Of a DNA stretch of 64,000 nt, positions 1 to 64,000 are shown in pieces. Every line of letters begins with the position of its first letter. The stretch's first letter is position 1. The notes under the pieces are model-generated. The model saw only the letters and a program-made list of their open reading frames with translations. It had not been told where the DNA came from and ran no database searches. Position numbers and translations under genes: made by a program. The stretch covers positions 496,001 to 560,000 of the forward strand of contig NZ_CP023068.1 in NCBI RefSeq assembly GCF_002288525.1. Direction: 5' to 3'. This DNA is from Sinorhizobium sojae CCBAU 05684. GTDB lineage: Bacteria > Pseudomonadota > Alphaproteobacteria > Rhizobiales > Rhizobiaceae.

Positions 1-116
1 CGTGGTTCGGCATTGAAGATCGTCACCTCATAGCGCCCGGGCGCCTTTTCGAAGAGCTCTTCCAACATGCGGCCCGGCGCCATGCCGTTGCCAACGATCA
101 CCAGTCTCTCGGTCAT
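1..116 (-). CDS. nirB: Nitrite reductase large subunit, N-terminal fragment
   Basis: Only the first 38 or so codons are inside the window. They begin MTERLVIVGNGMAPGRMLEE, which is the N-terminal FAD-binding beta-alpha-beta segment (GNGMAPGR) typical of the assimilatory NAD(P)H nitrite reductase large subunit. This cytoplasmic enzyme reduces nitrite to ammonium. The start lies 4 bases beyond the stop of the nitrate transporter ATPase, so the two are almost certainly co-transcribed and probably translationally coupled. The identification rests on a short segment plus the nitrate-uptake context; a different pyridine nucleotide-disulfide oxidoreductase is possible but unlikely here. Confidence 0.8.
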   Translation of the reverse strand, partial: MTERLVIVGNGMAPGRMLEELFEKAPGRYEVTIFNAEP

Positions 117-120
117 TCCA

Positions 121-1893
121 TTACTCCGCGGCTTGTTTCTTGAGGGGTTGGGCGGGCAACATCGTTCGGGCGGCGCGTTTCGCCCGGATCGCTTCGAGAT
201 GCTCGGGGTCGGGATTTGCGCCGCCTTCATAGGCCTCGAGGAACTCCAGCAGTTCCTCGCGATAGGCGTAGTAGTCGGGGTGCGACAGGAGCTCCTTGCG
301 CGAGCGAGGCCGCGGCAGGTTCACCTCCATGATGTTGCCGATCCGGGCATTCGGTCCGTTCGACATCATTACGACGCGGTCTGCGAGCAGGATTGCCTCG
401 TCGACGTCGTGGGTGACGCAGATCGCCGTCACCTGGGTGCGTTTCCAGACGTCCATCAGCACTTCCTGGAGTTCCCAACGGGTGAGGCTGTCCAGCATGC
501 CAAAGGGCTCGTCGAGCAACAGCAGCTTCGGCGACAGCGCGAAGGCGCGGGCTATGCCGACGCGCTGTTTCATGCCGTTCGACAGATCGGCCGCCAGGCG
601 ATGCATGGCATCGCCGAGCCCGACGCGCTGCAGGTAATATTCGACGACGTCGCGACGTTCGGCGGGTGTCGCATCCGGATAAACGCGATCGACGCCGAGC
701 GCGACATTCTCCCTCGCCGTCAGCCAGGGAAGCAGCGACGGTGCCTGGAACACCACCGCCCGGTCCGGCCCGGCTCCCGAGATCTCCCGCCCGTCGAGGA
801 TGATGCCGCCGGAGGAGATCGGGTTGAGGCCAGCCATCATCGACAGCACGGTCGACTTCCCGCAGCCGGAATGGCCGATGATCGAAATGAATTCGCCCTT
901 GTTCATCTTGAGGTCGAAGCCGTCGACCACCGTCAGCGGACCCTTCGGCGTCGGGTAGACCTTGCGAACCTCGAAGAACTCGACATAGCTCTTCTCTATC
1001 GCCGAATGTGCCTTGCGGGCATAGGCTTCGGGCAGCTTGGCCGCCTTCTGCGTGATCGGAACCACGTTCGGCAGGGAGACGGCGCTGCCATCCTCGGATT
1101 TGCGATCGGCACCGAGATCCATCAGATACTCGGTAACGGCGCCGCGCAGGCGGATGAAATCGGCGTTGGAGTTCATTTCTGCCCGGTCGCGCGGCCGCGG
1201 CAGGTTCACCGCAAAACTGGGGCCGAGCGTCGCCTCCGGCCCGGGCGTGAGCGGAATGATCCGGTCCGCCAGCAGGATCGCCTCATCGACGTCATTGGTG
1301 ATGAGGATGATGGTCTTTTTTTCCTTCGACGAAATATCGGCGAATTCGTCCTGCAGCTTGGAGCGGGTGAGTGCGTCGAGCGCCGAGAGAGGTTCGTCGA
1401 GCAGCAGCACGTCCGGTTTCATCGCGAGAGCCCGGGCGACGGCGACGCGCTGGCGCATGCCGCCGGAAAGTTCCGCCGGTCGGCGTTCCGTCGCGTGGGA
1501 GAGGCCGACCATGTCGATGTAATTCTGGACGATCGCCTTCCGCTCGGCCTTGGATTTCCCGGCATGCACTGCATCGACCGCCAGGGCGACATTGGCGCGG
1601 ACCGAGAGCCAGGGCATCAGCGAATAGGACTGGAAAACGACCCCGCGCTCCGGACCGGGGCCGGTCACTTCCTTGTTGCGGAAGAGCACGGCGCCGCTAT
1701 CGGGTGCCGTCAGGCCGGCTAGGAGGGAGATCAGCGTCGATTTCCCGGAGCCGGAAAAGCCGACGATCGCGATGAACTCGCCTTCCTGGACCCTGAGGTT
1801 CACGCCCGCAAGCACGTCGTTGCGAGACTTGCCCTCGCCGAAGGACTTCGCGACGTCGCTTAGTTCAAGAATAGTCCCATTGAGAATGGTCAC
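121..1893 (-). CDS. Nitrate ABC transporter ATPase with two fused nucleotide-binding domains (NrtC/NrtD-like)
   Basis: About 590 residues with two complete ABC ATPase domains in tandem. Domain 1 has Walker [10 protein letters not shown] (45-53), signature LSGGM (142-146) and Walker B LLLDEP (163-168). Domain 2 has Walker [10 protein letters not shown] (340-348), signature LSNGM (437-441) and a Walker B ending LLLDEP. It energises nitrate import with the adjacent NrtB permease and NrtA binding protein. Cyanobacterial NrtC and NrtD are separate, and NrtC carries a binding-protein-like tail; here two ATPases are fused and no such tail is present. The GTG start fits a GGAGG a few bases upstream; a longer in-frame upstream extension reads only as nonsense opposite nrtB. 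The first domain has Asn200 (TNDVDEA) where the switch His is expected, whereas the second has His495 (THDVDEA). Confidence 0.9.
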
Positions 1894-1901
1894 GGGGCCT
1901 C

Positions 1902-2975
1902 CTACCGGTTCGACGAGAAGGTGAAGGCGGACTGCAGCGCGTACATGACGCGGTCCAGGAAGAAGCCGATGACACCGATCGTCAGCACCGCAACCATGAT
2001 GCGCGCGAGCGAATCGGAGGAGCCGTTTTGGAACTCGTCCCAGACGAACTTTCCAAGGCCAGGATTCTGGGCGAGCATCTCGGCGGCGATCAGCACCATC
2101 CAACCCACGCCGAGCGAGAGCCTCAGGCCCGTGAAGATCAGGGGCAAGGCGGATGGCAGGACCAGCTTGCGGATGGTCGTCGCGGTCGAGAGCTGCAGCA
2201 CCTTGCCGACATTGACCAGGTCCTTGTCGATCGAGGCGACACCGAGCGCCGTGTTGATGAGCGTCGGCCACAGCGAACAGAGGGTCACGGTCACGGCCGA
2301 GATCACCAGCGACTTCGGCAAGAAGTCCGAGGGATCGACGTAAAGGGCGGAGACAACCATGGTGACGATCGGCAGCCATGCCAGCGGGGAGACGGGCTTG
2401 AAAATCTGGATCAGCGGATTGATGGCGCCGTTGATCGTTTTCGAAAGGCCGGAGGCAATGCCGAGTGGCACGGCGAACAGCGTCGCGATCACGAAGCCGA
2501 GGCCGACGGTCAAGAGCGACGTGGCAATCTGATCGAGATAGGTGGGCTTGCCGGTGAAGACACGATGTTTCACCCGGTCGGACTTGCCTTCTGCGACGAG
2601 CTTGGCGTTGCGCTCGTCCTGCCGGGCATAGAAGGCGTCGGCCTTGCGGCGTTCCGCGAAATGGTCCTTGAGAAGCACGTTTGCCTGCTCGAACACTGCG
2701 GCCGGGCCTGGAATGGCGCCGAGCGAGGTTTGGACTTTCGGCGCGAGGACCGCCCAGAGGGCGAGGAAGAACAGGATGCCGGCAAGCGGCACCAGAAGCA
2801 CCTTGCGGATCTCCGACATCTGTTCGGCGACGTTGTCGCCGGCCGCGATGCGCAGGATCGGGGTCACCCAGCCGAGGCCGAGCACGTTCAGCCAGCTGGC
2901 GGCTTTGTTGATCCGCTGGAACAGACGTTCTCGTCGCGCAAGCCTCGGGTCAGCTACGGTGATCGCTTGAGTCAT
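1902..2975 (-). CDS. nrtB: Nitrate ABC transporter permease
   Basis: A 357-residue inner-membrane permease of the NrtB/SsuC/TauC type. The N-terminal part holds one hydrophobic helix (about residues 80-97), then a charged periplasmic-looking stretch. The transport domain follows from about residue 150, with the EAA-like loop near [20 protein letters not shown] that docks on the ATPase. It forms the membrane channel for nitrate and partners the NrtA protein and the dual ATPase whose gene starts 8 bases downstream. It is somewhat longer than the cyanobacterial homologues because of the N-terminal extension. The ATG start ([12 protein letters not shown]) is the only plausible one. Substrate specificity is inferred from the operon, since the family also moves sulfonates and bicarbonate. 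Confidence 0.9.
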
Positions 2976-3016
2976 GAATTCGTCTCATCTGTTAGGATTT
3001 GTGGGTCCAAGGGGTA

Positions 3017-3044
3017 GGCGGCGCGCCCCTAAGTTCGCGCCGCC
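3017..3044 (-). other. Intercistronic GC hairpin between nrtA and nrtB
   Basis: Two 9-base arms (GGCGGCGCG and CGCGCCGCC) are separated by a 10-base loop in the 79-base gap after nrtA. There is no T-run, so it does not look like an intrinsic terminator. A role in protecting the nrtA transcript from 3' decay, giving more binding protein than permease, is a common arrangement in ABC importer operons and is inferred here. Confidence 0.55.
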
Positions 3045-3054
3045 TGCCGCATTC

Positions 3055-4455
3055 TCAGCCGCCGACTACCTCCGAACCGGATACGGTCTGGCCGCTCTTC
3101 AATCCGATCTTAAGGGAGTCGATGTAGGCGTTCGGGGCCTTGGCATCGAAAGTGACGCCGTCGATGAAGTCTGAAGTCGGCGCCTTGTAGCCGTCGGTGC
3201 CGAAGGGGAAGTCGGCCTTGTCCGCGTTGCCCTCTTCGATCAGCATCTCCGCCGCCTTCATGTAGACATCCGGCAGGTAGACGGACTTGGCGGTTTCCGC
3301 GTACCAGGCGTCGTCCTTGTGCTCGTCGATCTGGCCCCAGCGGCGCATCTGCGTCAGGTACCAGATAGCGTCCGAGTAATATGGATAGGTCGCGTAGTGG
3401 CGGAAGAAGACGTTGAAGTCCGGAACCTCGCGCTTGTCGCCCTTTTCGTATTCGAAGGTGCCGGTCATCGAGTTCGCGATGACCTCCGCATCGGCGCCGA
3501 CATATTCGCTGCGTGACAGGATTTCGACCGCCTCTGGCCTGTTGGCGTTGTCGTTCTCGTCCAGCCATTCGGCGGCCCGGATGAGCGCCTTCGTCAGCGC
3601 GAGCGTCGTGTTCGGGTATTTCTCGGTGAATTCCTTCGTCAGCCCGAAGACCTTCTCCGGATTGTTCTTCCAGATTTCGTAATCGGTGATGACCGGAACG
3701 CCGATGCCCTTGAAGACGGCTGCCTGGTTCCACGGCTCGCCCACGCAATAGCCGACGATGGTGCCGGCTTCGAGGGTTGCCGGCATCTGCGGCGGCGGGG
3801 TCACCGAGAGCAGCGCATCGGCCTTGATCTGTCCCGAAACGTTTTCAGGCGAATAGAAGCCCGGATGGATGTCGCCGGATGCCAGCCAGTAGCGAAGTTC
3901 GTAATTGTGTGTTGACACAGGGAAGACCATGCCGAGATTAAACGGCTTGCCCTGTGCCTTGAACTGATCCACCACCGGCTTCAGCGCATCGGCCTTGATC
4001 GGGTGGACCGGCTTGCCGTCGTCGCCAACCGGAATGTGCTCTTTCATCATCGCCCAGACGTCGTTAGAGACGGTGATGCCGTTGCCGTTCAGGTCCATCG
4101 AGAAGGGCGTGACGATATGCGCCTTGGTGCCGAAGCCGATCGTTGCGGCGAGCGGTTGGCCGGCCAGCATGTGCGCACCGTCCAGTTCCCCGGTAATCAC
4201 CCGGTCAAGCAGCACCTTCCAGTTCGCCTGCGGCTCGAGCGTGACGAACAGGCCCTCGTCTTCGAAGAAGCCCTTTTCATAGGCGATTGCCAGCGGCGCC
4301 ATGTCGGTGAGCTTGATAAAGCCGAGCTTCAGTTCGTCCTTTTCCGGTTCCAGCATTTCTGCCGCTGCGACCGAGGCCGCGCTGCCAAAGAGGGCCGCCG
4401 CCAAGGCTGCGACGATCGAACACTTCGTGAATCTGTCAGTGGAAGCTCTGCTCAT
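3055..4455 (-). CDS. nrtA: Nitrate-binding protein of the NrtA/CmpA family
   Basis: A 466-residue periplasmic solute-binding protein. The N-terminus [20 protein letters not shown] continues into a hydrophobic core and a VAAAE signal-peptidase site. The mature protein begins with the family pattern [20 protein letters not shown] and contains the [12 protein letters not shown] and [12 protein letters not shown] segments characteristic of NrtA-type nitrate/nitrite binding proteins. The chosen ATG has AGGAG six bases upstream; a longer reading extends into the leader hairpins and is rejected. It is the first gene of the nrtA-nrtB-ATPase-nirB transcript and lies downstream of an attenuator-type leader. 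It is related in sequence to the cytoplasmic NasS encoded just upstream, which lacks a signal peptide. Confidence 0.93.
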
Positions 4456-4514
4456 GCTTTTCTCCTGTTTGCCGGCGATGGGAGGTCGCCTGCGGCTGCG
4501 ACGTTTCAGGGCAC

Positions 4515-4585
4515 AAAAGAAAAGGCTGCCAAACCGAAGCCAACGCTCTCCCTCGTTCAGAGCGTGGTCCCAGTTTGGCAGCCTT
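4515..4585 (-). terminator. Intrinsic terminator (attenuator) in the nrtA leader
   Basis: On the minus strand a 13-base arm AAGGCTGCCAAAC pairs perfectly with GTTTGGCAGCCTT and is followed by TTTTCTTTT. The loop holds a second hairpin (ACGCTCT/AGAGCGT). This is a strong Rho-independent terminator about 60 bases before the nrtA start codon, so it would block expression unless antiterminated. It is placed directly after an ANTAR-type hairpin and downstream of the sigma-54 promoter. Confidence 0.85.
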
Positions 4586-4592
4586 GCCTTTA

Positions 4593-4610
4593 GCGCCCCC
4601 CATTGGACGC
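4593..4610 (-). promoter_or_regulatory. Predicted NasT (ANTAR) RNA target hairpin P2
   Basis: In the transcript GCGUCC and GGGCGC form a 6-bp stem (one G-U pair) closed by the hexaloop AAUGGG. ANTAR antiterminators recognise paired stem-loops whose hexanucleotide loops carry A at position 1 and G at position 4; this loop has both. It ends 7 bases before the terminator arm. A weaker upstream stem (AGCCCCUCGAGGUGCU, about 4618-4637) could be the first hairpin, but its loop fits less well. The assignment is structural inference supported by the nearby nasT gene. Confidence 0.65.
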
Positions 4611-4650
4611 GAACTATGTCGAGCACCTCGAGGGGCTACGCTTTCATCAA

Positions 4651-4666
4651 TGCAGGAACCGTGCCA
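4651..4666 (-). promoter_or_regulatory. Sigma-54 (-24/-12) promoter of the nitrate uptake operon
   Basis: The minus strand reads TGGCACGGTTCCTGCA. It matches the TGGCACG-N4-TTGCA consensus with correct GG-to-GC spacing and one mismatch. Transcription would begin roughly 12 bases downstream and give a leader of about 185 nucleotides before nrtA. This fits nitrogen-limitation control by NtrC with RpoN in rhizobia. The upstream region toward nasS would need an NtrC site, which I did not identify with confidence. Confidence 0.75.
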
Positions 4667-4796
4667 CTTTCGCTAATCAGGGGAATTCCAAGGTTTTCCA
4701 AGGGAATATGGAATAGTGGGAAAGGGAGCTCGGATGCTTTTTAAGTTGGTGCTTGAATAAATTTTGCGCAGTGCACAAAAAGACGGCAGAGGACGT

Positions 4797-6017
4797 TCAG
4801 CTTTGGCTCGCAAGATATTCGTCGAGCCGGTCGGGGTCGAATATTCGTCCATCGAAAAAGCCGTCGGGGCCGAGTACGAGCCCCTTCTCGGAAGCGCCCA
4901 CGGGTGCCGCGGCTGTCAGTGCTCCTTCGACCTTCATATTGGCGCCCGGCATTGGCGCGGCCATCGGCTTTAATGCCTGGCGATAGATATCGGGGCGATA
5001 AGTGTCGCGCGCGCGCTCGGCCTGGGCGGGGGAATGCTCCGCGTGGCCCCAGCGGACCATCTGGCTGTAGAACCAGAGGGCGTGGCTCTGCCAGGGAAAG
5101 GTCGCTCCCTTTGCATGCGGCACGAAGAATTCCGGGATCGCGTCAGCTGCGCCGTCCCCAAGCGCCAAATGCCCGGTGAGGATCGGCATCAGCCTTTCGC
5201 GTGGAAGGCCCAGATGCTCAGCGGGGCTCATCAGCGCGGCGAGTTCTTCATGATTGGTAGTGTCGCCGCACCAGGTCGAGCTGCGATAAAGCGCCCGCAG
5301 CAGGGCGTCCAGCGCCGGGCGGTGTTCCGTGGCGAATCGAGCCGAGACGCCGAGCACCTTTTCGGGGCTGAGACGCCAGATCGACGCCTTGGTGGTGGCA
5401 ATGCGCCCCGCGCCGCCTGCAATGGCAACGCTGTTCCAGGGTTCGCCGGCGCAGAAGCCGTCGATCGCGCCGGTCGCCAGCGCATCCGCCATGAGCGAGG
5501 GCGGAACCACGACGATCTCGACATCCCTTTCCGGGTCGATCCCGCAGGCTGAAAGCCAGTAGCGCAATTCGTAATTATGGCCTGAGAAGGGGTGGACGAC
5601 GGCAAAGCGCAGCGGCGGCTCGCCCGCGGCACGGCGGTACTCGACGACCTGACTGAGCGCTGTGCCGTTTGCGCCCGGATCGGTGCCGGGGCCGGCACCC
5701 TTCCCAACCATGTGCCCCCAAAGGTCGCGCGAGACCGTGACGGCATTGCCGCCGAGCCCGAGCGCGAAGGGTGCGACAAGCTCCAGCGATAGCGGCGTCA
5801 AGCCCAGATTGGATGCAATCGGCATGGGGGCCAGCATATGCGCGGCCTGGAACTGACCGACCGCGATCCGGTCGCGGATGTTCGCCCAGGAAGTTTCCCG
5901 AACGAGTTGCACCGAAAGGCCTTCTTCGCCGGTAAAGCCTTTCTCGACGGCGGCAATCAGGACCGCGCTGTCGAAGAGCGGCATGTAACCGAGAGTGATG
6001 TCGGCGGTGGCAGCCAT
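4797..6017 (-). CDS. nasS: Nitrate/nitrite sensor NasS
   Basis: A 406-residue homologue of NrtA-type binding proteins that starts MAATADITLGYMPLFDSAVL with no signal peptide, so it is expected to be cytoplasmic. It keeps the [13 protein letters not shown] and GFCAGEPWNSVA family segments. In characterised bacteria NasS holds the antiterminator NasT inactive until nitrate or nitrite binds. Its ATG follows the nasT stop without a gap (TGAATG), so the pair should be translationally coupled and made in balanced amounts. The missing export signal and the partner gene separate it from the periplasmic transporter component nrtA next door. Confidence 0.9.
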   Translation of the reverse strand: MAATADITLGYMPLFDSAVLIAAVEKGFTGEEGLSVQLVRETSWANIRDRIAVGQFQAAHMLAPMPIASNLGLTPLSLELVAPFALGLGGNAVTVSRDLWGHMVGKGAGPGTDPGANGTALSQVVEYRRAAGEPPLRFAVVHPFSGHNYELRYWLSACGIDPERDVEIVVVPPSLMADALATGAIDGFCAGEPWNSVAIAGGAGRIATTKASIWRLSPEKVLGVSARFATEHRPALDALLRALYRSSTWCGDTTNHEELAALMSPAEHLGLPRERLMPILTGHLALGDGAADAIPEFFVPHAKGATFPWQSHALWFYSQMVRWGHAEHSPAQAERARDTYRPDIYRQALKPMAAPMPGANMKVEGALTAAAPVGASEKGLVLGPDGFFDGRIFDPDRLDEYLASQS

Positions 6018-6611
6018 TCAGGGGTCCTCCAGCAATCCCGCCGCAAGCACCAGGCTCTGCGCGATCTCGGCAATTTTGCGATTCTGGTTCATCGCGGTCG
6101 TGCGCAGGAGCTTATAGGCCTCTTCCTCGCCGATGCCGCGCGATTTCATCAGGATGCCCTTGGCGCGGTCGATCACCTTGCGGTCCGCAAGCTCGCTGCG
6201 CGCTTCCGCCAACTCGCGCTCCATGCGCGAGAAGGCGTTGAAGCGGCCAATTGCCATGTCGAGGATCGGCTTTACCCGCTCCTGCCGCAGCCCGTCGACC
6301 ACATAGGCGGAGACGCCGGCATCGATGGCCGCCTCGATCATGCTGCTGTCGGAGCGGTCGACGAACATGGCGATCGGGCGCTTGACCGAGCGGGAGAGCT
6401 GAAACATGCTCTCCAGCAAGTCGCGGTTGGGGTTTTCCAGATCGATGACGATCACGTCCGGCTGCAGCCGTTCAATGACGCGCCCGACGCCGTGGACATC
6501 GTGAACGACACTGACCCGGCTGTGGCCGGCATTGTGCAGCCCGGCCTCGATGATCGAGGCACGGATGGCGTTCTCGTCAATCACCAGAATGGTCAGGTCG
6601 CGATGAGTCAT
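6018..6611 (-). CDS. nasT: Nitrate-responsive antiterminator NasT (receiver-like plus ANTAR)
   Basis: A 197-residue two-domain regulator. Residues 1-120 form a receiver-like domain (LTILVIDENAIRASIIEAGL, then VIVIDLENP around the usual phospho-Asp position). Residues about 128-190 form an ANTAR RNA-binding domain with the patterns DRAKGILMKSRGIGEEEAY and LLRTTAMNQNRKIAEIAQ. When released by NasS it binds a paired-hairpin RNA and prevents termination in nitrate-assimilation leaders; a matching target lies upstream of nrtA. No convincing Shine-Dalgarno precedes the start. Instead a perfect 16-base palindrome sits 1 base upstream, which may limit its translation. Confidence 0.92.
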   Translation of the reverse strand: MTHRDLTILVIDENAIRASIIEAGLHNAGHSRVSVVHDVHGVGRVIERLQPDVIVIDLENPNRDLLESMFQLSRSVKRPIAMFVDRSDSSMIEAAIDAGVSAYVVDGLRQERVKPILDMAIGRFNAFSRMERELAEARSELADRKVIDRAKGILMKSRGIGEEEAYKLLRTTAMNQNRKIAEIAQSLVLAAGLLEDP

Positions 6612-6612
6612 G

Positions 6613-6628
6613 CCGCATCATGATGCGG
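6613..6628 (-). promoter_or_regulatory. Perfect palindrome abutting the nasT start codon
   Basis: CCGCATCATGATGCGG is a perfect 16-base palindrome ending one base upstream of the nasT ATG, where a ribosome-binding site would be expected. It could be a protein operator or an RNA stem occluding initiation. Both are inference. Confidence 0.4.
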
Positions 6629-6761
6629 TGCAGCAAAATTCGCAATATGGCTGCCTAAATTATTTGCGTTTTCACAAGCTGCATCAATTTGAGGCGAATT
6701 CGGTGGGTGGCGACAAGCAGGAGATGAGTGGAAGCGGCCGCGTTATTGTCCCGGACTCGTA

Positions 6762-7808
6762 TCAAAGAGTCGCCAGGGTACGGTTTGGCACCCTGCCGCG
6801 ATAGAGTTCCTGTAGGTGAAGCTTGTTCTCCAGCGCGGTAATGACCTCGTCGCTGAAGTCCACGCCAACGATAGCCGCAATCTCGGGGAATCCACCGGGT
6901 GTGAAGACGTTGACCTCCAGCACCTTGTCGCCGACGATGTCGAGACCGACCAGGAACATGCCGTCTTCTACGAGCTTGGGACGAAGCTTTTCGGCGATTG
7001 CGAGAACCTCCGGTGTAATGGTGGCGGCTTCGGGCCTCCCGCTGGCGTGGATATTCGAGCGAACGTCGCCCTTTGCCGGGATGCGCCGAAAGGCGGCGTA
7101 CACGCCGTCGCGCTCGAGTGGCCGTCCATTCATGAGGAAGAGGCGGATGTCTCCTGCGACCGCATCCGGCAGAAAGTCCTGTGCTATCAGATAACCGCCA
7201 CCGCTGGCGACCTCGAAGATCTGGTTGAGGTTGACTTCGTCCTTGGATCCGATCTTGAAGACGTTCTTGCCGCCGGAGCCTTGCAGGGGCTTCAGTACGA
7301 CGCCGCGCGAATGGCTGTCGATGAACGCCCGGATTTCTTCGATACTTCTGGAGATCAGCGTCGTCGGCCGTACGAGCTCAGGAAAGCCCTGGAAATAGAG
7401 CTTGTTCTGCGCAAGCGCCAAGCCTTCGGGGTCATTGAGGACGATTATGCCGCGCGCAGCCGCCAGCCGTCCAAAGTTCGTGCCGACATAAACCGCCCAG
7501 GGGCGGCTGTCTGCATCTTCGGAGGGGTCGTTTCGCAGAAAAAGCACATCGACCTCGCCCAACTCGATCGTGCTGATTTTCGCCTGCTTGCTCTTCAGGG
7601 CACCAAGCAACGTCTCGGGCTTCTTCGGCTTCGCGCCGTCCAAAGTCGTCGCGCGGATCAGCATGCTGTCGTCGGGGCGCAGTACGAAATCTCCCGGCGT
7701 GACGTAGCAGACCTCGTGGCCGCGCGCGAGCGCGGCCAGCGCCAGCCATGTCGTAGTATAGTAAGGCGCCTCGCCTTCGATGGAATTGACGAAAAAGGCG
7801 ATGCGCAT
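6762..7808 (-). CDS. GshB-like ATP-grasp ligase
   Basis: A 348-residue ATP-grasp protein resembling glutathione synthetase. The N-terminus (MRIAFFVNSIEGEAPYYTTT) matches the GshB substrate domain. The ATP-binding region includes GVVLKPLQGSGGKNVF (about 180-195), and the metal/substrate segment is DKVLEVNVFTPGGFPEI. Such enzymes ligate an amino acid or amine to a carboxylate through an acyl phosphate. It is the last gene of a three-gene operon after a DUF1704 metalloprotease and an N-formylglutamate amidohydrolase-like protein. That setting makes it unlikely to be the housekeeping glutathione synthetase. The start codon is chosen for homology; a longer upstream reading overlaps the preceding gene. 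The true substrate is unknown. Confidence 0.8.
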   Translation of the reverse strand: MRIAFFVNSIEGEAPYYTTTWLALAALARGHEVCYVTPGDFVLRPDDSMLIRATTLDGAKPKKPETLLGALKSKQAKISTIELGEVDVLFLRNDPSEDADSRPWAVYVGTNFGRLAAARGIIVLNDPEGLALAQNKLYFQGFPELVRPTTLISRSIEEIRAFIDSHSRGVVLKPLQGSGGKNVFKIGSKDEVNLNQIFEVASGGGYLIAQDFLPDAVAGDIRLFLMNGRPLERDGVYAAFRRIPAKGDVRSNIHASGRPEAATITPEVLAIAEKLRPKLVEDGMFLVGLDIVGDKVLEVNVFTPGGFPEIAAIVGVDFSDEVITALENKLHLQELYRGRVPNRTLATL

Positions 7809-7818
7809 TTGCCACTCC

Positions 7819-9705
7819 TTATTGTTGCAGCATATCCAGCGGAGCCATTCCCGCGTGCGCTCTGGCAAGCCGGGACGGTGCTTCCGGATGATCGAGAAAT
7901 ATAGGGCCGACCGACGGCGCCCCAAGCAGACCGCGTGCGTGCAATTCCTGCATGACGCCGAAATGCGAAGCCGCAATTTTTCCCATCCAGAAGGGTTCCA
8001 GCGTTCCGCCGTCTGCCAGATGTTCGAGGAGTTGCAGTAGTCCGCGCAGATAGATCGCGTCCTTGACCAGGCCCCCACCACGATAGACGCGGAGGGCGAT
8101 GTTGAAAGCCTCCGTCTTCACGAAGCCGTAGTCACCTACGAGGACCCGGTAGACTTCCGGCAGGGAGGCGCCGTCGAGCATGGCGGCGCTGGCAACCACA
8201 CGGCCAGCGATGAGGCGAAGCCGCTGGCCCGTCATGCCGCCGGATAGATATTCAGCAAAGACCGCAAGCCCCTCTTGCATGCCCTCGTACCCAGCGAGAC
8301 CTGAGCGAAACAGGCGCAGACCTTGAGCTGATCCGTTGAAATATGTCAGGAGGTGAACGCCGATCTCATGGCTGAGGATAGGCTCGACACGACTTGCGTC
8401 CATGACGGTGCTTCGAGCGATCAACAGCCTTCTTCCCGAAACCAGCAATCCGGCGGGAAGGTCGTCCCGCACCTCGACGCTCGCTTCGAAGCCGGCGCAA
8501 CGGCGCGCATATTCGGAGATCATTTCGCGTGCCCGCTTCTCGACGACATCCCAGTCTGCGGGCTGTTCGGCTATTCGTGCGGCATCCGAGACGACGCCCT
8601 GGCTCCGGGCGAGAATATCTTGGGCGGTCCGCAAGAGGCTTGGCTCCACCGGGCCGTAAAGGGCACGGCCGAATTCAACGAACTTCGGGGTGTCGCGGGC
8701 CGACAGCATAGACAGCTGCAGATCGAGCTCCTGCTGCTTCTCGCGATAAAGCTGGTAGAGGACGGGATCCTCGAGGTGCTCGAACGGGACCGAAAAGAGC
8801 TTCTTTTTCGCGGCATCGACTTGCAGGACCAAGGGTCGGTAGAGAAATCGCGGCGCACGCTCGCAGTCGCTCGCTGCAAATTCGCTCCATGCTGCTTCCG
8901 CATTGATCGGTGTAACTGCGAGGAGGAAATCGAAACTCGAAGCGATTTCATCGATACTTCGGTCGGTCCGCACCACCGCATCGATGAATGCTTTCCTTCC
9001 GAGGGCGCGATGCGTCGAAACGGCGATGCTGCCCGTCGCCCCGGCGAAGGCCGCAAAGGCATGCAGGACAGCATCAAAAATGTTGGCGATCAGTCGCTCG
9101 CGAAGCTCCGGATAAACCTTGCCGGACTGGCGTTGACGGTAGATCGGTGCAAAGCGCACGCGCATCAGCGGAAATGGGATTTCGAGCGGTTCATCCGCCT
9201 CGCCCCGGTATTCCGGCCACTCACGAAACTCGACCTGCGGCGTGCGGAATTTGCCTGGGATCACCTCCGCTGCATCGATAAACGCCCTCGCGGCTGCCTG
9301 GATATGGCCTTTGCTTCCGGCCATGACTTCGATCTTGAAAGGCGGTAGCAGCGGCGCGTTGTCGGTCAGCAGTTCGTCGCGGGCGAATTCGCCTATTTCG
9401 AGCACCATGAAAGCACCAAAGCGGCGCTCGAGCAGCATTCCGATAGCCCTAACTATTGGCGTGGCGGCGACGGCATCGGGCGCGAGCAGATGGGACGCGT
9501 TCGCCTGGGCTATCTCGCGGGCAACAGGATCCTCGTCGCCCGAGACATGGACGCAGAGAAAGGGCAATGCCCGATCGATGTGGAGCCGACCGCCGCCGGC
9601 GAACTCCTTGCGCACGGCTTTGCCCGCTTGGATCGAGCTCAATACTTCATCGAGCCATTCCGGAGGGTTCGCATCCCTCGATGCGCCTGCATTCGCCAGC
9701 TTCAT
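7819..9705 (-). CDS. DUF1704 (QEGLA-motif, MATCAP-like) zinc metalloprotease
   Basis: A 628-residue protein of the family annotated as flavohemoglobin expression-modulating QEGLA-motif protein. The C-terminal half contains HEIGVH (446-451), an HExxxH zinc site, and MQEGLA (476-481), which supplies the further Glu ligand. Eukaryotic DUF1704 members (MATCAP) are carboxypeptidases that remove the C-terminal tyrosine of tubulin. The bacterial substrate is unknown. The N-terminal 400 residues have no motif I recognise. The start overlaps the stop of the upstream amidohydrolase gene (ATGA), and the ATP-grasp gene begins 10 bases after its stop, so the three are one operon. A peptidase acting on the product of the neighbouring ligase is a possible role. 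Confidence 0.82.
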   Translation of the reverse strand: MKLANAGASRDANPPEWLDEVLSSIQAGKAVRKEFAGGGRLHIDRALPFLCVHVSGDEDPVAREIAQANASHLLAPDAVAATPIVRAIGMLLERRFGAFMVLEIGEFARDELLTDNAPLLPPFKIEVMAGSKGHIQAAARAFIDAAEVIPGKFRTPQVEFREWPEYRGEADEPLEIPFPLMRVRFAPIYRQRQSGKVYPELRERLIANIFDAVLHAFAAFAGATGSIAVSTHRALGRKAFIDAVVRTDRSIDEIASSFDFLLAVTPINAEAAWSEFAASDCERAPRFLYRPLVLQVDAAKKKLFSVPFEHLEDPVLYQLYREKQQELDLQLSMLSARDTPKFVEFGRALYGPVEPSLLRTAQDILARSQGVVSDAARIAEQPADWDVVEKRAREMISEYARRCAGFEASVEVRDDLPAGLLVSGRRLLIARSTVMDASRVEPILSHEIGVHLLTYFNGSAQGLRLFRSGLAGYEGMQEGLAVFAEYLSGGMTGQRLRLIAGRVVASAAMLDGASLPEVYRVLVGDYGFVKTEAFNIALRVYRGGGLVKDAIYLRGLLQLLEHLADGGTLEPFWMGKIAASHFGVMQELHARGLLGAPSVGPIFLDHPEAPSRLARAHAGMAPLDMLQQ

Positions 9706-10547
9706 CGGCCCGCCTCCAATTCGTCGAGGAGTATCGGCACTGCCGATCGTACCAGCCGCCTGAGCGCCAGGAGGACGTCGCCACGCGGCTCGCCCGTCCA
9801 CTCATCCATGAAGATTTTCTTGAATTCGACGGCAATTGCACACCCCGTGTTCGGAAAGTGCTCGTGGATGAAGCGAGTCTGCTCGCCACGGCCCTGAAAT
9901 GCGATGTTTTCGCGAACGTCCAATCGGCCGCCGGGAAAGTCGAAGGCGCGCAGCGCCTCCACAAGGCGGTCCACCACAGGCGACCATCTTCGCCGGTCCA
10001 TGGAGAATGTGCCTATATTGATGTCCGGCGCTTCTGCCGGGAGCATCGGCTCCGATCCTGGGCCCGCCCGGCGATGATTGTAGCTATGCACATCGAGAAC
10101 GACGAAGCGTCCGTGACAGCGCTCGGTTCCGGCGAGGAACGAATGCAGCATCGCGTAGTATTCGTCATGCATGGCAAGGGATGGTTCGACGATATCCGAC
10201 GGCGGCTCCGTCGCCCAGACCGTAAGGCCCCAGGCCTGTTCAGGGCGCAGGTAGACGGCTCCGTTTCTCGGCCGGTTGATATCGACTTCAAAGCGCGAGC
10301 GGTGAACGACGATCCGGTTCGGGATGTCGCGGATCAGGAATTCGGTGAACGGATCTTCCTCTCGAAGGCGCTCTGCTTCAGAAAGCGCAAACAGGCTCCG
10401 CACTGCGTCGCGAGCCATATGCCCATTGTGAATGGCGGTTGCGACGACGGGCGAGTCGCCGCGGTGCTGCGTCCACCATTCGCCGGTGACAGGTAGCGCG
10501 AGAGGCGCTTTCGAATCTGCGGATACGCTCATCTCCAACCCTTGCAT
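9702..10547 (-). CDS. N-formylglutamate amidohydrolase family protein
   Basis: A protein of about 281 residues with the N-formylglutamate amidohydrolase fold pattern: AIHNGHMARDAV near residue 40, an acidic and Arg-rich DINRPRNGAVY segment, and VLDVHSYNHRRAG around residue 150, which resembles the zinc-binding DxHS motif. The family hydrolyses N-formyl-glutamate in histidine degradation, but no hut genes are nearby. It is the first gene of a DUF1704/ATP-grasp operon, which points to another amide substrate. The ATG taken gives MQGLEMSVS; an internal ATG five codons later has the better-spaced AAGGG and may be the true start. Confidence 0.75.
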   Translation of the reverse strand: MQGLEMSVSADSKAPLALPVTGEWWTQHRGDSPVVATAIHNGHMARDAVRSLFALSEAERLREEDPFTEFLIRDIPNRIVVHRSRFEVDINRPRNGAVYLRPEQAWGLTVWATEPPSDIVEPSLAMHDEYYAMLHSFLAGTERCHGRFVVLDVHSYNHRRAGPGSEPMLPAEAPDINIGTFSMDRRRWSPVVDRLVEALRAFDFPGGRLDVRENIAFQGRGEQTRFIHEHFPNTGCAIAVEFKKIFMDEWTGEPRGDVLLALRRLVRSAVPILLDELEAGR

Positions 10548-10848
10548 TCATTGCTCAACGGGTTTGGTCATGCAGTTACAATTCGGAACAAAGTTCTTCG
10601 GTTCCGAGCGTCAACTGAGAGCGGGGCCTCTCCTCGCCGGCAAATGCGGGACCGCCTGGAGGCTTCCGCGGCGTATGGCACTGAACTTCATGCGCTTTTT
10701 GGCTTGCGCTGTCCAAGGCGAGTTGTCGATGGAAGCAGCCATCGAGCCGTCGGCGCGGAAGCATGCCCTCGTCCTCACGAGATTTCGATTTTACGGCCGC
10801 TGTCCCCCGCAATACGCTGGAGTTTGAATATCCAATGGGAGGTACGCC
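10548..10848. other. Intergenic region between divergent genes, no gene seen
   Basis: A divergent promoter region of about 300 bases between the amidohydrolase operon (minus) and the lectin-like gene (plus). Short reading frames here show no codon structure or homology that I recognise. A GGAGG lies just before the plus-strand gene. Confidence 0.5.
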
Positions 10849-11475
10849 ATGAAACGCCGGCTCGGATTCGTCGCGGTCGCATTGGCCTGTTCGGTCATCG
10901 CAGCCCGTGCCCAGGACACGTCGATGAGCTTCTTCGTTACCAGCACAAATCCGGGGAAAGGCGGGGACCTCGGAGGACTTGCGGGCGCCGATGCCCATTG
11001 TAGCGCGCTGGCGGCGGCCAGCGGTTCGACTGGCAAGACTTGGAGAGCTTATCTCTCCACTGATAGCGAGAATGCCAAGGATCGTATCGGGACAGGTCCC
11101 TGGTACAATGCCAAAGGCGAAAAGATCGCGGACGACGTCGCTTCGCTTCATGGCGATGGCAATAACATAACCAAGCAGACGGCACTCGACGAAAAGGGAG
11201 AAGTCATCCCCGGCCGCGGTGACAGTCCGAACCGCCACGACATTCTGACCGGTTCGCTGCCCGATGGAACTGCAGCGCCGGAAACGTGCGGCAACTGGAC
11301 TATGGGCGGCGCGGAAGGCGCAGCGATCGTGGGCCACAGCGATCGCACCGGCTTGGACGACTCGGCGGCGGCCAAGTCGTGGAATTCGTCTCACTCGACG
11401 CGTGGTGGATGTAGCCTGGAGGCGTTCAGGAGCACCGGCGGAGACGGTCTTTTCTACTGCTTCGCAGCCGATTGA
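10849..11475 (+). CDS. Secreted lectin-like protein
   Basis: A 208-residue exported protein. MKRRLGFVAVALACSVIAAR followed by AQD is a clear signal peptide. The mature part reads MSFFVTSTNPGKGGDLGGLA, then GADAHCSALAAASG, KTWRAYLST and RIGTGPWYNAKG. It ends with four spaced cysteines in CGNWTM, GGCSLEAF and FYCFAAD contexts. This pattern resembles a family of small alpha-proteobacterial periplasmic proteins annotated as lectin-like (C-type-lectin/endostatin fold). No catalytic residues are evident. It has a good GGAGG Shine-Dalgarno and stands alone. The function is unknown; glycan binding at the cell envelope is a guess from the fold. Confidence 0.7.
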   Translation: MKRRLGFVAVALACSVIAARAQDTSMSFFVTSTNPGKGGDLGGLAGADAHCSALAAASGSTGKTWRAYLSTDSENAKDRIGTGPWYNAKGEKIADDVASLHGDGNNITKQTALDEKGEVIPGRGDSPNRHDILTGSLPDGTAAPETCGNWTMGGAEGAAIVGHSDRTGLDDSAAAKSWNSSHSTRGGCSLEAFRSTGGDGLFYCFAAD

Positions 11476-11554
11476 GATTCCGCAATGCTCCCTGCAACCG
11501 TTCATCAATGATGCACCTGAAACGGTGATTGTGGATCGGTGGAGCACGCCCCCC

Positions 11555-11676
11555 AAAAAAACACCCCGAGCCTGATGCGGCATCGGGGTTTTGAGATTCG
11601 ATCGGACCCTCGGGAGGGGGGTGGAACCGATCGATGGTCTTGTGCAGTGGGAGGAGTTTACTGCGCTTTGACAGCG
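11555..11676 (-). ncRNA. Predicted trans-acting sRNA of the alpha-r14 type (anti-Shine-Dalgarno loops)
   Basis: The minus strand can fold into three consecutive hairpins. GCAGT/ACTGC encloses a loop with CTCCTCCC. CGATCGG/CCGATCG encloses a loop with CCCCCCTCCC. CCCCGA/TCGGGG is followed by TGTTTTTTT as terminator. A CTATAT -10-like element ends about 8 bases before the proposed 5' end, giving roughly 120 nucleotides. The rhizobial alpha-r14 (CCUCCUCCC-loop) sRNAs have this length, three-hairpin layout and anti-SD loops, and repress translation of transporter mRNAs. The exact 5' end and the family assignment are inferred. No good -35 was found. Confidence 0.7.
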
Positions 11677-11874
11677 GCGCAGGATATAGCATGCTCCGCT
11701 GACAGCTATATTCATTAGCGACGTCTAAGACATATATGCCGACATCGACTTTGCTGCGGTCGCTGCAGAACTTAATAATGAAGCCTGGTCTGATTTCACG
11801 GGATGTTTGTCGGAGACGCGGCTTAGCCTCAATCGAGCCATTCCCAGCTCTCATGGCCGCTCATCTCCGGTGTT

Positions 11875-12585
11875 TTAAATCCGGTCGTGCAGCCGCGTCC
11901 AGAGACTGGTCGCATTGAACGTCCATCTCAGCCGCGATTCATCCGCTGCTGACATAAGATTTAGCGCGTCCAGGAGTTCGAGAGCGTCCTTGCGCTTCTG
12001 GTCGACATATCCGGTGCGGAGCGCCGTTGCCAGAGCTTCGCGGTCCGCATGCGGCGGAAGCCTTGCGCCTGCGGTGATAGCGGACCAGGTGCGCTCCTTG
12101 TAGAAGAGCTTGGCGGCGGCGTGCTCGATCGCTGCCGCGTGTTCAGCCGTAATTGTTTGCCGCTCCACGAAGCGCCGCAGTGTTACCCGGACGTTGACGA
12201 GGGGAAGGCTGAGTGGCAGGTAACCGAGTTCTTCCGGCGCATGCAGTAGTGCCACATCGGAATCGTCTGCGGTCTCTCCCGCCGCGTATTGGTGATAGAT
12301 TGCGCCGATCCCGACCATGCCGAAGACGGCGCATTCGGCGGCGCGCAGGGCCCCCATGCTCGCCGCGCCAAGAACGGCAACGCCTTGTGACAGCGCGAAC
12401 AGGATTTCCTTGTGCCAGACCGGCGCGACATGCTCGAAATTCCCGTCGACAAGGCCAATTGCAGTGGCGCCGTCGCGCGCGGCGCGGAGTATATCACCCT
12501 GCCGGGCGGGCGGGCGAATGACGATCGCCTCGCCGGCCATTTGCGCGGCATCGGGAACCGTTGGGCCGACAAAGACGACTTTCAT
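11875..12585 (-). CDS. TfuA domain protein (orphan)
   Basis: A 236-residue protein matching the TfuA family: MKVVFVGPTVPDA at the start, ARQGDILRAARDGATAIGLV, then VLGAASMGALRAAECAVFGM, and VALLHAPEELGYLPLSLPLV. TfuA proteins are partners of YcaO cyclodehydratases, for example in trifolitoxin production and in thioamide formation on ribosomal peptides or methyl-CoM reductase. Normally the two genes are adjacent. Here no YcaO gene flanks it: upstream is a small XRE regulator and downstream the sRNA. It may serve a YcaO encoded elsewhere or be a relic, but the frame is intact. The start ATG is clear. Confidence 0.85.
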   Translation of the reverse strand: MKVVFVGPTVPDAAQMAGEAIVIRPPARQGDILRAARDGATAIGLVDGNFEHVAPVWHKEILFALSQGVAVLGAASMGALRAAECAVFGMVGIGAIYHQYAAGETADDSDVALLHAPEELGYLPLSLPLVNVRVTLRRFVERQTITAEHAAAIEHAAAKLFYKERTWSAITAGARLPPHADREALATALRTGYVDQKRKDALELLDALNLMSAADESRLRWTFNATSLWTRLHDRI

Positions 12586-12703
12586 GCGGGGAACGGCGCC
12601 GGGCGCGTTCGCGCATGTGCTGGAAGATCGATACAGCGACGAAGATTTGGTGTCGAACGGCGAGGCTGGGATTGTTCACCCTGTTCGCGCCTCGCGTCCG
12701 TTC

Positions 12704-13150
12704 TCAGCCGTGCAGGGATTCGCTTTGGTGCGCCTCGGGGGAAATCTGTTCCGGCTCCGGCGTATTCGCCATGGCGGCAACGAGCGAAATGATCTTCTTC
12801 CGCAAGACCGGATCGGTAATCTTCAGGAAAGCCCTGTTGAGGGCGATGCCCTCGCGCGAGCCGACGAAGGACGAGATCTCCTGCGATTCCTGGATGTCGG
12901 CCGGGGCTTCGCGCGCCTGGGTCTTGTCGTCCTCCTGAAAGAAAAAACTTGGATGCACGCCCAGGATGTCGGCAATCGCCTGCAATCGGCTCGCCCCAAT
13001 GCGGTTCGTGCCTTTCTCGTATTTCTGTACCTGCTGGAAAGTGATTCCCAAGCCGTCGGCAAGTTTTTCCTGGCTCAGTCCGACCATCAATCGACGCATT
13101 CGCACGCGCGAACCGACGAAGACATCGATCGGATTGGGATCCTTCTTCAT
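12704..13150 (-). CDS. XRE-family helix-turn-helix regulator
   Basis: A 148-residue DNA-binding protein. Residues 12-70 form a Cro/C1-type HTH: RVRMRRLMVGLSQEKLADGL, then GITFQQVQKYEKGTNRIGAS. This is the pattern common in small rhizobial regulators. The C-terminal half is acidic and helical with no sensor domain that I recognise. It lies 118 bases upstream of tfuA in the same orientation, so it may control or be co-transcribed with tfuA. The region ahead of it is locally AT-rich (CTTATAGGTGTATTC) and probably holds the promoter. The ligand and target genes are unknown. Confidence 0.85.
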   Translation of the reverse strand: MKKDPNPIDVFVGSRVRMRRLMVGLSQEKLADGLGITFQQVQKYEKGTNRIGASRLQAIADILGVHPSFFFQEDDKTQAREAPADIQESQEISSFVGSREGIALNRAFLKITDPVLRKKIISLVAAMANTPEPEQISPEAHQSESLHG

Positions 13151-13767
13151 ATGCTATTCTCCTCACCAGCTTGATACTTATAGGTGTATTCTTGAATCTA
13201 AATGTGCTGGAATCGCGGCGCCGTTGCAATCTCTGCGCGCCATTTTTTGCAACTGAAATTCGCTTTTTATTCCATGTTACCCAGCATTTTTCGTGGGACT
13301 TCACGTCGGTTGCTCGCCTCCTAGCCCGAATCGCAGCCGTCGTGCGCTCGAGACAGGGGCATAGTTTCACATGTCAGAGGCCAATGACGTCCGCGCCTGC
13401 CGAAGCAAGTGCGGCCACGCCGAAATCGACCAGGATGAGCCCCTGAAAACCGTGAGGTCAAGGCGGCGAAACGCTCGGGCAGCTTCGCTCCTGCAAGCGC
13501 AACGCCGTCGCTCTACGATCGGTTGCGCGGCCGCTTGACGGGTTTGGGACGGTGACGGCGGAGCAGTGTTCTGCCATTGGTGACGGTCTCTTCTTTGCAG
13601 ATCGTGCTTGGCCGGCCAGCTCTTTGGAAGGAAATTAGCCGGCAGCGATGTTATCGTTCGCGACAAAGCCGTGCGGCGCTATCATGGACCGCTGTAGCAT
13701 CTTGAATTGCCGCACGTTCGGTGGCCCGGAGTGAGGAGATCGACGGGTGCCAAGGGAGGAGGACGGA
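13151..13767. other. Long intergenic region, nothing supportable
   Basis: About 617 bases between the XRE regulator (minus) and the leucine-degradation operon (plus). Several short frames exist on both strands, the longest about 99 codons on the minus strand. None shows a recognisable domain or a good ribosome site. The part next to the regulator is AT-richer and promoter-like. It may contain a decayed gene, but I cannot identify one. Confidence 0.4.
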
Positions 13768-14931
13768 ATGTTTCAAGGTGGATTGAACTTCGCGCTCGGC
13801 GAGGAGATCGACGCATTGCGCGACAGCGTTCGCCGCTTCGCTACCGAGCAGATTGCACCGCTGGCCGACGAAGCCGACCGCAACAATGCCTTTCCAGCCC
13901 CGCTCTGGCCCCAGATGGGCGAGATGGGGCTGCTCGGCATCACGGCGGATGAGGCCCATGGCGGCGCCGGGCTCGGCTACCTCGCCCATTGCGTGGCGAT
14001 GGAGGAGATCAGCCGCGCCTCCGCATCCGTGGGCCTGAGCTATGGCGCCCATTCCAATCTCTGCGTCAACCAGCTCAACCGCAACGGCAACGCGGCGCAG
14101 AAGGCGAAATATCTGCCGAAGCTGATTTCGGGCGAGCATGTCGGCGCGCTGGCCATGTCCGAGCCGGGAGCGGGTTCGGATGTCGTTTCCATGAAGCTCA
14201 AGGCCGACAAGCGCGACGACCGCTTCATTCTGAATGGTAGCAAGATGTGGATCACCAACGGCCCCGACGCCGATGTGCTGGTGGTCTATGCCAAGACCGA
14301 TCCGGCGGCCGGGCCGCGCGGCATCACCGCATTCCTGATCGAAAAGACCTATGCCGGCTTCTCGGCCGGCCAAAAGCTCGACAAGCTCGGAATGCGCGGC
14401 TCAAATACTTCGGAGCTCATCTTCAGGGACTGCGAGGTTCCGGAAGAAAACGTGCTCGGCAATGTGGGCGAGGGCGTCAAGGTGCTGATGTCGGGTCTCG
14501 ACTACGAGCGGGTCGTCCTCTCCGCGGGTCCGCTCGGCATCATGGCCGCTTGCCTCGATGTCGTCGTCCCCTATCTCCATGAACGCACGCAGTTCGGACA
14601 ACCGATCGGCGAGTTTCAGTTGATGCAGGGAAAGCTTGCCGACATGTATGTGACGATGAATGCCGCACGCGCCTATGTCTATGCGGTCGCGGCCGCCTGC
14701 GACCGTGGCGAAACGGCGCGCAAGGACGCCGCGGGATGCATTCTCTACGCCGCGGAGAGGGCGACCGCGATGGCGCTCGAGGCGATCCAGGCGCTTGGAG
14801 GCAACGGCTACACGAACGACTTTCCGGCCGGCCGGCTGCTGCGTGACGCGAAGCTCTATGAAATCGGTGCCGGCACGAGCGAAATCCGTCGCATGCTGAT
14901 CGGCCGGGAGCTTTTTGCCGAAACGAAATAG
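13768..14931 (+). CDS. ivd: Isovaleryl-CoA dehydrogenase
   Basis: A 387-residue acyl-CoA dehydrogenase. Family segments include [27 protein letters not shown], the substrate region [20 protein letters not shown] with the catalytic Glu position typical of isovaleryl-CoA dehydrogenases, and [20 protein letters not shown] near the C-terminus. The flavoenzyme oxidises isovaleryl-CoA to 3-methylcrotonyl-CoA in leucine breakdown. The ATG preceded by GGGAGGAGG is chosen over a GTG/ATG-like start a few codons upstream. It opens an operon with both methylcrotonyl-CoA carboxylase subunits, the hydratase and HMG-CoA lyase, which fixes the substrate assignment. Confidence 0.95.
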
Positions 14932-14972
14932 CGCGGGCGGATCGGGGCGGAAGAATAGGTCTGGGGGGGACC

Positions 14973-16580
14973 ATGACAATATTTCGATCGCAAGTTTCGC
15001 CATCCTCGGATGTGTTCAAGGCAAATCGCGCCGCCATGGCGGAGGCGGTCTCGACCATCGAGGAGGCGGTGCGGATTGCCGCTGCCGGGGGTGGCGAGCC
15101 GGCGCGCGAACGCCATGTCAGCCGGGGCAAGTTACTGCCGCGGGATCGGATCGCATCGCTGATCGACACTGCGACGCCCTTTCTCGAGATCGGGGCGACC
15201 GCCGCGCACGGCATGTATAATGGCGATGCGCCCGGTGCTGGGTTGATTGCCGGCATCGGTCGGATTTCCGGCCGCGAATGCATGGTCGTCTGCAATGATC
15301 CGACCGTCAAAGGCGGCACCTATTATCCTATGACGGTGAAGAAGCATTTGCGGGCGCAGGAGATCGCGGCAGAGAACCGGCTCCCTTGCGTCTATCTGGT
15401 CGATTCCGGCGGTGCCAACCTGCCGAACCAGGACGAAGTCTTTCCCGATCGCGATCACTTCGGCCGCATCTTCTATAACCAGGCGAACATGTCGGCGGCC
15501 GGCATTCCCCAGATCGCAGTCGTGATGGGCTCCTGCACGGCCGGGGGCGCTTACGTGCCGGCCATGTCGGACGAGACGATCATCGTCGAGGGGCAGGGCA
15601 CGATTTTCCTCGCCGGCCCGCCGCTTGTGCGCGCGGCGACGGGAGAGGTGGTCTCCGCCGAGGATCTCGGCGGTGCCGACGTGCATACGCGCCTCTCCGG
15701 CGTTGCCGATCACCTCGCTCGCGACGACGCGCATGCGCTGGCGCTTGCCCGCCGCGTGGTTTCGGCATTGAACCGGGAAAAGCCCTGGACGGCGGAGCTA
15801 CGTGAGCCGGAGCCGCCGCTCTACGATCCGGAGGAAATCGCCGGCATTGTTCCCGCCGATGTGAGGACGCCCTATGAGATCCGCGAGGTCATCGCCCGCA
15901 TCGTCGACGGTTCGCGCTTCGACGAATTCAAGGCGCGTTTCGGCACCACGCTCGTCTGCGGCTTCGCCCATGTACACGGCATGCCCGTCGGGATCATCGC
16001 CAATAACGGCGTCCTGTTCTCCGAGTCGGCACTGAAAGGCGCGCATTTCGTCGAGCTCTGCGGACAGCGTCGCATCCCGCTCGTCTTCCTGCAGAACATC
16101 ACCGGCTTCATGGTGGGGCGCAAATACGAGACCGAGGGCATCGCCAAGCATGGGGCAAAGCTGGTGACGGCCGTCGCGACCGTCAAGGTGCCGAAGATCA
16201 CCATGCTCGTCGGCGGCTCGTTCGGGGCCGGCAATTACGGCATGTGCGGCCGGGCCTTCTCGCCGCGCTTCCTCTGGACCTGGCCGAACAGCCGCATCTC
16301 GGTCATGGGCGGCGAACAGGCGGCGGGCGTACTGTCGACCGTGCGCGGCGAGGCGTTGCGGCGGGCCGGCACCCCCTGGAGCGACGAGGAGGAAGCGCGT
16401 TTCCGCAAACCCGTTCTCGATCTTTTTGAACGCCAAAGCCATCCGCTTTATGCGTCGGCTCGTCTTTGGGACGACGGCGTCGTCGATCCGCGCAAGAGCC
16501 GGGAAGTTCTGGCCCTGTCGCTCTCGGCAGCGCTGAATGCGCCGATCGAGGAGACGCGTTTCGGCTTGTTCAGAATGTAA
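14973..16580 (+). CDS. mccB: 3-Methylcrotonyl-CoA carboxylase beta (carboxyltransferase) subunit
   Basis: A 535-residue carboxyltransferase with the crotonase-like N and C lobes. It shows the acyl-CoA binding segment [20 protein letters not shown], the oxyanion regions [17 protein letters not shown] and [20 protein letters not shown], and the MCC-typical ending. Together with the biotinylated alpha subunit it carboxylates 3-methylcrotonyl-CoA to 3-methylglutaconyl-CoA. It starts about 40 bases after ivd and ends just before the RidA gene. The length is normal for the family. Propionyl-CoA carboxylase beta is the main alternative, but the neighbours argue for MCC. Confidence 0.95.
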
Positions 16581-16598
16581 GTCATGGAGGGGCCTGGG

Positions 16599-16982
16599 AT
16601 GAAACGCGACCATATCAATGCCATGAATGCGCCGCAGCCCAGCGGCGGCTACTCGCAGGCGGTCAGCATCGAGAACTTCGGCCGGCTGCTCTTTGTCAGC
16701 GGTCAGATTCCGATGACGTCGGACGACGCCGTGCCGGAGGGGTTTACGGCGCAGGCGCGACAGGTGTGGCTTAACGTCGATGCGCAGCTGAAGGCCGCGG
16801 GCATGTCCAAGACCGATGTCGTCAAGGTGACGACCTATCTGGCCGACAGGCAGCACGTCGTTGAAAACCGGGAGATCCGCAAAGAATATCTCGGCGCTCT
16901 GGCGCCGGCGATGACAGTCGTGATCACCGGCATCTTCGATTCGGCCTGGTTGCTCGAGGTCGAAGTGGTGGCGGCGCAGTGA
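16599..16982 (+). CDS. RidA/YjgF family protein in the leucine operon
   Basis: A 127-residue protein of the RidA/YER057c/UK114 superfamily: SGGYSQAVSIENFGRLLFVS, GQIPM, then DVVKVTTYLAD and a C-terminal VEVVAA strand. Canonical RidA deaminases keep an Arg (R105) that contacts the substrate carboxylate. Here the equivalent region reads APAMTVVITGIF without an obvious Arg, so classical imine deamination is doubtful. The second ATG is used because GGAGG precedes it. It lies between mccB and mccA, 18 bases after mccB, and is clearly part of the operon. The role in leucine catabolism is unknown. Confidence 0.85.
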   Translation: MKRDHINAMNAPQPSGGYSQAVSIENFGRLLFVSGQIPMTSDDAVPEGFTAQARQVWLNVDAQLKAAGMSKTDVVKVTTYLADRQHVVENREIRKEYLGALAPAMTVVITGIFDSAWLLEVEVVAAQ

Positions 16983-16998
16983 AGCGGAAGTGAGGCGC

Positions 16999-18987
16999 AT
17001 GGTTTCGAAGCTCCTGATTGCCAATCGCGGTGAGATCGCCTGCCGCATCATTCGCACCGCCCATCGCCTCGGCGTGCGCACCGTCGCCGTCTATTCCGAT
17101 GCCGATGACGGGGCGATGCATGCGGCGCTGGCGGATGAAGCTATACGGATCGGGCCGGCCTCGGCCGCCGACAGCTATCTTTCGATCGAGCGGATCATCG
17201 CGTCGGCGCGACGCGTCGGCGCGGATGGCATCCATCCGGGTTACGGTTTCCTTTCGGAAAATGCCGACTTCGCCGAAGCAGTCGAGGCGGCCGGCATGGT
17301 TTTCGTCGGCCCGCCCGCGGATGCCATCCGTGCCATGGGCCTCAAGGACGCGGCCAAGGCGCTGATGGAGCGCGCCGGTGTTCCGGTGGTACCGGGCTAT
17401 CACGGCGACGTGCAGGAGGCGGACTTCCTCGCAGGACGGGCGGCCGAAATCGGCTATCCGGTGCTGATCAAGGCACGAGCCGGCGGCGGCGGCAAAGGCA
17501 TGCGGCGTGTCGAGCGGCGGGAGGAGTTCATCGAGGCGCTTGAATCGGCGCGCCGCGAGGCGAAGGCCGCCTTCGGCGACGGCGCGGTCCTGATCGAGAA
17601 ATACCTGACGCGGCCGCGCCACATAGAGGTGCAGGTTTTCGGCGATCGCCACGGCAACATCGTTCACCTCTTCGAGCGCGACTGCTCGCTGCAGCGGCGT
17701 CACCAGAAGGTGATTGAGGAGGCCCCGGCGCCGGGCATGACGGCAGAGGTGCGCCGCGCCATGGGCGACGCCGCGGTCAGGGCGGCGCAGGCGATCGGCT
17801 ATGTCGGGGCCGGCACGGTCGAATTCATTGCCGATGTGACGAATGGGCTCTTGCCGGACCGGTTTTATTTCATGGAGATGAATACGCGACTGCAGGTGGA
17901 ACATCCGGTGACGGAGGCGATCACCGGTCTCGACCTGGTCGAATGGCAATTGCGCGTCGCCGCCGGCGAACCGCTGCCGAAAAGACAGGCGGATATCCGC
18001 ATCGATGGCTGGTCCTTCGAGGCGCGGATCTATGCGGAAGATCCCGCCAGGGGCTTCCTGCCGGCAACGGGTGAACTGAAGCATCTGAGCTTTCCGGACG
18101 AAGGAGTGCGGATCGACTCGGGCGTGCGGCGGGGGGATACAATCACCCCCTTTTATGATCCGTTGATCGCCAAGCTGATCGTGCACGGCTCCAATCGGGC
18201 GGCAGCGCTCGCCCGTCTGCAGGCGGCGCTCAAGGAAAGCCGCATCGGAGGGACGGCGACCAATCTCGACTTTCTCATCCGGCTGACGGAGGAGCACGAC
18301 TTCCGTTCGGGAAGACCCGACACGGGACTGATCGACCGCGAGATCGAGCGGCTGACAGCGCCGATCACGCCGGACAATGAGGAACTGGCGCTGGCGGCAA
18401 TCGTTTCTATCGGTGTGCTCCGGCCGATCGCCTCCAACGATCCATGGCTATCGCTCGGCCATTGGCAGATCTGGGGCGACGCGGACCGGACCGTCACGAT
18501 CGACCATGGGGGCGGACGCTCGGTCGTGACGCTGAAGGCGCGCGGACGGGACCAGTTCGCGGTTCATGCGGGTACCAGCACGTTTCCCGTGCTGGTGCTG
18601 GAGCGTTTCGAGGACGGCGCCAGTGTCGAGGTAACTGGGCGGCGGCGGGCGCTGCGCTTCGTTCGGCAGGGCGAGACATTGACCTTGTTTGTCGATGGTC
18701 GGAACCTGACGTTCCAGTTGCCGGACCATTTTGCGGGCGGACACGGCGGAGAAATCGCGGACGACGAACTGATCGCGCCGATGCCGGGGCTGATCAAGCT
18801 GGTCCGGGTCGGCGCGGGCGAGTCCGTCGCCAAAGGCCAGCCGCTGGTGGTCATGGAGGCGATGAAAATGGAACTGACCCTTTCGGCGGCGCGCGAAGGA
18901 ATCGTCGCGAGTGTACTCGTCGCCGAGGGCGCGCAGGTCAGCGAGGGCACGGTGCTCGTGACGTTACAAGAGGAGGCTGCGGAATGA
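16999..18987 (+). CDS. mccA: 3-Methylcrotonyl-CoA carboxylase alpha (biotin-containing) subunit
   Basis: A 662-residue biotin carboxylase plus biotin carrier. The N-terminal biotin carboxylase begins SKLLIANRGEIACRIIRTAH, has the ATP-grasp glycine loop KARAGGGGKGMRRVE (about 155-170) and FMEMNTRLQVEHPVTE. The C-terminal carrier domain has the biotinyl site VVMEAMKMEL some 40 residues before the end. It charges biotin with bicarbonate and ATP for mccB to use. The middle region corresponds to the BT linker domain of MCC alpha. The start codon used gives MVSKLLIANRG; a GTG three codons upstream is possible. Its stop overlaps the hmgL start. Confidence 0.95.
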   Translation: MVSKLLIANRGEIACRIIRTAHRLGVRTVAVYSDADDGAMHAALADEAIRIGPASAADSYLSIERIIASARRVGADGIHPGYGFLSENADFAEAVEAAGMVFVGPPADAIRAMGLKDAAKALMERAGVPVVPGYHGDVQEADFLAGRAAEIGYPVLIKARAGGGGKGMRRVERREEFIEALESARREAKAAFGDGAVLIEKYLTRPRHIEVQVFGDRHGNIVHLFERDCSLQRRHQKVIEEAPAPGMTAEVRRAMGDAAVRAAQAIGYVGAGTVEFIADVTNGLLPDRFYFMEMNTRLQVEHPVTEAITGLDLVEWQLRVAAGEPLPKRQADIRIDGWSFEARIYAEDPARGFLPATGELKHLSFPDEGVRIDSGVRRGDTITPFYDPLIAKLIVHGSNRAAALARLQAALKESRIGGTATNLDFLIRLTEEHDFRSGRPDTGLIDREIERLTAPITPDNEELALAAIVSIGVLRPIASNDPWLSLGHWQIWGDADRTVTIDHGGGRSVVTLKARGRDQFAVHAGTSTFPVLVLERFEDGASVEVTGRRRALRFVRQGETLTLFVDGRNLTFQLPDHFAGGHGGEIADDELIAPMPGLIKLVRVGAGESVAKGQPLVVMEAMKMELTLSAAREGIVASVLVAEGAQVSEGTVLVTLQEEAAE

Positions 18988-19853
18988 CCGAGCAGCAGGC
19001 AGGACATGTCACGATCGTCGAGGTGGCGCCCCGCGACGGCCTTCAAAACGAGCCGCGCCTCGTCGACACCGCCGACAAGATCAGGCTCGTCGACCTTCTT
19101 TCCGATTGCGGCTACGAACGAATAGAAGTGACGAGCTTCGTAAGCCCGCGCTGGGTGCCGCAGATGGCCGACGCGCCGGCCGTGATGTCGGGGATCAGGC
19201 GGCGCCTGGGCACGCGCTACGCCGCATTGACGCCCAACATGCAAGGGTTCGAGGCGGCGATCGCCGCCGGTGCCGACGAGGTGGCGATCTTCGCCTCGGC
19301 CTCCGAGACCTTCTCCAGGAAGAACATAAACTGCTCGATCGCCGACAGCATTGAGCGGTTTCGCCCGGTCGCGGAAGCGGCCCACAACCGCCGTATCCCT
19401 CTGCGCGGCTATGTGAGCTGCGTCGTCGAATGTCCCTACGAAGGCGCCATGGCGCCGGAGGCGGTTTTGCGCGTCGCGTGGCATCTTGCCGATCTCGGCT
19501 GCTACGAAATCAGTCTCGGCGACACAATCGGGCGTGGCACGCCGGAAGCCGTCGATGCAATGCTCTCGGCGGTGCTCGGGGAGATTGCCGCGAGCAAGCT
19601 CGCGGGCCATTTCCATGACACGTCCGGCCGGGCGCTCGACAATATTGCCGCTGCCCTCGATCATGGGGTGAGAGTGTTCGACGCCGCCGTGGCCGGGCTC
19701 GGCGGCTGCCCCTATGCGCCGGGGGCGGCGGGCAATGTCGACACGCTCGCGGTGAACGCCTTCCTGCTGAAGAGAGGATTTTCGACCGGTCTCGACGGGG
19801 AGAAGCTCGATTACGCTGCAGCCTTCGCCCGGTCCTTGATAGGTGCCGCATGA
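18984..19853 (+). CDS. hmgL: Hydroxymethylglutaryl-CoA lyase
   Basis: A 289-residue HMGL-type TIM-barrel enzyme that splits HMG-CoA to acetyl-CoA and acetoacetate. The metal/catalytic N-terminal motif EVAPRDGLQNEPRLV is present. The strand HFHDTSGRALDNI supplies metal-binding histidines, and the active-site cysteine lies in the signature GLGGCPYAPGAAGN. The start overlaps the mccA stop (ATGA), which implies translational coupling. It completes leucine degradation with the hydratase that follows. A much longer in-frame upstream extension overlaps mccA and is rejected. Confidence 0.95.
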   Translation: MTEQQAGHVTIVEVAPRDGLQNEPRLVDTADKIRLVDLLSDCGYERIEVTSFVSPRWVPQMADAPAVMSGIRRRLGTRYAALTPNMQGFEAAIAAGADEVAIFASASETFSRKNINCSIADSIERFRPVAEAAHNRRIPLRGYVSCVVECPYEGAMAPEAVLRVAWHLADLGCYEISLGDTIGRGTPEAVDAMLSAVLGEIAASKLAGHFHDTSGRALDNIAAALDHGVRVFDAAVAGLGGCPYAPGAAGNVDTLAVNAFLLKRGFSTGLDGEKLDYAAAFARSLIGAA

Positions 19854-20635
19854 CCTGTGAGACGATTCGATATGCCGTCGACGATCGCGGTATCGCCCGG
19901 CTGACGCTTGCCCGGCCCGCAAAGCACAATGCCCTTTCCGCGGTGATGATCGGCGAACTCACCGACGCAGCCTTTAGGCTCGGTGGCGATGCCGCAGTGC
20001 GCGCGGTCGTGCTCGATGCCGAAGGGAAGAGTTTCTGCGCCGGAGGCGATCTCGAGTGGATGCGCGAGCAGTTTGCCGCGGATCGGCAGACGCGGATCGC
20101 CGAGGCGACGCGGCTGGCGATGATGCTCAAGGCGCTGAATGAACTGCCGAAACCGCTGGTCGCGCGCGTGCACGGCAATAGCTTCGGCGGCGGCGTCGGG
20201 CTGATGAGCGTCTGCGACGCCGTCATTGCGGCGAAGGGGGTGAAGTTCGGCCTGACGGAAACGCGGCTCGGATTGATCCCAGCCACGATCAGTCCTTATG
20301 TCGTTGCCCGGATCGGCGAGGGAAGAGCCCGGCCACTGTTCATGTCCGGGCGGCTTTTCGAAGCGCAAGAGGCGACGACCGCAGGGCTGGTGACGGCGGT
20401 TGTCGATGCCGCCCAGTTGGACGCCACGATCGAAGCCGAAACCCTATCCTATCTTGCCGCCGCTCCCGCAGCAGCCGGGCGGGCGAAGCGGTTGGCGCGG
20501 TCGCTAGGTGCTCCCATCACCGATGCGATCATTGCCGCGACGATCGAGCGACTCGCCGATACCTGGGAGACGGACGAAGCACGGGAAGGGGTATCGGCCT
20601 TTTTCGAGCGCCGCGAGCCGTCCTGGCGCGCTTGA
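19850..20635 (+). CDS. Methylglutaconyl-CoA hydratase (enoyl-CoA hydratase family)
   Basis: A 261-residue crotonase-fold protein: RPAKHNALSAVMIGEL, the oxyanion-hole segment SFCAGGDLEWMRE, and HGNSFGGGVGLMSVCDAV leading into KFGLTETRLGLIPATISPYV, where the Glu-containing TETRLGLIP segment carries a catalytic acid. The overlap with hmgL (ATGA) and the operon make 3-methylglutaconyl-CoA hydratase (LiuC) the likely role, converting the MCC product to HMG-CoA. A general enoyl-CoA hydratase is the alternative on sequence alone. It is the last gene of the operon; the toxin-antitoxin promoter begins directly after it. Confidence 0.9.
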   Translation: MTCETIRYAVDDRGIARLTLARPAKHNALSAVMIGELTDAAFRLGGDAAVRAVVLDAEGKSFCAGGDLEWMREQFAADRQTRIAEATRLAMMLKALNELPKPLVARVHGNSFGGGVGLMSVCDAVIAAKGVKFGLTETRLGLIPATISPYVVARIGEGRARPLFMSGRLFEAQEATTAGLVTAVVDAAQLDATIEAETLSYLAAAPAAAGRAKRLARSLGAPITDAIIAATIERLADTWETDEAREGVSAFFERREPSWRA

Positions 20636-20648
20636 GCTCTGCTTGCGC

Positions 20649-20677
20649 TTGAACTGATCAGAATTTGATCCTATTTT
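20649..20677 (+). promoter_or_regulatory. Promoter of the Xre-RES toxin-antitoxin operon
   Basis: CTTGAA, a 17-base spacer and CTATTT match the alpha-proteobacterial housekeeping consensus CTTGAC-N17-CTATAT closely. The spacer is filled by one copy of an operator-like repeat, so binding there would block RNA polymerase. Confidence 0.65.
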
Positions 20678-20705
20678 AACATCAAGCTGATCAAAACAGG
20701 ATCGA
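20655..20705 (+). promoter_or_regulatory. Two direct operator-like repeats before the antitoxin
   Basis: CTGATCAGAATTTGATCC (20655-20672) and CTGATCAAAACAGGATCG (20688-20705) repeat at a 33-base period, three helical turns. The first lies inside the promoter spacer, the second just before the antitoxin start. Autoregulation by the Xre antitoxin is the expected use. Confidence 0.6.
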
Positions 20706-20713
20706 GATTGGTC

Positions 20714-21085
20714 ATGATCGCTGTCGATTTCGACATTACCGCTGCGCGCTTCGGAGAGGACCACTCGCAGTATCTGTCGGCCCGCCTGGTTGCCGACCGG
20801 CTGGGCGTGACGCTCGCGGAACTCGCCAAGCTGATCGGCGTCGCCCGCAACACCTTGACCGCCAAGTCCGGGGTGCGGAAGGTCGACAGCGCGCTGAGCC
20901 AGGTCGTGCGCATCCTTGCAATGGCATCGGAAATGGCGGGGGACGAGACCCGTGCCGTCATCTGGTTCAAGCATCAGCCGATCCCGGGCTGGGCCGGGAA
21001 GACGGCCTATGACCTGGTGGGCGAAGGCAAGGCCGATAAGGTGCTTGCCTATCTCGAGTCCGTGCGCGCCGGCGTCTATTCCTGA
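20714..21085 (+). CDS. Xre/MbcA/ParS-type antitoxin
   Basis: A 123-residue antitoxin. The N-terminal half holds a Xre-like HTH (ARLVADRLGVTLAELAKLIG, then VARNTLTAKSGVRKVD). The C-terminal half is the toxin-binding DUF2384 domain (IWFKHQPIPGWAGKTAYDLV, then GEGKADKVLAYLESVRAGVY). These antitoxins neutralise RES-domain toxins and repress their own operon. The ATG is used over a TTG two codons upstream. The stop overlaps the toxin start by one base (TGATG), the usual coupling for this family. Confidence 0.92.
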   Translation: MIAVDFDITAARFGEDHSQYLSARLVADRLGVTLAELAKLIGVARNTLTAKSGVRKVDSALSQVVRILAMASEMAGDETRAVIWFKHQPIPGWAGKTAYDLVGEGKADKVLAYLESVRAGVYS

Positions 21086-21594
21086 TGACGCCAGCCGAGC
21101 CGATGGCGCTCTGGCGCGCCTTCGTGCCGCGCTGGGCCCACATGCCCCTCTCCGGCGAAGGTGCCGCGCGCTTCGGCGGCCGATGGAACCCGGTCGGCAC
21201 GCCGACGATCTATGCGGCGCGCGAGCTTTCCACCGCCTGGGCGGAATACAACCAGGGTTTCGTCCAGCATCCGGCGCTTATCGTGAAGCTGGAACTGCGT
21301 GACGCGAAACTCGCGGACCTGACCGACGCCCACGTGCTTGCTGAGCTTGGCCTCGAGGACACCATTCACCGCTGCGAATGGCGCGAGGAACTTGACCGGG
21401 GAGTGGCGCCGCAGACGCACACCGTGCACGCGAACCTCGTCGCCCGTGGGTTTCACGGCGTGATCTACCCATCCTTCATGTCACCCGGCGGCACCTGTGC
21501 CGCGCTCTGGCGCTGGAATGGCAAGAATGGACCGAAACTCGACGTCGTCGATCCCGAGGGCCGGCTGCCAAAGTCGCCGGCGTCGTGGATTTAG
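21085..21594 (+). CDS. RES-domain toxin
   Basis: A 169-residue RES-domain protein named for its conserved Arg, Glu and Ser. It shows LWRAFVPRWAHMPLSGEGAA, RFGGRWNPVGTPTIYAA, then ELSTAWAEYNQ, and the C-terminal GVIYPSFMSPGGTCAALWRW. Characterised RES toxins deplete NAD or ADP-ribosylate a target and cause growth arrest. All three key positions (Arg in GGRWN, Glu in AWAEY, Ser in SFMSPGG) appear intact, so it should be active. It is translationally coupled to the antitoxin. The pair follows a catabolic operon and precedes the sulfate transporter. Confidence 0.92.
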   Translation: MTPAEPMALWRAFVPRWAHMPLSGEGAARFGGRWNPVGTPTIYAARELSTAWAEYNQGFVQHPALIVKLELRDAKLADLTDAHVLAELGLEDTIHRCEWREELDRGVAPQTHTVHANLVARGFHGVIYPSFMSPGGTCAALWRWNGKNGPKLDVVDPEGRLPKSPASWI

Positions 21595-21745
21595 CTGAAA
21601 CGGAAGTGCCTGCGGCAGCGTCGCACGAAGGTGGCCGTTGCCGCCCGGGCGCCGGTGTCGAGATCCTCTTCCACGAACATCCGGGAAATTCTTGCCGGCC
21701 CTGGAATTCAGCCTCCGATCGCTCACGCTCAATGATAGGGTTCGG

Positions 21746-22789
21746 CTACTCACTGCGAAACAGCCTCCACTTAGTGGGGCGGAACGCGATACGGCTGCGG
21801 TCGGCCGAGGACGCGCGCTCGGACGGCAACTCAATCTCGATCGAAGGCTGTGTCTTGCCGAGATCGAGTTCCAAGTGGCGCGTGCCCGCGACGCGCCGGC
21901 TCGCCGTGACGCGGCCGGCGAGGCAGCCGCTGGAACCCTCGATGAGCTCGGCGTCGTGGGGACGGAAATAGAGGGTTGCCGGCCCGCTCGGTTCGTTTGC
22001 GGCGCGCAGACCGATCGGGCGATCCTCGAACCAGATCTCGCCATTTGAGAGCGCCACGTTCAGGCAATTCGACTGACCGATGAAGCCATAGACGAAGGGC
22101 GAGATCGGGTGATCGTAGATCTCGTCGGGTGTCCCCACCTGCTCGATCGCACCCTTGCTCATCACCACGACGCGGTCGGCAAGCTCCAGTGCCTCCTCCT
22201 GGTCATGGGTGACAAAGACGGTCGTGTGGCCGGTACGGTCGTGGATGTCGCGCAGCCACTTGCGGAGTTCCTTGCGGACCTGCGCGTCGAGCGCGCCGAA
22301 AGGCTCGTCGAGCAAAAGCACATTGGGTTCCACCGCCATGGCGCGGGCGAGCGCCACGCGCTGGCGCTGGCCACCGGAAAGCTGGGCCGGATAGCGCTTT
22401 TCTAGTCCGGAGAGTTGCACCAGTTCCAAAAGGTCGAGCGCCCGGCGGCGGATCTCGGCGGGGGGCGGGCGGCGGGCGGCGGACTGCACCTTCAAGCCGA
22501 AGCAGACGTTGTCGAGCACCGTCATGTGCCGGAAAAGCGCGTAGTGCTGGAAGACGAAACCGATGTTGCGTTCCTGCACGGTTTTCTTCGATGCGTCCTC
22601 GGCGCCGAAGAAGATCGTGCCCTCGGTCGGGCTTTCGAGACCGGCAATGAGCCTGAGCAACGTCGTCTTCCCGGAGCCGGAGGGGCCAAGCAGCGCGATC
22701 AACTCGCCGGAGCGGATATCCAGGGAAACGTCGACAAGCGCCGGGAAGCGGTCGAATTCCTTGCGTAGGCTCTGGACGCGGACTTCCAT
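21746..22789 (-). CDS. cysA: Sulfate/thiosulfate importer ATPase, copy 1
   Basis: A 347-residue CysA-type ATPase. Walker A is GPSGSGKTT (about 35-43), the signature [15 protein letters not shown], Walker [12 protein letters not shown] and switch His [13 protein letters not shown], followed by a C-terminal regulatory beta domain (about 240-347). It energises sulfate import. It sits after a sulfate-binding protein gene and away from the permeases, which are linked to the second copy. Codons for residues about 139-260 are identical in DNA to cysA copy 2, whereas the flanking codons differ. It is shorter at the C-terminus than copy 2. Confidence 0.93.
22011..22372 (-). repeat. 362-bp identical tract shared by the two cysA genes (copy 1)
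   Basis: This stretch is identical base for base to 24586-24947; mismatches occur at both boundaries and the outer parts of the genes are visibly diverged. A perfect internal tract between older paralogues is the mark of recent gene conversion. Confidence 0.85.
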
Positions 22790-22849
22790 GGATCTTTGGA
22801 CCTTTCAATGCCTGCGGCTCAAACGCTCGGCTGCCAGGGCCATGCAATC

Positions 22850-23875
22850 TTACCGCCCCGGCTTGTAGATCTGGTCGAAAACCCCGCCGTCGGCGAAGAA
22901 CTTCCGCTGAGCTTCCGTCCAACCGCCGAATTCGTCAATGGTGACCAGTTTGAGATCGGCGAAGCGCGCGGTGTCCTTGGGGTCGGCGAATTCCGGCTTG
23001 AACGGCCGGTAATAATGCTTGGCCGCAAGCTTCTGTCCGACATCGCTGTAGAGGTAGTTGAGATAGGCTTCCGCCACCTTGCGCGTGCCCTTGCGGTCGA
23101 CATTGCCGTCAACCAGCGCCACCGGCGGCTCCGCCTTGATCGAAATCGACGGCGTGACGATCTCAAACTTGTCCGGGCCAAGTTCCTCGAGCGAAAGATA
23201 GGCCTCGTTCTCCCAGGCAAGCAGCACATCCCCAAATCCGCGTTGGACGAATGTGGTCATCGCCCCCCAGGCGCCGGTGTTGAGAACGAGTACATGCTCG
23301 AACAATTGCGCCACATATTCCTGCGCTTTGGCATCGTCGCCGTTATTTTCCGCTCGCGCCCAGGCCCAGGCGGCGAGGAAGTTCCAGCGGGCGCCGCCCG
23401 AGGTCTTCGGATTGGGCGTGATCACCTGGATATCGTCACGGACGAGGTCGCCCCAGTCCTTGATACCTTTCGAATTATCCTTGCGGACGAGGAAGACGAT
23501 CGTCGAGGTGTACGGGGCGCTGTTGTTTTCGAGGCGGGTTCTCCAATCGGCTGGGATCTTGCCGGTCGCCGCGGCGATCGCATCGATATCGGCCTCGAGC
23601 GCCAGCGTCACCACGTCCGCCGGCAGCCCGTCGATGACGGAGCGCGCCTGCTTGCCCGAGCCCCCATGGGAGGTCCGGATCGTCACCGCCTCGCCTGTAT
23701 CCGCCTCCCATTTTTCAGCGAAGGCGGCATTGAATTCTTTGAAGAGTTTCCGCGTCGAGTCATAGGACACGTTCAGGATCGTCGTATCGGCGAGAGCGAG
23801 GCCGATAGAGCCGAGCTGCAGGATTCCAATCACAAGAGCTCGGCTCACCACCGGGACAAGTCTATCCGCTCCCAT
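22850..23875 (-). CDS. sbp: Sulfate-binding protein, copy 1
   Basis: A 341-residue periplasmic sulfate-binding protein. MGADRLVPVVSRALVIGILQ leads through a hydrophobic stretch to ALADTT, a signal peptide. The mature protein starts TILNVSYDSTRKLFKEFNAA and contains SHGGSGKQARSV, VTLALEADIDAIAA and NPKTSGGARWNFLAAWAW, all Sbp/CysP family blocks that bind tetrahedral oxyanions. It is strongly similar to the second copy further upstream. It has an AGGTCGAT region before the ATG and lies 60 bases upstream of cysA copy 1. A longer reading frame upstream of the chosen ATG gives no signal peptide. Confidence 0.93.
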   Translation of the reverse strand: MGADRLVPVVSRALVIGILQLGSIGLALADTTILNVSYDSTRKLFKEFNAAFAEKWEADTGEAVTIRTSHGGSGKQARSVIDGLPADVVTLALEADIDAIAAATGKIPADWRTRLENNSAPYTSTIVFLVRKDNSKGIKDWGDLVRDDIQVITPNPKTSGGARWNFLAAWAWARAENNGDDAKAQEYVAQLFEHVLVLNTGAWGAMTTFVQRGFGDVLLAWENEAYLSLEELGPDKFEIVTPSISIKAEPPVALVDGNVDRKGTRKVAEAYLNYLYSDVGQKLAAKHYYRPFKPEFADPKDTARFADLKLVTIDEFGGWTEAQRKFFADGGVFDQIYKPGR

Positions 23876-24254
23876 ATCGACCTCCAACCTCGGCCAGAAG
23901 AAACTACACTCTTCGAATACCAGCCGGATAGCCTTAAGATATCGGCGAGTAAATGAGCGTTTCTTTGCCAAGTTCACGATCGGCTGCCTACAAAAGTATG
24001 CGATTGGTCATGCTCAGGTGCTTCCGCTGCAGGCGACCACGTCAAGAAATCATGATTTCTTTTCGGGCCAGTCGGCTGGCGGACGGCTTCATGCGAAATT
24101 CGCGTGCACAGATCATGCGAAAGCCCGCAAAAAGGGCTTTCGTTCTCGCCTGGTCTCTCTGGCGACGAAACCATCAGGCTCAGGCTATGCTCGCCCACTA
24201 CAGAAAGCGAGGTCATTTACAACTGTAGTACTAAGCGAACCGTTGAATATCCTG
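23876..24254. other. Intergenic region between the two sulfate transport units
   Basis: About 380 bases separating cysA copy 2 from sbp copy 1, both on the minus strand. Near the cysA side it holds an intrinsic-terminator-like hairpin. The part next to sbp is AT-richer and should contain the promoter of the second unit. No protein-coding frame is convincing. Confidence 0.5.
24118..24142 (-). terminator. Terminator-like hairpin after cysA copy 2
   Basis: CGAAAGCCC and GGGCTTTCG form a perfect 9-bp stem with a loop containing TTTTT on the minus strand. It lies about 110 bases past the cysA copy 2 stop. The T-run is in the loop rather than behind the stem, so its strength is uncertain. Confidence 0.5.
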
Positions 24255-25364
24255 TTACGTACCGGTTTGTGCGAGTTCTACCTGTGCTGGTTCCGCCGGC
24301 ATCGGTGCGACAGCCAAATCGCACTCAGCGCGGTAGAGCTTCCATTTCGTCGGCCGGAAGGCGATGCGGGTGTGGTCGGTCGAAGAGGCGCGCTCCGGCG
24401 GCAACTCGATCTCGACCGGAGGCTGGGTCCGGCCGAGGTCCAGTTCCAGGTGCCGTGTGCCCGCCACGCGCCGGCTGGCGGTGACGAGTCCGGCGAGGCA
24501 GCCACCGCAACCGTCGATCAGTTCGACGTCGTGCGGGCGGAAATAGAGGGTTGCCGGGCCATCCGGTTCGTTCGCCGCGCGCAGGCCGATCGGGCGATCC
24601 TCGAACCAGATCTCGCCATTTGAGAGCGCCACGTTCAGGCAATTCGACTGACCGATGAAGCCATAGACGAAGGGCGAGATCGGGTGATCGTAGATCTCGT
24701 CGGGTGTCCCCACCTGCTCGATCGCACCCTTGCTCATCACCACGACGCGGTCGGCAAGCTCCAGTGCCTCCTCCTGGTCATGGGTGACAAAGACGGTCGT
24801 GTGGCCGGTACGGTCGTGGATGTCGCGCAGCCACTTGCGGAGTTCCTTGCGGACCTGCGCGTCGAGCGCGCCGAAAGGCTCGTCGAGCAAAAGCACATTG
24901 GGTTCCACCGCCATGGCGCGGGCGAGCGCCACGCGCTGGCGCTGGCCGCCGGAAAGCTGCGCCGGATAGCGTTTTTCGAGGCCTGAAAGCTGCACCAATT
25001 CCAAAAGGCCAAGCGCCCTGCGGCGAATCTCCGCGGCCGACGGGCGCCTGCTGGCGGGTCGGACCTTTAGCCCGAAGGAGACGTTTTCGAGCACCGTCAT
25101 GTGCCGGAACAGCGCGTAGTGCTGGAAGACGAAACCGATATTGCGCTCCTGCACGCTTTTCTTCGACGCGTCCTCGTTTCCGAAGAAGATCACGCCGTCG
25201 GTGGGGCTCTCGAGCCCGGCAATCAGCCGCAGCAGCGTCGTCTTACCGGAGCCGGAGGGGCCGAGCAGCGCGATCAACTCGCCGGAGCCGATGTCGAGCG
25301 AAACGTCTTCGAGCGCCGGGTAGCGGCCGAATTCCTTGCGTATGTTCTGGACGCGGACTTCCAT
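24255..25364 (-). CDS. cysA: Sulfate/thiosulfate importer ATPase, copy 2
   Basis: A 369-residue CysA ATPase with the same motifs as copy 1: [35 protein letters not shown] and [13 protein letters not shown]. It is about 20 residues longer at the C-terminus. It follows cysW by 15 bases in the order sbp-cysT-cysW-cysA, which is the standard sulfate operon, so this copy is the one matched to the permeases. The Walker B to regulatory-domain region is DNA-identical to copy 1. Confidence 0.95.
24586..24947 (-). repeat. 362-bp identical tract shared by the two cysA genes (copy 2)
   Basis: Identical to 22011-22372 at a constant offset of 2575 bases. See the copy 1 entry for the interpretation. Confidence 0.85.
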
Positions 25365-25379
25365 GGCGGAATGGACCTT

Positions 25380-26273
25380 TCAATGCCTGCGGCTGGCAGC
25401 GATCTCGTCGCTGTAGCGGAGTTCAAGCGCCGTCTTCAGGACGAGCGTCACCAGTGCCAGAAGCGCAAGGAGTGCTGCGACCGCAAACGCGGCGACGAAG
25501 TTGTATTCGTTGTAGAGGATCTCGACCTGCAGCGGCATCGTGTTCGTCTGGCCGCGGATATGGCCGGAAACCACCGAGACGGCGCCGAACTCGCCCATCG
25601 CGCGAGCATTGCACAAGAGCACGCCGTAAAGCAGGCCCCATTTGATGTTGGGCAGCGTTACATGCCAGAAGGTCTGCCAGCCGCTGGCGCCGAGTGACAG
25701 CGCCGCCTCCTCGTCGCTCGTGCCCTGTTCCTGCATCAGCGGGATCAACTCGCGCGCGACGAAGGGGAAGGTGACGAAGACAGTGGCGAGCACCAGTCCC
25801 GGAACGGCGAACAGAATCTGAATGCCGAAGCTCTGGAGAAAGGGCCCGAGCACGCTGTTGGCGCCGAAAAGCAGCACGAAGACCAGACCGGAAATGACCG
25901 GCGACACGGAGAATGGCAGGTCGATCAGCGTCGTCAGGAACGCCTTGCCCTTGAACTCGAACTTGGCGATCGCCCAGGCGGCCGCCACGCCGAAGGCGAG
26001 ATTGAGCGGAACGGCGATGCCGGCGACAGTCAGCGTCAGGAAGACGGCGGAGATGGTCTCCGGATCGGCAAGTGCTGCGAAGAACTCCGCCGGCCCCTTG
26101 CGGAACGCCTCGATGAAGACGGTGGCGAGCGGCAGCAGCAGGAAGAGGGCGACGAAGCCGAGTGCGAGCGTGATCAGCACCGAGCGGGCGAGCCGGCTCT
26201 CCGACGTTGCCGCGCCGACGAGCAGGGAGGGTGCCGTGGCCGGTGCCGGGCTGAAATCATGAACCATGGCCAT
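25380..26273 (-). CDS. cysW: Sulfate ABC transporter permease CysW
   Basis: A 297-residue permease with six predicted membrane segments. The first is around residues 30-55 ([20 protein letters not shown]). Later come [20 protein letters not shown]-like helices and the ATPase-docking loop [20 protein letters not shown]. The segment [20 protein letters not shown] is characteristic of CysW. It forms the heterodimeric channel with CysT, and the genes overlap by 17 bases. The C-terminus ends [16 protein letters not shown] codons at residues 1 and 3 are both possible starts. Confidence 0.94.
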
Positions 26274-27114
26274 ATCTCCGTCTGCTCCAGGCCTGGATCA
26301 TGTTGATGACCAGCAGCATGATGAAAGAGAGGAGCAGCATCACCGCGGCGATCGCGGTCGCCGCCGGATAGTTGAATTCCTCGAGCCGGATCACGATCAG
26401 CAGCGGCGCGATCTCCGATACATAGGGCAGGTTGCCGGCAATAAAGATGACCGAACCATATTCGCCGACGCCGCGGGCGAAGGCGAGCGCGAAGCCGGTC
26501 AAGCCGGCCGGCAACAGGCCCGGCAGCAGCACGCGGCTGATCGTCTGGAAGCGGTTGGCGCCGAGGGTCGCGGCCGCTTCCTCGACCTCCTTGTCGATTT
26601 CCTCCATGATTGGCTGCACCGTGCGGACGACGAAGGGCAGGCCGACGAAGACGAGGGCGACGATGATGCCGGCCGGGGTGAAGGCGATCTTGATGCCGAG
26701 TGGTTCGAGGACCGCGCCGATCCAGCCGTTCGGCGCATAAAGCGTCGTGAGCGCAATGCCGGCGACGGCGGTCGGCAGCGCGAAGGGTAGATCGACCATG
26801 GCGTCGATCACGCGTTTGCCGGGGAAGCGGTAGCGCACCAGAACCCAGGCGAGGACGACGCCGAAGACGAGGTTGACGATCGCCGCGATGAACGCGGTGC
26901 CGAAGCTGATCGTCAGCGCGTTGACAGTACGTTCGTCAAGTGTCAGCGCGATGAACTTCGACCAACCGAGGCCGCTCGAGCGCCAAAGAAGACCGGCAAT
27001 CGGAATAAGAACGATGAGGGTGAGCCATGTCAGTGTGACGCCGAGCGCCAATCCGAACCCCGGAATGACGCTCGGCTGCCGAAACCGCCATCGCATGCGT
27101 GTGCGAGAGGCCAT
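26257..27114 (-). CDS. cysT: Sulfate ABC transporter permease CysT/CysU
   Basis: A 285-residue inner-membrane permease. It has an N-terminal helix [20 protein letters not shown], the conserved [20 protein letters not shown], the EAA loop [20 protein letters not shown] and [20 protein letters not shown], all CysT features. It pairs with CysW to import sulfate or thiosulfate delivered by the binding protein encoded immediately upstream. Its start is only 6 bases after the binding-protein stop and its end overlaps cysW. Confidence 0.94.
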
Positions 27115-27120
27115 CGGATC

Positions 27121-28146
27121 TTATCGTCCCGGCTTGTAGATTTGGTCGAAAACTCCGCCATCGGCGAAGAATTTCGGCTGGGCCTGCTTCCAGCCCCCGA
27201 AGTCGTCGATGGTGACGAGCTTCACCTCAGCGAACCGGGCGATGTCCTCGGGATCGGCCGCCTCAGGCTTGTAGGGGCGATAGTAGTGCTTGGCCACGAT
27301 CTTCTGCCCGGCATCGCTGTAGAGATAATTGAGATAGGCTTCCGCCACCTTGCGCGTGCCCTTGCCGTCGACATTGCCATCGACCAGCGCGACCGGCGGT
27401 TCCGCCTTGATCGAAATCGACGGGGTGACGATGTCGAAGTTGTCCGGGCCAAGTTCCTCGAGCGAAAGATAGGCCTCGTTCTCCCAGGCGAGCAGCACGT
27501 CGCCAAGACCGCGCTGGACGAAGGTGGTCGTCGCTCCTCTTGCGCCGGTGTCAAGCACCGGAACGTGCTTGAAGAGTTCGGCCACATATTCCTGAGCCTT
27601 TGACTCATCGCCGTTGTTTGCCGCGCGCGCCCAGGCCCAGGCAGCGAGGAAGTTCCAGCGCGCGCCGCCCGAGGTCTTCGGGTTCGGTGTAATCACCTGG
27701 ACATCGTCGCGGATGAGATCGCCCCAGTCGTTGATGCCCTTTGGATTGCCCTTGCGTACGAGGAACACGATCGTCGAGGTGTAGGGCGCGCTGTTGTTAT
27801 CGAGCCGGGTTTTCCAATCGGCAGGGATTTTGCCGGTGGCTGCGGCGATCGCGTCGATGTCGGCCTCGAGGGCGAGCGTCACCACGTCCGCCTGGAGACC
27901 GTCGATGACGGAGCGGGCCTGCTTGCCGGAGCCGCCATGGGAGGTCTGAATGGTTACCGCTTCACCGGTGTCCGCCTCCCACTTTTCGGCGAAGGCGGCA
28001 TTGAAGTCCTTATAAAGTTCCCGCGTCGGATCATAGGAGACGTTGAGGATCGTAATGTCCGCCTGTGCGAGCCCGGCAGCGCCAAGCTGCATGCTTCCGA
28101 TAACAAGCGCTAATTTCAGAAATCCGGCAAATCTATTCGAGCTCAT
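27121..28146 (-). CDS. sbp: Sulfate-binding protein, copy 2
   Basis: A 341-residue periplasmic binding protein that opens the sbp-cysT-cysW-cysA operon. MSSNRFAGFLKLALVIGSMQ with GAAGLAQAD is the signal peptide. The mature part begins ITILNVSYDPTRELYKDFNA and keeps SHGGSGKQARSV and NPKTSGGARWNFLAAWAW. GGAGG stands just ahead of the start. It is very similar to copy 1 and differs mainly in the signal peptide and scattered residues. Having two exported receptors for one permease suggests different affinities or ligands (sulfate, thiosulfate), which is inference. Confidence 0.94.
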   Translation of the reverse strand: MSSNRFAGFLKLALVIGSMQLGAAGLAQADITILNVSYDPTRELYKDFNAAFAEKWEADTGEAVTIQTSHGGSGKQARSVIDGLQADVVTLALEADIDAIAAATGKIPADWKTRLDNNSAPYTSTIVFLVRKGNPKGINDWGDLIRDDVQVITPNPKTSGGARWNFLAAWAWARAANNGDESKAQEYVAELFKHVPVLDTGARGATTTFVQRGLGDVLLAWENEAYLSLEELGPDNFDIVTPSISIKAEPPVALVDGNVDGKGTRKVAEAYLNYLYSDAGQKIVAKHYYRPYKPEAADPEDIARFAEVKLVTIDDFGGWKQAQPKFFADGGVFDQIYKPGR

Positions 28147-28458
28147 CTCGACCTCCGTTGTTTACCAGATAACCTATCAATTTAGTGCACTATTGCAACG
28201 CAAAGCCGTGACGCTGTGGCCGCGGCTCGTGAAAACTTCTCTCCTTCCATGGATGGTTTCTGGAAATTCCTTTCTCTCCGATCCCGCCGCGCCGGCCGGG
28301 CGGATCGGACAACAATACTGCATTTGCGGCTACGCTAATACACTCGCGTTTGCGGGCTGGCCCCCTGAGAGCTGGCGGCCGCCCGAAAGCGCCGCGCGTC
28401 TTTTAAAATGCCAAAGACCGCCGTAACTCTTTGAATCTCCGCTTGCCCGGCCGAGGTG
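28147..28458. other. Intergenic region upstream of the sulfate operon
   Basis: About 310 bases between sbp copy 2 and the D-amino-acid enzyme gene, both on the minus strand. The sbp-proximal part is AT-rich (TTTACCAGATAACCTATC as read on the plus strand) and should hold the sulfate promoter. I saw no clear riboswitch, terminator or gene. Confidence 0.45.
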
Positions 28459-29517
28459 CTAGAGAACCCGACCGCGTGCCACCACGACCCATTTTTCCTT
28501 CGGCACTCCGCCCTCGAAGATGTGCACGGCGTCGAACATGTTGGTGACAACGCAGGCATGGTTCGGAACGATGCGGACCTGCTCTCCAACGGCAAGGCCG
28601 ATCGGGCCGTCGGAAACGAGCCTGCCGTGCTCCTCCGAAAGCTGATCGATGCGGATGTCGTCGCGGCCGAGCACATGCCCATAGCCGGTCAGGCCGAGAA
28701 GGTCTGAGGTGAGCACCTTGCTGCCGGCGTCGATGATTGCCCTGTTCTCCGCCGGAACCGAGACGACAGTCGCAAGCACGGTGAGGGCGCAGTCCTCCCA
28801 GGTTGCCACCCCGCGTACGACGAGCGAGCGGTCGTTGTAGACATAGGTGCCCGGCCGGTATTCGGTCGCGATGGGCGCTTCCGCCGCTTGCATCATGCTT
28901 GGAGTGCCGCCGGACGTGATCGATGGCACCTCGAGGCCATCCGCCTCTATCAAACGCTTTGCTTCGCGCATGAAGGACTCCAGCTGTGCCGCAGCGCCGA
29001 CCGGCGGATAGGTCATCAGGCCGCCGAAGCGTAATCCCGGAGCGTCGGCGATAAGGCGGGCGAGGCGGGCCGCCTCGGCAGGGGTCGCCACACCGCAGCG
29101 ATCCGCGCCGGTGTTGCATTCGACGAGAACGGTAAGCGTTTTTTCCGTGCGGGCGAAATGGGCCGATAGGCCCTCAACGACGGTCCGGTTGTCGGCGACC
29201 ACGCTGAGGGTCACCCGCGTATTCAGCCTTTCGAGCCGCGTCAGCTTCTCTTCCCCGAGGATATTGTAGGTGATCAACACGTCCCTGATGCGGGCGCTGC
29301 CTTCAACCATCGCCTCCGCCTCGCTCACCTTTTGGCAGGTGATTCCAACGGCTCCGGCATCAAGCTGGAGCTCGGCCATCTGCGGCAGCTTGTGTGTCTT
29401 GATATGCGGACGCACGCGTATGCCGTGCCTGTCGGCGTAGGCCTGGAAAGCCAGGACATTGCGCCGAGCGACATCAAGGTCGACCAGCACGGCAGGCGTT
29501 TCGATCGACAGGGTCAT
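28459..29517 (-). CDS. D-threonine aldolase / D-serine dehydratase-like PLP enzyme
   Basis: A 352-residue fold-type III PLP enzyme. The N-terminal barrel contains RVRPHIKTHKLPQMAELQLD, where the Lys of HIKTHK should form the Schiff base. The C-terminal domain has the metal-binding PNHACVVTNMFD (His and Cys) typical of D-threonine aldolases, eukaryotic-type D-serine dehydratases and 3-hydroxyaspartate aldolases. It is divergent from an amino-acid importer gene set that includes RidA and an IclR regulator. RidA proteins scavenge the 2-aminoacrylate-type imines that dehydratases release, so a dehydratase role is slightly favoured. The start was placed at MTLSIETPAVLVDLD, the usual N-terminus. 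Confidence 0.85.
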   Translation of the reverse strand: MTLSIETPAVLVDLDVARRNVLAFQAYADRHGIRVRPHIKTHKLPQMAELQLDAGAVGITCQKVSEAEAMVEGSARIRDVLITYNILGEEKLTRLERLNTRVTLSVVADNRTVVEGLSAHFARTEKTLTVLVECNTGADRCGVATPAEAARLARLIADAPGLRFGGLMTYPPVGAAAQLESFMREAKRLIEADGLEVPSITSGGTPSMMQAAEAPIATEYRPGTYVYNDRSLVVRGVATWEDCALTVLATVVSVPAENRAIIDAGSKVLTSDLLGLTGYGHVLGRDDIRIDQLSEEHGRLVSDGPIGLAVGEQVRIVPNHACVVTNMFDAVHIFEGGVPKEKWVVVARGRVL

Positions 29518-29580
29518 GCGGGCCTCGTTTTTCCTGACGTCAGCTTGGCGCGGGAATCTTCCCGATCCCGCTTGACAAGT

Positions 29581-29601
29581 TATGAACTGAGGCATTTCAT
29601 A
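29581..29601. promoter_or_regulatory. Inverted repeat in the divergent promoter region
   Basis: TATGAA and TTCATA are perfect inverted half-sites separated by 9 bases, in the middle of the 162-base divergent region between the PLP enzyme and importer genes. This is a good candidate operator for the IclR-family regulator at the end of the cluster. No second copy was found near the regulator gene. Confidence 0.5.
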
Positions 29602-29679
29602 CGTCAATCCGTTATTAAGGACGCATGTCTAATATAGTGGACTGCATAATCACCGGGAACAAAACAGGGGAGATCTCTG

Positions 29680-30522
29680 ATGATCAAGACATTCACGCTC
29701 GCCGCCGGCCTCGCGGTCGCCGCGCTCGCCACCATGCCCGCCATGGCACAGCAGCCTGCCAGCAAGCTCGATGAGGTTCTGGCGCGCGGGCATCTGATAC
29801 TCGGTACCGGCAGCACCAATGCGCCGTGGCACTTCAAGAGCGCCGAGGACAATCTGCAGGGCTTCGATGTCGATATGGGCCGCATCATCGCCAAGGCGCT
29901 GTTCGGCGATCCGGACAAGATCGAGTTCGTCAATCAGTCGTCGGACGCGCGCATCCCGAACATCACCACCGGGAAAGTCGACATTACCTGCCAGTTCATG
30001 ACCGTGACCGGTGAGCGCGCCCAGCAAATCGCCTTTACCATTCCCTATTACCGCGAAGGCGTCGGCCTGATGCTGAAGGCCGATGGCAAATATGCCGACT
30101 ACGATGCACTGAAGTCTGGGGGCTCGTCGGTCACCGTCTCGGTTCTTCAGAACGTCTATGCGGAGGACATGGTCCACTCCGCGCTGCCGGAGGCGAGCGT
30201 GGACCAATATGAATCCGTGGACCTGATCTATCAGGCGCTCGAATCCGGCCGAGCCGATGCAGCCGCCACCGACCAATCCTCGCTAGCCTGGTACATGACC
30301 CAGAACCCGGACCGCTATAAGGACGCCGGCTATGGCTGGAACCCGCAGACCTATGCCTGCGGCGTCAAGCGCGGCGACCAGGACTGGCTGAATTTCGTCA
30401 ACACGGCACTGCATGAGGCGATGACGGGGGTCGAGTTCGACTTTTATGCCAAGTCCTTCAAGACGTGGTTCGGCAAGGACCTGACGCCGCCGCAGATCGG
30501 CTTCCCGGTCGAATACAAGTAA
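29680..30522 (+). CDS. Polar amino-acid ABC transporter binding protein
   Basis: A 280-residue periplasmic binding protein of the SBP_bac_3 family. MIKTFTLAAGLAVAALATMP with AMAQ is a signal peptide. The mature protein has LDEVLARGHLILGTGSTNAP, the ligand region DNLQGFDVDMGRIIAKALFG, and KVDITCQFMTVTGERAQQIA with FTIPYYREGVGLML. It captures the amino acid for the two permeases and the ATPase downstream. The ligand is not readable from sequence; the divergent D-amino-acid enzyme suggests a D- or hydroxy-amino acid. Confidence 0.9.
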   Translation: MIKTFTLAAGLAVAALATMPAMAQQPASKLDEVLARGHLILGTGSTNAPWHFKSAEDNLQGFDVDMGRIIAKALFGDPDKIEFVNQSSDARIPNITTGKVDITCQFMTVTGERAQQIAFTIPYYREGVGLMLKADGKYADYDALKSGGSSVTVSVLQNVYAEDMVHSALPEASVDQYESVDLIYQALESGRADAAATDQSSLAWYMTQNPDRYKDAGYGWNPQTYACGVKRGDQDWLNFVNTALHEAMTGVEFDFYAKSFKTWFGKDLTPPQIGFPVEYK

Positions 30523-30532
30523 GCCGCAGCCA

Positions 30533-30564
30533 CTGGCAGTCCCGTCGACCGGCGGAACTGCCAG
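30533..30564 (+). other. Intercistronic hairpin after the binding-protein gene
   Basis: CTGGCAGT and ACTGCCAG form an 8-bp perfect stem with a 16-base loop between the binding protein and the first permease. With no T-run it is likely an mRNA-stabilising element, as in many importer operons. Confidence 0.55.
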
Positions 30565-30591
30565 CCACTCGGTCCTAACGGGCTATCGCGC

Positions 30592-31254
30592 ATGACCTAT
30601 ACATTGAACTTTTCGGCCGTCTGGCGCTCCTTCGACCTTCTCCTGCAGGGGCTTGCGCTTAGTCTCGGCCTGGCGGCATTGGCGATCCTCGCCGGATGCG
30701 CGATCGGTTTGATTACGGCCTTCGGCCTGGTCTCGAAAAGCACTCTCTTGCGCAAGCCGGCCGGCCTCTATGTCACGGTGATCCGTAACACGCCGATCCT
30801 GGTTCTCGTCCTCTTCAGCTACTTCGCCCTTCCGGAGCTCGGCGTCCGCCTCGGCAAGATCGAGAGCTTCGTGCTGACGCTCGCGATCTATGCCGGCGCC
30901 TATCTCGCCGAGGTCTTTCGCGGCGGTCTCCTCGCCGTGCCGCCGGGGCAGCGCGAAGCCGGGCTTGCGATCGGACTGACCGAACTGCAGATCCGTACCT
31001 CGATCATCATTCCCCTCATGCTACGCAACGTCCTGCCATCGCTCGGCAGTACCCTGATATCGCTGTTCAAGGACACGTCGCTCGCCGCTGCGATCGCGGT
31101 TCCGGAACTCACCTTCGAGGCACGCAAGATCAATGTCGAGACGTTCCGCGTCGTCGAGACCTGGATCGTCGCGAGTTGCCTCTATGTCGCAACCTGCTCG
31201 CTGCTGGCCGCGCTGATGCGCGCCGTCGAGCGGCGGCTCGCCGTGCCGAGGTGA
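30592..31254 (+). CDS. Amino-acid ABC transporter permease 1
   Basis: A 220-residue HisM/GlnP-type permease. It shows FDLLLQGLALSLGLAALAIL at the first helix, VTVIRNTPILVLVLFSYFAL, and the docking loop GQREAGLAIGLTELQIRTSI. It should form the heterodimeric inner-membrane channel with permease 2, whose gene begins 5 bases downstream. Its length and the RxTP motif (RNTPILV) are standard for the family. Confidence 0.9.
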   Translation: MTYTLNFSAVWRSFDLLLQGLALSLGLAALAILAGCAIGLITAFGLVSKSTLLRKPAGLYVTVIRNTPILVLVLFSYFALPELGVRLGKIESFVLTLAIYAGAYLAEVFRGGLLAVPPGQREAGLAIGLTELQIRTSIIIPLMLRNVLPSLGSTLISLFKDTSLAAAIAVPELTFEARKINVETFRVVETWIVASCLYVATCSLLAALMRAVERRLAVPR

Positions 31255-31259
31255 CTCTA

Positions 31260-31919
31260 ATGGACTTCTCCTTTCTCGATCAGCTCTGGGTCGCGCGGAT
31301 TCCGCTCCTCAAGGGCCTTGGTGTGTCACTTTCCATCTCGCTTTTGTCGATCGTCGTCGGGACGGTGCTGGGCGTTTTTGTCGGGCTGGCGCTCACCTAT
31401 GGCGTGAGGCCGCTCCAATGGCTGGTGCGCGGCTATACGGATTTCATCCGCGGAACGCCGGTGCTGGTTCTCGTGCTTGCAAGCTACTATGTCCTGAGCA
31501 CTGTCGGCATCGATCTCGGCCCGTTCCAGGCGGGCATACTGGCGCTTGCGGTCTTCTGCAGCTCGCATGTCGGTGAACTGGTGCGCGGCGCGCTTCAGTC
31601 AATCCCCAAGGGCCAGACCGAAGCCGCAAAGGCGATCGGGCTCACCTTCCCGCAGACCTTCGCCTATGTGCTGGGGCCGCAGGCGCTGCGTCAGGCACTA
31701 CCGGCCTGGGTCAACACGGCGGCTGAGATGGTCAAGGCCTCGACGCTGCTTTCGATCATCGGCGTGGCCGAGCTTTTGCTGCGCACGCAGGAAGTGATCT
31801 CCCGCACCTTCATGAGCCTCGAATTCTATTTCTTCGCGGGATTCCTCTATTTCGTCATCAATTACGGGATCGAGCGCTTCGGCCGCTACGTCGAGCGCAA
31901 GACCGCCGTTCCATCGTGA
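31260..31919 (+). CDS. Amino-acid ABC transporter permease 2
   Basis: A 219-residue HisQ/GlnP-type permease with [40 protein letters not shown] and the docking loop [20 protein letters not shown]. The ATG used gives [20 protein letters not shown]; a longer frame overlaps permease 1. It is the partner of permease 1, followed after 7 bases by the ATPase gene. Confidence 0.9.
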
Positions 31920-31926
31920 GGACTCG

Positions 31927-32694
31927 ATGACCAATCTTCTAGAAATTCGTGATCTTCACAAGCGCTACGGCTCGGTCGAGGTCCTGAAAGGCGTCGATTG
32001 CTCGATGCGCCAAGGCGAGGTGATCAGCATTATCGGCTCCAGCGGCTCCGGCAAGACGACGATGCTCCGCTGCATCAACATGCTCGAGGAGTTCCAGGCT
32101 GGCACGATCACCATCGATGGTGCGGAAATCGGTTATCAGACGGTTGGCGGGGTGCGCCGCCGCAAGCCGGAGCGGGAGATCGCCCGACAGCGCGCCCTGA
32201 CGGGCATGGCCTTCCAGCAGTTCAATCTGTTCCCGCACATGACCGCCGCGGGAAACGTCATGCTCGGCCTGGTCAAAGTGAAGAAGATGGGGCGCGACGA
32301 AGCGAGGGCGCTTGCCGAAAAATGGCTCGACCGGGTGGGTCTACGCTCCCGCATCGACCATTATCCCGGCCAGTTGTCCGGTGGGCAGCAGCAGCGCGTC
32401 GCAATCGCCCGCGCCATTGCCATGAACCCGCGGCTGATGCTCTTCGACGAGGTGACATCCGCGCTCGACCCGGAGCTCGTCAACGAGGTGCTGCAGGTGA
32501 TCAAGGCCCTCGCGGAGGACGGTATGAGCATGCTCATCGTCACGCACGAGATGCGCTTTGCCTATGAAGTGTCGTCTCGGGTCATCTTCATGAACCAGGG
32601 GCGGATCGGCGAGGAGGGCGATCCGCGCGAGATGTTCGTGAAGCCGAAGACGGAGCGGCTGGCGGAATTCCTGAAGACATCATCCTTCAATTGA
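31927..32694 (+). CDS. Amino-acid ABC transporter ATPase
   Basis: A 255-residue HisP/GlnQ-type ATPase. Walker A is GSSGSGKTT (about 37-45), the Q-loop region [14 protein letters not shown], the signature [15 protein letters not shown], Walker [13 protein letters not shown] (Val replaces the usual Pro after Glu) and the switch His ends [13 protein letters not shown]. It completes the importer. A short insertion with [20 protein letters not shown] before the Q-loop is found in a subset of the family. Confidence 0.92.
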
Positions 32695-32729
32695 CCATCC
32701 AAATGACAAACGAAGAAGTGGAGTGACGT

Positions 32730-33113
32730 GTGACGATCAAGCGTTATGGAACGGGCGAAACCGGTGCCGGCAAGCAGGCCCTCCCTTTTGCACGCGCCGT
32801 CGAGGCGGATGGCTGGCTCTATGTCTCGGGCCAGGTTGCCATGGAGGGCGGCGAGATCATCGGCGGCGGCATCATTGCCGAAAGCCGCAAGGCAATCGAA
32901 AACATGATCGCCATACTCGATGAGGCAGACTACGGGATCGATGACGTGGTCCGTGTTGGCGTCTGGCTCGACGACCCGCGCGACTTCTGGACCTTCAACG
33001 GAGTCTATGCCGAATTTTTCGGCAAAAACCCTCCGGCACGCGCCTGTGTGCAATCACGCATGATGGTCGACTGCAAGGTCGAAGTTGACTGCATCGCCTA
33101 CAAGGTTAAATGA
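32730..33113 (+). CDS. RidA family protein
   Basis: A 127-residue RidA/YjgF superfamily protein: RAVEADGWLYVSGQVAMEGG, IIAESRKAIENMIAILDEAD, then PPARACVQSRMMVDCKVEVD near the C-terminus. The Arg in PPARAC matches the carboxylate-binding Arg of active RidA deaminases, so imine/enamine hydrolysis is plausible, unlike the RidA member in the leucine operon. A GTG start is used with a purine-rich GAAGTGGAG ahead of it. It lies downstream of the transporter ATPase and upstream of the IclR gene, all in one orientation. Confidence 0.88.
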   Translation: MTIKRYGTGETGAGKQALPFARAVEADGWLYVSGQVAMEGGEIIGGGIIAESRKAIENMIAILDEADYGIDDVVRVGVWLDDPRDFWTFNGVYAEFFGKNPPARACVQSRMMVDCKVEVDCIAYKVK

Positions 33114-33177
33114 AGTGAACTTCCAATTGGCCGGGGCGGGATGATCTCGTCCTGCTCCGATCGAAATCGAGGGTGCG

Positions 33178-33990
33178 ATGACGGACGCCGCAGACACAAT
33201 CAACCGCAGGGCACGCGGGCTCGACCGGGCCTTCGAAATCCTCGACTTTCTGCGCCTGCAGCGCCAGCCGCTCCGCCCGAACGAAATCGCCCAGGGGATC
33301 GAGGCACCGCGTTCGTCGGTCTATGAACTCGTCAATCTGCTCCTCCGCCAGGGCGTACTCGAGTATCGGGGTGACGACGGGCGCGTCTTCCTGGGCCGCA
33401 GGCTCTATTTCCTCGGCGCGGCCTATGCCGAGCAGTTCGACCTTATCCGCGAATCCGAGCATCTGCTCGCACGGATTGCCGAAGAGACGCGCGAAACCGC
33501 GCAGATGTGCCAGTTGGAAGGCAATAAATATGCCGTCGTTCTGATGAACGAGGGAAGCCGCCCCTTTCGCATTTCGACGAATATCGGAGAGCCGGTCGCC
33601 ATTCCGTGGACCGCCTCCGGCCGGTTGCTTGTGGACCACATGAGCGACGAGGAGATTTTGGCCTTTATTCCGCAAGAGGATTACCTGCTGCCGAACGGCA
33701 ACAGGCTTGATCCGGCGGAATTCATCGCGCAAGTCCGCGAAGCCAAAAGGAACGGCTATTTCACCTTCAACAGCATCGTCGACAGCTTCACCCATTGTTT
33801 CGCCGTGCCGGTCTATGATGCGGACGAAATCTGCATCGCGACCCTATGCCTCGTCGCGCCGAAGGAGGATGGCTTGCGCAATCGCGATGCCTATCTCCGT
33901 GTTCTGACCGAGGCGGCGAGAGAGCTTTCGGAAAAGCTCGGCTACCGGCATGAGCCTGGGAAATCCGTCCGGGCCGCGGCGGCAGGTTGA
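33178..33990 (+). CDS. IclR-family transcriptional regulator
   Basis: A 270-residue regulator. Residues 10-75 form a winged HTH (GLDRAFEILDFLRLQRQPLR, PNEIAQGIEAPRSSVYELVN). Residues about 85-255 are the IclR effector domain with the SGRLLVDHMSDEEI and DSFTHCFAVPVYDADEICIA segments. It is the last gene of the amino-acid uptake cluster and most likely controls it in response to the substrate. The divergent region before the binding protein holds a TATGAA-N9-TTCATA repeat that could be its operator. Confidence 0.9.
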   Translation: MTDAADTINRRARGLDRAFEILDFLRLQRQPLRPNEIAQGIEAPRSSVYELVNLLLRQGVLEYRGDDGRVFLGRRLYFLGAAYAEQFDLIRESEHLLARIAEETRETAQMCQLEGNKYAVVLMNEGSRPFRISTNIGEPVAIPWTASGRLLVDHMSDEEILAFIPQEDYLLPNGNRLDPAEFIAQVREAKRNGYFTFNSIVDSFTHCFAVPVYDADEICIATLCLVAPKEDGLRNRDAYLRVLTEAARELSEKLGYRHEPGKSVRAAAAG

Positions 33991-34069
33991 GTGATTGGTC
34001 CTGCGAGCGCGGGAGTGCTCGCGCGTGCTGTTGACATGGGATCGGGAAGGCGGGATAGCTGCGCGCGCA

Positions 34070-35167
34070 ATGAAGATCGCGTTCTATGCGCCGTTGAAAT
34101 CCCCCGACCACCCGGTCCCCTCGGGCGACCGGCAGATGGCGCGCATGCTCATCGAAGCGCTGCAACGGGCGGGCCATGAGGTCGACATCGCTTCGCGCTT
34201 GCGAAGCTTTTCGCGCGAAGCCTCTCATGCGGATTTCTCGGCGCTGCGCCTTCAGGCGAATCTGGAGATTGCGCGCCTTCGCGCTCTCTGGCGGCAGGGC
34301 GGCGCACCCGATGCATGGTTCTGCTATCACACTTACTACAAGTCCCCGGACCTGATCGGTTCGCGCCTTTCGGCGGAATTTTCCATTCCCTATGTGACGG
34401 CCGAAAGCTCCTTTTCGTCCCGTCGCGGTCACGGCGCCTGGAAGCTTGCCCAGGACGAGGTGGTCGCCGGCGCTCGGCAGGCGGCGGTCAATATCTGCTT
34501 CACGCAGCGAGATAGGGATGGACTGGAGAGCGCAATCCCGGACGGGCGCTACGCGATGCTTGCGCCCTTCATCGACGTGGCGCCCTTCGAGAAGCTGGAA
34601 AGAAGAAAGAACGGCGGCTTCCGGCTGATCTCGGTTGCAATGATGCGCCCGGGCGACAAGATGGACAGCTTTCGAATGCTGGCGCGCGCCTTGGAGCACC
34701 TCGTCGATCTGCCCTGGACGCTGACGGTCGTCGGGGACGGTCCCGCCCGCGCGGAGGTGTCTGACGCCTTTTCCGCCCTCCCGGCAGAGCGGCTCGACTG
34801 GGCCGGCGAGACGGAGCCGCAGGCGATCTCCGGGATGCTGGCTGGCGCCGATCTCTATGTCTGGCCGGGCTGCGGCGAAGCCTACGGGCTTTCCTATCTC
34901 GAGGCGCAGGCGGCGGGCTTGCCCGTCGTGGCGCAAAGGACGGCAGGCGTGCCTGCTGTCGTCAGGGAGGGCCAGACGGGGCTTCTGACGCCGGCGGGGG
35001 ACGTTGGGCTTCTTGCTGCGGCGATTCGGAGATATCTCGATGACGAGACGTTTTTGGTTGAGTGCGGCGAACGGGCGCGCCGTTTCGTGTTCGAGGAACG
35101 TTCGCTTCCGGCCGCCGCCCGGCGCCTAGGCGAGATTTTCGACCGCTATGTGAGGAGCAAGCCATGA
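34070..35167 (+). CDS. Family 4-type glycosyltransferase
   Basis: A 365-residue GT-B glycosyltransferase. The N-terminal domain begins MKIAFYAPLKSPDHPVPSGD with the acceptor-side loop SGDRQMARMLIEALQRAGHE. The C-terminal donor domain has ISVAMMRPGDK, TVVGDGPARAEV, then GCGEAYGLSYLEAQAAGLPV, whose E-x7-E spacing binds the nucleotide sugar in GT4 enzymes. It should transfer a sugar to a lipid or polysaccharide in the cytoplasm. The start gives a standard N-terminus; longer upstream frames add residues with no homology. Its stop overlaps the start of the deacetylase gene (ATGA). The sugar is unknown. Confidence 0.88.
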   Translation: MKIAFYAPLKSPDHPVPSGDRQMARMLIEALQRAGHEVDIASRLRSFSREASHADFSALRLQANLEIARLRALWRQGGAPDAWFCYHTYYKSPDLIGSRLSAEFSIPYVTAESSFSSRRGHGAWKLAQDEVVAGARQAAVNICFTQRDRDGLESAIPDGRYAMLAPFIDVAPFEKLERRKNGGFRLISVAMMRPGDKMDSFRMLARALEHLVDLPWTLTVVGDGPARAEVSDAFSALPAERLDWAGETEPQAISGMLAGADLYVWPGCGEAYGLSYLEAQAAGLPVVAQRTAGVPAVVREGQTGLLTPAGDVGLLAAAIRRYLDDETFLVECGERARRFVFEERSLPAAARRLGEIFDRYVRSKP

Positions 35168-35934
35168 CCGGGCACTCCGCTTGGCAAGCGTTGATTGAAC
35201 GGCTCGACCATTTACAGGATGCCGGGCAGAGTGTCGATTTCTGGCTGCGCGACGACGATGCAGTCGAACCGACCGCGGCGCTTCACCGGTTGCTCGATCT
35301 GACGGAGCGCTTCTCGGTGCCGGCGACGTTGGCAGTCATCCCGGCGCATACCGACGAGCGCCTTGCGCGCTGCCTCGCCGGGCGCCGCAACATCAGTGTC
35401 GCGGTTCACGGTTGGTCGCACCAAAACCACGCCTCGGCGGGAGAAAAGCGGCAGGAGCTTGGAGCCCACCGGCCGAGCGGCACGGTCGTCGCGGAACTGA
35501 GCACCGGATATGCGCGCCTGCGCACGCTCTATCCCAGCGCCTTCGTGCCGCTGCTGGTTCCGCCGTGGAACCGCATCGATGCGGGGGTAATCGCCGAACT
35601 CGCCAATATCGGTTTCAGGGCGCTCTCTGTCTTCGGCCCGGAGGGCGCCGGTGAAGCCGCCGCCATTCGCCGGCCGGGGCTCGCGATCATCAATACGCAT
35701 GTGGACGTGATCGACTGGCGGGGGACGCGCGGCGGCCGAGACTACGCGCAGCTCGTTCAGGAAATCCTGCGGCGGCTCGATGAGCTAAGTAGCGGCGAGG
35801 GAACGGTCGGGATCCTTGCCCACCACCTGGTTCACGACGAGAGCGTCTGGGCGTTCCTGTCGAAACTGTTCGAGGTCACCGCGTCGCACCCGGCCTGCCG
35901 CTGGCGCAGCGTCGCCGAGTTCATAGGTCGATAA
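35164..35934 (+). CDS. Polysaccharide deacetylase-like protein
   Basis: A 256-residue protein with the NodB-type barrel pattern in reduced form: FWLRDDDAVEPTAALHRLLD near residue 20 (Asp-Asp metal site), VAVHGWSHQNHAS near 80 (HxxxH-type His pair) and PPWNRIDAGVIAELANIGF (P-P-W-N replaces the usual RPP loop). No signal peptide is seen, so it is probably cytoplasmic. It is coupled to the upstream glycosyltransferase and probably trims an acetyl group from a sugar intermediate. Its last 14 bases overlap the convergent hydrolase gene. Confidence 0.8.
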   Translation: MTGHSAWQALIERLDHLQDAGQSVDFWLRDDDAVEPTAALHRLLDLTERFSVPATLAVIPAHTDERLARCLAGRRNISVAVHGWSHQNHASAGEKRQELGAHRPSGTVVAELSTGYARLRTLYPSAFVPLLVPPWNRIDAGVIAELANIGFRALSVFGPEGAGEAAAIRRPGLAIINTHVDVIDWRGTRGGRDYAQLVQEILRRLDELSSGEGTVGILAHHLVHDESVWAFLSKLFEVTASHPACRWRSVAEFIGR

Positions 35935-36751
35935 TCTGGCGGTCGCGAGCGGCGAATGCCCCGGGGAAGAAGGCCTGCACTTCCTGTTCCATCGCGGCCA
36001 GCGCCGCGTCGGTGCGCGAAGGGTCGTGGTGGAACATAGCAAGCCGCGGAATGCCGGCGGCCTTTGCCAGGCGTGAGCCGTGCATGCCGGTCGAATGGCC
36101 GAAGCCACGATAGGTCGGCATCTCCGATTCCAGATAGGTACAGTCGTAGACCATAAGGTCCGCGCCGGCGATAAAATCGAGGAGCGCGGGATCGAGGATA
36201 CCTGGCTCGTGTTCCGTGTCATAGATGAGCGCGACCGCGCGGCCACCCCAATCGACCCGGTAGCCGACGCAGCCGCCTGGGTGAACGAGGCTCATCGTCC
36301 GGACGGAAACATTCTTCCGGGGCGAAAGCGTATCGCCCGGCCGGAAGTCGACGCAGTCCAGGCTTGCCTCGCAAATCCCGGTGCCGACCGGGAACCACGG
36401 CGGCCGCATGAATTCGTTGACCATCTCCCGGGTCGACATCTGCCCGTGAAGGTGGCCGGACCAGAAACGCACCGCCGTGCTGCAACGGTAGATCGGCTTG
36501 AAATAGGGCAGGCCGATAATATGGTCGTAATGGCTATGGGTAAAGAAAACATCGAATTTCGATACGCCTTCCCCCATCAGCGACAGTCCGGCTTCCCGTA
36601 TGCCGGAACCGGCGTCGAAGATCAGCACCTCGTTACCGTAGCGGACTTCGATGCAGGACGTATTGCCTCCATAGGTCAGGAATTGCTCACCGGAGACCGG
36701 CAAACTGCCTCGTACGCCCCAGAACCTCACGCGAAAGGTTTCTTCCTGCAT
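35921..36751 (-). CDS. Metallo-beta-lactamase-fold hydrolase
   Basis: A 276-residue MBL-fold protein. RVRFWGVRGSLPVSGEQFLT opens the fold; the metal motif is FFTHSHYDHIIGLPYFKPIY (HxHxDH), with later ligands in MSLVHPGGCVGYRV and ALIYDTEHEPG, and TYRGFGHSTG near residue 220. The overall pattern is that of the RNase Z/phosphodiesterase-like branch (cNMP phosphodiesterases, PhnP, DUF-type). Two class III cyclase-like genes are close by, so a cyclic-nucleotide phosphodiesterase role is possible but not proven. It converges on the deacetylase gene and stands alone on its strand. Confidence 0.8.
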   Translation of the reverse strand: MQEETFRVRFWGVRGSLPVSGEQFLTYGGNTSCIEVRYGNEVLIFDAGSGIREAGLSLMGEGVSKFDVFFTHSHYDHIIGLPYFKPIYRCSTAVRFWSGHLHGQMSTREMVNEFMRPPWFPVGTGICEASLDCVDFRPGDTLSPRKNVSVRTMSLVHPGGCVGYRVDWGGRAVALIYDTEHEPGILDPALLDFIAGADLMVYDCTYLESEMPTYRGFGHSTGMHGSRLAKAAGIPRLAMFHHDPSRTDAALAAMEQEVQAFFPGAFAARDRQIIDL

Positions 36752-37004
36752 TCCAATCCGGCTTTATCCTGCCCGCCTCGGGCCCCTTGCCTTAGCGTGC
36801 CAACTAGACAAGCACAGATTATCATGGTCCTGCAAGGCATTCGGCATTTCTGGTACGGCCGAGAGAAACCCTCTTGAAACTCGGTTTTCACGCACCAACG
36901 TGATTTATCCATCGGTATGATCGCGATAGGAGGGCGAAATTGGTGTCACACGGGAGTGCTGGCAATGCACGACCCAATCGATCGGTTGAAAGGTATGGAC
37001 ATCC

Positions 37005-38201
37005 ATGGCTAACGCAGCTGACATGCAGTTCTACGACAACCTTCCGCTTTTCGAGGCGTTCGAAGGCGTTGCCGACGAGGCGAACTACAGGCCCCTGCCT
37101 GAAGGCTGGCTGCTCGCCGTTGCCGACATCGTCGATTCCACCAGCGCGATTGCAGACGGGAAGTACAAGAGCGTCAACACCGCGGGTGCCAGCGTGATAT
37201 CGGCGCTGATGAATGCGCTCGACGAGCGAAACCTGGCGTTCGTCTTCGGCGGCGACGGGGCACTTGCCGCGATACCGGCGGTGATGGCGGTCAAGGCGCG
37301 GTCGGCGCTCGCTGCTGCCAAGACCTGGGCGGCGGAGGAACTCGGTCTCGAACTGCGCGCCGCGCTGGTTCCCGTCTCCGACGTTCGGGCACAGGGGCTC
37401 GACATGCGCGTGGCCCGCTTCAAGGCTAGCGAGGAGGTCACTTACGCCATGTTTTCCGGCGGCGGCGCAAGCTGGGCGGAAGCCGAGATGAAGGCAGGTC
37501 GCTACCAGGTCGAGGCGGCGCCGCCCGGCACGAGGCCCGACCTGACGGGCCTCTCCTGCCGCTGGAACCCGATTGTTTCCAGGCACGGCGCGATCGTTTC
37601 GATCATCGCCTTGCCGGGCGAGCGCGGCAGCGGCCCCGAATTCCAGGCCCTGATCGGCGACATCGTGGCCTTGGCCGAGGGCGAGGAGCGGGCGGGGCAC
37701 CCGGTGCCTGAAGACGGCCCGGAACCGCATCTGTCGATCAAGGGCATAACGGTCGAATCGCGCGCCGTAGCGTCCGGTGGCTGGCGGCCGCTCGCCTGGT
37801 CCTGGATCGCGCTGCAAAGCCTCGTGCTCTTCCTGTGCTTCCGGCTGGGTCTCAATCTCGGCAAATTCGATGTCGAGCAATACAAGCACGATCTCGCCAG
37901 CAATTCCGATTTCCGCAAGTTCGATGACGGGCTCAAGATGACGATCGACGTCAGCGCCGAACGGCTGCGCCGCATTGAGGAGCGGCTGAAGCGAGGGGTG
38001 GAAGCAGGTGTTTGCCGTTACGGGCTGCATCGGCAGGACTCGGCGCTGATGACCTGCATCGTTCCTACGCCGATGAGTCGCGATCACATGCATTTCATCG
38101 ACGGTGCCGCCGGCGGCTATGCGATGGCGGCAAAGAACCTCAAGGCGACCTTTCCGGGGCGGTTCCCTAGCGGGGTCGCCGGCTCTTCCGTCATGCCTTG
38201 A
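37005..38201 (+). CDS. DUF3095 protein with class III cyclase-like domain
   Basis: A 398-residue protein of the DUF3095 family. The N-terminal half resembles a nucleotidyl cyclase: GWLLAVADIVDSTSAIADGK carries the first metal Asp, LAFVFGGDGALAAIPAVMAV the second (GGDG), and LGLELRAALVPVSDVRAQGL follows. The C-terminal half (PLAWSWIALQSLVLFLCFRL, then KFDDGLKMTIDVSAER) is specific to the family. Cyclase activity is predicted by resemblance only and the product is unknown. It is transcribed alone. Its end overlaps the convergent nucleotide-sugar dehydrogenase by 11 bases. Confidence 0.8.
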   Translation: MANAADMQFYDNLPLFEAFEGVADEANYRPLPEGWLLAVADIVDSTSAIADGKYKSVNTAGASVISALMNALDERNLAFVFGGDGALAAIPAVMAVKARSALAAAKTWAAEELGLELRAALVPVSDVRAQGLDMRVARFKASEEVTYAMFSGGGASWAEAEMKAGRYQVEAAPPGTRPDLTGLSCRWNPIVSRHGAIVSIIALPGERGSGPEFQALIGDIVALAEGEERAGHPVPEDGPEPHLSIKGITVESRAVASGGWRPLAWSWIALQSLVLFLCFRLGLNLGKFDVEQYKHDLASNSDFRKFDDGLKMTIDVSAERLRRIEERLKRGVEAGVCRYGLHRQDSALMTCIVPTPMSRDHMHFIDGAAGGYAMAAKNLKATFPGRFPSGVAGSSVMP

Positions 38202-39528
38202 GAATGTGCTCCGCCGAGAGGCCTCGGCGCGCAAAGACATTGCGCGTGTCGACAATCAACGGTGCCCAGCGGGCGAGGGCGGCATAGTCGACGGCGTCAT
38301 GGTCCGTCGCGACCAGCACGGCATCGAAACGGCGGATAGTGTCCTCGTCGAAGGCGACAGACCGGCGTCCCTTCAGCGAAAGATATTCGCGGGTAGAGGG
38401 AATTTCGTCCACATGCGGATCGTGGAAGGAAGCCTTGCCGCCGCGTTCCTCGATGAGTTCGATCAGCCTGAGCGACGGGCTCTCGCGAATGTCCGGGACA
38501 TTCTTCTTGTAGGCAAGGCCGATGATGAGCACGCTGGATCGGCTCAGCGCTTTTCCCTGCCGGCGGTCGAGCGCTTCGGCGAGCCGCCCGACCACGTGGC
38601 GGGGCATGGCCGAGTTGATCTCGCCTGCAAGTTCGATGAAGCGGGTCGGCAATTCGTATTCGCGCGACTTCCATGTGAGATAGAAGGGATCGATCGGGAT
38701 GCAGTGTCCGCCGAGCCCGGGGCCGGGATAGAAAGGCATGTAGCCGAATGGCTTCGTCTTGGCGGCCTCAATCACTTCCCAGACGTCGATGCCCATCGCC
38801 TCGTAGACGACCTTGAGTTCGTTGACGAGCGCGATGTTGACGGCGCGGAAGATGTTCTCCGTCAGCTTCACCGCCTCGGCCGTCGCATTGGATGAGACCG
38901 GAACGATAGAGGCGACCACGGCGCCATAGAACCGCTCCATGAGCGCCGCCGCGAGCGCACCGTCGCCGGCGACCACCTTTGGAATACTGGCCGTCTCGAA
39001 GGCGCGGTTGCCGGGATCTTCGCGCTCCGGCGAGAAGCCGAGGAAGAAGTCGGTGCCGGATTTCAGTCCCGTCTCCTCCAGGATCGCGCGCACAACGCCA
39101 TCGGTGGTCCCGGGATAGGTGGTCGACTCCAGCACGACAAGCTGGCCAGGCCGCAAGGTCTTGGCGATAGAGTGGGACGTCTTTTCCACGTAGGAGAGGT
39201 CGGGATCGCGGTGCTTGGTGAGCGGCGTTGGCACGCAGATCAAGATTACGTCGCAGAGGCCGAGGACGGCAAAATCGGTCGTTGAGCGGAAGCGTCCGGC
39301 TGCCGCTTCGCGGCCGAGAGCGTCGTCCGTAACCGCCTCGATATAGGAGCACCTGTCGTCGAGGGCGACGATCTTTGCGGGGTCGATATCGAAGCCCGTT
39401 ACCGGAAAGCCTGAGCGCGCGACGGCGATGGCGAGCGGCAGGCCGACATAGCCCAATCCGATGACGCCGACATGGGCGGTGCGCGCTGAGATCGATTCGA
39501 GGAGCCGGTCGTGATGAGGGGAGGTCAA
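38191..39528 (-). CDS. Nucleotide-sugar dehydrogenase (UDP-GlcNAc/UDP-ManNAc 6-dehydrogenase type)
   Basis: A 445-residue UDP-sugar dehydrogenase. The NAD-binding start is AHVGVIGLGYVGLPLAIAVA (about 19-38), the middle domain follows FLGFSPEREDPGN, and the catalytic Cys lies in PGPGLGGHCIPIDPFYLTWK (around residue 275). The C-terminal domain includes IIGLAYKKNVPDIRESPSLR. The PGPGLGGHC and AYKKNVPDIRESP forms match WbpA/WbpO-type enzymes acting on UDP-N-acetylhexosamines rather than UDP-glucose. It supplies a uronic-acid nucleotide sugar for a surface glycan, consistent with the neighbouring glycosyltransferases. Confidence 0.88.
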   Translation of the reverse strand: MTSPHHDRLLESISARTAHVGVIGLGYVGLPLAIAVARSGFPVTGFDIDPAKIVALDDRCSYIEAVTDDALGREAAAGRFRSTTDFAVLGLCDVILICVPTPLTKHRDPDLSYVEKTSHSIAKTLRPGQLVVLESTTYPGTTDGVVRAILEETGLKSGTDFFLGFSPEREDPGNRAFETASIPKVVAGDGALAAALMERFYGAVVASIVPVSSNATAEAVKLTENIFRAVNIALVNELKVVYEAMGIDVWEVIEAAKTKPFGYMPFYPGPGLGGHCIPIDPFYLTWKSREYELPTRFIELAGEINSAMPRHVVGRLAEALDRRQGKALSRSSVLIIGLAYKKNVPDIRESPSLRLIELIEERGGKASFHDPHVDEIPSTREYLSLKGRRSVAFDEDTIRRFDAVLVATDHDAVDYAALARWAPLIVDTRNVFARRGLSAEHILKA

Positions 39529-39926
39529 GATAAGCTTCCAGTTTTCGCAGGCGGTCGATCTGGCACGGTGCGGCCGCCATTTCGGTTCCGTTTTGTTGGC
39601 GATTATGCAGCCTCAAGTCAAGCACGGGCCGGCACGTTCCGCCCAGACCCCGGCAATTCGGGGGTGTGAACGGAGTGGGGGATTCGTGTAAGATTCGCGC
39701 TGCGATCGAAAAATTGCGGAGGTACCTGGAAATCCTGTCCGGCCGTGAATATCTGCGGGGGACGGGCGGCACCCGGTCGCCGAACGAGTCTGCCGCGTCT
39801 GCGGCAGGAGCCTTTCTATTTCGACGGTGCAAGATTCTTTGATGCTGCCCCGAGGCAGGCGATCCCCTTCGCCGGTCCGTTGGCGGCTAGCAGGAGCGGC
39901 CGCCACCGCAACGATGAGGACATGCG
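39529..39926. other. Divergent intergenic region, no gene seen
   Basis: About 400 bases between the dehydrogenase (minus) and the cyclase gene (plus). Small frames on both strands lack recognisable features. It must contain two outward promoters, of which I could not assign -35/-10 boxes confidently. Confidence 0.45.
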
Positions 39927-41276
39927 ATGAGCCAGACCGATGGCAATGTTTCCGAAATCCTGCTGGACAAGGTTGCGGATTGGCTCATGCGTACGTCGCT
40001 CAGCGACGAAACGCTGGAGACGATCGTCCGCGGCTTCTGCGAAAGGCTCGCGGCGGCTGGGCTGCCGTTGATGCGCGTCCATCTGTCCTTCTCGATGTTG
40101 CACCCGCTTTACGATGCTCTCGGCTTTACCTGGTGGCGCGGCAGGGGCATCGAGGTGACCGGGCTGCGCCATGAGGAATTGGCACGCAATCCGGAGCGCT
40201 TTCTGCAGAGCCCCTATTATTACCTGCTCAGCAACAATCTCGACCATGTACGAAGGCGCATCGACCCATCCGAACCGTCGGAGTTTCCGATCTTTGACGA
40301 ACTGAAGGAGCAGGGCGCGACCGACTATATCGCCTTCATGCAGCCACTCGGCGCAGAGTCAGAGCATGGCATGGTCGGCTCCTGGACGACGGATCGCCAC
40401 GGCGGCTTCAGCGACGACGTCATCGCGGCATTGTTGCGGCTCCAGAACCATCTGGCAATCGCCGCGAAGGTCGCCGTCCTCGGCAAACTCGCCGACAACA
40501 TGCTGACGACCTATCTCGGCGCCAATGCCGGACGACGCGTCATGAGCGGACAGGTCAGGCGCGGCGATGGCGAGACGGTTCGCGCTGCCCTCGTGATGGC
40601 CGACATGCGCGATTCCACAATGTTGGCGGAGAAGGAGGGACGGCAGGCCTATATCGACACGCTGAATGGCTTCTTCGACGCAATCGCCACTCCGTTCAAT
40701 CGAAATGGCGGTCAGATCCTGAGTTTCGTTGGCGACGGCTTCATCGCCGTCTATCCGTGCGGCAGGCACAGGGAGCCGTCTGAGTTGGCCAGCCGTGAGG
40801 CTTTTGCGGCCGTCGGCGCCGCGAGTGCGCGCATGGCCGCCCTCAATGCAGAGCGGAAAAAGCTTGGTCGCGAGTCGATCGGCTTCGGCATCGGGCTGCA
40901 TGTGGGCAATGTCATGTTCGGCAATGTGGGGCTTCGGGACCGGTTGACCTTTTCAGTCTTCGGCTCGGCGGTGAACGAGGTGCAGCGGCTGCAGAGCCTG
41001 ACGAAGAAATACGGCCACAGCGTCGTCGCCAGCGAGGCTTTCGTCAATTACTGCGGCGGCGATTGGCTGACCCTTGGCGAGGAGACCTTGCGCGGCGTGC
41101 GCCAGAAGTTCACCGTGCTTTACCCGCGGGATGCTGCCCTTGCCGCAATAGTGGAGGAACATGCCGAGCGTACTACGGAGGATGGACTTTCGGAAGCCGA
41201 GCATGTCATGTTGCTTTACCGTAACAAGAAACAGGTGTCGGGGCCGCGTGGCCTGATCGACAAGATGCTTCAATGA
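39927..41276 (+). CDS. Adenylate/guanylate cyclase domain protein
   Basis: A 449-residue class III cyclase. Residues about 225-400 hold the catalytic domain: AALVMADMRDSTMLAEKEGR with the two metal-site Asp region, QILSFVGDGFIAVYPCG with the second Asp, FGIGLHVGNVMFGNVGLRDR, and the transition-state segment FSVFGSAVNEVQRLQSLTKK with Asn and Arg. All key residues look intact, so it should be active. The N-terminal 200 residues are a soluble helical sensor-like region seen in rhizobial cyclases, with no membrane segment. Its end overlaps or abuts the polysaccharide-lyase-like gene, suggesting joint expression. Confidence 0.88.
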   Translation: MSQTDGNVSEILLDKVADWLMRTSLSDETLETIVRGFCERLAAAGLPLMRVHLSFSMLHPLYDALGFTWWRGRGIEVTGLRHEELARNPERFLQSPYYYLLSNNLDHVRRRIDPSEPSEFPIFDELKEQGATDYIAFMQPLGAESEHGMVGSWTTDRHGGFSDDVIAALLRLQNHLAIAAKVAVLGKLADNMLTTYLGANAGRRVMSGQVRRGDGETVRAALVMADMRDSTMLAEKEGRQAYIDTLNGFFDAIATPFNRNGGQILSFVGDGFIAVYPCGRHREPSELASREAFAAVGAASARMAALNAERKKLGRESIGFGIGLHVGNVMFGNVGLRDRLTFSVFGSAVNEVQRLQSLTKKYGHSVVASEAFVNYCGGDWLTLGEETLRGVRQKFTVLYPRDAALAAIVEEHAERTTEDGLSEAEHVMLLYRNKKQVSGPRGLIDKMLQ

Positions 41277-41284
41277 GGGAATCG

Positions 41285-42250
41285 ATGCTGCGGGTCGCTT
41301 TGCTGGCTGCCATTTTCATTCTGCCCGGGGTTGCGGGCGCCCAATCGTCGGAGCCGCAGCCGCCGGCGGAGCGCAAGCTCGTCGACGGTTTCGAGGGCAA
41401 GGACTTCGCTCCGGAGGGCGGCCTCTACTACCGTAAGAACTTCGAACAGAGTGCCGGCTCGCTCGAGTTCCAAAGCCTGGTTAAGCGAACCGGTACTGGC
41501 GGTCTGAAGCTCAGCGTCGTGCCCCACTGCCCTAGCCTGAACGACGGGTGCAGCGAACGGGCGGAAATCTGGGAAAAGACGGAGCTGCGCGTGCCTTACG
41601 ACGAGGGCGTGTGGTATGGCTTCGCGGTAAAGTTCGACAATCCCATCCCGAGCGGCGATCACCGCTATCTCATCGCGCAGTGGAAACGCGAGATCGAGCC
41701 CGGTGCGGACGGCGATTTCAGCCCCTTCCTGGCGCTGCGCATGGATCTCGGCAAGCTCTTCGCAACTGTCGAGACCAATTACCTGCCGCCTGCGTCGACC
41801 GGGCCCGACAATGTGCCCGCACGCTGCGGCGCCGGCGAGACACCCGTGTGGCTCCGCCCCGACGTTAATCAGATGCGCATTCTGGTTGCGACCGACGGTA
41901 ACTGGAAGCCGGAAGACGGCAGCCTCTTCAATTCCTGCACGACAGCCGTGACGGTCACCAACCATGGCAATCCGCTGCCCAATCCCGATTCCGGCTGGAT
42001 CGATTTCGCTGTCTATACCAAGCCTGGCCCCGACGGCACCGGCCATATTGAGCTGTATGCCAATGGTAAGCCGATCGTGACGGTGAAAGGCCATATCGGC
42101 CATGCGGACAAGGGTCTCGGCGAAAACCAGTATTTCAAGTTCGGTCCCTATCGCGCTGCCGATACCACCGACTGGACGCTCTACTACGACGATTTCCGTC
42201 GTTCTCCGATTTGTGCCGACGTGTTGACGAACGGCGCTTGCCCCTTTTAG
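41285..42250 (+). CDS. Secreted polysaccharide lyase-like protein
   Basis: A protein of about 321 residues. MLRVALLAAIFILPGVAGAQ is a signal peptide. The rest is a beta-rich domain matching the bacterial Polysacc_lyase family (heparin-lyase-I-like jelly roll): SERAEIWEKTELRVPYDEGV, WYGFAVKFDNPIPSGDHRYL, IAQWKRE, GWIDFAVYTKPGPDGTGHIE and the C-terminal KFGPYRAADTTDWTLYYDDF. Activity on a glycan is inferred from the fold. The ATG chosen has GAGGGAA before it; an earlier in-frame ATG overlaps the cyclase stop. It precedes an oligosaccharide/oligopeptide-type importer, so released fragments may be imported. Confidence 0.78.
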   Translation: MLRVALLAAIFILPGVAGAQSSEPQPPAERKLVDGFEGKDFAPEGGLYYRKNFEQSAGSLEFQSLVKRTGTGGLKLSVVPHCPSLNDGCSERAEIWEKTELRVPYDEGVWYGFAVKFDNPIPSGDHRYLIAQWKREIEPGADGDFSPFLALRMDLGKLFATVETNYLPPASTGPDNVPARCGAGETPVWLRPDVNQMRILVATDGNWKPEDGSLFNSCTTAVTVTNHGNPLPNPDSGWIDFAVYTKPGPDGTGHIELYANGKPIVTVKGHIGHADKGLGENQYFKFGPYRAADTTDWTLYYDDFRRSPICADVLTNGACPF

Positions 42251-42415
42251 GCGAACTTACCCGTTTGCCGGTCTGCTGGACAGCCTTTTGAAGCTGGGCT
42301 ACTGTTTTCGCGAGGCGGCCGCACGGTCCGCGAGCGTCGCTGTAACGCTTTGGGGTTGCTTGCATAATTCCAGGTCGAACTATGCAAGGAGGGGTACGAA
42401 GGAAGTGTGTCGCAA

Positions 42416-44308
42416 ATGAGCTTGGGAGCGGACCTGCTGCGGGTTGAGGGTCTGCGGATCACATTCTCGGTGCTTGGCGGCGAAGTGCAGGCCGTCCGGG
42501 GAACAAACTTCAGGATATTGCCGGGCAAGGTGACCGCGCTTGTCGGAGAGTCCGGCTCGGGAAAGTCGGCCATCAGCCAGGCGATCATGGGCATCCTGCC
42601 GAGCGTGGCGGAGGTCAGCGGGCGGGTCTTGTTCAATGACCCGCAAGCGGGCGAAGAACCTGTCGACCTTCTGTCGCTGGAGCCCCATGGACGCGAGATC
42701 CACGAGATCCGCGGTGCGCGCATCAGCAAGATCTTTCAGGAGCCGATGACGTCGCTGTCGCCGCTTCACACGATCGGAAACCAAATCTCCGAAGTGCTGA
42801 AGATTCATACGGATCGGGACACGGCCGAGCGGCGGCAACGGACCGAAGAGCTTCTGGGATATGTCGGATTTGCCGACCCGAAGCGCGCCTATGACATGTA
42901 CCCCTTCGAGCTATCGGGCGGCATGCGGCAGCGCGCGATGATCGCGATGGCGCTGATCTGTCGCCCGGCGCTGCTGATTGCCGATGAGCCGACGACCGCT
43001 CTCGACGTCACCGTGCAGGCGCAGATCCTCCAGCTCCTGCGAGAACTCCAGGCCAAGATGAACATGGCGATGCTCCTGATCACGCATGATCTCGGCGTCG
43101 TCGCCAATATGGCCGACGAGGTCGTGGTCATCTATCACGGGGAAATCGTCGAGGCCGGTCCGGTCGACGCGATCTTCCGCAATCCGCAGCATCCCTATCT
43201 CAAGGGGCTGATGGCCGCCGTGCCGCATTTCGACATGAAACCCGGCGAACGCCTGAAGGCGCTTCGCGAAGTGCCGGTCAAGGCGGGAGCGCTAATTGGA
43301 AGCCAGCAGCCGAAAAGATCCGGCGGCCCGGACGTCCTCGTGTCGGTGCGCAATCTCTCGAAGACGTTCACGAGGCGCAGTTCCGGCTGGTTGGGTGGCG
43401 ACGACGGGTCACGTCACCGGGCGGTCGACGATGTCAGCTTCGATATCCGCCGCGGCGAATGTCTGGGTCTTGTCGGCGAAAGCGGTTGCGGCAAGACGAC
43501 GGTCAGCAAGATTCTGATGCGAGCGGTGACGCCCGACGGCGGCACCGTCACTTTCGATAACGGTGACGGGCCGGTGGATGTCCTGAAGCTTGAAGGAGCG
43601 GACCTCAAGGCGCTGCGCACGAAGATCCAGATGGTTTTCCAGGACCCCGTGTCGTCGCTTTCGCCGCGCATGACGATCAAGAACATCCTGAGCGAGCCGC
43701 TCGAAATTCACGGGCGCGGTACGCCGCAGTCGCGGGTCGAAACCGTACGCTCCCTGCTGCACGCGGTTGGCCTCGATCAGCGTTTCATCAATCGCTACCC
43801 GCACAGCTTCTCCGGCGGTCAAAGGCAGCGCATCGGCATCGCCCGGGCACTGGCTCTCCTGCCGCAGCTTCTGATCTGTGACGAGCCCGTTTCGGCACTT
43901 GACGTCTCGGTGCAGGCCCAGATCCTCAATCTCCTGAAGGATCTGCAGAAGGAGCTCGGCTTGACGATGCTCTTCATCTCGCACAACCTTGCCGTGGTCG
44001 ACTACATGGCGGACCGCATTGCCGTCATGTGCGCCGGCCGGATCGTGGAACTGGCGCCCCGCGAGGTGCTGATGCGCAATCCCGTCCACCCCTATACGAA
44101 ATCGCTGCTGGCGGCGGTGCCCTATCCGGACCTCGATCGCAGGCTCGACTTCGAGTCGCTCCAGGCGAGTGGCGGATCGGATCAGCGGCAATGGGGCGCA
44201 CAATTCCTCGACGGTGGCGAGTCGGATGCGCTCTTTCCCGCCGATCTCGGCGGCGGTCATTTCGTGCTCGCCCGGAAATCGGCGAATGCAAGGGAGTTAA
44301 GACCGTGA
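42416..44308 (+). CDS. Opp/Dpp-type importer ATPase with two fused domains
   Basis: A 630-residue double ATPase (DppD plus DppF in one chain). Domain 1: [56 protein letters not shown]. Domain 2: VGESGCGKTTVSKILMRAVT, FSGGQRQRIGIARALA, ICDEPVSALD, LFISHNLAVVDYM. Both domains have their catalytic motifs. Each is followed by the oligopeptide-type C-terminal IYHGEIVEAGPVDAIFRNPQ or CAGRIVELAPREVLMRNPVH extension. It energises the importer encoded by the next three genes. An ATG is used; a GTG three codons upstream is also possible. Its stop overlaps the binding-protein start (GTGA). Confidence 0.92.
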   Translation: MSLGADLLRVEGLRITFSVLGGEVQAVRGTNFRILPGKVTALVGESGSGKSAISQAIMGILPSVAEVSGRVLFNDPQAGEEPVDLLSLEPHGREIHEIRGARISKIFQEPMTSLSPLHTIGNQISEVLKIHTDRDTAERRQRTEELLGYVGFADPKRAYDMYPFELSGGMRQRAMIAMALICRPALLIADEPTTALDVTVQAQILQLLRELQAKMNMAMLLITHDLGVVANMADEVVVIYHGEIVEAGPVDAIFRNPQHPYLKGLMAAVPHFDMKPGERLKALREVPVKAGALIGSQQPKRSGGPDVLVSVRNLSKTFTRRSSGWLGGDDGSRHRAVDDVSFDIRRGECLGLVGESGCGKTTVSKILMRAVTPDGGTVTFDNGDGPVDVLKLEGADLKALRTKIQMVFQDPVSSLSPRMTIKNILSEPLEIHGRGTPQSRVETVRSLLHAVGLDQRFINRYPHSFSGGQRQRIGIARALALLPQLLICDEPVSALDVSVQAQILNLLKDLQKELGLTMLFISHNLAVVDYMADRIAVMCAGRIVELAPREVLMRNPVHPYTKSLLAAVPYPDLDRRLDFESLQASGGSDQRQWGAQFLDGGESDALFPADLGGGHFVLARKSANARELRP

Positions 44309-46206
44309 TCACGCGAAGAACCGCGCTCGGCATGCTCGCAACGGCCGCGTTGCCGAGGACGCTGCTCGGCGCCACACGCGAGCTCGACGCTCTGGCGCCG
44401 CTCGTCGCCGAAGGCAAGGTGCCGCCGCTGAGTGAACGCCTGCCGAAGACGCCCCGGGTCATCAACGTCGCTGCGATGGGACGGGAACCCGGCCGCCATG
44501 GCGGCAGAATCCGCATGCTGATCGGTAGCGTGAAGGATATTCGCCTGATGACGATCTACGGCTATACCCGGCTGGTTGGTTACGATCAAAATCTCAACCT
44601 CCATCCCGATGTACTCGAAAGCTACGAGTCGGAAGAGGACCGCATCTTCACCTTCCGCCTACGCGAAGGCCACAAGTGGTCGGACGGCACGCCGCTCACC
44701 GCCGAGGACTTCCGCTATTGCTGGGAAGATGTGCTGCTCAACGAGGATCTGGCGCCTGCGGGTCTGCCGACAGCCTTGGTCATCGACGGGGAGGCGGGGA
44801 AGTTCGAAGTCCTCGACGGGCGCACCCTGCGTTATAGCTGGTCGGTGCCCAACCCGGATTTCCTCCAGAAGCTCGCCGCGCCGCAGCCTCTGGTCATTGC
44901 CATGCCCTCAGCCTACCTCAAGCAGTTCCACAAGAAGTACCAGGACGAGGAAAAGCTGAAGGCGATCCTCGAGGAGGAGCGCCTGAGGAAGTGGAGCCAG
45001 CTCCATATGCGCATGGCGCGTTCCTATCGGCCGGAAAATCCGGATCTGCCGACACTCGACCCCTGGCGCAATACCACGCCGCTTCCGGCCGACCAGTTCG
45101 TCTTCGAACGCAATCCTTATTTCCATCGGGTCGACGAAAACGGTTTGCAATTGCCCTATATCGACAGGTTCGTGCTCAATGTCAGCTCGTCCGCGCTCAT
45201 TCCGGCAAAAGCCGGAACGGGTGAGAGTGACCTCCAGGCGGCCGGCATCGACTTTGTCGACTACACCTTCCTCAAGGATGCAGAGAAGCGCTATCCGGTG
45301 AAGGTCAAGCTTTGGAAGAAGACCCAGGGCTCGCGCCTGGCGCTGCTTCCGAATCTCAACAGCGCGGATCCGGTCTGGCGGGCGTTGCTGAGGGACGTTC
45401 GAGTCCGCCGGGCCCTGTCGCTGGCGATCGACAGGCGCGAAATCAACAAGGCGATGTTCTACGGCCTGACAAAGGAGAGTGCCGACACTGTCCTTCCGGA
45501 GAGCCCGCTCTTCGAACCCGAATTCGCCAATGCCTGGATCGCTCACGACCCGGACCGCGCGAATGCGCTGCTTGACGAGGCCGGTCTCGTCGAGCGCGAC
45601 AGCGACGGCATCCGACTCCTGCCCGACGGGCGCAGGGCGCAGATCGTCGTGGAGACGCCCGGCGAAAGCACGCTCGATACGGATGTCCTCCAGCTTATCG
45701 CCGACTATTGGCAGAAGGTCGGCATATCGCTCTTTATCCGCACCTCGCAACGCGATACGTTCCGCAGCCGCGCCATTGGCGGCGAGATCATCATGTCGAT
45801 GTGGTTTGGCATCGACAACGGCGTGCCGACCGCGGACATGAATCCCGGCCAGCTCGCGCCGACCGCGGATGACCAGTTGCAATGGCCGGTCTGGGGACTC
45901 AACTACATGTCGCACGGCGAGATGGGCGAGACGCCCGATATGCCGTCGGTGGTCGAGCTCCTCAAGCTTCTCAAGCGCTGGAGGCTTTCCTCGGACGCTG
46001 CCGAGCGGGAAGAGATATGGAAGGAGATGTTGTCCATCTACACGGACCAGGTCTTCTCGATAGGACTGGTCAACGCCTCGCTACAGCCGATCCTTATCAC
46101 GGAAAAACTGCGCAACTTCCCGGATGAGGGGCTCTACGGCTTCGATCCGACGAGCTACTTCGGCGTCTACAAGACCGATACGTTCTGGCTGGAAGGGGGC
46201 AACTGA
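44305..46206 (+). CDS. Oligopeptide/oligosaccharide-type ABC binding protein (SBP_bac_5)
   Basis: A 633-residue family 5 binding protein. The N-terminus MITRRTALGMLATAALPRTL carries a twin-Arg motif (RRTALG), so Tat export is possible. The mature protein has TFRLREGHKWSDGTPLTAED, the family block, plus VRRALSLAIDRREINKAMFY. Large members of this family bind peptides, but several bind oligosaccharides. The GTG start overlaps the ATPase stop and AAGGGAG lies ahead. A longer upstream frame runs antisense or out of frame to the ATPase and is rejected. Confidence 0.9.
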   Translation: MITRRTALGMLATAALPRTLLGATRELDALAPLVAEGKVPPLSERLPKTPRVINVAAMGREPGRHGGRIRMLIGSVKDIRLMTIYGYTRLVGYDQNLNLHPDVLESYESEEDRIFTFRLREGHKWSDGTPLTAEDFRYCWEDVLLNEDLAPAGLPTALVIDGEAGKFEVLDGRTLRYSWSVPNPDFLQKLAAPQPLVIAMPSAYLKQFHKKYQDEEKLKAILEEERLRKWSQLHMRMARSYRPENPDLPTLDPWRNTTPLPADQFVFERNPYFHRVDENGLQLPYIDRFVLNVSSSALIPAKAGTGESDLQAAGIDFVDYTFLKDAEKRYPVKVKLWKKTQGSRLALLPNLNSADPVWRALLRDVRVRRALSLAIDRREINKAMFYGLTKESADTVLPESPLFEPEFANAWIAHDPDRANALLDEAGLVERDSDGIRLLPDGRRAQIVVETPGESTLDTDVLQLIADYWQKVGISLFIRTSQRDTFRSRAIGGEIIMSMWFGIDNGVPTADMNPGQLAPTADDQLQWPVWGLNYMSHGEMGETPDMPSVVELLKLLKRWRLSSDAAEREEIWKEMLSIYTDQVFSIGLVNASLQPILITEKLRNFPDEGLYGFDPTSYFGVYKTDTFWLEGGN

Positions 46207-46207
46207 C

Positions 46208-47206
46208 ATGCTTCGCTACATCTTCTGGCGTATCGCTGTCATGGTCCCCACTCTCATCGTTATTTCCGCGCTCGTCTTCGCCATTATCGAGCTACCGCCG
46301 GGGGACTATTTCGAAAGCTACATTGCCGAACTGCGCGCCCAGGGCGAGGGCGTCGACATGGAGCAGATCGAGGCGCTACGCAGAGAATACGGCTTCGACC
46401 AGCCGGCAGTGCTGCGCTACGTTTACTGGGTCGGTGGCATGCTGCAGGGCGACTTCGGCTATTCCTTCGAATACCAGTTGCCGGTGAGCGATGTCGTCGG
46501 CGACCGGCTGTGGCTGACGATACTCGTCTCCTTCCTTACCATCGCGTTTACCTGGGTCATCGCATTTCCGATCGGGATCTATGCCGCGACGCATCAATAT
46601 AGCTGGGGCGATTACGGCCTGTCGCTGATCGGGCTCATCGGCATCGCAGTCCCGAATTTCATGCTGGCGCTGATTCTCATGTATTTCGCCAACATCTGGT
46701 TCGGCACGTCGATCGGCCATCTCATGGATCAGAAATATCTCTCGGAACCGATGAGCTGGGAGAAAGCGAAATCGATCCTCGAACACATCTGGATCCCGGT
46801 TGTCATCATCGGCGCGGCAGGCACAGCCGGCATGATCCGACGCTTGCGCGCCAACCTGCTCGATGAGCTTCAGAAGCAATATGTCGTGACCGCAAGAGCC
46901 AAGGGGCTTTCGCCGACGAAGACGCTGCTCAAATATCCGCTGCGCATGGCGCTTAACTTCTTCATCTCCGACATCGGCTCTATCCTGCCGGCCATCATCT
47001 CCGGCGCGGAAATTACGGCGATTGTGCTCTCGCTCGAGACGACCGGCCCGATGCTGATCAAGGCGCTGCAGAGTCAGGACATGTATCTGGCTGGGTCGTT
47101 CCTGATGTTTCTCGCCTTCCTCACCGTCATCGGCGTGCTGATTTCCGATCTGGCATTGGCCGTCCTCGATCCGAGAATTCGTCTGCAAGGCAGGAGCACC
47201 AAGTGA
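46208..47206 (+). CDS. ABC importer permease 1 (DppB/OppB type)
   Basis: A 332-residue permease: MLRYIFWRIAVMVPTLIVIS as first helix, a periplasmic stretch DYFESYIAELRAQGEGVDME then QIEALRREYGFDQPAVLRYV, and the docking loop YVVTARAKGLSPTKTLLKYP. Six membrane segments are expected. The start is 2 bases after the binding-protein stop. It forms the channel with permease 2. Confidence 0.92.
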   Translation: MLRYIFWRIAVMVPTLIVISALVFAIIELPPGDYFESYIAELRAQGEGVDMEQIEALRREYGFDQPAVLRYVYWVGGMLQGDFGYSFEYQLPVSDVVGDRLWLTILVSFLTIAFTWVIAFPIGIYAATHQYSWGDYGLSLIGLIGIAVPNFMLALILMYFANIWFGTSIGHLMDQKYLSEPMSWEKAKSILEHIWIPVVIIGAAGTAGMIRRLRANLLDELQKQYVVTARAKGLSPTKTLLKYPLRMALNFFISDIGSILPAIISGAEITAIVLSLETTGPMLIKALQSQDMYLAGSFLMFLAFLTVIGVLISDLALAVLDPRIRLQGRSTK

Positions 47207-48378
47207 CGTCCCCCATTCCGGCGCCCGGCGAGCCCCTGCCGCACTACGTTTCGACCGCTCCGTTCGATCCCTATTCGGTCGAGGAGATGACGGAGGAGCA
47301 AGTCCGCGTCAACCAGGCGTCGCAGTTGCGCCTGATGTGGTGGAAATTCAAACGCCACAGGCTGGCGCTTGCGTCAGGCATCTTTCTTGCGGTGCTCTAC
47401 GGAATGATCCTCGTCTCAGAGTTCCTGGCGCCCTACAATCTGCATACGCGAAACGTCGATTTCATCTATGCGCCGCCGCAGCGGATTCATCTCTTCCATA
47501 ACGGCGCATTCGTGGGACCCTTCGTCTATGGCCGGACCATGACGCTCGACATGGATACGCTGAAGCGGAATTATGCGGAAAACCCTGCGGACGTGGAGCC
47601 GATCCGGTTTTTCTGTCGCGGCGATAGTTATCGCTTCTGGGGTCTCTTCGAAAGCAACGTGCATCTCTTCTGTCCGGCAGAAGGCGGCCAGCTTTTCCTC
47701 CTCGGCACGGACAGGCTTGGTCGCGACGTGCTGTCGCGCATCATTTATGGCGCGCGGATTTCGCTCACGATCGGCCTCCTCGGCATCACCGTCAGCTTCG
47801 TTCTGGGCATCATCATCGGCGGACTGGCCGGGTATCATGGCGGGGTCTTCGACCTCCTCGTCCAGCGGTTGATCGAGGTCCTGCAGTCGATACCGAGCAT
47901 TCCCCTCTGGCTGGCGCTTGCGGCGATCATGCCGGCGACCTGGAGCCCGATCCTGATCTATCTCGGCATCACCGTGATTCTCGGGCTGCTCGACTGGACC
48001 GGGCTTGCGCGCGCCGTTCGTTCGAAGCTGCTTGCCTTGAGGGAAGAGGACTATGTTCTTGCCGCGCAATTGATGGGAGCGAGAAGCGGCCGCATCATCG
48101 GGCGCCATCTCGTGCCCGGCTTCATGTCGCACTTGATCGCCACGGCCACCATTTCGATCCCCGGCATGATCCTCGGCGAAACCGCACTGAGCTTCCTTGG
48201 TCTCGGCCTCCGGCCGCCGATTACGAGTTGGGGCATCCTGCTGACGGAGGCAAAGAGTGTCAGCGTCATTGCCTTTTACCCATGGCTGCTGTTGCCGACC
48301 ATACCTGTTATTCTTGTGATATTGGCGTTCAACTTCCTGGGAGACGGGTTGCGCGACGCCGCCGATCCCTACAAATAG
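47203..48378 (+). CDS. ABC importer permease 2 (DppC/OppC type) with long periplasmic insert
   Basis: A 391-residue permease, longer than the usual 300 or so. Between the first membrane helix (LALASGIFLAVLYGMILVSE) and the transport domain lies an insert of about 110 residues with paired Cys (RFFCRGDSYRFWGLFESNVH, then LFCPAEGGQLFLLGTDRLGR). Similar inserts occur in permeases of oligosaccharide importers of thermophiles such as Thermotoga. The docking loop is LREEDYVLAAQLMGARSGRI. A GTG start overlaps the permease 1 stop (GTGA). The insert may contact the binding protein. Confidence 0.9.
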   Translation: MTSPIPAPGEPLPHYVSTAPFDPYSVEEMTEEQVRVNQASQLRLMWWKFKRHRLALASGIFLAVLYGMILVSEFLAPYNLHTRNVDFIYAPPQRIHLFHNGAFVGPFVYGRTMTLDMDTLKRNYAENPADVEPIRFFCRGDSYRFWGLFESNVHLFCPAEGGQLFLLGTDRLGRDVLSRIIYGARISLTIGLLGITVSFVLGIIIGGLAGYHGGVFDLLVQRLIEVLQSIPSIPLWLALAAIMPATWSPILIYLGITVILGLLDWTGLARAVRSKLLALREEDYVLAAQLMGARSGRIIGRHLVPGFMSHLIATATISIPGMILGETALSFLGLGLRPPITSWGILLTEAKSVSVIAFYPWLLLPTIPVILVILAFNFLGDGLRDAADPYK

Positions 48379-48448
48379 CTTCGGTATCACCTCTCCGGGC
48401 GCCTCGCGTTACAGCGGGCCGCGGTCTCAAGAAGAGAAAGGTTCTGGC

Positions 48449-49663
48449 ATGACACGGCGTTTCGAAGATGCCCGGATCCTCATGTACAGCCATGACACCT
48501 TCGGCCTCGGTCACCTCCGGCGCTGCCGTGCGATTGCGCATGCGCTGGTCGAGGACTATAGCGGTCTGCAGATTCTCATCATTTCCGGCGCGACGATTGC
48601 CGGCGCGTTCGACTACCGCGCCCGCGTCGACTTCGTGAAGATTCCGAGCGTAATCAAGCTTCGAAACGGCGAATACACCTCGCTCGACCGGCACATCGAG
48701 TTGCACGAGACGCTGAAGATGCGCCAGTCGATCATTCGTTCGACAGCGGAGTCCTTCAAGCCGGACATCTTCATCGTCGACAAGGAGCCGATGGGCCTGC
48801 GCGGCGAGGTTGAGGACACCTTGACATATCTGAAGGCGCACGGAACCCGGCTGGTCCTTGGTCTGCGCGACGTCATGGACGCGCCGCACCTGCTCGAGGT
48901 CGAGTGGAAACGCCGCGACACGATGCGCAAGATCGAGCAGTTCTACGATGCCATCTGGGTCTATGGCCCGCCCGATTTCTATGATCCGCTGGTGGGACTG
49001 GATGTGCCCGCGACCGTTCGCGACCGGATGAACTTTGTCGGTTTCCTGCAAAGGGGCGTTCCGCGCGACAATATGCCGAGCCACAGGCCGGAGGGGGATT
49101 ACATCCTTGTCACGACCGGCGGAGGCGGCGACGGCGCCGATCTGATCCACGATGTCATCCACGCCTATCAGCAGGATCCGGAACTAACCTATAATGCGCT
49201 TGTCGTCCTCGGACCCTACATGCCGGCCAAGAAGCGCAACAAGCTGATCCGCAAGGGCAGCAGCATACCCTTCATCAGGATGATCGAGTTCGACAACCGC
49301 ATGGAGGAACTGGTCGCCGGCGCCAAGGGCGTCGTGTCGATGGGCGGATACAACACCTATTGCGAGATCCTTTCCTTCGACAAGCCCGCGCTGATCGTGC
49401 CGCGGCTGGTACCACGTGAGGAGCAGCTGATCCGGGCGCAGCGCGCCTCCGCCCTCGGCCTCGTCGATATGTTACTGCCGCAGGAGTCCGAGGACCCGAT
49501 GCGCTTCGCCGCCGCCATCAAGGCCCTGCCGTACCGCGCACCGCCTTCCCGTAGCGCCCATGGGCTGAGGCTCGAGGGGCTTCTGCACATTTCCGACATC
49601 GTCGGAGAATGGCTCGATCACCGATCGAAACAGCACTTGAGCATCGTAAAGCAGACAAGCTGA
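48449..49663 (+). CDS. MurG-like (GT28-type) glycosyltransferase
   Basis: A 404-residue protein with a GT-B fold. The N-terminus YSHDTFGLGHLRRCRAIAHA has the glycine-rich GHLRR loop, and the C-terminal domain has VVSMGGYNTYCEILSFDKPA followed by LIVPRLVPREEQLIRAQRAS, the nucleotide-sugar region of MurG-type enzymes (GGYNT plus E). No signal peptide or membrane helix is seen. It is the first of three consecutive glycosyltransferases after the importer. It is similar in layout to the gene two positions downstream. Confidence 0.82.
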   Translation: MTRRFEDARILMYSHDTFGLGHLRRCRAIAHALVEDYSGLQILIISGATIAGAFDYRARVDFVKIPSVIKLRNGEYTSLDRHIELHETLKMRQSIIRSTAESFKPDIFIVDKEPMGLRGEVEDTLTYLKAHGTRLVLGLRDVMDAPHLLEVEWKRRDTMRKIEQFYDAIWVYGPPDFYDPLVGLDVPATVRDRMNFVGFLQRGVPRDNMPSHRPEGDYILVTTGGGGDGADLIHDVIHAYQQDPELTYNALVVLGPYMPAKKRNKLIRKGSSIPFIRMIEFDNRMEELVAGAKGVVSMGGYNTYCEILSFDKPALIVPRLVPREEQLIRAQRASALGLVDMLLPQESEDPMRFAAAIKALPYRAPPSRSAHGLRLEGLLHISDIVGEWLDHRSKQHLSIVKQTS

Positions 49664-49668
49664 TCCCC

Positions 49669-50913
49669 GTGTCCTCAAATAGAAAGATCGCCGTCGTCCT
49701 GAAAGGCTATCCGCGCCTTTCGGAGACATTTATCGCGCAGGAACTGCTTGGTCTCGAAAGGGCGGGCCACGAGCTCGTGCTCATCGCGCTTCGCCGTCCG
49801 ACCGACCTGAAGCGCCACCCTATCCACGACGAGATACGCGCCGCCGTCCACTATCTGCCGGAATATTTGCACGATGAGCCCCGACGCGTGCTGCGTGCGC
49901 TTCTCAGGTCGGTGCCGAAGGCCGGCTTCTGGCGTGCGCTCGGGCCTTTCCTTCGCGATCTCCTGCGTGACAGGACGCGTAACCGTTTTCGCCGCTTCGG
50001 GCAGGCGCTGGTGCTTTTTTCGGAGTGGCCGGGAGACGCGGGCTGGCTGCATGCGCATTTCATCCACACACCGGCATCGGTCACAGCCTATGCGAGCCTC
50101 ATGGCCGGCGTTCCCTGGACCTGCTCGGCGCACGCGAAGGACATCTGGACGTCTTCCGATTGGGAGCTTTCCGAGAAACTCGGAAGCGCCCGCTGGACGG
50201 TGACCTGCACCAGAACTGGCTTCGAGCATCTCAAAGGCCTTACGGATGCGAAATCACGGGTGCATCTGAGCTATCACGGCCTCGATCTCGACCGCTTCCC
50301 GGTCTTCGGGGGCAGCCATTCGAGCCGCGACGGGGCGGATCCGGGGGACCCGGTTCGGATCGTTAGCGTCGGGCGGGCGGTTGCAAAGAAGGGGTTCGAT
50401 GTTCTTTTGCGGGCGCTGTCGCTGCTGCCGGATCTCAATTGGCGATTCGACCATATCGGTGCCGGTGATTTGACGCAGGAGCTTCGCGCACTTGCCGACG
50501 AGCTTGGCCTTGCCGATCGGGTCCGCTGGAACGGCGCGCTCGACCAGAAGGACGTCCTTGCGCGCTACCGCGACAGCGACATCTTCGCGCTCGCCTGCCG
50601 GATTGCGGCGGATGGCGACCGCGACGGTCTGCCGAATGTGCTGGTCGAGGCGTCGAGCCAGCGGCTCGCCTGCGTCTCGACGGCCGTCTCAGGCGTCCCG
50701 GAACTGCTCGAGGATGGGGAGAACGGGCTTGTGGTGCCGCCGGAAGACCCACGCGCTCTTGCCGCGGCGCTCGAGCGCCTGATCCGCGACCCCGAACTCA
50801 GGCAGCGCCTTGGGGCGGCCGCGGAAAGGCGGGTGCGCACCGAGTTCGATCATCAGTCGAGCGTTCGCCAATTGATCGGGCTCTTCCACGACGAATGGAG
50901 GAAGGTTCCTTGA
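49669..50913 (+). CDS. Family 4-type glycosyltransferase
   Basis: A 414-residue GT4-type enzyme. KIAVVLKGYPRLSETFIAQE is the N-terminal motif of GT4 enzymes that act on lipid-linked sugars (the YPxxSETFI pattern). The donor domain has IVSVGRAVAKKGFDVLLRAL, ALACRIAADGDRDGLPNVLV with EASSQRLACV, and SGVPELLEDGENGLVVPPED. The GTG start lies 5 bases after the preceding stop; a longer frame overlaps that gene. It should add one sugar in a cytoplasmic assembly. Confidence 0.87.
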   Translation: MSSNRKIAVVLKGYPRLSETFIAQELLGLERAGHELVLIALRRPTDLKRHPIHDEIRAAVHYLPEYLHDEPRRVLRALLRSVPKAGFWRALGPFLRDLLRDRTRNRFRRFGQALVLFSEWPGDAGWLHAHFIHTPASVTAYASLMAGVPWTCSAHAKDIWTSSDWELSEKLGSARWTVTCTRTGFEHLKGLTDAKSRVHLSYHGLDLDRFPVFGGSHSSRDGADPGDPVRIVSVGRAVAKKGFDVLLRALSLLPDLNWRFDHIGAGDLTQELRALADELGLADRVRWNGALDQKDVLARYRDSDIFALACRIAADGDRDGLPNVLVEASSQRLACVSTAVSGVPELLEDGENGLVVPPEDPRALAAALERLIRDPELRQRLGAAAERRVRTEFDHQSSVRQLIGLFHDEWRKVP

Positions 50914-52076
50914 ACAAACGGCGTGTCTTCTTCTATGTCCAGCACCTGCTCGGAATAGGCCACCTCGCGCGAGCGAGCCGCATTGCCAAGGCCCTTGTCG
51001 AAAGGGACTTCGACGTGACGATGGTGATGGGCGGCTTGCCCGTGCCGGGCTTTCCCGGAGAGGGAATAAAGACGATTGCCTTGCCGGCGGTGGCGGCGGG
51101 CGATCGCGGCTTTTCGGGTCTCAGCGACGCGGCCGGCGATCCGGTGACGCCCGCATTCCTTGAGCGTCGCAAGGACCTGCTTATCGATGCGCTGCGGCGT
51201 TCCGACCCGGACGTGGTCATTATAGAAGCTTTCCCGTTCGGGCGCCGGCAGATGCGATTCGAACTGCTGCCGCTGCTCGACGCCATTGCAGCCATGGAAC
51301 GGCGTCCCCTCGTCGCGACTTCCCTGCGCGACATCCTGCAGGAGCGGCTGAAGCCGGGGCGGGCGGAGGAGACGGTGGCGCTCGTCCGTGAGCATTTCGA
51401 CCTTGTGCTCGTCCATGGCGATCCGGCCTTCGCGCGGCTTCAGGAGACTTTCCCGCTCGCGGGCGAGATTGAGGGCAAGGTCGTTTATACGGGCCTCGTC
51501 GCACCGCCGCCGCCGGAGCAGCCGAACGAAAAATTCGATGTCGTGGTCTCCGCCGGCGGCGGTGCGGTCGGCAAGGAATTGATCGGCGCCTCGCTTGCGG
51601 CGGCGCGGTTGCTACCGGACGCGCTTCGCTGGTGTCTGGTGACCGGGCCCAACCTGCCGCCGTCGGATTTCGATGCGCTCAGTGCATCGGCGCCCGCGGG
51701 CGCCGGTCTCTTTCGCTTCCGTCAGGACTTTGCAAGTCTGCTTGCCGGCGCCCGCCTTTCGGTTTCGCAGGCCGGTTATAACACCGTCTGCGATGTCCTT
51801 CGCGCCGGTTGCGCTTCCTTGCTCATTCCCTTCGTGGCCGGCGGGGAAACCGAACAGAGCACACGGGCGGACCGGCTTGAGAAGCTTGGGCTGGCGACCG
51901 TCCTGCCGGAAGAGGGTATCACGCCCCAGGAGCTCGCGCTTCGCGTCGAAGCAATGCTTGCTCGGCCAAAACCGGCCATGCCGCCGCTCGACTTGAACGG
52001 CGCGGCGCAGACGGCCATGATCCTTGCGGATCGGCTGTCCCGAGAAGAAGCCGTCAGATCGTTCCGATCAGCATGA
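50910..52076 (+). CDS. MurG-like glycosyltransferase
   Basis: A 388-residue GT-B protein: RRVFFYVQHLLGIGHLARAS at the N-terminus and LLAGARLSVSQAGYNTVCDV with LRAGCASLLIPFVAGGETEQ in the donor domain. It is a divergent paralogue of the gene two positions upstream (shared GxGHLxRxxRIA and GYNTxC patterns). The likely start is TTG overlapping the preceding stop (TTGA), with GGAGGAAGG well placed before it; an ATG five codons earlier is the alternative. Its last 23 bases overlap the convergent methyltransferase gene. Confidence 0.83.
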   Translation: MNKRRVFFYVQHLLGIGHLARASRIAKALVERDFDVTMVMGGLPVPGFPGEGIKTIALPAVAAGDRGFSGLSDAAGDPVTPAFLERRKDLLIDALRRSDPDVVIIEAFPFGRRQMRFELLPLLDAIAAMERRPLVATSLRDILQERLKPGRAEETVALVREHFDLVLVHGDPAFARLQETFPLAGEIEGKVVYTGLVAPPPPEQPNEKFDVVVSAGGGAVGKELIGASLAAARLLPDALRWCLVTGPNLPPSDFDALSASAPAGAGLFRFRQDFASLLAGARLSVSQAGYNTVCDVLRAGCASLLIPFVAGGETEQSTRADRLEKLGLATVLPEEGITPQELALRVEAMLARPKPAMPPLDLNGAAQTAMILADRLSREEAVRSFRSA

Positions 52077-52728
52077 AGCGCGTGTATTTCTTCATCGGCA
52101 GAGCGCCCGCGAAATCGGTGCGCGCGAGTCCGGCTTGCGCGCGGAATTGGTCGAGCGAGGAAACGCAGTTGATGTGCGTTGGCTCGCTGAAATAGTCGTT
52201 TGACTGCAAGAGGACGCGCGTTCCGGAGGGCAAGAAGCCAAGCCAGCCGGGGAGGTCTGCAATGTGTTCGCAACTCGTGTTGACGATCAGATCGGCTGCG
52301 ACGTTTCGATAATCGAGGGTGTACATATCGGCGGTGACCGCGCGAAACCTCTCGCCGAATCCGGAACCGAGCGTGCGCGCTACCTCTTCCACCGCCGGAT
52401 CGATGTCGTAGCTTACGGTAGCTCCGATATTGAAGCGCGGGTCTTCGAGGAGCATGGCCGGCAGAACGCCGTACCAGCCGCCGAGTACCGCCACCTTGCG
52501 ATAGCTGGGGCCGGCGCTTTCGAAGAGCTTGTCGCGCGCCCAGAGCTTGCAGCCGACCTGCTTATAGTTGAAGGCATTGGCGATATTGGCCTCCGGGTGT
52601 TTTGCGATCACCCTGGCGAGGCCGTCCACCAGCACACTACCGGAATAGGCGGCCAGTCCCCGCACTAGGTCGTAGGCATTCTCGTGCCAATCTGTGTCGG
52701 GACGGGGGGAGTGGCTGGCATGCGTCAT
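52054..52728 (-). CDS. Class I SAM-dependent methyltransferase-like protein
   Basis: A 224-residue protein with a Rossmann-type core. KVAVLGGWYGVLPAMLLEDP matches motif I (GGWYG in place of GxGxG), VSYDIDPAVEEVARTLGSGF supplies the acidic residue for the ribose, and DLIVNTSCEHIADLPGWLGF is motif IV-like. No signal peptide. It is monocistronic on the minus strand and converges on the MurG-like gene. The substrate is unknown; a sugar or lipid intermediate fits the surroundings. Confidence 0.72.
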   Translation of the reverse strand: MTHASHSPRPDTDWHENAYDLVRGLAAYSGSVLVDGLARVIAKHPEANIANAFNYKQVGCKLWARDKLFESAGPSYRKVAVLGGWYGVLPAMLLEDPRFNIGATVSYDIDPAVEEVARTLGSGFGERFRAVTADMYTLDYRNVAADLIVNTSCEHIADLPGWLGFLPSGTRVLLQSNDYFSEPTHINCVSSLDQFRAQAGLARTDFAGALPMKKYTRFMLIGTI

Positions 52729-53023
52729 GCGGCTGTTGTAAGCTCACCCTGTAGCAAGCGCAAGCGGCGCGCGAGGGGGAGACCCGCCCGCGTTGCAGGT
52801 CCCCGGTGCGAAGATGATGGTCGCGGCCCTGCCACACGAGGTGGTTTTGCTCGGCTCGCCAAATTCTTTACCTGGGGTTCGCCGCTGCTCTCATGGCGAG
52901 CGCTCGCGGTTCGTTGAAGGGAAGCCATTGAAGATTAGGTGTAGAGAAACCATGTGCGGCGAGCGTCTGCCATCGAGGCGGCCGTGCAATCCCATACTTT
53001 AGTTCAGGTTTCATTGCCGACCC

Positions 53024-55735
53024 ATGGAAACACGTCTTTCCCGTTACATCTGGAGCCATACCCGCAAGCAGCAGCTTTGGATCCTGCTGGTCGTGGCGTT
53101 GTCGATGATACCCTACTTCCTGTCCTTCGACCTGCCGAAGCAGATCGTCAACGGGCCGATTCAGGGTGAGGGCTTCGAAACGCCTGGGGCTACCCAGCGC
53201 TTCATGCAGATTTCCTTCGACTTGCCGATTTTCGGTCATGTCGATCTGTTTTCGGGCTTCGAGCTTGGCCGGCAAGGCACGCTGCTGGCGCTCAGCCTCG
53301 TCTTCCTCTTTCTCGTGATCGTCAACGGGCTCTTCAAATTCTACATCAACACCTACAAGGGCCGGCTTGGCGAACGACTCCTCAGGCGCATCCGTTTCGA
53401 ACTGATCGATCGCGTCCTTCGTTTCCCGCCCAACCATTTGAAGCGGGTAAAGCCTGCTGAGATCGCCACCATGGTCAAGGACGAGGTCGAGCCCATGGGC
53501 GGCTTCACGGGCGACGCCTTCGTGCAGCCGGCGCTTCTCGGGGGGCAGGCGCTGACGGCGCTGATCTTTATCCTGCTCCAGAATCTCTGGCTCGGCTTCA
53601 TTGCCGCGTTCGTCGTCGCCCTGCAGGCGATCATCATTCCGCGCATGCGCAAGCGGCTGCTGGTCCTCGGCCGCGAACGCCAGCTGACGGCGCGGCAGCT
53701 CTCGGGCCGGGTCAGCGAAATAGTCGACGGCATCCACACCATCCGCGGTCATGACACGACGAACTACGAAAGGGCCGACATCGCCGCGCGCCTCGGGCAC
53801 ATCTTCAAGATTCGCTACGACCTTTACCAGTGGAAGTTCCTGGTGAAGTTTCTCAACAACTTCCTCGCCCAGGTGACGCCGTTTCTCTTCTACTCGATCG
53901 GCGGCTACTTAGCCCTGCAGGGGCGGCTCGATATCGGCCAGCTCGTTGCGGTCATAGGCGCCTACAAGGATCTGCCAGGTCCGTTGAAAGAACTGATCGA
54001 CTGGGATCAGGCGCGCCAGGACGTTCAGGTGAAATACGCTCAGGTCGTGGAGCAGTTCAGCGTCGAACCGCTGATCGATCCGAAGGTGCAGGAGGTCTCT
54101 GTGGTGCCGGCTCCTCCGCTGAGCGGCGCGCTTGCGGCGGTCAATCTTTCGCTCGCCGATGAGGGCGGGGCGAAGCTCGTCGAGCACGTATCGCTCCAGA
54201 TCCGGCCGGGGGAGACGGTTGCGATCACCGGCGGCACCGGCGGTGGCGGCGAGGCACTGGCCGAGGCCTTCGGGCGGCTGACATGGCCTACAAGCGGCAG
54301 GATCGTCGTCGGTGACAACGATATCCGCGAAGTACCGGAAGCAGTCATCGGGCGGCGGATATCCTATGCTTCTTCCGAGGTCTACACCTTCCAGGGCAGC
54401 CTCGGCGACAATCTGCTTTACGGGCTCAAGCACGCGCCGCTGACCGAGGTCCTCTATGAGGGTGACAGGGCTGCCCATCGCCGCTGGGAGTTGCTGGAAG
54501 CAAAGCTTGCCGGCAATCCGTCGCACGACATCAACAGCGATTGGATCGACTACGCTGCCGCGGATGCGAGCGGTCCGGAGGATCTCTTTGCCAAGGTGAG
54601 GGCGGTTCTCGACGTTGTGCTCCTGACAAATGACGTCTTGGCGCTTGCTATCCGCTCGACGATGGATCCGGCCGAACATCCGGACTTCGCGGGCGAGATC
54701 GTCGAAATGCGCGGTGCGCTGCGCCGACGTCTGGAAGCGGAAAAGCTCAGCGATCTCGTCGTGTTCTTCGAGCCCGGCTCCTACAATATCGAAGCGACCG
54801 TCGGCGAGAACCTGCTTTTTGGCACGGTGACGGATCGGGCGCGGTGGGAGCGGGCACTGGAGAGCCACCCGTTCTTCAAGACGGTGCTGAAGCGCGCGGG
54901 TCTGCACGAGACCTTCTATCAAATGGGGCTCGAGATTGCCGAAAACGTCGTCGAACTGTTCCGCGACCTGCCTCCGGATCACCCATTCTTCCAGCAGCTC
55001 ACCTTCATGACAAGCGAGGAAATCCCCGTTTACGAAGCGCTCCTGCAGAAGCTGAGAGGGCGACCACTCGCGGAGGTCTCGGAAGACGACGCAATCCGGA
55101 TCATCCGTCTGTGTTTCGGCTATATCGAGACGCGGCACCGCTTCGGTCTCTTGACGGACGACCTGATGAAGAAGATCGTCGAGGCGCGGCGCGAGTTCAG
55201 CGAAGGGCTGCCCGCAGACCTCGCCGGTATCATCGAGCATTACGAGCCGAACCGTTACATGGCTTCGGCCAGCATCATCGACAACGTGCTCTTCGGCCGC
55301 ATCGGCCACAAGCATACGGACGGATCGGACAGAATTCGCGCGATCGTGCGCGATCTCTTCGAATCGCTTGGGCTCTACGACAAGGTGCTGGCCTTCGGCC
55401 TCGATTTCGACGTCGGGGCGGGCGGCAAGCGTTTGACGGCAAGTCAGCGGCAGAAACTCAATCTGGCGCGCACGCTCATGCGCAACTCGGATTTCTATAT
55501 TTTCAATCAGCCGCTGCTCGCCCTCGATCAGCGTACCCAGGACCAGATCACGCGGAATGTCTTTGCATTCCTAAGGGATGAGGATCGCAATCCGGCGATC
55601 GTTTGGGTCATCTCCAATCCGGCCCTCTCGGAACTCTTCGATCGCGTTGCGCATTTCGAGAATGGACGCCTGATGCACGAAGAAGCTGCCGAAACGCCTT
55701 CAAAAGACAGCGACTACAAGGAATTGGCATCTTGA
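53024..55735 (+). CDS. ABC-exporter-like protein with degenerate, expanded ATPase domain
   Basis: A 903-residue protein. Residues about 18-330 form an ABC exporter transmembrane domain (LWILLVVALSMIPYFLSFDL; ALSLVFLFLVIVNGLFKFYI; TRQL-type intracellular loops such as GRERQLTARQLSGRVSEIVD). The nucleotide-binding domain begins near 365 but its motifs are broken: Walker A reads GGTGGGGEA (403-411, no Lys or Ser/Thr), the signature LTASQRQKLNLAR, Walker B YIFNQPLLALD (Asn and Gln replace Asp and Glu), and the switch region VISNP lacks His. Between Walker A and the signature, about 390 residues contain three Q-loop/DNxLxG-like repeats (446-468, 580-600, 741-759). It is unlikely to hydrolyse ATP itself and may act with a partner or as a sensor. 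It is followed by a cNMP-binding protein. Confidence 0.85.
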   Translation: METRLSRYIWSHTRKQQLWILLVVALSMIPYFLSFDLPKQIVNGPIQGEGFETPGATQRFMQISFDLPIFGHVDLFSGFELGRQGTLLALSLVFLFLVIVNGLFKFYINTYKGRLGERLLRRIRFELIDRVLRFPPNHLKRVKPAEIATMVKDEVEPMGGFTGDAFVQPALLGGQALTALIFILLQNLWLGFIAAFVVALQAIIIPRMRKRLLVLGRERQLTARQLSGRVSEIVDGIHTIRGHDTTNYERADIAARLGHIFKIRYDLYQWKFLVKFLNNFLAQVTPFLFYSIGGYLALQGRLDIGQLVAVIGAYKDLPGPLKELIDWDQARQDVQVKYAQVVEQFSVEPLIDPKVQEVSVVPAPPLSGALAAVNLSLADEGGAKLVEHVSLQIRPGETVAITGGTGGGGEALAEAFGRLTWPTSGRIVVGDNDIREVPEAVIGRRISYASSEVYTFQGSLGDNLLYGLKHAPLTEVLYEGDRAAHRRWELLEAKLAGNPSHDINSDWIDYAAADASGPEDLFAKVRAVLDVVLLTNDVLALAIRSTMDPAEHPDFAGEIVEMRGALRRRLEAEKLSDLVVFFEPGSYNIEATVGENLLFGTVTDRARWERALESHPFFKTVLKRAGLHETFYQMGLEIAENVVELFRDLPPDHPFFQQLTFMTSEEIPVYEALLQKLRGRPLAEVSEDDAIRIIRLCFGYIETRHRFGLLTDDLMKKIVEARREFSEGLPADLAGIIEHYEPNRYMASASIIDNVLFGRIGHKHTDGSDRIRAIVRDLFESLGLYDKVLAFGLDFDVGAGGKRLTASQRQKLNLARTLMRNSDFYIFNQPLLALDQRTQDQITRNVFAFLRDEDRNPAIVWVISNPALSELFDRVAHFENGRLMHEEAAETPSKDSDYKELAS

Positions 55736-55829
55736 TGTAGTATTTGTGCGAGGAGGCAGGCATATTTCCCGAAGGATCGGGAAGGGACGTGTTTGCGGCC
55801 GTGACAGATGGGGAGAAAAGCGAACTGAT

Positions 55830-56294
55830 ATGCTCCTAAAAGACGAAGTGGAAATGCTGCGCCGGATTACGCTTTTTGCCGGTCTGCCACCAGCGAAACT
55901 CAAGCTGCTGGCGTTCACCTCCGACCGAGTGCTCTATGGCGCGGGAGAGAGCCTGTTTAATCAGGGCGACATCGGCGATGCGGCCTATGTCATCCTGTCA
56001 GGCAAAGCCGACGTGCTGGTCTCGACGCCGACCGGGCCGTTGAAGGTCGCCGAGGTGGAAGAGAATTCGATCATCGGCGAGATCGCCATTCTCTGTAATA
56101 CGCCGCGCACCGCTACGATCACGACAACGACGCCGCTTGAGGCCTTACGAATACGCAAGGACGATTTCCTCAAGCTGCTGGCCGATTTCCCGGAGATGGC
56201 CGTGGAAATCATGCGCGTTCTTGCCGATCGCCTTAGCCAGACGACATCCGAACTGACAGAGGCCCGCAGCCGCGCCCAGCGCGTCGAAGCTTGA
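55830..56294 (+). CDS. Cyclic-nucleotide-binding domain protein
   Basis: A 154-residue single-domain Crp-type cNMP-binding protein with no HTH. It has GESLFNQGDIGDAAYVILSG and the phosphate-binding cassette GEIAILCNTPRTATITTTTP, where Glu and Arg bind the cyclic nucleotide. A C-terminal helix follows. It begins 94 bases after the ABC-like gene. It is likely a regulatory subunit answering cAMP or cGMP, and both class III cyclase-like genes are in this window. An in-frame upstream start would add 28 residues without homology. Confidence 0.88.
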   Translation: MLLKDEVEMLRRITLFAGLPPAKLKLLAFTSDRVLYGAGESLFNQGDIGDAAYVILSGKADVLVSTPTGPLKVAEVEENSIIGEIAILCNTPRTATITTTTPLEALRIRKDDFLKLLADFPEMAVEIMRVLADRLSQTTSELTEARSRAQRVEA

Positions 56295-56394
56295 GATTTT
56301 CGCATTTTGCGCGATGGCGCGGTCGTAGCGGCGGCGCGATGATTTTGTCGTGAGCTTGGTTCCGATTTTCTGGCCGATGCGCTAGAGAAGCGCC

Positions 56395-57144
56395 ATGCGC
56401 GCCATATCCTATTTCCAGAAAACCGTATACTTCCCCGAGAAACCGGAAAAGAAGCGCTTCTTCGCTCGGCTTCAGGCCGGAGAATGGGAGCCCGGCACCT
56501 TCCGCAACATCGAACGCCTCGTCGATGACCGTACCACGTTCATCGATATCGGCGGCTGGATCGGCGTTACCCCTTATTGGGCTGCGCAGATTGCGCACAA
56601 CGTCATTGCCGTCGAGCCGGACCCGGTCTGCTTCGATGTTCTGACGCAGATGAGAGAGGGCAATGCCGGCCAGGTGGAGCTCATCAATGCCGCGCTTTCC
56701 GAGGACGAGGCCTTGGTGCTCCACTCCGTGGGCGGCGGCTTTGGCAGTTCGGAGACCTCCGCGCTCATCGCCGACGAAACGGGCATGGCGATTACCGTCA
56801 AGACCGTGACCATCCCCGACCTTCAGGCAATGGCGAAGACCGAGCGGCTTTGCTTCAAGGTCGACATCGAGGGATACGAGTACAAGGCGTTTGATCAGTT
56901 TCGCGCGATCGATCGGAAGAGGACCGCGGGTGTGCTCCTTGCCGTGCACCCTCAGATCCTTGCTGCTTCGCTGTCCGGTCCCGCCGTGCTGCGGGTGCTT
57001 CGCACCGTGGCGGCGACGTTCCGCCTCGTCCGGAGCTTCCGCGGCTTCCGGCTGGAAAATCCGTCCGCAATCTGGGCGGCGCTCCGAAAATCGCTCGTTC
57101 GGCGCGAACTCAGGGGCTTCGATCTGCTCTTCGTCGCAAGATAG
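56395..57144 (+). CDS. FkbM-family methyltransferase
   Basis: A 249-residue FkbM-type SAM methyltransferase. TTFIDIGGWIGVTPYWAAQI is motif I, VIAVEPDPVCFDVLTQMREG the SAM ribose segment and FKVDIEGYEYKAFDQFRAID the FkbM-specific D-I-E-G motif. Members methylate hydroxyls on polyketides, lipopolysaccharide or polysaccharide sugars. It is the last gene of the run of glycan-linked genes on this strand, 100 bases after the cNMP-binding gene. Confidence 0.9.
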   Translation: MRAISYFQKTVYFPEKPEKKRFFARLQAGEWEPGTFRNIERLVDDRTTFIDIGGWIGVTPYWAAQIAHNVIAVEPDPVCFDVLTQMREGNAGQVELINAALSEDEALVLHSVGGGFGSSETSALIADETGMAITVKTVTIPDLQAMAKTERLCFKVDIEGYEYKAFDQFRAIDRKRTAGVLLAVHPQILAASLSGPAVLRVLRTVAATFRLVRSFRGFRLENPSAIWAALRKSLVRRELRGFDLLFVAR

Positions 57145-57344
57145 CGCGAATGCACTCAGCGAAAGTGCGTTGCATGCACGCCGGTAAACGCGCTTCAGCT
57201 ACGTGGGTGCACGCTATGAAAGATCGTCGGCGCTTTCCCCGCCTGCTGTGGGATTGCCTAGACTTCGTAGCTGGCTTCGGGGTCGTCACCCATGCCGAGC
57301 GAGCCCGCAGGCATAGCTGGCAAGGACTTTCCGACGGGGCATGG

Positions 57345-57854
57345 TCATCGGTCGCTCCTTTCCGCTTCGATCCCACTATGCGGGCGCGATCGTTGCGCAC
57401 CCTGCAGGGGATCGATCCCGGCGCGTCCGAAACGGGTCGGCTCGGCTAACGTTTCCGGCTTGCCGCCGCCGCCCGAGAGATCGTCGAGGATCGGGCAATC
57501 CGGCCGGGCGTCGCCATGGCAATGCGCGGCCAGATGCTTGAGCGTGCGGCTCATCGCCTTCAGTTCTTCCGCCTTGCGCTCCAGGATCGCCACCTGACCG
57601 AGTGCAATCTTCTTGACCTCGGCGCTGGCGCGTGACCGGTCGCCCCACAGGGCCAGGAGATCAGCCATCTGCTCGACGGTGAAGCCGAGATCGCGTGCCC
57701 GGCGAATGAAGCGCAGCCTATGGACGTCGTTGTCGCCGTAGTAGCGATAGCCGGAACCGCTGCGGCTCGCAGGCGGAATGAGGCCGATCGTTTCATAGTA
57801 GCGGATCATTTTTGCCGAAACGCCTGAAGCGCGTGCGGCATCGCCGATATTCAT
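57345..57854 (-). CDS. hmrR: Copper-responsive MerR-family regulator
   Basis: A 169-residue MerR regulator of the CueR/HmrR group. The N-terminal HTH is MNIGDAARASGVSAKMIRYY with GLIPPASRSGSGYRYYGDND, and a dimerisation helix follows. The metal-binding loop is AAHCHGDARPDCPILDDL, with two Cys spaced as in Cu(I) sensors. The C-terminus extends about 30 residues beyond the usual end. Such regulators activate the copper ATPase gene next to them; here only the decayed end of that gene remains upstream, so its target must be elsewhere. The ATG matches the family start. Confidence 0.92.
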   Translation of the reverse strand: MNIGDAARASGVSAKMIRYYETIGLIPPASRSGSGYRYYGDNDVHRLRFIRRARDLGFTVEQMADLLALWGDRSRASAEVKKIALGQVAILERKAEELKAMSRTLKHLAAHCHGDARPDCPILDDLSGGGGKPETLAEPTRFGRAGIDPLQGAQRSRPHSGIEAERSDR

Positions 57855-57933
57855 GCGTTCACCTTTCGATTCCTGAACCAAGATATAGGCCCATTGCCAA
57901 CCGGATTCCATATTCCCGGATAGAGTCGTGCCA

Positions 57934-58140
57934 TCACGCGTGCGCCTTGAAGCGCTTGAGCCGCAGGGCGTTCCCGACGACGAAGTCTCTCGAAAGCGCC
58001 ATGGCGGCGGCGGCGAAGACCGGCGAGAGCAGCGCGCCACAGGCGGGATAGAGCGCGCCCGCGTCCCGATAGCCAGGCGCCGTGCGGGACGCCGGCGCAG
58101 ACAAGACACCGGACGAACCGCCACGAGGAGCTTTCAATAG
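57934..58140 (-). pseudogene. Remnant of copper-transporting P-type ATPase (C-terminal end)
   Basis: The minus-strand frame contains [20 protein letters not shown] followed by [20 protein letters not shown] and a stop. This matches the last membrane hairpin and C-terminus of CopA/ActP copper ATPases (the [21 protein letters not shown], VxVxGNALRL ending). A second frame in the same stretch reads [12 protein letters not shown], which looks like the preceding AGVPxAAG residues, so a frameshift separates them. Nothing of the rest of the protein is visible upstream. It is placed exactly where hmrR's partner gene normally lies. Confidence 0.75.
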
Positions 58141-58187
58141 GATCTAAAGGGAGATCGGGCTCGGCCGGACGCGCTGCTCCACACCCG

Positions 58188-58382
58188 TCAGGGCCGCAGC
58201 GCGGCGTCAACAGGAGGCGCTTCCGGTGCGGCGAGTTCAAGCACGCCAACCATCGTCGCCAGGATCGGCGCGAAGGCGCATAGTCGCAGGAAGACGCGGC
58301 GCGCCTCCATATTGCCGATTTCGTTTGGCCCTTCGCCTGGCAAACGGATCTGAATTGCAAGTGCGACGTCAAGGATGTTCAT
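58188..58382 (-). CDS. Small hypothetical protein (64 aa)
   Basis: A 64-residue frame with an AGAAGGAG ribosome site a short distance ahead of the ATG. It begins MNILDVALAIQIRLPGEGPN and contains the hydrophobic stretch VFLRLCAFAPILATMVGVLE, possibly one membrane helix. No family is recognised. It lies between the ATPase remnant and the DGPF genes. The good start context supports it, but its reality is uncertain. Confidence 0.45.
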   Translation of the reverse strand: MNILDVALAIQIRLPGEGPNEIGNMEARRVFLRLCAFAPILATMVGVLELAAPEAPPVDAALRP

Positions 58383-58539
58383 GGCCGGCGCTCCTTCTAA
58401 TGGGATTGACGGCCAATGGTCGAACGCCGCCATCGCATTTCGACATGCGCTCGCCAGACTGAAGAGAAAATCCTTGGGCTTTGTCGAATCCTGCCTAGGT
58501 TGATCGTCAATAGGTTGTCGACCACAGGAGGAACGCATC

Positions 58540-58899
58540 ATGAAATATCTTTGTCTGGTCTGGTGCAAAGAGGGGACTTTCGAGGCCTTGTCCAAGGAGG
58601 AGCAGGATGAACTCGACAGAAACTCCCTGCAATACGATCAGGACCTCGCCAGGCGCGGTCATATGGTTGCGGCCGAAGCGCTGCAGCCGCCGGCGAACTC
58701 GGTCGTGGTTCGGGTGCGTCAAGCCGAGATCTCGGTGACCGACGGCCCGTTCGCCGAAAGCAAGGAGCAGATCGCCGGTTTCATCCTTGTCGAGGCGAAG
58801 GATCTGAACGAGGCTATCCGCATTGCCGCGGGCATCCCGCTCGCCAAGCTCGGCAGCATCGAGGTGCGGCCGATCCATGATTTCGGCAGCCGTTCGTAA
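58540..58899 (+). CDS. DGPF/YCII-domain protein 1
   Basis: A 119-residue YCII-related protein named for the DGPF motif. MKYLCLVWCKEGTFEALSKE opens it, TDGPFAESKEQIAGFILVEA carries the motif, and LAKLGSIEVRPIHDF closes it. Proteins of this family are linked to ECF42 sigma factors; their chemistry is unsettled. It is followed by a paralogue and an ECF42-type sigma factor in one orientation, forming the standard cluster. It has a good AGGAGG ribosome site. Confidence 0.9.
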   Translation: MKYLCLVWCKEGTFEALSKEEQDELDRNSLQYDQDLARRGHMVAAEALQPPANSVVVRVRQAEISVTDGPFAESKEQIAGFILVEAKDLNEAIRIAAGIPLAKLGSIEVRPIHDFGSRS

Positions 58900-58909
58900 G
58901 GAGAGGGTG

Positions 58910-59269
58910 ATGAACTATCTTTGCCAGATATGGTTCGAAACTTCGGCAATTGAGGACCTCTCCGAGGAGGAGCAGCAAAAGCTCACGATGGACTGCAGGG
59001 CCTACGACGATGGGCTCGTCGATCGCGGACACCTGATCCTTGCTCAGGCTCTGCGGGCGCCGGCAACCGCAAAGACAGTGCGCACGCGCGATGGCAAGAT
59101 CTCGATCACCGACGGGCCCTTCGCAGAGATCAAGGAATTCCTTGGCGGCATCATTCTCTTCAAGGCGGAGAGTATGGAGGAAGCTCTCCACATAGCCAGC
59201 CGTTCGCCTCTCGCGAGGTTCGCCGCTCTGGAGGTGCGTCCGACTTACTCTATCAGTGAGGAAGATTGA
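58910..59269 (+). CDS. DGPF/YCII-domain protein 2
   Basis: A 119-residue paralogue of the preceding protein: MNYLCQIWFETSAIEDLSEE, GKISITDGPFAEIKEFLGGI and FAALEVRPTYSISEED. The two share family blocks but are visibly diverged, so the duplication is old. It starts 11 bases after the first copy, with GGAGAGG upstream, and ends 18 bases before the sigma factor. Confidence 0.9.
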   Translation: MNYLCQIWFETSAIEDLSEEEQQKLTMDCRAYDDGLVDRGHLILAQALRAPATAKTVRTRDGKISITDGPFAEIKEFLGGIILFKAESMEEALHIASRSPLARFAALEVRPTYSISEED

Positions 59270-59287
59270 CAACGGGGAAGGTGTTTC

Positions 59288-60541
59288 GTGCAGAACCTGA
59301 TCGACGAGATCTACCGCTCGCAATCCCGAAAGGTGCTTGCAACTTTGATCCGCCTGCTCGGTGATTTCGATCGGGCCGAGGAGGCGCTGCATGATGCATT
59401 CCTCCAGGCGGCGCGAAGCTGGCCCCGAGATGGCGTTCCCTCAAACCCGTCTGCCTGGCTGGTCTCGACGGGGCGGTTCCGGGCCATCGATCATCTGAGG
59501 CGAAAGGCGCGTTTCGAGGCGCGAGCGAAGGATGTCGAGGATAGTCTTTATCCGGCGGCCGACGTGGAAGCCGGCAACTTTGAGGTGATCGAGGACGATA
59601 TGCTGCGCCTGATATTCGCCTGCTGCCACCCCGTCATTCCAGCGGACGCACAGATCGCCATGGGGTTGAGGGAAATATGCGGGCTGACGACCGAGGAGAT
59701 TGCGCATGCTTTCCTGATGCCCGCCGCCACGGTCGCGCAGCGGATTGTTCGTGCGAAGAATCGCATCCGCTCGGCGGCGATCCCCTACGAAGTGCCCGAC
59801 GAGGCGGAATTGCCTGACCGGCTTCAGCGCGTCCTTCATGTCGTCTATCTGGTATTCAACGAGGGCTACTCGGCCTCCTCCGGAGGAGAGTTCATCAGAG
59901 CGGATTTGACCGCCGAGGCCATTCGCCTTTCCCGAACGCTCTTTGCCCTTCTTCCGGATGCCGAGGTTTCGGGATTGCTGGCACTCATGTTGTTGCAGGA
60001 GTCACGGCGGGCCGCAAGACGGGGGAAGTCCGGCGAGATCGTCCTGCTTGCCGACCAGGACCGCTCTCTTTGGGATTTGGAAATGATCCGGGAAGGCCTT
60101 GCCCTGGTCGATACGGCATCTCGCGGCCGGATAGTTGGCTACTACACCCTGCAGGCGGCCATTGCCGCGGAACATGCGCGGGCGCGGAATGCGGAAGAGA
60201 CCGACTGGCGCCGCATCGTCGCATGCTACGATTTGCTTCTGCTTGCCTGCCCATCTCCCATCGTCGAACTCAACCGCGCCGTGGCCGTAGCCATGTGCAA
60301 GGGGCCGGCGACGGGGCTTGAGCTCCTGGAGGCTATCTTGTCCAGGGGCGAACTGCGGAACTACCATCTCGCCTATGCGGCCCGTGCAGATTTCCTTCGC
60401 CAACTCGGGCGTTTCCCCGAGGCGCGCCTCGGCTACCAGGCCGCCCTCGATCTCTGCCGTCAGGAACCGGAGAAGGCGTTCCTTCGCAAGCGCATTGCGG
60501 AGCTTGCGAGCGAAGACCCGGGCTACTGCCTATCTCCTTAG
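59288..60541 (+). CDS. ECF42-type RNA polymerase sigma factor
   Basis: A 417-residue ECF sigma factor. Region 2 covers about residues 10-75 (LIRLLGDFDRAEEALHDAFL, then PSAWLVSTGRFRAIDHLRRK), region 4 about 115-165 (LREICGLTTEEIAHAFLMPA). A C-terminal extension of about 230 residues follows (LLLACPSPIVELNRAVAVAM and a helical repeat end). Long extensions and linkage to DGPF genes define ECF42. These factors activate their own DGPF neighbours; the signal is unknown and no anti-sigma gene is present. A GTG start is used. Confidence 0.92.
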   Translation: MQNLIDEIYRSQSRKVLATLIRLLGDFDRAEEALHDAFLQAARSWPRDGVPSNPSAWLVSTGRFRAIDHLRRKARFEARAKDVEDSLYPAADVEAGNFEVIEDDMLRLIFACCHPVIPADAQIAMGLREICGLTTEEIAHAFLMPAATVAQRIVRAKNRIRSAAIPYEVPDEAELPDRLQRVLHVVYLVFNEGYSASSGGEFIRADLTAEAIRLSRTLFALLPDAEVSGLLALMLLQESRRAARRGKSGEIVLLADQDRSLWDLEMIREGLALVDTASRGRIVGYYTLQAAIAAEHARARNAEETDWRRIVACYDLLLLACPSPIVELNRAVAVAMCKGPATGLELLEAILSRGELRNYHLAYAARADFLRQLGRFPEARLGYQAALDLCRQEPEKAFLRKRIAELASEDPGYCLSP

Positions 60542-60762
60542 GCCGCGCTCGGAGATATGCAGCAATTCAAAGTGGTGCGGTGACTTTGCGCGTCTGACAA
60601 GACGCCCTCGCGACCTCCCTTTAGCCACACACAATCTCAACGTTTGAAGCACATACCCGGCTCTCCGGAGGCGCTACACCGATTGGCGCCAGTGACGGCC
60701 TTTATTCCGCCCGCTTCTTCATTCTTTGTTAAGGAATACATTCCTTTGCGGAGATTTCGCTC

Positions 60763-62058
60763 ATGACGCTCGGAGCATCCCAACGTTTGCACGAGGGCGT
60801 CGCGGCCGTCGAGACCATGACGCGTTTTGCGCTCGCAGTGCTGGCGCTCGCTTCGGGCGTCTACACCTATCTCGGCGTGCGCAGCCTTCTCGACGGCTCG
60901 CCGACCGCGGTGTTCTTCGCGGCGATGATCTACTCGGCCTCGGTCTCTGTCGCCATCTACGCCTTCTGGTCCTATATGGCCCGCTTCTATCCGCACGTGA
61001 CCACTCATGCGGGCCGGGTGGCGATGTTGGGTGTGATGGCGTTGGGCGCGGCGATGATCATCGCCATGTCGAGCTGGCTCAATGCGGCGGCACTGGCCGG
61101 TTCGGCCGCGCTCGAGCAGCATCTTGCGGAAACGGTAGAGGACTATAGCGGTGACCTCGATCAGGCGCATCAGAATGCACTCGCGGCCCAAAGCCTTCTT
61201 CCCGATATCCAGCGCGCGTCCGAACGCTTCGCCCAGCTCGCCGTCTCGGAGCGGCAATCGGGAGCGCTGACGGGGACGCAAGGTTCCGGGAGCGTGGTGC
61301 AGCTTCTGTCGCAAATGTCGGCGCAGATGAAGGAGCTGGAGAATGGCGTCAATGCCTCCCGCGAACAGGTCACGAAACTGTTCAATGACGGGCAGAAGCG
61401 GCTCGAAACTATGCGCAAGCTCGTCTCGGCGCCAGGCGCCGTGGCACCGCGTGCCGACCAGTTCTCCTCCGAAGTGGTGGCGCTCACGGGTGTGATAGCC
61501 TCCCTGGGACAGACGTCGATCGCGCCTTCGATCCGCCGCGCCGCGGACGACCTCTCCCTCGGCTTCATCGCGCCGGTCGCCGATGGCGGCGATGCCGATC
61601 TTGTCAACCGCCAGGACGCGGTGATGGAGACGGTACGGTCGTCGGTCGCGGCGCAGTCCAAGGTTCTTTCCGAAGCGGCCGACGAAATTCTCGCCCGTGC
61701 ACCCGTGGCGGAGCGCCGCTTCGTGCCGCTCTCCTCCGCCGAAGCCGTGTTGCGCTACGCGACCGATTTCATCCCGGCCTGGGCCGGTGCCATTTCCATC
61801 GATCTGTTGCCGGGCGTCCTGGTCTTCATTCTGGCCACGGTGCACGGCGTCATCCGCAAGCAGGAGGAGAAGATGCCGTTTGCCGATCGCATTACGGCGG
61901 CCGAGCTCCTGAAAGCGCTTGAGGTACAGCGAGCCGTGACGGCAAAAGCGGTGAGCCCATCGGAGACTGGCGTCCCTCCGGAGGGCGAAGAGCCCAACAA
62001 TATCACCAGCCTGGAGGCGAGGGCGCGTGCAAAGGATCGGTCGCATGAGGATCGATGA
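60763..62058 (+). CDS. Membrane protein with long coiled middle region
   Basis: A 431-residue protein of unknown function. Three hydrophobic segments lie near the N-terminus (TRFALAVLALASGVYTYLGV, AVFFAAMIYSASVSVAIYAF, RVAMLGVMALGAAMIIAMSS) and one near residue 350 (IDLLPGVLVFILATVHGVI). Between them about 230 residues are helical and charged, probably coiled coil on the periplasmic side. Its stop lies inside the following COG3904-type gene (14-base overlap), so the pair should act together. Confidence 0.8.
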   Translation: MTLGASQRLHEGVAAVETMTRFALAVLALASGVYTYLGVRSLLDGSPTAVFFAAMIYSASVSVAIYAFWSYMARFYPHVTTHAGRVAMLGVMALGAAMIIAMSSWLNAAALAGSAALEQHLAETVEDYSGDLDQAHQNALAAQSLLPDIQRASERFAQLAVSERQSGALTGTQGSGSVVQLLSQMSAQMKELENGVNASREQVTKLFNDGQKRLETMRKLVSAPGAVAPRADQFSSEVVALTGVIASLGQTSIAPSIRRAADDLSLGFIAPVADGGDADLVNRQDAVMETVRSSVAAQSKVLSEAADEILARAPVAERRFVPLSSAEAVLRYATDFIPAWAGAISIDLLPGVLVFILATVHGVIRKQEEKMPFADRITAAELLKALEVQRAVTAKAVSPSETGVPPEGEEPNNITSLEARARAKDRSHEDR

Positions 62059-62830
62059 GGCTTTCAAGGCGCTGGCGCGGCTCGACGACGGTGCGCTGAT
62101 GCGCGGCGCCTTCATCACCCTGCTGTCGGCGGCGGGGATATTCCTCTGGATCGATATGCGCGAAATCGCGGCCATGAATGCCGAATTTCCGGGCACCGAC
62201 CCGCTTCTTCAGGATCAGCCGGTCCTGCCCCCGGCTCTGACCGAGGGCGTGCCGAACGCTCCGCCGGTACAACCCGCGACCTCCGGCGAAGTGCTGCGCC
62301 AGCCGATGAAATTCGAACTCAAATCCGGTGGCCTATTGCTCGCCGAAGGTACCATCGACCTCGGGGCAGCGGCGCGCTTCGCCGAGGAGATCGAGGCGCG
62401 CGGTGAATATGTGAGGACGGTGGCGCTCAATTCCCCGGGCGGGTCGGTGGAGGACGCGCTCGCCATGTCGAACCTGATCCGCGAAAAGAAGCTCGACACC
62501 AAGGTGGCGACGAGAGCGCTCTGCGCCTCCTCCTGCCCAATCGTCTTTGCCGGCGGCGTTGGGCGTATGGCCGAAAAGGATGCCGTCGTCGGGGTGCACC
62601 AGGTGTTTGACGGCAGCGGACACCAAACGACGGCAGAACAGGCCATGTCGGCCGCGCAATCCACCACCGCCCGCGTCGCCCGCCACCTCGATGCGATGGG
62701 CATTGGCGCCGGACTCTGGTTCAATGCCCTCGAAACGCCGCCGGACCGGCTCTACTACCTCACGGTGGAGGAGATGGCGGATTTCAAACTGACGACGGAA
62801 CCGGTCGCAACCGCCGAGAGAAAGGGCTGA
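62045..62830 (+). CDS. COG3904-type ClpP-like membrane-anchored protein
   Basis: A 261-residue protein. An N-terminal membrane anchor (ALMRGAFITLLSAAGIFLWI) is followed by a Pro-rich linker and a ClpP/crotonase-like domain. VALNSPGGSVEDALAMSNLI matches the oxyanion segment of Clp proteases and CASSCPIVFAGG places a Ser where the catalytic one is expected. A His is found in VVGVHQVF. The domain would face the periplasm. The ATG used overlaps the upstream gene; an earlier in-frame start is possible. Confidence 0.82.
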   Translation: MRIDEAFKALARLDDGALMRGAFITLLSAAGIFLWIDMREIAAMNAEFPGTDPLLQDQPVLPPALTEGVPNAPPVQPATSGEVLRQPMKFELKSGGLLLAEGTIDLGAAARFAEEIEARGEYVRTVALNSPGGSVEDALAMSNLIREKKLDTKVATRALCASSCPIVFAGGVGRMAEKDAVVGVHQVFDGSGHQTTAEQAMSAAQSTTARVARHLDAMGIGAGLWFNALETPPDRLYYLTVEEMADFKLTTEPVATAERKG

Positions 62831-63224
62831 GCCACTTCTGCGACCCGCCTAGCGCGGGAAACTGTGCGCGGTTATCCGCCCGCATCCCGCGCTAATTTCC
62901 TAGAATCGATCACGTTTATGATTTTAGGTCGATCCGACCTAAAATCATCGTGATCTAGCGGCGGCGCGGAGATCCGCCTGCGCCACTCGAATCAAGGTTC
63001 TACCGGCTGACGACTTTGGCCGGCGTGCTGTTCCCTGATCACTCCCTTTTTGAAATCGACGCTCGATGACACCATGTCCTTATGGCAGGATCCGCCGCCT
63101 GTGAGTGGTCAGGTCCTCCATTCGGTGCCGTAGTGCTGTGGCGCGCACGCCTTGGTCTTGGAAAGACCACGGATGGCAGGACTGGAGGCGAGGATCCGCG
63201 GATGAAATCGATGGAGGGCAATCG
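62831..63224. other. Intergenic region before the J-domain gene
   Basis: About 395 bases. It contains the 48-base palindrome described separately. Short minus-strand frames overlap the J-domain gene and are not credible. No terminator with a T-run was seen. The J-domain gene is preceded by GGAGGG. Confidence 0.5.
62908..62955. repeat. 48-bp intergenic inverted repeat
   Basis: ATGATTTTAGGTCG and CGACCTAAAATCAT are perfect 14-base arms around a 3-base centre. Outer 7-base arms GATCACG and CGTGATC extend the symmetry, with 3 unpaired bases (TTT) on one side. This resembles rhizobial intergenic mosaic/REP-like palindromes, but could be an operator. Only one copy was found in the window. Confidence 0.6.
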
Positions 63225-64000
63225 GTGAGTGACGATCCATATCAGGTTCTTGGTGTTTCGCGCACGGCCACGCAGGACGATATCCGCAAAGCCTATCGCC
63301 AGCGCGCGAAGCAATTGCATCCCGATTTGCACCCGGGCGACAAGGAGGTGGAAGCCCAATTCAAAGCGCTTTCGGCGGCCTACCAACTGCTGAACAACCC
63401 CGAGCAGCGCGCCCGCTTCGATCGCGGCGAGATCGATGCCTCGGGGGCAGAGCGGCCGCAGCAGCACTTCTACAGGCACTATGCCGATGCAGACCAGGCA
63501 CGCCGCTATACATCTTCGGCCGGAGCGGGCGAATTCGAGGATATGTCGGACATCTTTTCCGACCTTTTCGGCCGGGGAAGGGGCGGCGGCCGGTTCAAGG
63601 CGCGCGGCCAGGACCTCTACTATCAGTTGGAGATCGAGTTCCTTGAGGCCGTCAACGGTGCCCGGCGCCGCATCACCTTTCCCGACGGAAACACGCTCGA
63701 TCTTACGATTCCCGCCGGCACGCGCGATGCCAGCACGCTACGGCTCAAGGGGAAGGGCACGCCCGGGATCGGCGGCGGCGAGAACGGAGACGCCCTGATC
63801 CAAGTCAGCGTCCGTTCTCATCCGGTTTTCCGTCGCGAAGGCAACGACATCGAAATCGACCTGCCGATCACGCTCTATGAGGCAGTGCTCGGCGCCAAGG
63901 TCGAGGTGCCGACGATTTCCGGCCGCGTATCAATGACCGTCCCAAAAGGTTCGAACACCGGCAATGTCCTTCGTCTCAGGGGCAAGGGCGTGAAGCCTCA
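63225..64000 (+). CDS. J-domain (DnaJ/CbpA-type) co-chaperone, partial
   Basis: The C-terminal end is outside the window. The first 70 residues are a J domain (PYQVLGVSRTATQDDIRKAY) with the HPD motif in KQLHPDLHPGD, which stimulates DnaK ATPase. A Gly/Phe-rich linker with GRGRGGGRFKARG comes next, then the substrate-binding beta domain (DLYYQLEIEFLEAVNGARRR). There is no zinc-finger CxxCxGxG segment, so it is of the CbpA/type B class rather than DnaJ. The GTG start is supported by ATGGAGGG upstream. Confidence 0.92.
   Translation, partial: MSDDPYQVLGVSRTATQDDIRKAYRQRAKQLHPDLHPGDKEVEAQFKALSAAYQLLNNPEQRARFDRGEIDASGAERPQQHFYRHYADADQARRYTSSAGAGEFEDMSDIFSDLFGRGRGGGRFKARGQDLYYQLEIEFLEAVNGARRRITFPDGNTLDLTIPAGTRDASTLRLKGKGTPGIGGGENGDALIQVSVRSHPVFRREGNDIEIDLPITLYEAVLGAKVEVPTISGRVSMTVPKGSNTGNVLRLRGKGVKP

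Follow-up and report, generated by a model that had tools for sequence, protein, structure and literature searches.

The window, meaning the whole 64,000-nt stretch of Sinorhizobium sojae CCBAU 05684 that was analysed (NZ_CP023068.1, positions 496,001-560,000 of the forward strand), carries a cassette of three genes at positions 6762-10547, all on the minus strand, which we term FG, MC and GS. The features of the locus, each with the profile or comparison that identified it, are the following:

9702..10547, minus strand: FG, an FGase-family (PF05013) deacylase/amidohydrolase of 281 aa, gene 1 of the cassette (PF05013 profile)
7819..9705, minus strand: MC, a metallocarboxypeptidase of the MATCAP/DUF1704 family (TIGR02421) whose N-terminal domain is FGase-like (PF08014, TIGR02421)
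8992..9702, minus strand: the N-terminal domain of MC, FGase-like and apparently degenerate, ORF residues about 34-270 (profile comparison with FG)
6762..7808, minus strand: GS, a GshB-like ATP-grasp ligase of the NF009110/PRK12458 subfamily, 348 aa from ATG 7808 (NF009110)
6018..6611, minus strand: a NasT-like ANTAR response regulator, downstream, given for context only (PF03861 and PF00072)

The three genes are tightly coupled, FG and MC through an ATGA overlap, and MC and GS through a gap of 10 bases between the TAA of MC and ATG 7808. The ORF of MC is open as far as a GTG at 9801 (660 aa), from which all MC residue numbers are counted here. This ORF is most likely too long and the true start is most likely ATG 9705, since the latter overlaps the stop codon of FG and since residues 1-42 of the MC model have a pLDDT below 50. 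Likewise, the listed ORF of GS is most likely too long, its true start most likely being ATG 7808, ahead of which AAGGAG is found at 7820-7815. The products of the cassette apparently constitute a small, soluble unit.

The three encoded enzymes

The original prediction had named the three protein families, and our profile searches agree with it, as PF05013, PF08014/TIGR02421 and PF02955/NF009110 were all above cut-off or strongly scored. FG matched PF05013 with 85 bits (cut-off 28.9), which places it in the FGase superfamily, and ten of its residues (H40, E64, D89, N91, R92, D152, H154, E213, E241, and K244) were invariant in 30/30 cassette FGs. Among PDB entries, the FG AlphaFold model (pLDDT 91.9) best matched the N-formylglutamate amidohydrolase 2q7s (TM 0.71-0.74). 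Assignment of FG to HutG of histidine catabolism was rejected, given a TIGR02017 score of 24.6 bits against an equivalog cut-off of 278.75. FG had been suggested to unmask the substrate; this is compatible with our findings, and FG could equally perform the last breakdown step.

MC belongs to both PF08014 (311.7 bits, cut-off 27) and TIGR02421, the "flavohemoglobin expression-modulating QEGLA motif protein" family (350 bits, cut-off 338.65). Nothing was found against the earlier view of this name as a legacy label, its use in the literature excerpts covered being an entry in an expression table. The HExxxH motif at residues 478-483 (H478, E479, and H483), named as the TMCP motif in excerpts of PMC10499314, and E510 of the QEG motif were kept in 32/32 aligned MC rows, as were R571, K580, D581, and Y584. 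MC therefore carries the motif of a MATCAP-type metallopeptidase, in which E510 would be the Glu downstream of HExxxH. In support of this assignment, the MC model (mean pLDDT 86.5) matched 7z6s/7z5g, with a target TM of 0.69-0.70 to human MATCAP, the match by sequence being weak (E 5.4e-10).

The N-terminal domain of MC aligned with the FG profile over 137 columns (probability 80%, E 1.4e-5), against E 0.1-0.42 in four control comparisons, and a Foldseek search with the MC model returned 2q7s as a weak match (E 0.03). Opposite FG H154, His was found in 0/32 rows and Trp in 25/32, while the position opposite FG E241 is Glu in 18/32 rows and Arg in the window; the region of FG H40 falls outside the aligned part. 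Judged from these residues, the domain appears to be a degenerate copy of FG that is probably inactive and perhaps serves in docking or product binding.

GS contains PF02951 and PF02955 (173.5 bits for the latter), and its score of about 483-484 bits against NF009110 (cut-off 408) places it in the PRK12458 subfamily, which NCBI names glutathione synthetase. Among proteins of known structure, GS comes closest to E. coli GshB (1gsa, E 1.4e-36) and next to RimK. However, GS scored below both glutathione synthase equivalogs (TIGR01380, 202.3 vs 299.05 bits; NF003573, 212 vs 272 bits) and also below the RimK family alpha-L-glutamate ligase model (TIGR00768, 74.9 vs 143.4 bits). A second, canonical GshB is encoded elsewhere in the same genome (409.3 and 454.8 bits for TIGR01380 and NF003573, respectively), together with a GshA candidate on C1. 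The identification of GS as an ordinary GshB was therefore rejected, as the original prediction had anticipated. Across 51 MC-bearing genomes, neither PF04262 nor PF04107 was found in 17, a count that covers two GshA families and includes many MAGs; isolates of Parapedobacter, Sphingobacterium, and Algoriphagus are among the 17.

Conservation and gene company of the cassette

MC was present in 32 of the 33 genomes sampled from the genus, and 28 of these loci were fetched, which with the window gives 29 (3/32 were left unfetched). FG, MC and GS were contiguous in all 29, while their surroundings mostly differed. NasT, NasS and TfuA lay alongside in 2/28 fetched loci, and NasTS and TfuA were rejected as members of the unit on this ground.

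Across phyla, the best 80 of 559 candidates were taken, ranked by likeness to the long type of MC, so that the frequencies given here hold for the long type and not for DUF1704 at large. Of the 80 named loci, 58 are flanked by 2.5 kb or more on both sides; at 57 of them GS lies no more than 4 kb from MC, at 48 FG does, and the order FG-MC-GS was kept in 47 of these 48. Fusions were also found: FG and MC form a single ORF at locus L070, and the C-terminus of FG is in frame with GS at L183, at a contig edge. The L070 ligase groups with canonical GshB on a long branch of the tree and passes the NF003573 cut-off, suggesting that this cassette may make a different product. In Planctomycetota and Gemmatimonadota, the cassette holds two old ligase paralogues, an arrangement that suits stepwise peptide assembly.

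Ten loci lack FG; in six of them, these six being from Bacteroidota, an AstE/aspartoacylase-family gene stands beside GS, with the HGNE, DxDLNR, H, and EAGQH elements kept in 6/6. The AstE-type protein of L173 exceeds the PF24827 family domain cut-off; that of L165 falls below NF003706 (70.6 vs 170), NF002601 (67.7 vs 180), and TIGR03242 (62.7 vs 305.65). No deacylase was recognised in the remaining four loci (L114, L117, L146, and L169). This exchange of the deacylase between two families suggests a small-molecule substrate.

A short type of MC, which has no N-terminal domain, behaves differently and was left out of the cassette counts. No FG was found in its 23 loci (L047-L068 and L078), and the GS profile matched in one, L059, where the match proved to be RimK. 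In a draw across phyla, 22/29 PF08014 genomes had an MC type without FG or GS nearby. That the three genes rarely co-occur, which would have refuted the original prediction, is thus not the case for the long type, and their co-occurrence does not extend to the common type that lacks these partners. For the long type, our analysis confirms and strengthens the observation that FG-MC-GS is a single functional unit.

The neighbors of the cassette are enriched in ion channels and transporters. MscS was represented by 17 genes in 53 loci, where 0.74 would be expected on the basis of the 50 genomes that hold these loci, and CorA by 8 genes in 7 loci against 0.17 expected, where loci are taken as independent (3 of the 17 MscS loci are from Magnetococcales), the neighbor profiles were built from the same loci, the expectations come from Pfam matches, and L117/G363 was left out as the same genome as L071/G093. 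All ten MscS matches re-checked with Pfam were PF00924. MscS was also the commonest family (6) among the 124 nearest neighbors, a scan from which 18 of 139 listed ORFs, five of them AstE genes, were left out and to which the CNNM genes of L153 and L181 and the CorA gene of L181 were added by hand; without these additions CorA counts 4 (level with LysR), CNNM 0, and MscS still 6. Other neighbors across phyla include MgtE and Na/H and cation-chloride transporters. This enrichment lies in other phyla and hardly in the genus of the window: MscS was found in 2/28 and CorA in 0/28 fetched same-genus loci, and none of the ten profiled neighbor families occurs in the first 20 kb of the window. No N-acyltransferase that could supply an acyl group was recognised in the annotated neighbor clusters or in the 25 families shown of 151.

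Expression data point in the same direction. In excerpts of PMC10308900, Photobacterium damselae at 1% vs 3% NaCl raised an adjacent-numbered "GshB" 38-fold and a QEGLA protein 27.5-fold, as well as RimK 52-fold, and this "GshB"-QEGLA pair, known from the annotation in that paper, is a probable relative of the cassette. A table excerpted from PMC3091676 similarly lists Vibrio vulnificus VV2_1203 (COG3930) next to the "glutathione synthetase" VV2_1204. The channel and transporter neighbors in other phyla and the low-salt induction of the probable relative suggest a role in osmotic or ionic balance.

A candidate make-and-break cycle and its alternatives

We tentatively propose, with a probability of roughly 0.4, that FG-MC-GS forms and breaks down a small acidic N-acyl peptide in a cytoplasmic cycle resembling the NAAG/NAA cycle and tied to osmotic or ionic balance. 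GS would use ATP to attach an amino acid, at best guess a glutamate-like one, to an acceptor at its free carboxyl group, MC would take the same C-terminal amino acid off again, and FG, or the AstE/AspA-family enzyme in some Bacteroidota, would cleave the N-acyl group from the remaining acyl-amino acid. These reactions, their directions and their substrates are predictions, the N-acyl peptide being suggested by the enzyme classes and the deacylase exchange. Counting against the proposal are the scarcity of MscS and CorA neighbors in the genus of the window, the four FG-less loci in which no deacylase was recognised, and the failure to recognise an N-acyltransferase in the neighbor clusters and families covered.

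Tagging of protein C-termini, with GS adding and MC removing the tail amino acid and FG acting on the released acyl-amino acid or elsewhere, is an unlikely alternative, yet it draws on real kinships. MATCAP/TMCP enzymes work on protein tails, deglutamylation included, and human MATCAP relatives strip C-terminal Tyr and Glu chains (excerpts of PMC10499314); RimK, a relative of GS, ligates glutamate to protein tails and, according to the excerpts of PMC10308900, rises along with the "GshB"-QEGLA pair when P. damselae is at low salt; and the short-type QEGLA gene of L059 lies divergently beside RimK (446.5 bits, cut-off 331). However, this was the one RimK/GS-like gene that the GS profile found in the 23 short-type loci, the sequence match of MC to human MATCAP is weak, and no candidate substrate protein recurs in the annotated neighbor clusters. 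Moreover, the deacylase exchange, together with the tandem ligase paralogues and the ion-channel neighbors, fits a small N-acyl peptide better than a protein tail.

Slightly less likely still, the cassette might mainly be a catabolic route for scavenging peptides that carry acyl or formyl groups, GS having some other function. Two of the three enzymes are hydrolases, the fold of FG resembles 2q7s, and the cassette of the window adjoins NasT/NasS-like nitrogen regulators (naming after excerpts of PMC6616083), but that context is confined to 2/28 same-genus loci, the most constant partner of MC (57/58) is an ATP-using ligase, and no peptide importer was recognised in the annotated clusters, whose recurrent ABC cluster comes mostly from Pontibacter. 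The least likely alternative, that GS makes a glutathione-like peptide which MC and FG recycle, has the NCBI subfamily name and the kinship to E. coli GshB in its favor and is opposed by the two missed equivalog cut-offs, the separate GshA candidate and canonical GshB, and the 17/51 genomes with neither a PF04262 nor a PF04107 match.

If the proposed N-acyl peptide cycle is true, one peptide metabolite, along with the circuit that controls it, has gone unnoticed from rhizobia to Planctomycetota and Bacteroidota, and ligases annotated as glutathione synthetase need renaming, including the strongly salt-regulated Photobacterium "GshB" if it is a cassette member. It would also provide a native context for bacterial MATCAP relatives and could explain the origin of the tubulin-tail enzyme chemistry. 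A broader version, which we regard as doubtful, is that of a widespread bacterial cycle whose acidic pool would gate or balance MscS and cation transporters upon salt changes, its carboxypeptidase being perhaps the source of eukaryotic MATCAP detyrosinases. A limited search of literature excerpts found no description of the cassette; an earlier one would most likely stand in the 2009 survey of ATP-grasp amidoligases, which lay outside that search.

Comparison with known systems

GS shares PF02951 and PF02955 with bacterial GshB, from which it differs in its scores below both equivalog cut-offs and in its coexistence with a canonical GshB. The original prediction had drawn an analogy to the tubulin tyrosine ligase/MATCAP (TMCP) cycle, which holds for the enzyme logic, a ligase paired with a MATCAP-family carboxypeptidase whose HExxxH/QEG motifs and fold are retained; nothing was found that points to a protein tail. 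The cassette further differs in having no tubulin, an extra deacylase, an FG-like domain, and a GshB-like instead of a TTL ligase.

In proteobacteria, the NAGGN osmoprotectant trio (TIGR03103, a GNAT-ATP-grasp protein) includes an ATP-grasp ligase that works on an osmolyte of the N-acyl dipeptide kind, and a peptidase is its partner. The cassette shares the ATP-grasp ligase and the peptidase partner and differs in the protein families; it was rejected as being that trio itself, the sole above-cut-off TIGR03103 match of the genome lying elsewhere (C2:1726009, 933.5 bits). In animals, the NAAG/NAA cycle of N-acetylaspartylglutamate (NAAG) comprises the RIMKLA/B ligase, glutamate carboxypeptidase II, and aspartoacylase. 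The cassette departs from it in its MATCAP-type carboxypeptidase, GshB-like ligase, mostly FGase-type deacylase, and operon organization, whereas the two are alike in the succession of ATP-grasp ligase, metallocarboxypeptidase, and zinc deacylase steps and, in six Bacteroidota cassettes, in an AstE/aspartoacylase-family deacylase.

Organization and distribution of the cassette

The cassette comprises genes for an FGase-family protein (FG), a MATCAP/DUF1704 metallocarboxypeptidase (MC) and a GshB-like ATP-grasp ligase (GS), transcribed in the order FG-MC-GS. Features in and beside it are:

4797-6611, minus strand: NasT (ANTAR) and NasS-like nitrate regulators, 150 bases directly downstream of GS
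6762-10547, minus strand: FG-MC-GS cassette
within 6762-10547, minus strand: FG (PF05013)
within 6762-10547, minus strand: MC (PF08014, TIGR02421)
within 6762-10547, minus strand: GS (PF02951 and PF02955, NF009110)
11875-12585, minus strand: TfuA-family gene (PF07812, 152 bits; NF033432 below cut-off)

FG and MC share four bases (ATGA, 9702-9705), and GS starts at ATG 7808, with AAGGAG upstream and the MC stop ten bases before. Neither promoter-like (2 vs. 1.1) nor terminator-like patterns (5 vs. 3.9) were enriched over shuffled sequence. The source genome measures 6.09 Mb in three contigs, and the closest named relative among the loci compared was Ensifer adhaerens (Rhizobiaceae; 61-66% identity).

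MC was found in 32 of 33 same-genus genomes and in 0 of 27 other relatives from the same draw. All three genes were contiguous in each of the 28 same-genus loci fetched (from 31 others with MC), and NasT/NasS and TfuA adjoined them in just two of the 28, indicating that the trio stays together amid changing surroundings. An HTH gene adjoins the TfuA-family gene, which has no YcaO neighbor since both YcaO matches of the source genome lie on another contig (C1:2279822 and C1:2071340).

PF08014 was present in 29 of 299 genomes drawn from the window's phylum; 22 of these carried an MC type without FG and GS nearby, and the other seven, the window's included, a long-type (bearing an N-terminal FGase-like domain) or FG-fused MC, in Magnetococcales and others. 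A wide scan gave 559 confirmed candidates, of which the best 80, ranked by likeness to long-type MC and including many MAGs, belong by record title to Planctomycetota, Acidobacteriota, Bacteroidota, Calditrichota, Gemmatimonadota, Kiritimatiellae, Verrucomicrobia, Polyangiaceae, Desulfobacterales, Poribacteria, Actinomycetes and Proteobacteria. GS stood near MC in 76 of these 80 loci, and FG did so in 66; for the 58 well-flanked loci (at least 2.5 kb on either side of MC) the counts were 57 and 48, and the FG-MC-GS order was kept in 47 of these 48 FG-bearing loci. L070 encodes FG and MC as a fusion, and in L183, where the contig starts within the gene, the C-terminal part of FG continues in frame into GS. 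The array is enlarged to FG-MC-GS-GS-MC-GS in two Planctomycetota loci (L107 and L110), whose ligases include two old paralogues.

Predicted activities of the three enzymes

The HExxxH motif and QEG glutamate of MC were retained in all 32 aligned sequences. Its structure model (pLDDT 86.5) matched human MATCAP (7z6s, 7z5g; target TM 0.69-0.70), whose chains were also the sole matches in a profile search of solved structures. By profile comparison, the N-terminal domain of MC is related to FG (E 1.4e-5, probability 80%, vs. E 0.1-0.42 in four controls). This domain is probably inactive, as the position opposite the invariant H154 of FG is His in 0/32 sequences and that opposite E241, Glu in 18/32, is Arg in the window; its catalytic positions are not all lost in every sequence.

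The conserved residue set of FG was complete in 30/30 sequences, and conservation points to its putative metal-binding residues. The predicted fold resembles 2q7s, with remote structural matches to M14 carboxypeptidases and weaker ones to aspartoacylase and aminoacylase 3 (E about 0.01). Among the ten FG-less loci of the well-flanked 58 (from the best 80 of 559), six (L165, L170, L171, L173, L180 and L185) carry an AstE/aspartoacylase-family gene adjoining GS, assigned by PF24827 in L173 and by profile and alignment in the other five. HGNE, DxDLNR, H and EAGQH are kept in all six proteins, and the one from L165 falls short of the cut-offs for both AstE and aspartoacylase. Ligases from the six loci group into two supported clades, one of Flavobacteriaceae and the other of Algoriphagus, inside one Bacteroidota clade; FG may have been exchanged for the AstE-type protein once or twice. 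Known FGase and AstE/aspartoacylase members strip N-acyl groups off amino acids, mostly acidic ones. We take this deacylase exchange as the best clue to the chemistry, with N-deacylation as the predicted third step of the cassette.

GS most closely resembles E. coli GshB. Its assignment as a canonical GshB was rejected: on TIGR01380 (cut-off 299) GS scores 202, and another gene in the source genome 409. A GshA candidate of the GCS2 family lies on contig C1 (270 bits). Among 51 MC-bearing genomes, PF04262 was present in 5, PF04107 in 29 and neither in 17.

Neighboring genes and salt

Annotated clusters of flanking ORFs include MscS, CorA, MgtE, CNNM/CorC, Na/H antiporter, SLC12-like and other transporters. 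Seventeen MscS genes were seen in 17 loci, spread over eight phyla by record title and the phylum draw, against 0.74 expected from the PF00924 density of the same 50 genomes (642 kb of flank, 53 loci; Poisson P about 8e-18, loci taken as independent despite kinship). CorA was seen eight times, in seven loci, against 0.17 expected. A Pfam scan of the 124 nearest neighbors likewise returned MscS (6) as the most frequent family, followed by CorA (5, including one ORF entered by hand). None of these families occurs in the first 20 kb of the window, and the fetched same-genus loci have MscS in 2/28 and CorA in 0/28. A second MC of the long type, seen in Magnetococcales (L071/L117), lacks both FG and GS and adjoins CNNM/CorC and a CitMHS-type transporter.

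In Photobacterium damselae, a 'GshB' and a QEGLA (the legacy name for MC relatives) gene, both known by annotation name and with adjacent locus numbers, rose 38.4-fold and 27.5-fold, respectively, at 1% vs. 3% NaCl (PMC10308900); a Vibrio vulnificus table places a COG3930 gene, likewise known by annotation name, beside 'glutathione synthetase' (PMC3091676).

A possible cycle and related systems

In the simplest cycle using all three enzymes, GS would join an acyl-amino acid to an amino acid at the expense of ATP, yielding an N-acyl dipeptide; MC would hydrolyze this product, reversing the GS step; and FG or the AstE-type protein would split the acyl-amino acid into acid and amino acid. Cassettes of Planctomycetota and Gemmatimonadota that hold two old ligase paralogues suggest the addition of two residues in some hosts. 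Speculatively, peptide formation from free acidic amino acids would lower the number of particles while keeping the negative charge that pairs with potassium, which would fit a low-salt response.

Other ligase-family neighbors were also seen. In L059 (3043-5617), RimK (ribosomal S6 glutamate ligase) is divergent from a QEGLA gene of the short type, without the N-terminal domain; the two may form a glutamylase/deglutamylase pair. Another ATP-grasp gene lies near the Magnetococcales cassettes L073, L074, L075, L077 and L132; the one scanned, at 5765-6811 (minus strand) in L073, is PF14397 (ATPgrasp_ST).

In the literature searched, as far as its accessible text extends, 'flavohemoglobin expression-modulating QEGLA motif protein' was met in one paper, as a table entry, and the cassette was not described. 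The likeliest earlier survey lay outside that search, and we therefore do not call the cassette categorically new; we regard it as a variant among cassettes that combine an ATP-grasp ligase with a peptidase.
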